This document shows, one piece after another, positions 1 through 33,835 of a stretch of DNA of 33,835 nt. The notes under the pieces were generated by a model that was not told the origin of the DNA, made no database searches, and was given only the letters and a program-made list of their open reading frames with translations. This stretch comes from Leptolyngbyaceae cyanobacterium C42_A2020_001 (GTDB taxonomy: Bacteria; Cyanobacteriota; Cyanobacteriia; Leptolyngbyales; Leptolyngbyaceae), in contig JACYLN010000103.1 in assembly GCA_015272515.1 (NCBI GenBank), positions 1-33,835 on the forward strand. The letters run 5' to 3'. The position numbers and the translations under genes are program-made. Within the stretch, counting starts at the first letter, position 1, and each line of letters starts with the position of its first letter.

Positions 1-284
1 CTCCTGACTCAAAGAGGTTTTACTCCTATCCTCCCTTAAGAGACCAGTGCCAACACTATCTATAACTTTTGAATGTTTTATTGATGTTTGTATAATTCAT
101 CGCAAATAAACCGTTTACTTAAAGCCGATTTTTAACAACGAAGCCCTATGTTTAAGTCACGAATCATGACACAACCGTTTTGTCACAATAATGGGATGGA
201 TTCGCGATCGCAAACCCATCCCAATCAAGGTGTTAATGCTTACACTTGTATGTAAGCTAATTTACGTTTGGTTTACGGAGCGAT

Positions 285-584
285 TTAGTAGCTACGAGAG
301 AAGCTATCGCGGCGATTACCACCACCAAAGGAACTTCTGTCTTCACGAGGTTTTGCTTTGTTGACCTTGAGGTCGCGACCCATCCACTCAGCACCATCGA
401 GCGCATCAATTGCTGATTGCTCTTCGGTTGGTGTTCCCATTTCCACAAAGCCAAAACCGCGCATCCGACCTGTCTCGCGGTCGGTCAGAAGCTGAACCCG
501 TTTGACTGAACCGTATTCTGCGAATACAGCGGTCATATCGGCTTCTGTAACCTCATAGGATAGGTTACCCACATAAATTGACAT
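285..584 (-). CDS. RRM-domain RNA-binding protein (cyanobacterial Rbp type)
   Basis: This 99-residue protein is a single RNA recognition motif. RNP2 is visible near the N-terminus (IYVGNL, residues 3-8) and RNP1 in the middle (RGFGFVEM, about 42-49), with aromatic residues placed to stack on RNA bases. A short Gly/Ser/Arg tail (GGGNRR, then SFSRSY) follows, as in the glycine-tailed cyanobacterial Rbp proteins. These bind RNA in the cytoplasm, and several family members are cold-induced or act in mRNA localisation. A GGAGA ribosome-binding site lies about 8 nt before the ATG. The region upstream (about 585-720) is a plausible long 5' leader, which is common for this family, but no specific element could be proven. 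The family is certain; the paralogue is not assigned. Confidence 0.93.
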   Translation of the reverse strand: MSIYVGNLSYEVTEADMTAVFAEYGSVKRVQLLTDRETGRMRGFGFVEMGTPTEEQSAIDALDGAEWMGRDLKVNKAKPREDRSSFGGGNRRDSFSRSY

Positions 585-773
585 AAACTAATCTCCAAAA
601 AAGGACTGTAGAGAGTGAGATTTCGGAGAGAAGCTCGTCAATACCAAAAGTAGAAAAACGTTTAATAGTTGAAACAAACACTGCAACCGATTCTTAGTCT
701 CATCCGTTATCATAGCGCACTAAAGCATAATATGTGTTGTTAACTCTTATGTCGCTCTGGAACGGTTGCACGT

Positions 774-1028
774 TTGGTGGCAGCAAAACTATCTGGCTGG
801 GTGGAACAAATCGTGGCTGCGATCGCCCATTACCAAAATATTCATCACCTCTGGCAGCTTCCATCCGAGCAACTGCAAGTGCTACAAAGCTGCTATGATA
901 TCAGTCAACTCCTGATCGCCTGTTTGAATCGTAATTGTGAGGTGACAGTCACAATTCAGCAAGAAACTGGAGCGACTTTGCTACTGCTGCAAAAGGAACT
1001 GGAAGATTGGGAATGGCATGGAGATTGA
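774..1028 (+). CDS. Small conserved-looking hypothetical protein coupled to the hydroxylase
   Basis: This 84-residue protein is of a family I do not recognise. It is mostly helical, with a Leu/Gln-rich middle, three cysteines and an acidic Trp-containing end (WEWHGD). The start is uncertain: TTG at 774 or GTG at 777, with no in-frame ATG upstream before a stop. Its TGA stop is immediately followed by the ATG of the fatty acid hydroxylase-type gene, so the two reading frames touch and translation is probably coupled. That arrangement is the best evidence that the gene is real. No function is proposed. Confidence 0.6.
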   Translation: MVAAKLSGWVEQIVAAIAHYQNIHHLWQLPSEQLQVLQSCYDISQLLIACLNRNCEVTVTIQQETGATLLLLQKELEDWEWHGD

Positions 1029-1796
1029 ATGATACAGCACTCATTTGAGTTTTATGGGATCGCTTTCTTTGGAATTATTTTATTCCGGTATTTCCTGGTG
1101 GCAGGAGGAACCTATTTGTTCTTTTATTCGCCTTTCAGTCAGGCGCTGGTTCAGTCCCAGCGGCCTTATCGACCACCTTCATGGAAATCGATTCGACACG
1201 ATATTAAACTCTCGGTTTTTTCGGCTGGAGTGTTTGCGTTAGCGGCGGCATTTATTATGTCAGCCTATAGTAATTGGGGAGCTACCCGGTTATACAACCA
1301 TGCTCAACAGTATGGGCTGTGGTATTTAGGAGTTAGTTACATAGCCGTGTTGGTAATTCAGGATGCTTATTTCTATTTCACCCATCGCTTGTTTCATCAT
1401 CCGCTCCTCTTTCGTTGGTTACATCAGGGACATCATCAATCGCGCTATCCCACTCCCTGGACTTCGTTTGCGTTTGATCCCTTAGAGGCGATTATTCAAT
1501 CTTTCTTCCTGGTTGGGATTGTCTTTGTGATTCCGCTCCATTTCATCACCTTAATTGCGGTACTGATGACAATGACAGTGTGGGCGGTCATCAATCATCT
1601 TGGGATTAATCAACTCCCTCTATCGTTCCCCCATGATTGGTTAGGCAAGTGGTTTATTGGTCCTGCCCATCATTCCATTCATCACCTCAAGTACACAGTG
1701 CATTACGGGCTATATTTCACGTTCTGGGATACACTTCTCAGTACTCAGGATCTTAACTATGAACAGAAGCTTTGTAAGGATCAAATCAAACATTAG
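1029..1796 (+). CDS. Sterol desaturase / fatty acid hydroxylase superfamily membrane protein
   Basis: This 255-residue integral membrane protein carries the histidine clusters of the di-iron fatty acid hydroxylase superfamily (PF04116): HRLFHH, then HQGHHQ, then HHSIHH followed by a Tyr-Gly pair (HYGLYF). The histidines bind two irons and activate O2 to hydroxylate or desaturate a lipid or carotenoid-like substrate in the membrane. Four or so hydrophobic segments surround the clusters (about residues 5-30, 60-80, 95-115, 160-190). The length matches bacterial members. The substrate cannot be read from sequence; sterol-like, fatty acyl or carotenoid substrates all occur in the superfamily. It abuts the preceding 84-residue gene with no spacer, so the two probably form a small operon. 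Confidence 0.88.
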   Translation: MIQHSFEFYGIAFFGIILFRYFLVAGGTYLFFYSPFSQALVQSQRPYRPPSWKSIRHDIKLSVFSAGVFALAAAFIMSAYSNWGATRLYNHAQQYGLWYLGVSYIAVLVIQDAYFYFTHRLFHHPLLFRWLHQGHHQSRYPTPWTSFAFDPLEAIIQSFFLVGIVFVIPLHFITLIAVLMTMTVWAVINHLGINQLPLSFPHDWLGKWFIGPAHHSIHHLKYTVHYGLYFTFWDTLLSTQDLNYEQKLCKDQIKH

Positions 1797-1953
1797 CAAG
1801 GGTTCATTTCACCTAATCTCCACTCCGTTTGCTCTTTAGCAGAGACAGTACGATGAAATTGCTGAAAGACGATTTATGCGATTGTGCCTATTAAATTTGG
1901 GGTAAAAACTGCAAGTACCTTGCTCAATACTGAATTAGTACTGCATCAGTCAC

Positions 1954-3534
1954 CTAAATGGTTGGACTCAAATGGGTGAAACTATCATTTGCTACTGGCT
2001 GCTTTTGAAAAGCAAGTTGTTGCGTAATCCGCTCTTTCGCTAACACCCGATATTCCCAGAAGTGTTCTCCAGCGGCACATAGCCCTAAGTACATATTCAG
2101 TACCTGGGGTTTCTTGAGTAACACAATCCAGAGTTGGTACCAAAATTGTCCTCGGATTTCCGATCGCCGGATTCCCTGATGCCAGATCAGTTGAGCGATT
2201 AATGTTAAACCCTTATGGAGCGGGAATTGCATCGTTTGCTGCTTCCGTTTCAAAGACTCAATTTTGAGGCATTGTTGGAAACACCGTTTCAGATAATTTT
2301 TCGGTTCATACAGAGTCCAGAACCCTTCTACATATTCTCTAGCAATGTCGGCAAGCGGGCGAGTCGGAATAAAGTTCATCAACGTATTTTGGTCGCCCGT
2401 TGGATGACTATTGCTCGCAATTAAGCGCTGCTCTTTTTTCAACCGATCCCATAAGGCAGTGTTCGGGAGTGCTTGCAGAATGCCTAGCATGGGTTGCGGA
2501 ATGCTTGTTTGTTCGACGAAGGCTTGAATGCGATCGCCTGCGCCTGCTTTCTCGCCATCAAACCCAAGAATAAATCCTGCATAAATTAACAGCCCAGCCT
2601 TATTGATCTTGTCACAGGCTTCGACTAGAGGATTACGAGTGTTTTGCAATTTGCGGGTTACTTGCAAACTATCTTGATCAGGCGTTTCAATGCCTAAGAA
2701 AACGGCAAAAAAGCCTGCTTCACCCATTAGTTGCAGTAATTCATCATCCTCTGCCAAATTCACCGAAGCTTCTGTAATGAAGCTGAATGGATAATTACGC
2801 TGCTGCATCCAGGGAATCAGTTCTCTGAGAAAGCGTTTAACGTTCCGCTGATTGCCAATAAAATTATCATCGACGACAAAAAGTGACCCGCGCCAACCGA
2901 AATCATAGAGTGTCTGTAACTCAGCTAACGCTTGATCAGGTTCTTTGGTACGAGGTTTGCGACCATAGAGCGAAATAATGTCACAAAACTCACAATTAAA
3001 CGGACACCCACGCGAAAACTGGATTGCCATCATCAAGTAGGCATCCCGCTTTAGTAAATCAAACCGGGGAATAGGGCTTTGAGTCACATCAGGTTTCTCA
3101 GATGAGCGAAAGATTCCCTGCCTATCGCCCTGCTCGATCGCCTCCAGGAATTTGGGGACGGTCATTTCCCCTTCATCCAGAATCAGGAAATGAGCACCCG
3201 CGTCTAAGGCATCTTTTGGCACAGAGGTTGGATAAGGTCCACCAACAGCGACTTGCTTACCTAACTGAACGGCTTTTTGAATTAGCGCCTGTAAATCCGA
3301 CTTCTGCACGATCATGGCGGAAAGAATCACCAGATCGCACCACTCCCAATCTGCTTCGCTTTCGCAAGCAACGTTGCGATCGTAAAATCGGATTTCCCAA
3401 GTGGACGGGAGTAGTGCTGCAACGGTAATAATGCCCAGAGGTGGAATCACCGCTTTCAATCCAGCAATTTCCATGAAGCGATCGTAAGACCAGAAGGACT
3501 GGGGAAATTGAGGATAGAGCAACAATGCTTTCAT
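1954..3534 (-). CDS. B12-binding-domain radical SAM protein (DUF4070 type), copy 1
   Basis: This 526-residue protein has an N-terminal cobalamin-binding-like Rossmann domain (about 1-145), a radical SAM core with the 4Fe-4S motif CPFNCEFC (Cys177, Cys181, Cys184) and a C-terminal DUF4070-like region. The FVVDDNFIGN and FLGIETPD motifs are shared with the hopanoid methylases HpnP/HpnR. Family members use S-adenosylmethionine, and some use cobalamin, for radical methylation. The DxHxxG cobalamin-ligand motif is not visible. This group is common in cyanobacteria and is not clearly HpnP, so the substrate is left open. It is a close paralogue of the gene at 4129-5706, and both begin with the same LLLYP...SFW block. 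The two are separated by a MITE-like element and a small gene. Confidence 0.87.
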   Translation of the reverse strand: MKALLLYPQFPQSFWSYDRFMEIAGLKAVIPPLGIITVAALLPSTWEIRFYDRNVACESEADWEWCDLVILSAMIVQKSDLQALIQKAVQLGKQVAVGGPYPTSVPKDALDAGAHFLILDEGEMTVPKFLEAIEQGDRQGIFRSSEKPDVTQSPIPRFDLLKRDAYLMMAIQFSRGCPFNCEFCDIISLYGRKPRTKEPDQALAELQTLYDFGWRGSLFVVDDNFIGNQRNVKRFLRELIPWMQQRNYPFSFITEASVNLAEDDELLQLMGEAGFFAVFLGIETPDQDSLQVTRKLQNTRNPLVEACDKINKAGLLIYAGFILGFDGEKAGAGDRIQAFVEQTSIPQPMLGILQALPNTALWDRLKKEQRLIASNSHPTGDQNTLMNFIPTRPLADIAREYVEGFWTLYEPKNYLKRCFQQCLKIESLKRKQQTMQFPLHKGLTLIAQLIWHQGIRRSEIRGQFWYQLWIVLLKKPQVLNMYLGLCAAGEHFWEYRVLAKERITQQLAFQKQPVANDSFTHLSPTI

Positions 3535-3616
3535 AAAGCCTTGCGATAACTTAAGTTGACTCTAACATGCTGGGAAGCTTCATAGAATTACACTATATTA
3601 AGCTGTGAAGATTTTG

Positions 3617-3771
3617 GGCGTTGCTGAATAGGAATATGATTTACTGAGAGAGTGGTACATCACTAAATTTGAGATAGTGCAGTAACAATCGCGAGTGCTT
3701 CAGCATTTCTACAGACTTGGAATAGCACGATGTCTTACGATCCTGATTTCATATTCCCATTATGCAACGCC
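3617..3771. repeat. MITE-like element with 23-nt terminal inverted repeats
   Basis: The left end begins GGCGTTGCTGAATAGGAATA (3617-3639). The right end (3749-3771) is its near-perfect inverse, starting TCATATTCCCATTATGCAAC and ending GCC. The 155-bp interior has no coding capacity. The GGCGTTGCTGAAT end is typical of cyanobacterial transposase-dependent elements and recurs at 33748. The right end supplies the last codons of the small gene on the minus strand. No clear target-site duplication could be identified. Confidence 0.75.
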
Positions 3772-3960
3772 ATTAATTAGTCCTTCATCATCCATTGTGT
3801 AGCCAATGACAAAATAGCCAATGACAAAAGGAGTATTGCTCGATTGAGCCTGATCCTGGCGAATATTGACTTGAACTTCTGCTGGGACTAGTTCAGTACC
3901 ATTGCTGTAGTAAGTCCTATTCTGATTGAGGGTGCTCTCTTGCGTCTTGGTGTAGCTCAT
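3760..3960 (-). CDS. Small hypothetical protein, 3' end replaced by the MITE
   Basis: This 66-residue protein is hydrophilic and Gln/Asn-rich at the start (MSYTKTQEST), with a conserved-looking block (YYSNGTELVPAEVQVNIR) and an acidic end (TMDDEGLINGVA). The ATG at 3960 is preceded by a good GAGG ribosome-binding site, which favours it over a TTG four codons upstream. Two features are odd. A 15-bp in-frame tandem duplication gives FVIGYFVIGY. The last three codons and the stop (GGC GTT GCA TAA) lie inside the terminal repeat of the adjacent mobile element, so the native C-terminus has probably been lost. The family is not recognised with certainty. It sits between two radical SAM paralogues on the same strand. 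Confidence 0.6.
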   Translation of the reverse strand: MSYTKTQESTLNQNRTYYSNGTELVPAEVQVNIRQDQAQSSNTPFVIGYFVIGYTMDDEGLINGVA

Positions 3961-4128
3961 GGGATGCCTCAATTAAACTTTATACTCATGATCATAGTTG
4001 ATTTCAAGAATAAATGTGTCGCTAAATAATATATTAATTGCTAAGCCACATTGGCGATCGCTCAAATAGCCCGCTAGAGAATGTTTGAGAAATAGGTAGA
4101 TGAGGTGTGCAAAAAGAGGAATTAGTGT

Positions 4129-5706
4129 CTAGATTGAGTAATTTGCTACTAATTCAGACGTTTTTGAATCAGTCGATGAATAATGAGCTAATTGATTTTC
4201 GATTTCATTTCGTACAATTTGCCGATAATCTACAAAATGTTCTAAGTGAGCGCAGTTAGTTAGATAGTGCTCAAACACATTTGGATTGTGCCGAATAATT
4301 GCGAATAACTGCCGCCAAAACTGCCAACGGGTATTGCGTTTTAGACCTTGTCGCCAGCAAATGATAAATAGTGCCCGCAAGTCTACTAAGCCTGGCAATT
4401 TGAGTTTTTTCTTGTGGGGATGCGGCTTCATGTTAATGAAATGGCGATAGACTCGTGCTAGATAGCGATCGGGTTCATACAAATCCCAAAAGCATTGAAT
4501 ATATTCCTGGGCAATCTCTTCTAGCGGACGGGTCGGAATAAAATTAATCAACGTTGTTTGATGGATATTCGCTTCATTTCCTGTTTCCAGTAAACGCCCC
4601 TCTTTTTGTAAACGCTGTGACAATGCAGTATTGGGCAAAGCTTGCAACATACTGAACAGGGCTTGTGGAATTGCAGTTGCTTCTACAAAATCAATGATGC
4701 GATCGCCCGCCCCTGATTCTTCACCATCGAATCCAATGATGAACCCTGCCATTACCCGTAATCCTGTCTGATTAATCGTTTGAACCGCTTCTATCAAAGA
4801 ATTACGAGTATTTTGGAACTTCTGCGTCAGCGATAAGCTCTCTGTATCTGGGGTTTCAATGCCCAAAAAGACTGCTGTGAAATTGGCTGCAATCATCAAA
4901 TCCAATAATTCTTGATCTTGTGCCAGATCAACAGAGGCTTCTGTTGAGAGACTAAAGGGATAACCTCGTTCTGCCATCCAGGGAATAAGTTCTCGCAGCA
5001 GCAATTTGGCATTACGCTTGTTACCAATAAAATTATCATCGACAACAAAGAGCGATCGCCGCCAGCCCAAATCGTATAGCGTTTGTAACTCGGCTAGCAG
5101 TTGAGCTGGAGTTTTAGTGCGTGGCTTGCGTCCATAGAGCACAATAATGTCGCAGAATTCACACTGGTAAGGACACCCTCGCGAGAACTGAACGGACATA
5201 TCGCTATATGCCTTGAGATTCAGCAAGTCAAACCGAGGGATAGGGGTAGTGGTGACATCTGGCTTCTCTCCATTCGCTCGAAAGATCCCTGAAGTGTCGC
5301 CTCGCTCCAATGCTTCTACTAGTAACGGTAAAGTGATTTCGCCCTCATCTAGCACCAAAAAATCTGCTCCGGCTGCCTGTGCCAACTCAGGAACCGACGT
5401 AACATAAGGGCCTCCAACTGCAACTCGCTTGCCCCGTTGCTTTGCCCTTTCAATCAGATACAGCATGTCGTCTTTTTGAACAATCATGCCAGAGATGATT
5501 ACTAAATCTGCCCAATACCAATCTGCTTCGCTTTCATACCCAACATTTCGATCTGCCAGGCGAAATTCCCACGTTTGGGGCAAGATAGCCGCCACCGTGA
5601 TTAGACTTAAGGGTGGAAGGGTAACTTTACGACCAATTAACTCCAGGGCTTTGTCAAAAGACCAGAATGATTTTGGAAAAAGGGGATAAAGTAATAAAAC
5701 TCGCAT
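4129..5706 (-). CDS. B12-binding-domain radical SAM protein (DUF4070 type), copy 2
   Basis: This 525-residue paralogue is collinear with the protein at 1954-3534. It has an N-terminal cobalamin-type Rossmann domain (about 1-145), the radical SAM cluster motif CPYQCEFC (Cys178, Cys182, Cys185), the FVVDDNFIGN and FLGIETPD blocks, and a DUF4070-like C-terminal region. It is expected to carry a 4Fe-4S cluster, cleave SAM reductively and act on an unknown, possibly lipid, substrate, since its nearest characterised relatives are hopanoid methylases. It starts 5 nt after the stop of the coiled-coil gene at 5712-6149, so those two are very likely co-transcribed. No DxHxxG motif is visible. The C-terminal 100 residues diverge most from copy 1. 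Confidence 0.88.
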   Translation of the reverse strand: MRVLLLYPLFPKSFWSFDKALELIGRKVTLPPLSLITVAAILPQTWEFRLADRNVGYESEADWYWADLVIISGMIVQKDDMLYLIERAKQRGKRVAVGGPYVTSVPELAQAAGADFLVLDEGEITLPLLVEALERGDTSGIFRANGEKPDVTTTPIPRFDLLNLKAYSDMSVQFSRGCPYQCEFCDIIVLYGRKPRTKTPAQLLAELQTLYDLGWRRSLFVVDDNFIGNKRNAKLLLRELIPWMAERGYPFSLSTEASVDLAQDQELLDLMIAANFTAVFLGIETPDTESLSLTQKFQNTRNSLIEAVQTINQTGLRVMAGFIIGFDGEESGAGDRIIDFVEATAIPQALFSMLQALPNTALSQRLQKEGRLLETGNEANIHQTTLINFIPTRPLEEIAQEYIQCFWDLYEPDRYLARVYRHFINMKPHPHKKKLKLPGLVDLRALFIICWRQGLKRNTRWQFWRQLFAIIRHNPNVFEHYLTNCAHLEHFVDYRQIVRNEIENQLAHYSSTDSKTSELVANYSI

Positions 5707-5711
5707 GATAC

Positions 5712-6149
5712 CTACTCAGTGGGGTCAAATTTTGTGGCGTTGGCTGCATCTAGTCTGGCAGCGATCGCCTCTAAAATGGCTTCTTCTGCTTCTTCGATCG
5801 CCGCCAGTGCGACTGCAACACCGCGAGCCGCATATTCTTCAGCCCGATCTGCACGACAGTTGAGATCCTCAAGTTCCCGGTTCGTTTTCCAGATGTCAAT
5901 TTTCGACTTAATCTCAGACTGCTTTTCTTCGGCGTGCTTTTTCAGTTCTAGCCGATAGGTATTGAGATCTTGTCGCTTTGTCTCCAGCTTTGCTTTAACC
6001 TGTTTGAGTTTAGATTCAATTGTTGCCTGGTTTTCTTGAGAAGCTGACTCAATCGTCATCTTAACGACTGACAGGCGATCATCAATATCGTTTAATTTAT
6101 CTCGAAGAATGTTGGTAAACTTATCGATTTGTTCACTCATCTTGTTCAC
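5712..6149 (-). CDS. Coiled-coil hypothetical protein
   Basis: This 145-residue protein is highly charged and almost entirely helical. Heptad-like runs of Lys/Glu with Leu/Ile spacing cover about residues 5-95, followed by an Ala/Glu-rich helix (EEYAARGVAVALAAIEEAEE) and a short acidic end. It resembles small cyanobacterial coiled-coil proteins of unknown role. It lies 5 nt upstream of the second radical SAM gene on the same strand, which suggests co-expression. The start may be Met1 or Met4 (MNKMSEQ). It has no signal peptide or membrane segment and no catalytic motif. Confidence 0.75.
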   Translation of the reverse strand: MNKMSEQIDKFTNILRDKLNDIDDRLSVVKMTIESASQENQATIESKLKQVKAKLETKRQDLNTYRLELKKHAEEKQSEIKSKIDIWKTNRELEDLNCRADRAEEYAARGVAVALAAIEEAEEAILEAIAARLDAANATKFDPTE

Positions 6150-6216
6150 TTATCAGGTTATTTCTAAATTGATTAAGGTCTGTTTCCTAGCCGACACTCG
6201 TTTCAATGCGTTGCCT

Positions 6217-6714
6217 TCACACTTCTACATCAGTAAAAAATTTTTCACCTAGATTTAGTCTTGCTAGCCAGTCATCGGCACGAAACGGCTGCGTAATCTT
6301 TGACATAAGGACTAGGCTCCAGACCTCAGTAACGAATTGAGCGACATCAAGAGGCTTAATTTGATAAGCTTCAACTTTAATCCTTAAATGTTCGGCAAGA
6401 TTTACAACAGGAAAGGTTGAAGTCACAAAAATTGGAATCACCTTGCACCTATTTTGTGCGATTGATCTCACCTTATGAATCAAAGGGTCAATACTTTCTC
6501 CAAAAAATCTGGCTTCACAAACTAAAACATCAGGTACGAATCGATTTAGAAGCTCTAAAGCCTCCTCAATTGATCCAGTCGTCATTACTACCATACCGTA
6601 ATGCTCAAACAAAGTGGTATATAAAGCTCCACTGTCACGATCATTATCAACCGTAAGAATGTGTACCTTATTAAGTATGGATAGATTAAGGTGAATATCT
6701 TGTGTTAATAACAT
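6217..6714 (-). CDS. Degenerate response-regulator receiver protein
   Basis: This 165-residue protein is a receiver (CheY-like) domain at about residues 17-135, with a short C-terminal tail and no output domain. Receiver landmarks are present but altered. The acidic pocket pair is Asn24-Asp25 (VDNDRD). The phospho-acceptor position is Glu67 ([10 protein letters not shown]) where Asp is normal. Thr/Ser and Lys are retained (VTST at 97-100, IKP with Lys120). Glu can mimic a phosphorylated Asp, so the protein may be locked in an active-like state or signal without phosphorylation. It ends 67 nt before the coiled-coil gene on the same strand. Confidence 0.8.
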
Positions 6715-7070
6715 ATCCTATCACGTACACAGGTGGCGGTCATGGCTTCACTGTAGGCATTGCCGCCAGGAGAAACGAGGCTCGGTCGGCGCTGAAACAA
6801 TTGACTGTTCGTGTTTGATTGCGTGAGTGAATTGATTAACTATACCAGGCACCGATCCATATAATTCCACAGTCGAGGTGGGTGGTTTCTCTAGACACAG
6901 CAACGCAACAACGAACCAAAGCATTGGGAGAATAAATTGGGACTGAAGATCGTGCACGCACGCAATTGAGATACACAGAACTCTTCTATAGTTTGTTAAT
7001 TTTTTGCTGTGAATGTGATTTGGGTAATTGATGGGTACTCTAACTAAAATTCTGTTAATAGAGACGGCAC
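6715..7070. other. Intergenic region upstream of the exoprotein gene
   Basis: I see no convincing gene here. A 69-codon minus-strand frame (6748-6957) starts with a hydrophobic stretch but has no ribosome-binding site or family resemblance. The AT-rich stretch at 6980-7060 probably holds promoters for the flanking divergent genes, but no clear -35/-10 pair could be fixed. Confidence 0.4.
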
Positions 7071-9583
7071 ATGAAACTGAGTTTGAGTATGGTGAGGCGG
7101 CACCGTAGCAGTGCGATCGCTGGATGTTTGTTATCTATCGGTATTAGTTTCCCAGTGCAAGATGGGGCGATCGCCCAGGTGAGTCCTGACGGCACACTTT
7201 CGACCACCGTGACTCAAAGTGGCAATAACTTCACAATTACCAACGGCAATCAAGTCGGGGGCAACCTGTTCCATAGCTTCAGCCAGTTCTCAGTACCCAC
7301 TGGAGGTTCTGCCTTTTTCAACAATGCTCTGGATGTGCAAACCATCTTTGCGCGAGTCACCGGTGGCAATCTCTCCAATATCGATGGCTTCATTCGTGCT
7401 AATGGCAGTGCCAATTTGTTTCTGATGAATCCCGCTGGCATTATCTGGGGTCCGAATGCCCAATTAAATATTGGTGGTTCTTTTGTGAGTACCACGGCTA
7501 ATAGTATTCGATTTGCCGATGGCTTTGAGTTTAGTGCGGTTAATCCTGCTGCTCCTTTATTGACAGTGAGTGTACCTCTTGGTTTGCAAATGGGTAGCAA
7601 TCCTGCTCCAATCACTGTACAAGGGACTGGTCATGCCCTAGCATCAGTCAGCACGCTTGCCCCATTAGTGCACAATCCCAGTCCTTCTGAACTGGGCGTA
7701 CTGCCCGGAAAAACGCTGGCTCTGATCGGGGGCAACTTATACCGTGCCGGAGCAACCTTAAATGCTCCTGAAGGACACATCGAATTGGGCAGTTTAAGCG
7801 GAGCGGGTTGGTAGACTTAACCGCTACCCCTCAGGGGTATCGGTTTGCATATGAGACTAAACAAGGCTTTAGCGACATTCAGCTCAGCCAAAAATCTTTG
7901 TTAACTGCGGGAGCTATGCTCAGTATGGGCGCGTTGCAGGCGGGTTCAGTGCAATTACAAGGACGACGCATTCAATTCAGTGATGGGTCATTGGTGCTAT
8001 CCAAAAATTTTGGCAATCTGCCAGGTGGAGAGATTCTTGTACGTGCATCAGAAGGAATTGACTTTGTTGGTACTACAGCCGATGCTCAAATTCGGAGTGG
8101 CATTCGCACAGAAACGTTAAATGCAGGAACAGGCTCAAACATTCGTATTGTTGCTCCCCGCTTAACACTTTCGCAAGGATCTGCGATCGGCACCACGGCT
8201 TTTGGCTCTGCATCCAGTGGGGAGATTCACATTGAGACAGATTCGATTGAGCTATCGGGTTCCTCTGCAATTAACCCCACCGGGGTTACGTCCTTAACGA
8301 CCAGTTCCCGCGGCACTCAACCCGCAGGTAATCTCTCCATTACTACGAACAGCCTTTTGGTGTCTGGAGGTGCAGGGGTTTCTTCGGTAACCTTTGGTGC
8401 TGGTTCTACGGGGCAAGTCACCATTCGCAGTATGGATACCACAGTAACTGGAGAGAACTTTGCGGGACTCTACAGCAACATTAGTGCTATCACCTATGGC
8501 ACGGGGAATGCTCAAACCCTGACATTAGATACTGCCCGACTGCAACTGCTGAATGGAGGTGTTGTTGCTACCACGGCATGGTTGATTGGGGAGGCGGGCA
8601 ACGTTAATGTCAATGCAACGGATGCGATTTTGATTCGTGGGAATAGTCAATTCAACAATAGCAGTATTAATTCAGCCGTGATTCACCCAGGAGTCTTGAT
8701 TCAACAAGCGTTTGGCTTGCCGGATATCCTGTCAGCAAATGCAGGTAATGTAAATATCATCACTCCAAACCTAATCCTGACTGATGGTGGAACAATTAGT
8801 GTAACCAATCAGGGAAGTGGTAATGGTGGCAATATTAGAGTCACTGCAAATACAATGAATCTCGATCGCCAGGGAACTATTCAAGCCCAAACAGCCTCTG
8901 GGGAGGGTGGCAATATTACCTTGCGCGCTAATAGTTTGGTGCTTCTTCGCCATAACAGTTTGGTGAGTGCAACATCGGGCGCTACAGGCAATGGCGGCAA
9001 CATTACGATCTCTGCACCGATCGTAGCGGGATTTGAAAATAGCGACATTATTGCCAATGCGGTCAGAGGTCGCGGTGGCAATATTCAAATCACCACGCAA
9101 GGTCTGTTTGGACTCAAGTTTCGCAATCAACTCACACCAGAAAATGACATCACTGCCAGTTCTCAGTTTGGCGTGAGCGGCACCGTACAAGTCAATACCA
9201 TTGGAGTTGATCCTAACTCTGGCTTGGTGACGTTACCTGCGGATGTGGTGGATTCATCGCAGCAAATTGTGGCAGGATGCGAGGGCAGACAGGGTAACAG
9301 TTTTGTGGTCACAGGTCGAGGAGGTGTGCCGCAGAATCCTACGCAGCAAGTGATGAGCGATCGCCCCTGGGATGATGTGCGTGATGTGAGTGCGTATCGC
9401 CAACCCGATCAAGCGGTGATTGCCGAAACCGCTCCTCCTGCCCCAGGTCTGATTCAAGCCAGCGGATGGAAGCAGCATTCTGATGGCAGTGTGGAGTTGA
9501 TTGCAGAATCAGCGGCTGCGGTACCTGCTTTTGCTACCTGTAGTGGAACGACCACCTCAGCTACCCATTTAGTTGGTGAGTAG
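7071..9583 (+). pseudogene. Filamentous haemagglutinin-type exoprotein (TpsA-like) with a 1-nt frameshift
   Basis: This is one gene in two frames. The first part (7071-7814, 247 aa) has a signal peptide ending near AIAQ and a two-partner-secretion domain with NLFHSFSQF, NPAGIIWGPNAQLNIGGSF and related beta-helix seeding motifs. The second part (7808-9583) continues with Gly/Asn/Thr-rich beta-helix repeats (GGNITL, GGNIRV, GGNIQI). It ends with the usual cyanobacterial module containing a Cys followed by GNSFVVTGRGG and PNPTQ. At 7805-7814 the text GCGGGTTGGTAG needs one extra T to read GAG-LVDLT, the consensus junction. The intact protein would be about 838 aa, exported and secreted through a TpsB/ShlB-type porin that is not in this window. 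The lesion may be a real mutation or a sequence error. Confidence 0.85.
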
Positions 9584-9689
9584 TGTTACTAAGACTGCCC
9601 CTGATAGTTCTCTCTTAAATTGGGAAGAATAAGAATAGCAATCGTTTTTTATCCAATTCAATCAGCCCTTTACATAAGCGTGTTCACTG

Positions 9690-10637
9690 ATGACCTATCG
9701 TATTAACCAATGCTGTCAGTTGTTGATCAGCTTGAGCATTTTAAGTCTTGGCTTATCTACCATATCTGTGGAAGCATCACAATCAACTGAGGTTGCTCCA
9801 CGAAACATGCTCACACCCAAGTTGCTGTCTTCTAACCTGGCCAGCGAGTTAGAGCGAGGACGCAGCCTTTATCGTTCTGCACGCTTTGAAGAAGCTATGA
9901 TGGTCTGGCAAGCTACGGCTCAACAGTACCAAAATCAGGGCGATCGCCTGAGCCAGGCTCTTAGTTTAAGCTATCTATCATTGGCATACCAGGAACTTAA
10001 TCGATGGGAAGCCGCACAACAAGCGATTGAGCAAAGTCTAAACCTATTGCAAAGTGCGAATCCATCAGGGGATGCGATCCTATGGGCACAGGTGCTCAAC
10101 ACTCAAGCACGGTTGCAGTTTCATACAGGTCAAGCAGATTCTGCACTAGCAACCTGGCAACAGGCACAAAAATATTATGAGCAAGCAGGCGACACAATGG
10201 GGAGTTTGGGTAGCCAGATTAACCAGGCACAAGCGCTACAAAGTCTTGGATTCTATCGCCGCTCCAAACAGCAGTTGGAAGCCCTTACTCAAAAACTGGT
10301 AACCATGCCAGATTCTGAATTGAAAGTGAGTGGATTGCGATCCCTGGCTCTGGCAATTCAAGTTGTGGGTGATGCAGCCAAGAGCCAGGAAATACTACAC
10401 CAGAGTTTAGCGATCGCCAACAAACTAAAAGCCAGTTCCCATCTTAGTTCTATCTTGTTGCACTTAGGCAAAACAGCGGCTGATTTGAATGATCCAAATG
10501 CTGCACTAGACTATTTTAATAGCGATGGCAAACTTGACCATCATGTCATACTGCTCTCGGATCAATCGCCACCGAATCGGGCGTTTGATAATCGCCTGAA
10601 GACGTGGGTAGGACTGGGATTGACCTTTATCGCGTAG
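9690..10637 (+). CDS. Exported TPR protein, C-terminus lost to a transposon relic
   Basis: This 315-codon frame begins with a signal peptide (hydrophobic residues 10-28). Tetratricopeptide repeats follow from about residue 50, including ERGRSLYRSARFEEAMMVWQ, ALSLSYLSLAYQELNRWEAA and TQARLQFHTGQADSALATWQ. In cyanobacteria such TPR proteins commonly follow haemagglutinin-type genes and continue into a CHAT protease-like domain. Here homology stops in a TPR near NAALDYFN, about residue 274. The last roughly 40 residues are the antisense reading of a Tn3-family transposase fragment, so no CHAT domain remains. It lies 106 nt downstream of the exoprotein gene, and the two probably formed a secretion or processing unit now damaged in both members. 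Confidence 0.75.
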   Translation: MTYRINQCCQLLISLSILSLGLSTISVEASQSTEVAPRNMLTPKLLSSNLASELERGRSLYRSARFEEAMMVWQATAQQYQNQGDRLSQALSLSYLSLAYQELNRWEAAQQAIEQSLNLLQSANPSGDAILWAQVLNTQARLQFHTGQADSALATWQQAQKYYEQAGDTMGSLGSQINQAQALQSLGFYRRSKQQLEALTQKLVTMPDSELKVSGLRSLALAIQVVGDAAKSQEILHQSLAIANKLKASSHLSSILLHLGKTAADLNDPNAALDYFNSDGKLDHHVILLSDQSPPNRAFDNRLKTWVGLGLTFIA

Positions 10638-10670
10638 ATGCAGTTTCTGCTGCCGATCTTGTAGGGTGCG
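10512..10670 (-). mobile_element. Tn3-family transposase fragment
   Basis: On the minus strand this stretch reads LHLRDKGQSQSYPRLQAIIK and then RPIRWRLIREQYDMMVKFA. This matches the conserved C-terminal block of Tn3-family transposases (consensus P-I-R-W-x-L-I-x-x-Q-Y-D-x-M-V-K-Y-A). Only about 50 codons survive, with no start, no catalytic core and no inverted repeat that I can identify. It is joined directly to the 3' end of the TPR gene on one side and to an IS5 relic on the other. Confidence 0.7.
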
Positions 10671-10692
10671 TTGCTGATCAGCAAACGCACCC
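10664..10692. repeat. Near-perfect 29-nt palindrome at the junction of two transposon relics
   Basis: GGGTGCGTT, then the self-complementary GCTGATCAGC, then AAACGCACCC form a hairpin with one unpaired A. GGGTGCGTT-type arms belong to a family of small dispersed palindromes common in cyanobacterial genomes. It lies exactly between the Tn3 and IS5 fragments. Confidence 0.6.
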
Positions 10693-10718
10693 ATTTGGGT
10701 ACTCTTATATGGCGTTGG

Positions 10719-10997
10719 GATGAGAATCTGCGTGCTACTCGTAAGCATGGACGCAAATGGTGGAAACGGGATTCTGGCTATCATCATGGCTCGATTGCTG
10801 AAACTACCATGTTCCGTTTCAAAACGATTTTTGGCGGCAATCTCAGTGGGCGTAAATTTGACAATCAAGCGGCAGAACTGTTTATCAAATGCGCTGCGCT
10901 CAATCGGATGATTCAGATCGCCAAGCCCGATAGCTACAAGGTTGAAGCTGAATGCCAAGACTACTCAAAGCGGAACTGTCTGTGCCGCTTAACCTGA
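10719..10997 (+). mobile_element. IS5-family transposase C-terminal remnant
   Basis: The plus-strand frame from about 10719 reads DENLRATRKHGRKWWKRD, then GYHHGSIAETTMFRFKTIFG and FIKCAALNRMIQIAKPDSYK. This is the conserved C-terminal third of an IS5-family DDE transposase, including the Glu of the YREK-like segment (SIAETTMFRFK). The N-terminal two-thirds, with the first two catalytic Asp residues, is missing, so it is inactive. The frame runs on to 10997 beyond the homology, which ends near 10950. Confidence 0.75.
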
Positions 10998-11362
10998 CAA
11001 TCGTTGATCTTGCATAACTCCAGAAGATGTATGAACAAAAGCTGCCAGGTTAATAAGTTCTGGTATAAGAAGACTGAAGTATAGCAGTACTGCTATAGGT
11101 TAGGACTATCGAACTGCTGAAAGATTTGAAGTGACTGGATTGCATTCTCAGCACTCAGTCCTCATTACTCAGCACTTTGCTATAGTAGCGCTTGATTTTC
11201 TGAGCTTTACCTAAAGCAAACTACAGCACCTCAGTTTCTTGGCATGATTAACGATGTCATCTTTTGTCCTCGGTTTCTGATGATGGATCTGAAGCTGAGT
11301 GACACTGACACAGAAATCGTCATAACCAATGCTGTTGCAACATTCCTCGCCCGCTATGGTGC
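10998..11362. other. Intergenic debris with a palindrome and a dispersed repeat
   Basis: No convincing gene is present. The region holds an 18-nt perfect palindrome (TATAGCAGTACTGCTATA, 11080-11097) and a 31-nt dispersed repeat (11148-11178) whose inverse recurs at 20277-20307 with 27 of 31 bases shared. A 40-codon frame at 11244-11366 (MINDVIFCPRF...) overlaps the end of the convergent SDR gene. It has no ribosome-binding site and is probably not a gene. Confidence 0.5.
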
Positions 11363-12076
11363 TTAAACGTACCGATGCCCACCATCCGTATGAATGACTT
11401 CACCCGTAATTGCTGGATTACTCATTAAGAAGATTACCGCCCTGGCAGCCTCCTCTGCTGTCGCCAATCGTCCAGTGGGGATTTTTGTCGCAACATCCTG
11501 AAATGCCCCTTGCTTGGCTGCTCCCAAAATGTCATCCCACATGGGTGTATCCGTCCAACCTGGTGCTATGGCATTCACCCGAATTGGGGCGAGTTCCAGT
11601 GATAAAGCGCGAGATAGTTGTTCTGCGGCGGCAGTGGCAACAGACGTGACCCAGGCACCTACTACCGGGCGATCGGTGGATAGTCCGCCCGTTAAGGTGA
11701 CCGATCCACCGGCTGGAATTTTGGGTGCGGCAGCTCGAATCACATACACACTGCCCCACAAACGGCTTTCGATCGCGGGACGAAATTGTTCGACGGAGCC
11801 ATCAAGAATTTTACCCCCGACGAAACTACCAGCCGCAATGTAAACGTGATCGATCGATGCAACTTCAGCAAATGCCTGGTGCACTGCATCTTCATCGGCA
11901 ATATTCATCGCGACCGTGTGTACGTGACTCAAGCGATCGCGGGCTGCCTGTAATTTTTCGAGCGATCGCCCCATGATTGTCACGGTTGCCCCTGCCTGGG
12001 TTGCCAGTCGGGCTGTTTCTAAGCCAATGCCCTGGCTACCACCTACGACCACAACGTGTTTTCCAGCTAACTGCAT
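11363..12076 (-). CDS. SDR-fold oxidoreductase lacking the Tyr-Lys active site
   Basis: This 237-residue protein has a short-chain dehydrogenase fold. The dinucleotide-binding motif is GGSQGIG (12-18), AAG is at 81-83, and the C-terminal half ends with APGWTDTPMW and the usual TGEVIHTDGGH finish. The catalytic YxxxK is absent: the aligned positions read TSVAT, with Thr144 and Thr148. The usual active-site Ser region reads TLTGGLST. This pattern matches the Lin1944-like SDR subgroup, noted for missing active-site residues and having no defined function. A GGAG ribosome-binding site precedes the ATG. It lies 67 nt downstream of the GST gene on the same strand, so the two likely form an operon under the TetR-type operator. 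Confidence 0.87.
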   Translation of the reverse strand: MQLAGKHVVVVGGSQGIGLETARLATQAGATVTIMGRSLEKLQAARDRLSHVHTVAMNIADEDAVHQAFAEVASIDHVYIAAGSFVGGKILDGSVEQFRPAIESRLWGSVYVIRAAAPKIPAGGSVTLTGGLSTDRPVVGAWVTSVATAAAEQLSRALSLELAPIRVNAIAPGWTDTPMWDDILGAAKQGAFQDVATKIPTGRLATAEEAARAVIFLMSNPAITGEVIHTDGGHRYV

Positions 12077-12143
12077 GATGTCACACTCCTTTGCGTCTGA
12101 TTCTGTGATTGAGTTGGATTGTTGTTGATTTGCAGCGATCGAT

Positions 12144-12791
12144 TTACCCTTGCGCCTTATCTATCAATAAATCGGCCAGGGTCTGCTGAAAGCTCTGCCG
12201 CTGACTTAAACGGTCTAACCAGGCAGCGGTTTTGGCTCTGGCTTGCACGAGGGCGAACCCTTCCCGCGTCATGTTGATGTAGTAGACCATTGCCCCCGTC
12301 AAAATGTCCGCCAACGTCAGCGCATCTCCTACCAAAAACGGCGTAATCAATTCCTGTTCCAACACATCAAGCTGTTGACCAGTCGTAATAGCAGCCTCCG
12401 CAATCACCGCTTCATCTGGCTCATTGCCCATGATTGGAAACATAACGCGCTGCAAAAACAGTTGCATGACTCCCACGGGATAGAGGTAATTGGCTGCAAT
12501 TCCCAGCCACTTCCGCATTTGGGCGCAGGACTTTGGATCAATCGGTTGCAGCGGAACTCCCTCAAACGCTTCATCCGCGTAACCCAAAATGGCAGGTGTT
12601 TCGTATAAGACAAACGTTTCTTGTTGCAATACAGGCATTTTGCGAAAGGGATTGAGGGCAGCATAGTCTGCGGTTGCCAGGTGATCAAAGCCAATTTCGT
12701 TGAATTGATAGTCCACACCCTTTTCAATCAAAGCAATCCGAGCAGCACGAACATTTGGGCTAACGGGAAACCCATACAACGTCAGACTCAT
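12144..12791 (-). CDS. Glutathione S-transferase family protein
   Basis: This 215-residue protein has a thioredoxin-like N-terminal domain (MSLTLYGFPVSPNVRAARIA, with Ser11 at the usual glutathione-activating position; PVL at about 53-55; ETPAILGYAD as the gamma-glutamyl binding site) and an all-helical C-terminal domain with LTLADI (about 159-164), the conserved N-capping motif. It is expected to conjugate glutathione or act as a peroxidase in the cytoplasm; the class is not assigned. A GGAG ribosome-binding site precedes the ATG. Two tandem copies of a 16-nt palindrome lie just upstream, and a near-identical site precedes the TetR gene, so expression is probably controlled by that repressor. 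Confidence 0.9.
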   Translation of the reverse strand: MSLTLYGFPVSPNVRAARIALIEKGVDYQFNEIGFDHLATADYAALNPFRKMPVLQQETFVLYETPAILGYADEAFEGVPLQPIDPKSCAQMRKWLGIAANYLYPVGVMQLFLQRVMFPIMGNEPDEAVIAEAAITTGQQLDVLEQELITPFLVGDALTLADILTGAMVYYINMTREGFALVQARAKTAAWLDRLSQRQSFQQTLADLLIDKAQG

Positions 12792-12821
12792 CTAGATGTC
12801 TCCTTCAATTTTGCCGAATTC

Positions 12822-12854
12822 TTGAATACGCATTCAATTTGAATACTCATTCAA
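12822..12854. promoter_or_regulatory. Two tandem palindromic operators before the GST-SDR operon
   Basis: TTGAATACGCATTCAA (12822-12837) and TTGAATACTCATTCAA (12839-12854) are near-identical 16-nt palindromes with TTGAAT/ATTCAA arms, one base apart and about 30 nt upstream of the GST start. The inverse of the second site matches 15 of 16 bases at 13720-13735 before the TetR gene. Shared symmetrical sites at both promoters are what an autoregulated TetR-family repressor would use. Confidence 0.75.
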
Positions 12855-12948
12855 GATAAAGGCGGGAAATAGATCCTGTCAAGCAACAACTTAAAAATCT
12901 CAGTAGATCGCAAAGCCTATGCTTGCCCTCCTCACGTAGCGGGGCATA

Positions 12949-13041
12949 GCCCTTCCCAACTCCTCCTCCCAAATTCGAGAGAAGGAGAGCTGATCCTCAA
13001 AGTCCCTCTCCCAAGCTTGGGAGAGGGATTTAGGGTGAGGG
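12949..13041. repeat. Dispersed cyanobacterial intergenic repeat (CCCTCTCCC...GGGAGAGGG type)
   Basis: The segment contains a long imperfect hairpin whose core is CCCTCTCCCAAGCTTGGGAG followed by AGGGATTTAGGGTGAGGG. The same family appears at 17611-17752. It lies between the TetR gene and its presumed target operon and has no coding role, although its minus strand is open. Confidence 0.8.
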
Positions 13042-13073
13042 CGGATCGGATGCAAAAGAACCTTATTTTCGCT

Positions 13074-13670
13074 CTACTGAATTTGGTTGGTGGATTGCAC
13101 CCGCAGCAGGGCGATCGCGCCAGTGGCAATACTGTTCAAAGTTTTTGCATCGCGTCGCATCCGAGCTACGGCTAACATTCCCACCACCATTCCCAACAAA
13201 GCTTTAGCGTTCATCTCAACATCAAATGAAGCTGGTAAATCCTCCTCCTGCACAGCCTGAGCCAGATTCTGCCGAAAGAAAGATTCAATATCATCCAACC
13301 GACTGTCAACAACTGCGATCGTGCTGGGCGAGTGAGATTCTCGCTCCATTGCCGTGTTAATTAGCAAACATCCCTTCTGAGTTGGATCGCTTGCCATCGC
13401 TTTTGCCAGATGTTCAAACCAGGTTTGAATGCACTCCAATGGTGGAGCACGACGCGGAATCGAGGCAAAGAAAAATTCCTGGGTATATTTCTTGAATGCC
13501 TGTTGAAATAGCTTCTCCTTATCCCCAAAGGCGGCATAAAGGCTACCAGGTTGAATGCCTGTCGCCTGCACAATATCTTTCATGGATGTGTTGGCGTAGC
13601 CCCTCTGCCAGAACAGTTCCATGATTGTGGTTAAAACTTCTTCGGTATCAAACTCGCGTTGGCGTACCAC
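13074..13670 (-). CDS. TetR/AcrR-family transcriptional regulator
   Basis: This 198-residue protein has an N-terminal TetR helix-turn-helix (about residues 9-55: FDTEEVLTTIMELFWQRGYA, TSMKDIVQATGIQPGSLYAA, FGDKEKLF) and a helical C-terminal ligand-binding domain with a TetR_C-like GCLLINTAME segment. Such proteins repress nearby genes until a small ligand binds. The start is GTG at 13670. A palindrome at 13720-13735 matches the two operators in front of the GST gene, pointing to autoregulation and control of the GST-SDR pair downstream on the same strand. The ligand is unknown; a reactive electrophile would fit a GST target. Confidence 0.92.
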   Translation of the reverse strand: MVRQREFDTEEVLTTIMELFWQRGYANTSMKDIVQATGIQPGSLYAAFGDKEKLFQQAFKKYTQEFFFASIPRRAPPLECIQTWFEHLAKAMASDPTQKGCLLINTAMERESHSPSTIAVVDSRLDDIESFFRQNLAQAVQEEDLPASFDVEMNAKALLGMVVGMLAVARMRRDAKTLNSIATGAIALLRVQSTNQIQ

Positions 13671-13719
13671 AGGTTTTTAAGCCCACTTTCTTTACTAATG
13701 TGGTGATTATACCTGTTTA

Positions 13720-13735
13720 TTGAATGAGTAATCAA
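13720..13735. promoter_or_regulatory. Palindromic operator upstream of the TetR gene
   Basis: TTGAATGAGTAATCAA matches 15 of 16 bases of the inverse of the operator at 12839-12854 and sits 50 nt upstream of the GTG start. It is the likely autoregulatory site. Confidence 0.7.
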
Positions 13736-13948
13736 ATTGAAGGGGCATCACTATCAGCAGTCTGAGGAAGCAGTCTGAGGAATCGGAATTATCCAGGGAA
13801 TGGCGATCGCCGTCAAAAAATATAACATTCTATACAGAAAAAGCGTATCTCAAGTACTAGGTAATTAAAAATTAGCATGTTAACCTTTGAACACGCAAAG
13901 TAAACTGCAAGTCTACCCTGCAATTAGTAATACCTTCACAGAGAAATT

Positions 13949-14134
13949 ATGCTGCCTAGATTAGACCTTGAACTAAGTTTAGAACAACAGTTTCAGATGC
14001 AGTTATTTGAAAAAGAGTTAGCAACCATGAGTCGCGAGAAATTAGAAACGCTGCTGCTTAAAACCTCTGAGTTGGTGATGGTTAAGGAGAATATTATCAA
14101 ATTACTGATGAACCGGGTCACGACTGAAGAGTAG
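13949..14134 (+). CDS. nblA: NblA-family phycobilisome degradation protein
   Basis: This 61-residue protein has the NblA (PF04485) pattern: ELSLEQQF near the start (residues 8-15), a central helix with MSREKLETLLLK, and the C-terminal VMVKENIIKLL, which aligns with the family's MVxREnxxxxLL segment. NblA binds phycobiliproteins and hands the antenna to Clp protease when nitrogen or sulfur is lacking. Its length is typical (54-66). The gene is alone between the TetR gene and a convergent flavoprotein fusion. An NtcA-type GTA-N8-TAC box was sought upstream and not found. It is a divergent copy, so a role in a particular starvation response is inferred only. The cpcBA genes about 9.5 kb away would be natural partners. 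Confidence 0.83.
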   Translation: MLPRLDLELSLEQQFQMQLFEKELATMSREKLETLLLKTSELVMVKENIIKLLMNRVTTEE

Positions 14135-14202
14135 ACTGGTTCATGACTGATTTAATCATTGCAAACAATTTTTGCAATCATTGGCACTCAATGCCATTAC
14201 GC

Positions 14203-16506
14203 TTAGATGTACATAGCGAAGTAGTTTTCATAGATTTCCGTATTTGTGGATAAAGTCTGATTGATTGCGGCGCGATCGCTATCTCGCTCTGCCCCGGTCG
14301 CGTTATCAAGACTTACATCGGGAATGTAATCACCACAATATTCATTCGCAGGAACCACTTGGTTGATCTTTTTGGGATAACTCAAACCGAGATGGTTCAT
14401 GAGGGTAATGAATTGGTCGCGGGTGCGATCTTGAAAGCGGGGATTCAGTCGTTTTTCTTCCCCAATCGTGGAGACGGTGCGCCCTTTGTAGTCATGAGCT
14501 GGATAAACGAGGGTATCTTCTGGCAGAGTAAATAACCGTTGGGTGACGGTGTCGTAGAGCGTACCCGCATCGCCTGATTGCAGATCCGTGCGACCGCAAC
14601 CGCGAATCAGCAGAGCATCTCCCGTCAGTAAGTGAGTATTGTTGATCAGATAAGCCAAGTGACTATTGGTATGTCCGGGGGTTGCGATCGCCTCAATCCG
14701 CACAGTTCCAATCATCAAGGTTTCGCGATCGGCAAGGGAATGATCAGCCGATCGCGCTGTGGCATGTTGCGGTACCAAAACCTGACACCCAGTTTGCTGC
14801 CTGAGTTTGCCTGCTCCCGTAATGTGATCCGCATGAATATGGGTTTCCAAGCAGTAGCGCAGACTCAGCCCCAAGTCATGCAACGCTTGTAAATCGCGAT
14901 CGACTTGCTCTAACACCGTGTCAACCAATACCGCTTCCTTGGTTTGGTGGTCTGCAATCAGGTAAGTGTAAGTACTGGATTCCGGGTCAAAAAATTGGCG
15001 AAATAGCAGCGTTGAGGGTGGTAGCGGAGGACGCGACTCGCCACAGTCTTGCTCAATGGCACGGGTTGACGCAATTCCTTGAGCAAACGTAGGAACCGGA
15101 CGCACTCGGATCGGTAGGGACTGTAAAACCGTTGCGGCTAAAGTCTGAGCTTGTTCTCGCAGTTCCGGGACCGCGATCGTTTCCCACAAATTGCCTTTGC
15201 GGGGAGTCCCCAGCGTATACAGCAAACTGGAACGGTTGCCTGCCATGTCCAGGATCGCACCATCAGCCGCCGTATCCATTCCCAAACCCAGGTCATTGGG
15301 GCGGATCAAGCCCTGCTCCCGCAAATTCGCAATTAATGGCTGCGGCGATCGCCGATAATCTGCCTGAATACCCGTACAATTCACCACCCGACTGACGTTC
15401 AAAACCATTGTTGTTTTCGTGTGGCGTTGGGCTAAGATAACGTCTACTGCTGCCGGAGTTACTTGATAGGCTTGAATCCGTCCGGCGAGAATGGTGAGTT
15501 GCCCGGAGTCTTGCATCATCTGCACAATCTCCCCAATTTCAGGCGCAATGCGGTGACGATGCACATCCCAATAAGGCGCGACATGGCGCAAAAACCGCCG
15601 TTGTTCTCGACGGGGCAATTGTTGCCAGAGAGATTGAGTGATGGGACGCAGGGAATCGATTACCGATCGCCAGTCATAACCCTGTACTGCTGCGGTCTGC
15701 ACCTCATGTCGAAGCCAGCGCCATAATCCACGCACCGTTTTAGGAGCGGTGGTGGGTGTTGCCCAGGTAAGATAAGGTTGGGTAGATTGATGCACTAAAG
15801 GAGCCAAACCGCGACGAGACACAGCATAAATTTTGCCCTGATGCTGGCGATCGTGCAGAGACACGACCATATCCACCATCGTCAGCCCCGTGCCAATTAG
15901 CAAGACGGGTGCATCTGCTTCAAGATCTGCCAACGCTTCTGATGACCAAGCATGACGCAGATACGAACGGTCTTCAGATGATTGTGATCCGGGAGGGGTA
16001 GCAGGAGCATTGCCCAGTGCCAGGACGACCTTATCTGTGGCGAACAAACGACCGCTGCGGAGGGAGACTAACGCCCCTTTTGGTTGAGGCTCGATCGCCA
16101 CAACCTCATCCGTGATCCGCTCGAACCGTACCAAACTGGAGGAGGTTGCTTCTGCTTCTTCCAAAATCGATTGCAGATAAAGCCCGTAGACTTGTCGGGG
16201 AATGAAACTGCTGGCGTTCAACTTTTGGGGCAACACTGCTGCTAACTCGTGCTGGTTGTAGTTGAGCCAGCGTAACAAATGTCCTGGATCATCGGGAAAG
16301 GCACTCATCTTACCAGCGGACACATTCAGCAGATGGCTTTTAGTGTTCGTACTATAGGCAACGCCTTTGCCAATTTCAGGACGCTGCTCAATCAGCTTGA
16401 TAGTCAGAGGACGGTTAGCAGATTTCAACAGATGCGCCGCAACCAGAGAACCACTAAAGCCAGCCCCAACAATCGCGATCGTGGTCGGAGAATCAGAAGT
16501 CAGCAT
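14203..16506 (-). CDS. Fusion: FAD/NAD(P)-binding oxidoreductase + ETHE1-type persulfide dioxygenase
   Basis: This 767-residue protein has two enzyme halves. The N-terminal part (about 1-475) is an FAD/NAD(P)-binding flavoprotein of the NAD_binding_9 type, with IVGAGFSG (13-19), the LLNVSAGKMSAFPDDPGHLL segment, and a second nucleotide site LLIGTGLTMVD (about 202-212). The C-terminal part (about 498-730) is a metallo-beta-lactamase-fold ETHE1-like persulfide dioxygenase, with HIHADH (His556, His558, Asp560, His561), TPGHT (His612), TGDALLIRGCGRTD (Asp630) and YPAHDYKGRTVSTIGEEK (His671). ETHE1 enzymes oxidise glutathione persulfide to sulfite. The ATG at 16506 is the first ATG; an in-frame TTG at 16581 could add 25 residues. 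The joined flavoprotein may generate or reduce persulfide. The fusion partner is unusual. Confidence 0.85.
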   Translation of the reverse strand: MLTSDSPTTIAIVGAGFSGSLVAAHLLKSANRPLTIKLIEQRPEIGKGVAYSTNTKSHLLNVSAGKMSAFPDDPGHLLRWLNYNQHELAAVLPQKLNASSFIPRQVYGLYLQSILEEAEATSSSLVRFERITDEVVAIEPQPKGALVSLRSGRLFATDKVVLALGNAPATPPGSQSSEDRSYLRHAWSSEALADLEADAPVLLIGTGLTMVDMVVSLHDRQHQGKIYAVSRRGLAPLVHQSTQPYLTWATPTTAPKTVRGLWRWLRHEVQTAAVQGYDWRSVIDSLRPITQSLWQQLPRREQRRFLRHVAPYWDVHRHRIAPEIGEIVQMMQDSGQLTILAGRIQAYQVTPAAVDVILAQRHTKTTMVLNVSRVVNCTGIQADYRRSPQPLIANLREQGLIRPNDLGLGMDTAADGAILDMAGNRSSLLYTLGTPRKGNLWETIAVPELREQAQTLAATVLQSLPIRVRPVPTFAQGIASTRAIEQDCGESRPPLPPSTLLFRQFFDPESSTYTYLIADHQTKEAVLVDTVLEQVDRDLQALHDLGLSLRYCLETHIHADHITGAGKLRQQTGCQVLVPQHATARSADHSLADRETLMIGTVRIEAIATPGHTNSHLAYLINNTHLLTGDALLIRGCGRTDLQSGDAGTLYDTVTQRLFTLPEDTLVYPAHDYKGRTVSTIGEEKRLNPRFQDRTRDQFITLMNHLGLSYPKKINQVVPANEYCGDYIPDVSLDNATGAERDSDRAAINQTLSTNTEIYENYFAMYI

Positions 16507-16652
16507 TTCTAGAAACCCCACTCGCGGATTGTAACCGTTGTTGCTTGCTTCATTCTTACTATCATGAGAGACTGCTATCAATGAAATACGGCATCTGTAT
16601 TGATTTACAGTATTTTAGACGCATCTATCCAGATTTATCCAGGGGGTTGGTG

Positions 16653-16979
16653 ATGCAACTCTATTATGTCACCTTGAATAATGCGAATGAGGCTGAACAA
16701 ATCGGGCGATCGCTGTTGGAGAATCGGCTAGCCGTTTGCGTCAACTGGTTCCCGATCACTTGTGCCTATCGTTGGGATGAAGAAATCACTCAAGAACCCG
16801 AAGTCGCATTGCTAATTAAAACCCAGACTGGCTTGCAAGAATCGATTGAACAAACCATTCGGGAATATGTTCAGTACGCCAACTTCATTGCTGAAATTAC
16901 ACCTAGCTATGTTAACTCAGCCTTTCTAAGTTGGTTGAATCAGGAAGTGCCTCAACAGCCCCTTCATACTGCCAGTTAA
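16653..16979 (+). CDS. cutA: CutA1-like divalent-cation tolerance protein
   Basis: This 108-residue protein matches CutA1, a trimeric ferredoxin-like fold protein. The motifs are YYVTLNNANEAEQIGRSLLE (3-22), LAVCVNWFPITCAYRW (about 25-40) and EVALLIKTQ (about 49-57). CutA is linked to copper and other divalent metal tolerance, but its biochemical role is not settled. The start at 16653 is chosen because the family begins there and an AGGGGG-rich ribosome-binding site precedes it; the longer open frame from 16545 adds unrelated residues. It is transcribed divergently from the flavoprotein fusion, with about 146 nt between the starts. Confidence 0.9.
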   Translation: MQLYYVTLNNANEAEQIGRSLLENRLAVCVNWFPITCAYRWDEEITQEPEVALLIKTQTGLQESIEQTIREYVQYANFIAEITPSYVNSAFLSWLNQEVPQQPLHTAS

Positions 16980-17067
16980 AGTGAATCTGTAAATAGAGAA
17001 ATATCAACTTTCTATCTGAAGCTGGCAACCTTATACCTATTGTCAAACAAGAATGGAGAAATTTCTA

Positions 17068-17573
17068 ATGACAACAACAAATTCCATTCGGAATCGACCT
17101 TTAACCAATTCTCAACTGCTACTGCATGATGCTTCACTCACCTTTGCAGCCGGTGCTTTTGGCGGCTTACTCAATAGTTTAACGGTAGTTTAACGGTTTG
17201 GATTTTTGGCGCGATCGGCATCACTGGACTGCTCGGAGTCAAGATTGCGCCAGCTTTCACCCCGGCATGGCTCTATCCTCGGATTGTTTGGGGTGGATTG
17301 TGGGGCTTCCTGTTTCTGCTGTCTCTGCCTTTTCTTGCCAGAAAATCTGCCTGGATTCAAGGTTTAGTGTTGAGTCTGGTACCATCCTTAGTGCAATTAC
17401 TTCTAGTCTTTCCTGTAAAAGATGGTAAAGGCTTTTTAGGATTGGGTTTAGGCTTACTGACACCATTATTCGTGCTGCTGTTTAATGCGGTTTGGGGCGT
17501 GGGCACTGCGTTTTTGCTGCACTGGATTAACCGAAATTCCTACCCATCCGAATTTGATGTGAATCAGTTATGA
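17068..17573 (+). pseudogene. Small membrane-protein gene broken by an 11-bp tandem duplication
   Basis: Starting at ATG 17068 the frame reads MTTTNSIRNRPLTNSQ, then LLLHDASLTFAAGAFGGLLN and stops at TAA. A tandem copy of TAGTTTAACGG (17175-17185 and 17186-17196) causes the stop. Removing one copy restores a continuous frame, LNSLTVWIFGAIGITGLLGV, on to FLLHWINRN and a stop at 17573. The restored protein would be about 164 residues with four hydrophobic segments. The family is not recognised. An RBS-like AATGGAGAA lies upstream. The duplication is recent, since both copies are identical and the remaining frame is undecayed. Replication slippage is the likely cause. Confidence 0.8.
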
Positions 17574-17610
17574 TAGGCAGCGATCGAGTGCATCCCAGTT
17601 TTGCAAATTT

Positions 17611-17752
17611 GCCCTCATTCCCCAACCTCTTCTCCCGAAATAGGCTTTGGCTAGATTCGACCATTTGTGTATATGTGGCAGCCCAAAATAGGAGAAGGGG
17701 AGCCGGATTCAAAGTTCCTTTCCCACGCAGGGAGAGGGATTTAGGGTGAGGG
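17611..17752. repeat. Dispersed cyanobacterial intergenic repeat with a nested 48-bp insertion
   Basis: The outer sequence is of the same family as 12949-13041 (CCTCATTCCCCAACCTCTTC ... GGGAGAGGGATTTAGGGTGA). It is interrupted after CTCCCGAAATAGG by about 48 bp that ends in a second AAATAGG before GAGAAGGGGAGCC resumes. The rest of the 17574-17951 gap is AT-rich and probably holds the promoter of the sulfate-binding protein gene; I see no gene in it. Confidence 0.75.
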
Positions 17753-17951
17753 ATACAAAAGTGGAATGCACCCACTGTGATCGCCCTTTGGAATAGGAAA
17801 ATTTTGCTCCAAATTCAGACTTATTTCTAAAGTCAAAAAATCTTAGATTAAGGTCTTGCATTGCTGCGAGAACTGTGAGATTCTCATACTTTAGAGATAC
17901 ACCTAAATCTCTACCAGATTACAGTAGATTCACCGAATTGGAATTCATGTC

Positions 17952-19028
17952 ATGCGTCGTACTCCTACCTGCACGATTTCCTTAGTGCTGACCGCAGGGT
18001 TCAGTCTGAGTTTGACAACGCCCTTTCATCCTGCGATCGCCTCTCCCCAAGCGCTCTCAGATCAATCAAAGTCTCAATTGATTAGTCAATCTCCCAAGAA
18101 GGTGGAGTTGCTGTTAGTGTCCTATGCAGTGACGAAAGCTGCTTACGACAAGATCATTCCCAAGTTTGCGGAAAAGTGGAAACGGGAAACCGGGCAGGAA
18201 GTAACTATCAATGCGAGCTATGCTGGATCGGGTACTCAAACTCGCGCCATCTTAGATGGGCTTGAAGCAGATGTTGCAGCACTTGCACTTGCACTGGATA
18301 CAAAGCGGTTGGAGAAAGGTGGATTGATTCAACCTGGGTGGGAAAAAGAAGCACCCAATGATGCGATCGTGACGCGATCGGTGATTGCATTTGTGACTCG
18401 TCCTGGTAACCCAAAAGGCATTCGTACCTGGGCAGATTTAACAAAACCTGGAATTCAAGTGATTACCGCTAATCCTAAGACTTCTGGTGGTGCTCGTTGG
18501 AATTTCTTGGGTTTGTGGGGCGCGATTACCCAAACAGGTGGCAAAGAAGATAAAGCGCGTGACTTTGTGAGTCAGGTGTATCGCAATGCCCCATTGCTGC
18601 CAAAAGATGCTCGAGAGGCAAGCGATGCATTCTTTAAGCAAAAGCAGGGCGACGTACTGCTGAACTATGAGAATGAAATGATTCTGGCCTCTCAAAAAGG
18701 TGAAACCGGATTTTTCACCGTCATTCCCCAAACGAATATTTCGATCGATAATCCTGTCGCTGTTGTGGATAAATATGTCGATAAGAAGGGAACTCGTAAG
18801 GTCGCTGAGGCATTTGTGCAGTTTTTGTTCACACCAGAAGCACAAAGAGACTTCGCTAGTGTTGGCTTTCGTCCGGGTGTACCCACCTTAACCAAAGAAT
18901 TGGATAAGAACTTTCCCAAAGTGACCAAGATCTATACCGTGAAGGACTTTGGTGGCTGGGACTCAATCCAGAAGAAGTTTTTTGATGATGGTGCTGTGTT
19001 TGACCAAATTTACAGCCCATCTCGTTGA
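17952..19028 (+). CDS. sbpA: Periplasmic sulfate-binding protein (sulfate ABC transporter)
   Basis: This 358-residue protein has a signal peptide (residues 1-30, ending near AIAS) and the sulfate/thiosulfate-binding protein fold. Family motifs are VELLLVSYAVTKAAYDKIIP, SYAGSGTQTRAILDGLEADV, GWEKEAPNDAIVTRSVIAFV and NPKTSGGARWNFLGLWG. It captures sulfate in the periplasm and passes it to a CysT/CysW/CysA permease, which is not in this window. The mature protein has a single Met (NYENEMIL) and no Cys, as expected for a protein needed when sulfur is scarce. It lies 48 nt upstream of a TonB-like gene on the same strand, and a terminator follows exbD, so an sbpA-tonB-exbB-exbD transcript is likely. 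Confidence 0.95.
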   Translation: MRRTPTCTISLVLTAGFSLSLTTPFHPAIASPQALSDQSKSQLISQSPKKVELLLVSYAVTKAAYDKIIPKFAEKWKRETGQEVTINASYAGSGTQTRAILDGLEADVAALALALDTKRLEKGGLIQPGWEKEAPNDAIVTRSVIAFVTRPGNPKGIRTWADLTKPGIQVITANPKTSGGARWNFLGLWGAITQTGGKEDKARDFVSQVYRNAPLLPKDAREASDAFFKQKQGDVLLNYENEMILASQKGETGFFTVIPQTNISIDNPVAVVDKYVDKKGTRKVAEAFVQFLFTPEAQRDFASVGFRPGVPTLTKELDKNFPKVTKIYTVKDFGGWDSIQKKFFDDGAVFDQIYSPSR

Positions 19029-19076
19029 TATGCCTCTATGCTGACGATCCTCGCTCTCGACTAAAGGGGACAGTTC

Positions 19077-20276
19077 ATGCCCCTTTTCTACATGTTTAGG
19101 ATAAAAGGAATGCCTTTGTCTTCTTCAGAAAAATCTCTGCAACAACTCAACGGCAATCCTGAACCCATTGATTTTGCAGGAAACAACTTCCACCAGTCTA
19201 CTGATGGTGAAGTGGAAACGCGATCGCCTGCTTCTATCCCCGTTGAATCGTTATCTGATGGTAATGTTCCACCTTTATTTTCAGTCTCTCGGCAAGGAGG
19301 CGGAATTGCGAGATGGATTTGGGTTGTTGCCTTCGCATCAATTGGCTTACATGCTGGCGTTTTGCTGATTCCGATGGGAGAGGAGGCAAAACCACCGCCT
19401 CCCAAACCGCCTGAGAATCAGGTTCGCATTACGCAGTTACCCACCTTAAAGAAACAGCCCACCATTAAACGCCCGCCCAAGCCTGTTGTGAAGCGGGTTT
19501 CTGCTTCCAAAGTCAGCCGTCCTCAAATCAAAACCCCAACAGCCCCAACCGTGGCTGCTGCGTCTAAACCTCCTGCTGACCCATTGAAGGACGAGCAGCC
19601 AGGAGAAGATAGTCCCTGGAAAGATTTCCCGCTTTATCCCGGCTCTACAACTGGATGTTTTGAATTGCCATCCTGTTTGCAAGCAGATGCCGATTTGAGT
19701 CAGGTGTCAGCTCACTTTGCCGGGCAACTCCCTGCGAAGAAGTATGAGATCAAACGAGTTGCTCAGGAGACAGGACGACAGGTTTATCAGGTGACTCGCA
19801 GTGGGTTATCCCAGTTTCTCAGCATCATTGAGAATGGTAAGAAGACCGTCTATGTTCTATCTGATGCACCCCGCACCTTAGCGGATTTAGAAAAAGCTGT
19901 AGAGGTGCCGCCGGAAATCTACGCCATTTTGGTGGGATTGGCAGTACAGCAAGCCGATGCTTCTGCTTTTGCTCAACCTAATCAGTTTTATGCCAAAGCC
20001 GATGGAAAAGGTTTGAATGCGGGTGAGCTAGTGCCGCGATCGGGAATTCGCAATATCAGCCTGGTGTCGGGACAATCAGCAGATACGATGATGGATGAGT
20101 TTTTGCGTTCTAACTTACAAAATAGTGATTTTGAAGTGACGGATATACCTAAACAATATGGAGGTGGGAAAGTTTATCGAGCCACAAAAAAAAGTCAAAC
20201 TCTATATTTAAACCTAGTTCCAACTAAAGATAATAGTGGTACGTTGCTTGTGATCTGGAAAACTCCACCAGGTTAG
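19077..20276 (+). CDS. TonB-like periplasm-spanning protein with an unusual C-terminus
   Basis: This 399-residue protein has a cytoplasmic N-terminal part (about 1-80) and one membrane segment (WIWVVAFASIGLHAGVLLIP, about 82-101). A Pro/Lys-rich periplasm-spanning region follows (PPPPKPPENQ ... KRPPKPVVKR), as in TonB. The C-terminal half is not a recognisable TonB domain. It contains two similar alpha-beta modules (about 200-265 and 335-398), each with a helix followed by a KYEIKRV/DFEVTDI strand, a VYQVTR/VYRATK strand and a final hydrophobic strand. Two Cys (TTGCFELPSC) may form a disulfide. The start at 19077 has an AAAGGGGA ribosome-binding site; 19110 is an equally good alternative. The following ExbB and ExbD genes support a TonB-type role. 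No TonB-dependent receptor is in the window. Confidence 0.75.
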   Translation: MPLFYMFRIKGMPLSSSEKSLQQLNGNPEPIDFAGNNFHQSTDGEVETRSPASIPVESLSDGNVPPLFSVSRQGGGIARWIWVVAFASIGLHAGVLLIPMGEEAKPPPPKPPENQVRITQLPTLKKQPTIKRPPKPVVKRVSASKVSRPQIKTPTAPTVAAASKPPADPLKDEQPGEDSPWKDFPLYPGSTTGCFELPSCLQADADLSQVSAHFAGQLPAKKYEIKRVAQETGRQVYQVTRSGLSQFLSIIENGKKTVYVLSDAPRTLADLEKAVEVPPEIYAILVGLAVQQADASAFAQPNQFYAKADGKGLNAGELVPRSGIRNISLVSGQSADTMMDEFLRSNLQNSDFEVTDIPKQYGGGKVYRATKKSQTLYLNLVPTKDNSGTLLVIWKTPPG

Positions 20277-20307
20277 AAGTGCTGAGCACTGAGAATTGAG
20301 TGCTGAG
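20277..20307. repeat. 31-nt dispersed repeat in the tonB-exbB spacer
   Basis: AAGTGCTGAG and TGAGTGCTGAG flank a variable 10-nt middle. The inverse occurs at 11148-11178 with 27 of 31 bases shared. It starts at the base after the tonB stop codon. Confidence 0.6.
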
Positions 20308-20341
20308 TAAATTTTAGTCTTCCTATTCCCCATTTCATCCT

Positions 20342-21022
20342 ATGTCTACTGTCTTTCAGTTTCTTGCCAAAGGTGGTCCGGTCATGATCCCGATCGTAGG
20401 ACTCTCGATCGCGACGGTTGCCAGTGCGTTAGAGCGGGCCATTTTCTGGTCTCGGCTACTGCGAGCGGAAAAACGGATTGTGCATGATGTGCTTGAGGCG
20501 GCTCACTACAACCTGGACACTGCCGCTGAGATTGCCTTTAAAGCCCAAGATCAGCCGATTGGACGGTTTTTATTCTCAGCCTTGCGATTGCAAGACCCAA
20601 CACCAGAAACGTTTCGACTGGCACTACAAACCACTGGAGAAGAAGAATTTATTGAAATGCGGCGGGGCAATCGCTTGTTAGAAACAGTCGTCGCAGTAGC
20701 ACCCTTGCTAGGTTTATTAGGCACGGTAACAGGCTTGATTGTTACTTTTGTGAATCTGAAAATCGGCGGTGGCGGATCTTCAGTCGATACGTCTAAAGCC
20801 GCAGAAGGGATTGGGGAAGCGCTGATTACAACCGCTGGTGGAATGATTGTTGCTATCGTCGCTTTATTGATCTTACGAGTCAGTACGACGTTTCAAGGCA
20901 AACAGGTGGAATATTTTTCCAAAGTTGCTGGTAAGTTGGAACTGATTTATCGCCATCTCTGGTATGAGCGATCGCAAATACCAGAGGAGTCGCGATCGCA
21001 ATTCGCCAATCGCGAATTTTAA
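20342..21022 (+). CDS. exbB: ExbB/TolQ/MotA-family proton channel protein
   Basis: This 226-residue inner-membrane protein has three membrane segments (about 13-35, 117-140, 158-182). The ExbB/TolQ signature is AVAPLLGLLGTVTGLIVTF in the second and GEALITTAGGMIVAIVAL in the third. It forms the pentameric proton channel that, with ExbD, drives TonB. It has four Met and no Cys. It lies 65 nt after the TonB-like gene and 26 nt before exbD, consistent with one operon. MotA or TolQ roles are less likely given the TonB-like neighbour. Confidence 0.93.
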   Translation: MSTVFQFLAKGGPVMIPIVGLSIATVASALERAIFWSRLLRAEKRIVHDVLEAAHYNLDTAAEIAFKAQDQPIGRFLFSALRLQDPTPETFRLALQTTGEEEFIEMRRGNRLLETVVAVAPLLGLLGTVTGLIVTFVNLKIGGGGSSVDTSKAAEGIGEALITTAGGMIVAIVALLILRVSTTFQGKQVEYFSKVAGKLELIYRHLWYERSQIPEESRSQFANREF

Positions 21023-21048
21023 CTTATCTACTATTCAAAGTTTTATCT

Positions 21049-21459
21049 ATGTCTTACTTTGATTCTCAAAAAAGTAATTCTCAAATTCCAGAAGTCAATC
21101 TGGTGCCGATGATGGATGTGATTATGACGATTCTCACGTTCTTCATCATTGTTTCCATGACTATGACTGATTTTCAATCGGTGAATGTGCCGTTACCCAA
21201 AACAGAAAAAGGTGCAACTAAAGAAAAAATCCCCGATCCGATGATTGTGGCGTTGAATCAACAAGGTCAGATTTTGCTGAAGAATCAAAATACAACCACG
21301 GAACAATTGGAGCAGCAGATTGTGGTGTATCTCAACAAAAATCCAAAGGGTGCTGTGGTGTTAAAAGCTGATCGTAAATTGTCCTATGAAAAAGTAGTAC
21401 AAATTCTAGGTGCAATTCGTGAAGTTGGGGGCGATCGCGTTTCGTTGGCGATCGACTAA
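21049..21459 (+). CDS. exbD: ExbD/TolR-family protein
   Basis: This 136-residue protein has one membrane segment (about 20-42) starting with NLVPMMDVIMTILTFFIIV. Asp23 is the conserved proton-carrying aspartate. A periplasmic domain with QQGQILLKNQ, VVLKADRKLSYEKVVQILG and a final GGDRVSLAID is typical of ExbD/TolR. It partners the ExbB gene 26 nt upstream and is the last gene of the presumed sbpA-tonB-exbBD operon; a strong hairpin follows. Confidence 0.93.
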   Translation: MSYFDSQKSNSQIPEVNLVPMMDVIMTILTFFIIVSMTMTDFQSVNVPLPKTEKGATKEKIPDPMIVALNQQGQILLKNQNTTTEQLEQQIVVYLNKNPKGAVVLKADRKLSYEKVVQILGAIREVGGDRVSLAID

Positions 21460-21517
21460 AGCCAAATCTTTAAAGGAATTTGGGCGGCGAAAAGGACTCA
21501 GACGAAGTCAAAACACC

Positions 21518-21571
21518 ATCCCCCATTCCTCCTTGATAAGCCCATGATAAGGAGAAATGAGGGGGGATTTT
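21518..21571. terminator. Bidirectional terminator between exbD and the PEP-CTERM gene
   Basis: An imperfect long hairpin pairs ATCCCCCATTCCTCCTT (21519-21534) with AAGGAGAAATGAGGGGGGAT (about 21549-21568), followed by TTTTAT. It lies between two convergent genes and could stop both transcripts. Confidence 0.7.
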
Positions 21572-21572
21572 A

Positions 21573-22481
21573 TTATGCCGTGACTTTTTTGCGCTTCTTC
21601 AACATCAAACCAAGTCCTCCCGCGACCAATGCACCAGTCATCGTAAACGGTTCTGGAACCGCCGCAACGACTTTGAAGTCGGGGCCGTTATCGCCACCTA
21701 AAGCTCCCAGGTTGTTATTTGAACTGGTTAACCGCAAGGTTTTTGTTGCACCGTCATCCAGCCGTAGCCCGATTGAGCCAAGATTGAAGGGACCATTATT
21801 GAGTACGGGAATAACCTGAGTGCTGATGTTGTAATCTGCTTTGGTATAGTTTGCTCTCAAGATTTTATAGCTGGCTAAAACCGTACTGCGATCGTCGCTC
21901 AACGCCTCAACGAGTAAATCGCTGTCTCCTGCGGTCGTACCTCCCGCTGTTCCGCCTCGCTCCCAGAAGAAGAACAAACTGACTGGATTGGCAAAGGAAA
22001 CTTCAATGCTGGCAGTATTCGCATTTTCTCTGGTCACCAGAATGCTATTCAGGTTCAAGTTGCCTAGACTTCCCACAATATCTTGATCAGTTGGATTCGG
22101 TTTGGATGGTCCCTCCCCAATCAGTGGATCGCTGGCAGTATTGGGTCCGCGTCCAGAGTGAAGCACACCATAGACACTGCCATCGGGAAGGGTATAAGTA
22201 TCGTTGCGAAGCACCTTTGCGTCAGACACGACTTCAAATTGATTGATGGTGCCACCTCCAAAGACAATGGAATCCAGACGAATATCTTTAGTTGGGTCAT
22301 TCAGCAAGCCGCTAGCTGGCTCGATCGGTGGACTGGCAGTGACATTCGTTTGGAACGAAAAAGGAGTAAATGTAGCCGCTTGGGAGGAAACCGCATTGGT
22401 CATTGCGATCGCCGTTGTAGAAACCAGCGATGCAGCAATCACAACCGCTCTCCTCGAAAAGAGATTCGTTCTCTGAGTCAT
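21573..22481 (-). CDS. Exosortase-dependent (PEP-CTERM) surface protein
   Basis: This 302-residue exported protein has a signal peptide (RRAVVIAASLVSTTAIAMTN, cleavage near SQA-ATF) and a Gly/Asn/Asp-rich beta-type body with GGDNGPDFKVVAAVPEP near the end. A PEP-CTERM sorting signal follows: VPEP, a hydrophobic helix, then KKRKK. Exosortase removes this tail and the protein is delivered to the cell surface or matrix. The body resembles cyanobacterial XDP-type exosortase substrates. Between the signal peptide and VPEP there is no Met and no Cys. It is convergent with exbD across the terminator. The function is unknown. Confidence 0.88.
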   Translation of the reverse strand: MTQRTNLFSRRAVVIAASLVSTTAIAMTNAVSSQAATFTPFSFQTNVTASPPIEPASGLLNDPTKDIRLDSIVFGGGTINQFEVVSDAKVLRNDTYTLPDGSVYGVLHSGRGPNTASDPLIGEGPSKPNPTDQDIVGSLGNLNLNSILVTRENANTASIEVSFANPVSLFFFWERGGTAGGTTAGDSDLLVEALSDDRSTVLASYKILRANYTKADYNISTQVIPVLNNGPFNLGSIGLRLDDGATKTLRLTSSNNNLGALGGDNGPDFKVVAAVPEPFTMTGALVAGGLGLMLKKRKKVTA

Positions 22482-22838
22482 GACTTTAGGGAATTTGAAT
22501 GATTTGAATACTCAAGATAGACAGCTTACCTAAGCGGATAACTTTCTGACTTTCAACTTTCTGTCTTTGCCAGTGAACTGTCTTGTGTAAAGACAATATC
22601 GATTAAAACTTCGTTCGTCAAGTTAACACGAATCAGTTTTTTGTAAGGAATTAGTCTAATTGACCATATCTCAAACTACAATCGTCAATAAACTTAAGAC
22701 AAAAACTGAGAAATGAAGCATGAGATACCAAATAGATGAATCGCAAACTACAATATTCATAGATTAAAAAAGCTAGTGTCTAGAATTTAATATTTCGACG
22801 ACTGATCTTATTCCTGGCTAGCTGACACATCTTTGTGT

Positions 22839-22915
22839 GTAGGTTGGGTTGAACAGTGTGAAACCCAACAACAGAATTGGTTCTGTCGGGTTACGCTAAT
22901 GCTAACCCAACCTAC
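22839..22915. repeat. GTAGGTTGGGTT palindromic dispersed repeat
   Basis: GTAGGTTGGGTT (22839-22850) pairs both with a near copy AACCCAAC (22862-22869) across the loop GAACAGTGTGA and with the distal AACCCAACCTAC (22904-22915). This is a well-known type of cyanobacterial intergenic hairpin repeat. The rest of the 22482-23011 gap is AT-rich with no gene seen. Confidence 0.8.
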
Positions 22916-23011
22916 GATTCTCAAGGGTTTCAGGAGTTGTGTCAGTCAATCAGGATCTTATTCTTTAATAGTTTTTCTTAATTAAGAACCGGATTTCACC
23001 AATATCAGTTT

Positions 23012-23206
23012 ATGGAAATTCGCGACAAACAACTGCTGAAGTTAAAAACTGAACGATCAAAGCCAAAATTTGTATTAATAGAAACAAAAACAAAAACATT
23101 CACTGATGGTTTTAAAACCAAAAAATTAAGTTCTCTAATCTACAGCTTCATGCTAGGAATTAATAAACTGAAAAGCTCTAAATATTTATTAATAAATGGA
23201 TGTTAG
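23012..23206 (+). CDS. Doubtful small Lys-rich ORF
   Basis: This 64-codon frame is AT-rich and Lys/Thr-rich (KTKTFTDGFKTKKLSS), with no clear ribosome-binding site, no recognised domain and base use unlike its neighbours. It may be chance. It is listed because it is the only plus-strand frame upstream of cpcB. Confidence 0.2.
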   Translation: MEIRDKQLLKLKTERSKPKFVLIETKTKTFTDGFKTKKLSSLIYSFMLGINKLKSSKYLLINGC

Positions 23207-23492
23207 ACAGTGTTGTAAAAACATAACTATGCAGAGCGCTAGACACAGAAAAGAACACATTTAGTTTGTGGTTTTTTAGCACCTAGCAGCACTTCTTTAA
23301 GCTCAGAAATATGGATTTAGGTGAGTTCCCACTTGGGATTGACTTATGAAAGTAGCTTTGACTTTTTAGGTGAAGCACTGAGGCGTTGCTGCTTCTATTG
23401 CTTTGTCTTAATTGGAGTGTTTTCTCTGCAATTGGGTAATGTTTTGATGCCCATATTTTTCTAAGAAAAACTGTATTTAGGAGACTGTCACG
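23207..23492 (+). promoter_or_regulatory. Upstream/leader region of cpcBA
   Basis: This 286-bp AT-rich region directly precedes cpcB and must hold its promoter and leader. Visible elements are TTGACT hexamers at 23338 and 23358, an inverted repeat TTTTTCTAAGAAAAA (23456-23470) and the AGGAG ribosome-binding site (23479-23483). I could not fix a -10 box or a known regulator site. Confidence 0.5.
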
Positions 23493-24014
23493 ATGGTACA
23501 AGATGCCTTCACCAAGGTCGTTTCTCAGGCAGATGTCCGAGGAGAATACCTTAGCCCGGGTCAGTTAGATGCTTTATTGGGATTGGTTCGCGATGGCAAT
23601 AAGCGAATTGATGTGGTGAACCGGATTTCTAGCAATGCCTCTGCGATTGTCGCCAGTGCTGCCCGGAGCTTGTTTGAGGAACAACCTCAATTGATTGCAC
23701 CGGGTGGCAATGCCTACACCAATCGTCGTGCAGCCGCGTGCTTGCGAGATTTAGAAATTATTTTGCGCTATGTCACCTATGCCGTTTTTACAGGTGATGC
23801 CAGTATTCTGGAAGATCGGGCACTTAATGGTTTACGAGAAACGTATCAGGCTCTGGGAGTTCCTGGCGGTTCAGTGGCAGCAGGAATCCAAAAGTTAAAG
23901 GAAGCCTCTCTGGCGATCGCCAATGATCCCAATGGCATTACCAAAGGCGATTGCAGCAACATTTTATCTGAAGTTGCTGGCTATTTTGATAAGGCTGCAT
24001 CTGCGGTGGGATAA
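23493..24014 (+). CDS. cpcB: Phycocyanin beta subunit, sulfur-sparing (CpcB3-like)
   Basis: This 173-residue protein is a full-length C-phycocyanin beta subunit ([70 protein letters not shown]). It carries bilins on Cys83 and Cys154 (standard beta-82 and beta-153) in phycobilisome rods. The only Met is the initiator and the only Cys are those two. Standard Met79 is Ala80, the Met of LRDME is Leu87 and Cys109 is Ala110. The conserved Asn73 that is gamma-N-methylated is kept. This matches the sulfur-sparing PC-3 known from Calothrix/Fremyella. A strong AGGAG ribosome-binding site is present. It is followed by cpcA after 77 nt. Confidence 0.95.
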
Positions 24015-24091
24015 CTCAAAGCACCTTGCTTTTATTCCATAATCACAGTCTTTTTTACTCATTGTTCAATTATCTAGGAGACATTTCATCT

Positions 24092-24583
24092 ATGGCAAAG
24101 ACTCCGTTAACCGAAGCAGTCAATGCGGCGGACTCTCAAGGTCGCTTCTTGAGCAGCACCGAATTTCAAGTTGCCTTTGGTCGATTTCGGCAGGCAGCAA
24201 ACTCTTTAGAAGCCGCAAAAGAACTGTCGAATCGGGCCCAAAGCCTGGCTGAAAATGCTGCCAACGCTGTGTACCAAAAATTCCCTTATACCACGCAATT
24301 GCAAGGACCGAATTACGCCTCTGATGCCCGGGGTCGAGCGAAGTGCGTGCGGGATATTGGCTACTACTTACGCATCGTCACTTATGCCCTGGTGGTTGGT
24401 GGCACTGGCCCGATCGATGAATATTTAGTAGCTGGATTGGCAGAGATCAATAGTGCCTTTGAACTGTCCCCCAGTTGGTATGTTGAAGCGCTCAAGCACA
24501 TTAAAGTCAATCACGGTTTATCTGGAGATCCAGCGGTTGAGTTGAACTCTTACATTGATTATGTGATCAATGCCTTGAGTTAG
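24092..24583 (+). CDS. cpcA: Phycocyanin alpha subunit, sulfur-sparing (CpcA3-like)
   Basis: This 163-residue protein is a full-length phycocyanin alpha subunit ([71 protein letters not shown]). The single Cys85 (standard alpha-84) is the bilin site. There is no Met apart from the initiator: the usual Met and Cys of YYLRMVTYC are Ile95 and Ala99. Start 24092 is chosen from homology and its TAGGAG ribosome-binding site; a frame open from 24026 adds a non-homologous hydrophobic stretch. A terminator follows at 24802 with no linker gene between, so it is a two-gene operon with cpcB. Confidence 0.95.
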
Positions 24584-24801
24584 TTGAGTCTCTCAGATTC
24601 AGTGGTGAATGCATCTAGCCTTTTGCGTAGTGAGTTTGAGAGTTGTTCAACCTTAGTGCGATTGGACTCCCTATCTTGAGCTTGAGAAACTGAAGATAGC
24701 CATCTGCACTCAGGGCGATCGCAGCTTTCACTTACTACGCGAACGGTTTTTCTCTAGATGCTCTCTCTGGTTTATGGATTCATTTATCTCCAATGCAATC
24801 C

Positions 24802-24833
24802 GTGTGTTGAGCAGCCCTCAGCACACTTTTTTT
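24802..24833 (+). terminator. Rho-independent terminator after cpcBA
   Basis: GTGTGTTGAG pairs with CTCAGCACAC (10 pairs, one G-U) around the loop CAGCC, followed by seven T. It lies 218 nt after the cpcA stop, and there is no open frame for a rod linker before it. Confidence 0.8.
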
Positions 24834-25323
24834 GTTGGTTGAGCATTGCTTCTTGGTAAAACCTATGGTGGCCCCTTCTAATTTTGACTGAATTAAGTGT
24901 GGGCGATCGCACTCAAGCCGCACCAGACTATGGTATTGACGTGATAAAATCACCCGATTGCAGGAAACTGTAAACTATCGACGCAAACAGTAGCAGTTTT
25001 TTACATCCTCACAACTTCCTCAAATTGTTCTTCTACTATAGGTGTATGAGCAGGTAGCCTGTCTCATCTACTCGTGTTGGCGAGGAGCGATCGCAGCAAT
25101 GCTGGCAAAAGCCCTGGTGAGGGAACATTCCAGCATCAGCGTCAGTAAAATAGGAAGAAAACGCACCCACAGAGGAGGCACCAAAATGATGAAAACAATC
25201 ATAAATTTAACAATGCCATTGGTTATCTCAATCGCTATTTAGCGGCATCTCACTGGTTTGGCTAAACCCTGAGAAAGCAAACTATCACCCACTGTAGAAA
25301 AACAATCGCACAAGGAGGCTGCT
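24834..25323. other. Intergenic region with a possible 18-residue ORF
   Basis: No rod-linker or lyase gene is visible. One short frame (25186-25242, MMKTIINLTMPLVISIAI) has a strong AGAGGAGG ribosome-binding site and a single hydrophobic segment. It could be a leader or membrane micropeptide, or the decayed start of a longer exported protein. The AAGGAGG just before 25324 serves the next gene. Confidence 0.35.
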
Positions 25324-26892
25324 ATGCATCGCTTCGATTATGTGATTTTAGGTGCTGGGTTGGGTGGACTTTCTGCCGCTGCTTGTTTAGCTCGACAGGG
25401 ATATACCGTCGCCGTTTTAGAAAAACACTATTTACCGGGGGGATGCTGTCACACCTTTGATTATGGAGAATATCGTTTTTGTGCCGATGTCCACTACATC
25501 TCACAATGTGGACCCGGAGAAACGATTCACCAATTTCTCAACTTCATTGAGCGTAACATTCCATTCAACTCTCTCAACCCTGATTGCATTGATCGAGTGA
25601 TTACACCAGATGTTGATTTCAAGATTCCGCTGGGATGGAAAGCTCTGCAAGATCGCCTGTTAGTAGAATTTCCAGACGAAGCGATCGCCATTCATCGTTA
25701 CTGTGATGCAATTCGGAATCTCCACCAAGATATCCACAACCTGACTCAAGAAGTGCACTGGTATGATCCCAAATGGTTTGATTGGTTGAAACTGCCCAAA
25801 TACTGGAATCTCTTTGCTAAGCGAGAATGGACACTGCAAGACCTGTATGATCGCATTGGGTTATCTCCCAAACTGCAAAACTTGCTCGCCGGGCAAAGCG
25901 GAGATTATGCACTGCCACCAAACGAAATTGCTTTGCTCACGCACACTTCTCTCGTTTGGGATTATTCAGAAGGTGCCTATTATCCCAAACATCACTTCAA
26001 ACAGTTTGTAGACACAATCGTAGATGCCATAACTGATAGAGGCGGCATTGTGCAGCTTTCTACACCAGTAGAACACATTGAAATTCAAAATCGTCAAGTG
26101 CAATCCATCACCGCAGCGGGTGAGCACTATCAAGCTAAGCAAGCCTATATTAGCGACCTCGATCCTAAACTCACCGTGCAGCTTATGCATTCATCTAACG
26201 CGTTGAGTTCTCGGGAATACCACCGCCTAACGGACTACACCTACTCCGCCAGCGCCTTCAACATTTACCTGGGTTTGGATAGTCGCTTTCAGCCTGAGCG
26301 CTATGGCATTGGCAACTGGAACATTTGGTACTATCCAACTGGCGATCTCAATCGAGAGTATCAGCAACAGTTACAGGGCAACCTCAGCCATCCGTGGATT
26401 TTTCTTTCTTGCCCTACAATGAAATCTGATGAACCGGGAATGGCTCCCAACGGCCATCATGTTCTGGAGATTGCGACGGTTTGCCCCTACGAACCATTTG
26501 CCCAACTTCACCAAACTGATTTGCAAGCTTACAAAGCCAAAAAACGAGACGTTTACAAAAACCTGATGACTAGTGTTCGCGAGTTGATTCCCGATGTGGA
26601 TGCTTATGCGCGAATGAAGCTCTACGGTACACCCACCACTAGCGAATATTACCTGGGGCAACCTCAGGGCAATATTTATGGCGCAAAGTTAATTCCTCGG
26701 CAAGTGGGGTTAAATCGGCTGGGATATACGACTGAATTACCTAACCTCTTTTTTGTAGGAGCCAGCGCGGGTTATCCCAGTGTGCCGGGTGTGATTGGCA
26801 ACGGCATGGATGTGGTGGAATTGCTGACCGGGCGATCGCCGTGGAGTCGGACAGTCAGGGTATTGCCTCAATCGGCCGTTGCCGTCAGTTAA
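25324..26892 (+). CDS. FAD-dependent oxidoreductase of the CrtI / retinol saturase type
   Basis: This 522-residue flavoprotein has the N-terminal FAD-binding motif YVILGAGLGGLSAAACLARQ (residues 6-25) and the characteristic KHYLPGGCCHTFDYGEYRF segment. A C-terminal second FAD contact reads NLFFVGASAGYPSVPGVIGN, followed by GMDVVELL. This is the phytoene desaturase superfamily, which includes carotenoid desaturases and isomerases and all-trans-retinol 13,14-reductase-like enzymes. The closest-looking group is the retinol saturase/CrtISO-like proteins; the substrate is unknown but probably an isoprenoid. The AAGGAGG ribosome-binding site is strong. It stands alone between the cpc terminator and the BMP gene. 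Confidence 0.88.
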   Translation: MHRFDYVILGAGLGGLSAAACLARQGYTVAVLEKHYLPGGCCHTFDYGEYRFCADVHYISQCGPGETIHQFLNFIERNIPFNSLNPDCIDRVITPDVDFKIPLGWKALQDRLLVEFPDEAIAIHRYCDAIRNLHQDIHNLTQEVHWYDPKWFDWLKLPKYWNLFAKREWTLQDLYDRIGLSPKLQNLLAGQSGDYALPPNEIALLTHTSLVWDYSEGAYYPKHHFKQFVDTIVDAITDRGGIVQLSTPVEHIEIQNRQVQSITAAGEHYQAKQAYISDLDPKLTVQLMHSSNALSSREYHRLTDYTYSASAFNIYLGLDSRFQPERYGIGNWNIWYYPTGDLNREYQQQLQGNLSHPWIFLSCPTMKSDEPGMAPNGHHVLEIATVCPYEPFAQLHQTDLQAYKAKKRDVYKNLMTSVRELIPDVDAYARMKLYGTPTTSEYYLGQPQGNIYGAKLIPRQVGLNRLGYTTELPNLFFVGASAGYPSVPGVIGNGMDVVELLTGRSPWSRTVRVLPQSAVAVS

Positions 26893-27034
26893 TCAGCTTG
26901 AAGCCGCAGCAAATGGGATTCAACCTGTGATAATAGGGGTTGATCAATTTGAGTAGCATCCATTGCTACCTGCAATTGGTGATTGTTCTGATAACCTAAA
27001 GCACAGCTTGAGTAAGTTTATTGAGGAGCTTCTA

Positions 27035-28093
27035 ATGGGTTCTTGCTCGATTTTGCAGCGATTTCAGTCTACGGTCTTGGGGTTAATCATCGTTTTACCA
27101 TTGGCAACAGTCGCAGGGTGTGCTGGGCAGCAGGCTTCCCAACCCTCTGCCTCGCCAACAACAAACCAGCCCGGTTCACCCAGCGGAAGCTCCTCAGCAA
27201 AACGTCTTGCAGTGGTTTTACCGGGAGTCCCCAACGACCAATCCTGGGATCAAGCTGCTTATGATGCTGCCCAATCATTGAAAGCGAAGGGTGTGGATGT
27301 GGTGGTGGCGGAAGCGGTTTCTCCAGCAGATGCGCCCAGAGTGTTGCGTCAGTATGCCGATGCAGGCTACACCACGATTGTGGCGCACTCATTTAACTTT
27401 CAAGATGCGGTGTTTCAGGTTGCGAAGGAGTATCCCAACGTCAACTTTGCCTGGGCGGGCGGGATCAAAAAAACTGGAGCTAATGTGGCGGACTATGACC
27501 AGCCTTTTTATCAAGGTGCTTATTTGGTGGGGTTGGTTGCTGCCAAACTCAGCAAAACCGGGAAACTGGGTGCCGTACATGGCTTTGATATTCCGGTGTG
27601 CCATGCCATGGGTGAGGCAATGTTAGCAGGGGCGAAGAAGGTGCGTCCGGATGTTCAACTGGTCGCTTCAGCGGCTGGAGATTGGTATGATGTAGCGAAA
27701 GGCAAAGAGGCAGCGATCGCTCAAGCCGAGACGGGTGTTGACTTTTGGATTGGTTGTGGAACGGGTCCGGTGTTGGGTGCGATTCAAGCCGCAAACACCA
27801 AAGGGGGATATGTGACGAGCTATGTGGGAGATATGTCATCTCAAGGTCCCAAAGTGGTTGCTGCAAACCTGATCTGGAACTTGGAACCGTTGTTTAGCAA
27901 GATGCTAGATGACACCGCCGCGAAAACGTTTTCTAACAAGTTTTATCAACTGGCAATTCCTGAAGATGTGATCCGAGTCGATGTGACTCCCGCCTTTAAA
28001 GACCAGGTGGGCGCTGATACCATTAAGGCGATTGAAGATACCCGCACCAAGATTGCATCTGGTGAAATCAAAGTTCCATTTGTGCCGAAGTAA
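27035..28093 (+). CDS. BMP/PnrA-family substrate-binding lipoprotein
   Basis: This 352-residue protein has a lipoprotein signal (LIIVLPLATVAGC, lipid-anchored Cys near residue 28) and a Pro/Ser/Thr-rich linker. The BMP domain follows: RLAVVLPGVPNDQSWDQAAY, VAKEYPNVNFAW, FYQGAYLVGLVAAKLSKTGK and IGCGTGPVLGAIQAA. BMP proteins feed ABC importers, typically for nucleosides. Start 27035 is chosen for the TGAGGAG ribosome-binding site and the signal peptide; the open frame extends to 26963. The gene ends 12 nt before the ATPase gene, an obvious operon, but no permease gene follows. Confidence 0.92.
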   Translation: MGSCSILQRFQSTVLGLIIVLPLATVAGCAGQQASQPSASPTTNQPGSPSGSSSAKRLAVVLPGVPNDQSWDQAAYDAAQSLKAKGVDVVVAEAVSPADAPRVLRQYADAGYTTIVAHSFNFQDAVFQVAKEYPNVNFAWAGGIKKTGANVADYDQPFYQGAYLVGLVAAKLSKTGKLGAVHGFDIPVCHAMGEAMLAGAKKVRPDVQLVASAAGDWYDVAKGKEAAIAQAETGVDFWIGCGTGPVLGAIQAANTKGGYVTSYVGDMSSQGPKVVAANLIWNLEPLFSKMLDDTAAKTFSNKFYQLAIPEDVIRVDVTPAFKDQVGADTIKAIEDTRTKIASGEIKVPFVPK

Positions 28094-28105
28094 TTCATAA
28101 CGCGT

Positions 28106-29728
28106 ATGCCACCAATTGATGCGATCGCGGTGAAAATGCAAGGCATCACCAAACAGTTTCATGGAGTGATTGCCAACCAACAGATCGATTTTGAAGTAAA
28201 AGCGGGTGAGATTCATGCCTTGCTAGGCGAAAACGGAGCTGGCAAAACCACGTTGATGAATATTCTCTGTGGTTTATATGAACCAGATGCAGGATCTATC
28301 TGGCTGCATGGTCAGCCCGTTCGCTTAAAATCACCCAAAGCCGCGATCTCGGCTGGAATTGGCATGGTGCATCAACATTTTCGATTGGTAGAGCGCTTTA
28401 CCGTTGCCGAAAACATTTTGCTGGGAGAAGAAAACCGTCCGTTTTTACGAGAATCGCCGCGTCAACTGCGCGATCGCCTCCAGCAGTTTGCAAATCAGTA
28501 TGGATTGAAGATTAACCCAACTGCACCGATCTGGCAGCTTTCAGTCGGTGAACAACAGCGGGTGGAGATTCTCAAAGCACTAACCCGGAATGCCAATGTG
28601 CTGATTTTGGATGAACCTACCGCCGTCCTGACTCCCCAGGAATCGGAGGCATTGATGGATACCTTAAGAACCCTCGCCTCTCAAGGAATCGCCATCATTT
28701 TTATCTCTCACAAACTCAAAGAAGTCATGGCATTGTGCCACCGCATCACCGTTTTGCGGGATGGACAAACCATGGCAACGGTCAACACTCAAGACACTAC
28801 TGAACCAGATTTAGCCCGAATGATGGTGGGGCGAGAAGTGGAACTGCGGCGGCGAGGGAGAGGGAACGAGGGGGAAGAAGATGGGAGAGACACTCAAAAT
28901 TCAAAATTCGGTTCGGCTGACTCACCGGAAGCCAAAATTCCCTTCGGTTCGACTCAGGGAGAACAAAATTCTCCAACGTCTCAATCTTCAATTTCCAAGC
29001 CCCAATCCCTAATCTCCAATCCCCCTGCTTTACAGCTCAAGAACCTTTGGGTGATGGGTGATCACGGTCTGCCAGCCTTGCGCGGAATTAATCTAACCCT
29101 GAATGCAGGGGAAATTGTTGGGATTGCGGGTGTGGATGGTAATGGGCAACGGGAGTTGGAGGAGGCGATCGCGGGCTTGCGTTCGTTGCATCAGGGTGAA
29201 ATTTGGCGGGGGGGAAATCTGGCGCACATTCCTAGCGATCGCTACTCAATGGGGATGCTGACGGAGTTTTCGGTTGCCGAAAATTTGGTATTAAAAGACA
29301 TTAACCAGGTGCCATTTTCTCGGCGAGGGGTCATTCGTCCACGTGTGATTATCAATCATGCAGTTGACCTGGTGCAACGGTATTTAATTCGGACAGCATC
29401 GGTGCGGATGCAGGCGGGCAAATTATCGGGTGGTAATGCTCAAAAGATGGTATTCGCTAGAGAACTCACGCGGGAGCATCAGGTGTTGCTAGCTGCCCAA
29501 CCCACTCGCGGCTTGGATATTAGTGCTACTGAATTTGTTCATGCTCAACTGATGACACGGCGGGATGCCGGAATTGCGGTATTACTGATTTCTACCGATC
29601 TGGATGAGATTTTGAACTTGAGCGATCGCATCGCCGTTCTCTACGAAGGGCAGATTAGCGGCTGGCTAGATAGTGCAGAACTCGACATTCATCACCTCGG
29701 CTTACTCATGGCGGGCAAGCCAGTTTGA
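28106..29728 (+). CDS. Tandem-domain ABC ATPase of the BMP-linked nucleoside/sugar importer type
   Basis: This 540-residue protein has two nucleotide-binding domains in the RbsA/YufO arrangement. Domain 1 has Walker A GENGAGKTTL (41-50), LSVGEQQRVEI and Walker B VLILDEPTAVLTP. Domain 2 has a degenerate Walker A GVDGNGQRELEE, LSGGNAQKMVFAREL and VLLAAQPTRGLD, where Ala-Gln replaces the usual Asp-Glu of Walker B, as is common for the second half of this family. It would power the importer that uses the BMP lipoprotein upstream; the permeases are not in the window. The inter-domain linker (about residues 247-305) is abnormally long, low in complexity and encoded by intergenic-repeat-like DNA. 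Confidence 0.92.
   Translation: MPPIDAIAVKMQGITKQFHGVIANQQIDFEVKAGEIHALLGENGAGKTTLMNILCGLYEPDAGSIWLHGQPVRLKSPKAAISAGIGMVHQHFRLVERFTVAENILLGEENRPFLRESPRQLRDRLQQFANQYGLKINPTAPIWQLSVGEQQRVEILKALTRNANVLILDEPTAVLTPQESEALMDTLRTLASQGIAIIFISHKLKEVMALCHRITVLRDGQTMATVNTQDTTEPDLARMMVGREVELRRRGRGNEGEEDGRDTQNSKFGSADSPEAKIPFGSTQGEQNSPTSQSSISKPQSLISNPPALQLKNLWVMGDHGLPALRGINLTLNAGEIVGIAGVDGNGQRELEEAIAGLRSLHQGEIWRGGNLAHIPSDRYSMGMLTEFSVAENLVLKDINQVPFSRRGVIRPRVIINHAVDLVQRYLIRTASVRMQAGKLSGGNAQKMVFARELTREHQVLLAAQPTRGLDISATEFVHAQLMTRRDAGIAVLLISTDLDEILNLSDRIAVLYEGQISGWLDSAELDIHHLGLLMAGKPV
28880..28985 (+). repeat. Intergenic-type repeat inserted in frame within the ABC ATPase gene
   Basis: The stretch contains CACTCAAAATTCAAAATTCG, TTCGGCTGACTCACC and CCTTCGGTTCGACTCAGGGA. 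These resemble filler repeats normally found between cyanobacterial genes. It encodes a Ser/Asn/Gln-rich linker (TQNSKFGSADSPEAKIPFGS) between two conserved ATPase domains. Confidence 0.55.
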
Positions 29729-29834
29729 AAATATAAGGTTTGCACTGGTGTAGCGTTGGGAACAACTGAGAAACAACACCAGGATAAATGGTGAGCACGG
29801 TAAAATCTCATCTATAACCTATTGCGATCGCCCC

Positions 29835-31619
29835 ATGTTCAACCATCGTCGCCGAAAGAGTGTTCCCTTGCTGCGCCAATGGATTCTGTGGAGCATCACC
29901 ATCTCAATACTGTTAATTAGTGCTGCGATCGTCCAGCCAATCGCTCTGGGGCAACTGCCATCTTTAACCACTCCCAGCGGGGTTCAGCCCCTTCCACCCG
30001 GAGTTGCACGGCGCGGCACGTTAGAGTCGGCACCAGTTCGTTTAGATGGGCAAGAATTGTTCCGAATAGCGTCCCCTACCGTATTCAACCGGAATGAACC
30101 AGGTAGTCAAATTCCGGTCGAAGTGCGTGCGAAACAAATTGAAGCAAATCTGGAACAACTGATTGCAGGTGGTCGCACAACCGATGAAGCTGTACTAAAT
30201 CCACAAACACTGCAAATTGTGACTGAAACGATAAACGGACAGCCTGTTTTATTTGTTGAAGATACCGTTTTAGCAGAACCAAAAGTATTGTTAACGGTGA
30301 CCAATGCGGCTGCCCAATATCACTCAATTAGCCAAGAGCGTCTAGCAAATCGGTGGAAAGTTATTCTAGAACGGGAATTGCGCGAAGCTCTGGAACTGCG
30401 CCAGCCTGAAGCACTACAACAACAAATTTCCACCGTGATACAGGTCATCGTCGCAACTGTGTTGTTGACGTTGGTGATAGGCAGTTTTTGGGCATTTCTG
30501 GGGCGACGCAAAAAGCGACTTGAGCAACGACAAATCGCCGAAATAGCAATTGTTCCAACAACAGAGACAACTCCGGTTGGATCGGTGGATGCAGAGTTGC
30601 AATTAGGGTTATTTCAAAGTCTACACCGCCATTTTGGATTACAACGACGACTGCACATTGTTCGATTTTTGAGATGGTTGGTGTTCTGGGCGATCGCGTT
30701 TCTTTGGGTGATTGGAATTGCTTACAGCCTCAATGCATTCCCTCAAACACGCCAGTTTGCGAGTAAGGTCATTATGATTCCAATCGTGCTGCTGATTACC
30801 TGGTTTCTCACAGGCTTAATCAATCGACTCACTGATTTTGTGACCGATCGCTTTATTCAAAGTCGAGAGCAGGAGCAATCTTTAACTGAAGCCAACCTGC
30901 AACGAATTGCCACGATCGCCAACGTCATCAAGGGAGTGAAAACAGCACTCCTCTACACGATGAGTATTCTAGGAGTGCTCCAGTGGCTGAGCTTGGCACC
31001 CGGAACCATCCTGACACTAGGAGCACTGATTGCACTGGCAATTTCATTTGCAGCTCAAAGTTTAGTCAAAGACCTGGTCAACGGATTTCTAATTCTGTTA
31101 GAAGACCAATTTCGGATTGGAGATAACATCAGAGTTGGCAATATTACTGGAATGGTCGAAAACTTAAATCTACGAATTACCCAGATCCGCAGTGACGAGG
31201 GTGGTTTAATTACCCTACCGAATAGCCTGATAGCTCAGGTAGAAAACCGATCGCGGACCTGGGCACGCACCGATTTTCAGATTGAAGTAGCATACAACAC
31301 TGATGTAGATCGTGCTCTTGCAGTGGTTCGAGAAACAGTTGATCAGATGGCACACGATCCACAATGGCAGTCGGTAATTTTAGATACTCAAGAACTGTTA
31401 GGAGTCGATCAAATTTCCCACACTGGTATTGTGATCCGCGCCTGGATTAAAACAACTCCTTTGAAACAATGGGCAACCGCACGAGAATTGCGTCGTCGTC
31501 TCAAAATTGCGTTTGATCATCATCAGATTCAAATTGGCATTCCCCAACAAATTTGGTTGGAGAATACTGCTGGCACAACCCCTGTGAATCCCCACATTTT
31601 GCGTGAATCTCAAGACTGA
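29835..31619 (+). CDS. MscS-family mechanosensitive channel
   Basis: This 594-residue protein has an N-terminal export signal or first membrane segment (about 16-38) and a soluble, presumably periplasmic part to about residue 195. Membrane segments lie at about 200-225 and 275-335, followed by the MscS core. The pore-lining helix region is ILTLGALIALAISFAAQSLV, followed by NGFLILLEDQFRIGDNIRVG and the beta domain (ITQIRSDEGGLITLPNSLIA). It opens under membrane tension to release solutes on hypo-osmotic shock. It is larger than E. coli MscS because of the N-terminal extension, as is common in cyanobacteria. It starts 106 nt after the ABC gene and may be separately transcribed. Confidence 0.92.
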   Translation: MFNHRRRKSVPLLRQWILWSITISILLISAAIVQPIALGQLPSLTTPSGVQPLPPGVARRGTLESAPVRLDGQELFRIASPTVFNRNEPGSQIPVEVRAKQIEANLEQLIAGGRTTDEAVLNPQTLQIVTETINGQPVLFVEDTVLAEPKVLLTVTNAAAQYHSISQERLANRWKVILERELREALELRQPEALQQQISTVIQVIVATVLLTLVIGSFWAFLGRRKKRLEQRQIAEIAIVPTTETTPVGSVDAELQLGLFQSLHRHFGLQRRLHIVRFLRWLVFWAIAFLWVIGIAYSLNAFPQTRQFASKVIMIPIVLLITWFLTGLINRLTDFVTDRFIQSREQEQSLTEANLQRIATIANVIKGVKTALLYTMSILGVLQWLSLAPGTILTLGALIALAISFAAQSLVKDLVNGFLILLEDQFRIGDNIRVGNITGMVENLNLRITQIRSDEGGLITLPNSLIAQVENRSRTWARTDFQIEVAYNTDVDRALAVVRETVDQMAHDPQWQSVILDTQELLGVDQISHTGIVIRAWIKTTPLKQWATARELRRRLKIAFDHHQIQIGIPQQIWLENTAGTTPVNPHILRESQD

Positions 31620-31638
31620 CCAGACTGGCAAGCACCAA

Positions 31639-32001
31639 TCAAACAGCGACCAAACCCGTTTGATTCAAGATCGAGAACAAAATGAAGTTGATCATTGATA
31701 ATGCGATCGCGCCCAAGATAGCGCTGCCAAACCCCCATCTCAACCGAAACCCTTCTACTAACCAAGCTGTAAAGCCAAAAACAACAATGCTGCCAATGAG
31801 CGGGACTAACCCTAAACTGAGAACGGCTGGAATTGTTCTCAGCCAACCAGGAATTAAACTGTAAAGTCCATCGAACGCACCGATAATTGCACCCGCAATG
31901 AGAGCAATGACTGGACTATCGATTTCAACACCCAAAGGTAATTTAGAGATAATCAATAAACTCACAGCAGTCACAACGATAGCAATCAGAAAACCTATCA
32001 T
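31639..32001 (-). CDS. Four-TM membrane protein (phage-holin superfamily IV / PF04020-like)
   Basis: This 120-residue protein has four hydrophobic segments (about 2-20, 30-50, 58-80, 88-115). The pattern resembles the small four-TM proteins annotated as phage holin family IV, with GVEIDSPVIALIAGAIIGAF and SLGLVPLIGSIVVFGFTAWL. Despite the name these are ordinary chromosomal membrane proteins in cyanobacteria and no lytic role is implied. It converges with the MscS gene, with 19 nt between the stops. Confidence 0.75.
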   Translation of the reverse strand: MIGFLIAIVVTAVSLLIISKLPLGVEIDSPVIALIAGAIIGAFDGLYSLIPGWLRTIPAVLSLGLVPLIGSIVVFGFTAWLVEGFRLRWGFGSAILGAIALSMINFILFSILNQTGLVAV

Positions 32002-32051
32002 TCATTGACTCCTTATCGCCACGGCAGAAAAGTTTATAGATTGAACGCTGG

Positions 32052-32591
32052 TCATGGCTTAAAGTTCAGCGCCTTCTCAATGGAAGACAATGCACCAGAT
32101 TCTGAACGACTGATCCGCTCACCACCAATTCCAAATATGCCTTCTTCTTTGAATGCTTGGGCAACTTTCGTAGCCAGGGCAATGATCCATTGCTTAAACT
32201 CTTCAGCCTGGATAGCTGTAACTTTTGATGCCAGAATGGTGGCTACTTGGTTGAGATGAGCGATCGTTTGTTTTTGTCCATCTGCCACATTATTAAATGT
32301 TTGGATCGTTCCCAATAGCTCAAACTGCTGCTTCAATAACAACTGCTCTCCCTGGAGGGGTTCTTGAGCAGCACCTTCTTTTAAGGATGCAATCACCGAT
32401 CTTGCTAAATCGCTAGAAATATCCTCTCGGTATACTTCAGTTGCCAGAATTTGAACGGCTGCCTGTGTCTCTTTCAAAAAAGATACTGAGTCAGTTTTGT
32501 CTGCAAGGATGACTGCTAAAATCGCTTGCTTCGAAGCTTGCAGGAGGGTTGCCCATTCGGTATCTGAGAAATACTGTTGTGTCATCATCAT
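32052..32591 (-). CDS. Conserved-looking hypothetical cyanobacterial protein
   Basis: This 179-residue protein is soluble and mainly helical, with no signal peptide and no catalytic motif that I recognise. It starts FSDTEWATLLQASKQAILAV and ends GIFGIGGERISRSESGALSS. The Ala/Lys-rich helices and the Gly-rich segment near the C-terminus look like a family found in cyanobacteria near stress-related small membrane proteins, but I cannot name it. It lies 50 nt upstream of the four-TM gene on the same strand, possibly co-transcribed. MMMT at the start leaves a choice of three adjacent start codons. Confidence 0.7.
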   Translation of the reverse strand: MMMTQQYFSDTEWATLLQASKQAILAVILADKTDSVSFLKETQAAVQILATEVYREDISSDLARSVIASLKEGAAQEPLQGEQLLLKQQFELLGTIQTFNNVADGQKQTIAHLNQVATILASKVTAIQAEEFKQWIIALATKVAQAFKEEGIFGIGGERISRSESGALSSIEKALNFKP

Positions 32592-33037
32592 TGTTCAATC
32601 CCTGACTTAACTTCAACCGCAATCAAGAGACGCAAATATCGATTCTTCAGTGTACAGAGAAAGTATATGAAAATTATAGGAAAGGCGTAAATCTCAGAAA
32701 AATTGCTTTCACTCCTGGTCTCACTACGGTAAATGCCTCACAACATTTAAGAAATGTCCTGTTTTTTTAAGCGATCGCAGGCTCTGATTGTAAGATTTTC
32801 AATATCCTCAAAAGTAGCGCTATGCACTCGCAACTCTCTACTGATAGCTAACGATGTTAGCCAACCGCTCTACACAAACATCATTCATTTGATGTTGAAA
32901 TAAACGTTGCCAGCTTGACCATTTCCACTGATTGTTCGCTCTTAACTGATTGTTCGCTTTCCTCTCCACCGTTGATCTCTACTGCTTTACTCAAGTTCAT
33001 CTCGATCCTTCCGTTTTAACAAGTGAGGTGCACCGAT
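32592..33037. other. Divergent intergenic region with a short direct repeat
   Basis: No gene is seen. ACTGATTGTTCGCT occurs twice (32927-32940 and 32945-32958), 18 bp apart start to start, about 80 nt upstream of the HdeD-like gene. A small palindrome GCTAACGATGTTAGC lies at 32847-32861. Both are candidates for regulator binding but are not identified. Confidence 0.4.
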
Positions 33038-33598
33038 ATGACGGCTGATCTTCAAGCTGAATTAGACATCAAGAAAGCAACAGGCTGGATCATTGCCCTG
33101 AGCATTATTTTGATCATTTTAGGAATCGTGGCAATTCTGATACCGGGTATTGCCTCGGCGTTCTTTACCGCTGTAATCGGCTGGATCACGTTGATTAGCG
33201 GCGCTGTCATGATTGTTCAGGCATTTCAGGCAAAACCTGTTAGAGGATTCTGGCTGAGTTTGATCGTTGGTATTTTTTATGTGATCGCTGGGATCTATAT
33301 TTTGTTTAATTTGGGTTCTGCCCTGTTAGCATTGACCTTTGCCTTTGGCATTTTGTTCATCGTTGAAGGGATCTACACCATCATCATGGCATTCACAAAT
33401 CGATCAGGTCACAGGATGTCATGGCTGGTGGCGCTCAACGGCATTGTTACGCTGATTTTGGGAATTATGGTACTGAATCGGTTTCCCTCCAGTGCCATCT
33501 GGCTAATTGGTCTGTACGTGGGAATTAGCTTGCTAATGAGTGGTGTATCTCTGTTGGCGGCTGCCCTTTCTACTCGGCGGCTCGTCGCTAATTTGTAG
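33038..33598 (+). CDS. HdeD-like (DUF308) membrane protein
   Basis: This 186-residue protein has six hydrophobic segments in paired repeats, typical of HdeD/DUF308. Examples are WIIALSIILIILGIVAILIP, FTAVIGWITLISGAVMIVQA, SLIVGIFYVIAGIYILFNLG and LTFAFGILFIVEGIYTIIMA. HdeD is linked to acid resistance in E. coli; the role in cyanobacteria is unknown. The ATG at 33038 has a GAGG ribosome-binding site; a GTG at 33023 would add five residues and overlap that site. A hairpin follows at 33625. Confidence 0.9.
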   Translation: MTADLQAELDIKKATGWIIALSIILIILGIVAILIPGIASAFFTAVIGWITLISGAVMIVQAFQAKPVRGFWLSLIVGIFYVIAGIYILFNLGSALLALTFAFGILFIVEGIYTIIMAFTNRSGHRMSWLVALNGIVTLILGIMVLNRFPSSAIWLIGLYVGISLLMSGVSLLAAALSTRRLVANL

Positions 33599-33624
33599 AC
33601 TTTTAAGCATTCACGCTGTTGAAA

Positions 33625-33651
33625 AGCTTAGCGCTAATGCATCGCTAAGCT
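33625..33651. terminator. Hairpin after the HdeD-like gene
   Basis: AGCTTAGCG and CGCTAAGCT form a perfect 9-bp stem around a 9-nt loop, 26 nt after the stop codon. No T-run follows, so termination is likely but not certain. Confidence 0.5.
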
Positions 33652-33679
33652 ACTTATGTGGCATTACTAAACACTTGGC

Positions 33680-33712
33680 TAGGGTGGATTGAACAGCGTG
33701 CAATCTACCCTA
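33680..33712. repeat. Hairpin repeat related to the one at 22839
   Basis: TAGGGTGGATTG pairs with CAATCTACCCTA (11 Watson-Crick pairs plus one G-U) around the loop AACAGCGTG. The loop is nearly the same as in the 22839-22915 element, while the arms differ and still pair. Confidence 0.6.
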
Positions 33713-33747
33713 AAAACTTAGTTGCATTGTTCTTAAACACAAAATGA

Positions 33748-33835
33748 GGCGTTGCTGAATGAAAGCATGAATGATTGAGTGCTAAGTACGGGACAAAAGT
33801 TGTAGGGATTGCAAAAAGTCGGACTGATTAGACGC
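33748..33835 (+). mobile_element. Possible left end of a mobile element, cut by the window edge
   Basis: GGCGTTGCTGAAT (33748-33760) equals the first 13 bases of the MITE-like element at 3617. The remaining sequence to the edge has no gene, and the other end of the element is outside the window. Confidence 0.4.

Follow-up and report, generated by a model that had tools for sequence, protein, structure and literature searches.

The 33,835-nucleotide stretch of DNA analysed here (the window, from Leptolyngbyaceae cyanobacterium C42_A2020_001) carries a cpcB-cpcA pair that is very probably a PC-3-type phycocyanin, a spare antenna replacing ordinary phycocyanin in the rods when sulfur is scarce. 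PC-3 is a textbook example of a protein whose sequence has been altered to economise on an element. Phycocyanin-3 (cpcB3A3) was reportedly described in Calothrix/Fremyella/Tolypothrix PCC 7601 by Mazel and Marliere in 1989 and by Gutu et al. in 2011, and to our knowledge PC-3 is known from one strain. Like the window pair, the PC-3 of PCC 7601 is free of Met and Cys except for the start Met and the bilin Cys, and is present alongside an ordinary cpcBA. PCC 7601 adapts to low sulfate with antenna proteins that are poor in sulfur amino acids (PMC4424289). Comparison with other cyanobacteria led us to a wider, joint reading that we consider reasonably probable: a recurring sulfur-famine neighbourhood (sulfate/sulfonate uptake, persulfide recycling and the purged antenna), patchily distributed and found on a 1.2-Mb plasmid record in Kovacikia minuta; a small second residue fixed in both subunits, with the initiator Met recovered and only three bilin-bound sulfurs left; and a separate, permanent purging in main operons.

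The pair consists of two genes:
23493..24014, forward strand: cpcB, phycocyanin beta (TIGR01339), 173 aa, second residue Val
24092..24583, forward strand: cpcA, phycocyanin alpha (TIGR01338), 163 aa, second residue Ala
The start of CpcA was set at the conserved ATG 24092, while the mechanical ORF list had TTG 24026; a previous reading of the sequence alone (the sequence-only reading) had located the pair correctly at 23493-24583, with the CpcA end at 24583, and had not stated the CpcA start. Both products exceeded the curated C-phycocyanin cut-offs (CpcB, 291.8 bits against TIGR01339, cut-off 279.3; CpcA, 290.3 bits against TIGR01338, cut-off 269.45), and their closest solved structures were phycocyanins. 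Recounting both chains bore out the claimed residue numbers, with one Met (the start) and two Cys in CpcB, and one Met (the start) and one Cys in CpcA. That all three Cys are bilin sites was likewise confirmed, as columns 82 and 155 (beta) and 260 (alpha) hold Cys in 95/95 ordinary and 33/33 PC-3 rows, the window included. The aligned columns also agreed with the proposed replacements: the window has Ala at both columns that we take to be beta-Cys109 and alpha-Cys98, and Ala, Leu or Ile at columns usually occupied by Met. Ordinary pairs (n=95) contain a mean of 14.6 Met+Cys, 9.6 beyond the five of the window pair, and the Poisson probability of zero extra residues at this mean is 6.6e-5; the absence is not one lucky draw, because the same zero recurs throughout the clade of relatives described below.

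Comparison with the other cpcBA of the host (contig C41), which the sequence-only reading had proposed, revealed that the main copy is not poor in Met and Cys, with 14 residues (5 Met/3 Cys plus 4 Met/2 Cys) versus five in the window pair, so that the main sequence-based objection to that reading fails. In agreement with this, six of the six PC-3 genomes checked have one or two further cpcB of ordinary content (5-8 Met, 3 Cys). Two congeners were also searched, G001 (84% complete) and G002; a purged pair was found in neither, and their best matches were CpcB of the ordinary kind (6 or 5 Met, 3 Cys). No linker gene lies beside the window pair, with no ORF of at least 70 aa within 740 bases after cpcA, and, ApcE aside, all six linker genes of the host retain Met or Cys; we counted both results against the PC-3 reading. 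The same observations, together with the searches of the two congeners, favour a silent or decaying relic, acquired or retained but outside the rods. We nevertheless regard a relic as quite improbable, since neither frame is broken, both are fully purged and their bilin sites are normal, and several further intact PC-3 pairs likewise have no adjacent linkers. Rod linkers without internal Met or Cys are present at several other PC-3 loci, and the locus of Calothrix brevissima NIES-22 has the order cpcBA-linker-linker-CpcD, which presumably matches the cpc3 operon of PCC 7601; the window pair differs from the PC-3 of PCC 7601 in having no linker genes of its own.

To place the pair among its relatives, we built a tree of 159 distinct cpcBA pairs without the Met/Cys-bearing columns, with branch support given as SH-aLRT and no bootstrap. 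Met+Cys numbered 5 in 38 and 6 in 3 pairs (purged), 7-10 in 23 (intermediate) and 11-17 in 95 (ordinary), proportions that are not those of nature because the set was gathered with PC-3 queries. In this tree, which the sequence-only reading had called for, the window pair fell inside a single clade of 33 purged pairs (SH-aLRT 95), 32 with five Met+Cys and one with six. The clade includes the purged pair of NIES-22 and those of other Nostocales, and by its place with the NIES-22 pair the window pair may share descent with the PC-3 of PCC 7601. By parsimony on one tree, ten internal Met/Cys were lost on the clade stem, and changes to Met or Cys made up 1/655 of the changes inside the clade versus 67/2724 elsewhere (p 1.4e-5). 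This count omits four start columns, two of which merely reflect the shifted initiator Met; with the start columns kept in, the values were 1/666 versus 68/2739, with twelve stem losses. At columns where Met or Cys is unusual the constraint was weaker (1/631 versus 27/2530, p 0.03), which we counted against the PC-3 reading.

Maintenance of the purged state bears on whether the low Met/Cys content is accidental, a product of drift or lineage composition. In the host, the other linkers and the sulfate-binding proteins likewise contain rather little Met and Cys, as such an accident would have it, yet the chance of a zero is about 7e-5, 33 pairs of a single clade have kept the zero, which other branches of the tree have also attained, a single change to Met or Cys was counted inside the clade, and the host's second copy is normal. 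We therefore consider an accidental origin extremely improbable.

Fully purged pairs are also found in other parts of the tree, among them those in the main operons of four Nostocales. The purged pairs outside the clade are four from Nostoc/Cylindrospermum, one from G179 and three from genus g113, and a single clade of all purged pairs was rejected (log-likelihood difference 262.6, p 1.5e-49, on 52 hand-picked rows of the 159). The purged label changes six times on the tree, four of these changes being forced by well-supported branches, and the counts do not distinguish gains from losses. The pairs of Nostoc T09, CHAB 5844, FACHB-110 and Cylindrospermum FACHB-282 (5, 5, 5 and 6 Met+Cys, respectively) have reached the same end state as the window pair, with small second residues in both chains. 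Unlike it, they stand in another part of the tree, lie inside a long cpc operon with linkers, and have no ordinary cpcB alongside that was found at E 1e-70. In Nostoc T09 the purged cpcB was the sole match at this threshold, and the other three genomes each had one other, more distant match (257-267 bits versus at least 328). In CHAB 5844 this other match, a neighbour of the purged pair, fell under both C-phycocyanin cut-offs, and we take it to be phycoerythrocyanin. If the assemblies are complete, the purge in these Nostocales looks permanent.

The purged chains also differ from ordinary ones at their start. The second residue was small (G, A, S, T, P, V or C) in both chains of 41/41 purged, 13/23 intermediate and 4/95 ordinary pairs, a comparison of purged with ordinary that ignores kinship, which weakens the statistics. 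In the window's clade the second residue of CpcB is Val in 28 pairs, Ala in 4 and Ser in 1, and that of CpcA is Ser in 21, Thr in 9, Ala in 2 and Pro in 1. The small residue is one extra after the Met, and most ordinary pairs begin MLD/MFD and MKT. An independent-pairs test of second residue against purging gave two cases in the same direction, none in the opposite one and two without difference, too few for the test to become significant; the small second residue is already present in unpurged relatives within the Nostoc group. From the small second residues in both chains we predict that the initiator Met of purged chains is recovered and recycled.

To characterize the surroundings of the purged pairs, we searched for sulfur-related genes within about 9.5 kb, contig permitting. 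At least one was found at 26/34 PC-3 loci versus 0/81 controls (61 ordinary cpc regions and 20 stretches spaced along two PC-3 genomes; Fisher p 4e-19), and none of those sought at the 8 regions with purged pairs outside the PC-3 clade. The first 24 PC-3 loci gave 17/24, a value biased upward because the query families were chosen from those loci, while ten later loci gave 8/10 with the same families and 9/10 after adding a persulfide dioxygenase fusion, which joined the query set once the later loci had been viewed. One locus, L228, rests solely on an NtaA/DmoA-family monooxygenase, a family not confined to sulfur, and without it the counts were 25/34 in total and 7/10 among the later loci. 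When kin loci were merged by eye into 19 groups, 16 had a match (15 without L228), which against 0/81 controls gave p 7e-16. The sulfur genes sought were not found at eight of the 34 loci (L048, L049, L078, L157, L096, L100, L105 and L229), which we counted against the PC-3 reading. Families above their NCBIfam cut-offs near PC-3 were sulfate-binding protein, CysT, CysW, SsuA, SsuC, alkanesulfonate monooxygenase, cysteine synthase, the O-acetylhomoserine sulfhydrylase family and MetX (one of two models); the names TauD-like and mercaptopyruvate-sulfurtransferase-like are approximate, because the scores lay under the respective cut-offs.

In the window, the first two of the following features are its part of this neighbourhood, and the third adjoins the sulfate-binding protein:
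17952..19028, forward strand: sulfate ABC transporter substrate-binding protein (TIGR00971, 285.9 bits, cut-off 155.5)
14203..16581, reverse strand: FAD/NAD(P)-binding domain fused to an ETHE1-like persulfide dioxygenase domain, by structure matches
19077..21459, forward strand: 399-aa protein without Pfam match, an ExbB-like gene and an ExbD-like gene, immediately following the sulfate-binding protein
Sulfate ABC transporter substrate-binding proteins recur beside PC-3, and the host has two more sulfate-binding matches, both on contig C92. Residues 525-754 of the fusion product matched 4ysb (3.1e-73) and the persulfide dioxygenase ETHE1 4chl (1.3e-65), and homologues of the fusion were found at 8/34 PC-3 loci (L089 and six later loci included) and at 0/81 controls. 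The order sulfate-binding protein, 399-aa protein, ExbB-like and ExbD-like is the same in L084 and L160, and the four-gene group at 17952-21459 suggests energised outer-membrane uptake. The genes for the sulfate-binding protein and the persulfide dioxygenase fusion near the pair also set it apart from the PC-3 of PCC 7601, with which it was compared by description. Together with the normal second cpcBA and the clade shared with NIES-22, these surroundings uphold, as far as sequence tells, the PC-3-type identity that had been proposed for the window pair.

Several proteins of these neighbourhoods are themselves poor in sulfur. The sulfate-binding proteins that bacteria make when starved of sulfur have few Met or Cys residues; they resemble PC-3 in this respect, being periplasmic transport proteins unrelated to it in sequence. 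The sulfur-poor sulfate-binding protein of the window was dropped as a special feature, all host sulfate-binding proteins being poor in sulfur. TauD-like dioxygenases beside PC-3 (L158, L161, L080, L232, L233, L236 and L241; about 305 residues) have 0-1 Met+Cys after the start, and L079 and L081 hold large proteins of about 610 aa nearly without Met and Cys. The SomB porins beside PC-3 in these two loci lack both Met and Cys over their final 480 residues, and were also dropped as special, since L269 and L287 equalled them among 30 porins from three genomes. Other porins of the host can likewise be nearly free of both residues. A CRP-family gene beside the Microcystis PC-3 scored 85 bits with the PtrA model, far under the cut-off of 300, and was not established as a sulfur regulator.

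The side chains of Met and Cys oxidise easily, and their removal could instead have produced an antenna that tolerates oxidants under high light, drying or similar stress. This explanation draws support from the purged main operons of the four Nostocales and of g113/G179, for which sulfur saving is less directly supported because none of the eight regions had sulfur genes nearby. For the window pair we consider it unlikely, as protection against oxidation predicts neither the sulfur-gene neighbours of PC-3 nor the small second residue in every purged pair, and the ordinary, Met-rich cpcBA is retained alongside.

Regulatory signals were sought upstream of the pair. A de novo motif search of 22 PC-3 upstream regions returned a log-likelihood of 184, versus 69-78 in eight shuffles, for an element that lies in the window at:
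23177..23198, forward strand: AT-rich upstream element, about 316 bases before cpcB
The element was present in 18/22 PC-3 and, at the same distance, in 33/90 ordinary cpcB upstream regions; since it also precedes ordinary cpcB, we read it as a general cpc promoter element and not as a sulfur box. A TGTAAAAAT-like plus TTGTARGG pattern (9/22 PC-3, 0/90 ordinary) was set aside, having been chosen after looking and being absent from the window. In a search for riboswitches, no Rfam match in the window reached the gathering score. A sulfur-specific promoter signal was not established in the PC-3 upstream regions, and we counted both results against the PC-3 reading.

Purged pairs were carried by at least 12/42 genomes of the order and by at least 27/388 genomes across the class, 23 of the latter in the window's clade. 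Carriers include Calothrix brevissima NIES-22, Nostoc linckia FACHB-104, Fischerella muscicola PCC 7414, two Brasilonema, Scytonema tolypothrichoides, two further Calothrix, Leptolyngbya FACHB-321, Pantanalinema GBBB05, one Chroococcidiopsidaceae genome and three Microcystis records. In Kovacikia minuta CCNUW1 a match of 80% identity lies on a plasmid record of 1,207,795 bases. The open-access literature searched contained no survey of PC-3 beyond PCC 7601, which proves little as most subscription papers lie outside it; nor did we meet there the sulfur-gene neighbourhood, the small second residues or full purging elsewhere on the tree.

Other parts of the window hold features of separate interest. 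On the reverse strand, 6714-6812 is a short remnant that looks like a piece of a phycobilisome subunit; 33 residues within an open frame of 44 aa match PF00502, and the remnant stands immediately upstream of a response-regulator-like ORF (6217-6714). Also on the reverse strand, 21573-22481 encodes an exosortase-dependent surface protein, XDP2 (145 bits, cut-off 75), a relative of which lies near PC-3 in Microcystis L092, and 1954-5706 holds a tandem of two similar B12-binding radical SAM-type proteins (526 and 525 aa; the first alone was scanned). Two consecutive ORFs in different frames at 7071-9583, forward strand, resemble one secreted protein split by a frameshift, which we take to be of filamentous-haemagglutinin type.

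On the PC-3 reading of the window pair, sulfur limitation would switch on the cpcB3A3 locus, and PC-3 would replace ordinary phycocyanin in the phycobilisome rods, the host most likely assembling PC-3 rods with ordinary linkers. Met and Cys from the ordinary phycocyanin would be reused, and the small second residues (Val, Ala) would allow methionine aminopeptidase to cleave off the initiator Met, so that it is recycled. A mature PC-3 alpha-beta unit would then hold three sulfur atoms, and an ordinary unit up to 14.

The window pair is a well-preserved member of a known, apparently little-surveyed kind, and it is the wider pattern that holds the interest. At least 33 PC-3 pairs from many genera, mostly near sulfur genes, make up a comparative system; the clade offers routes to the switch and a test of initiator-Met recycling, and opens the switchable purging of PC-3 to comparison with the apparently permanent purging of Nostoc.
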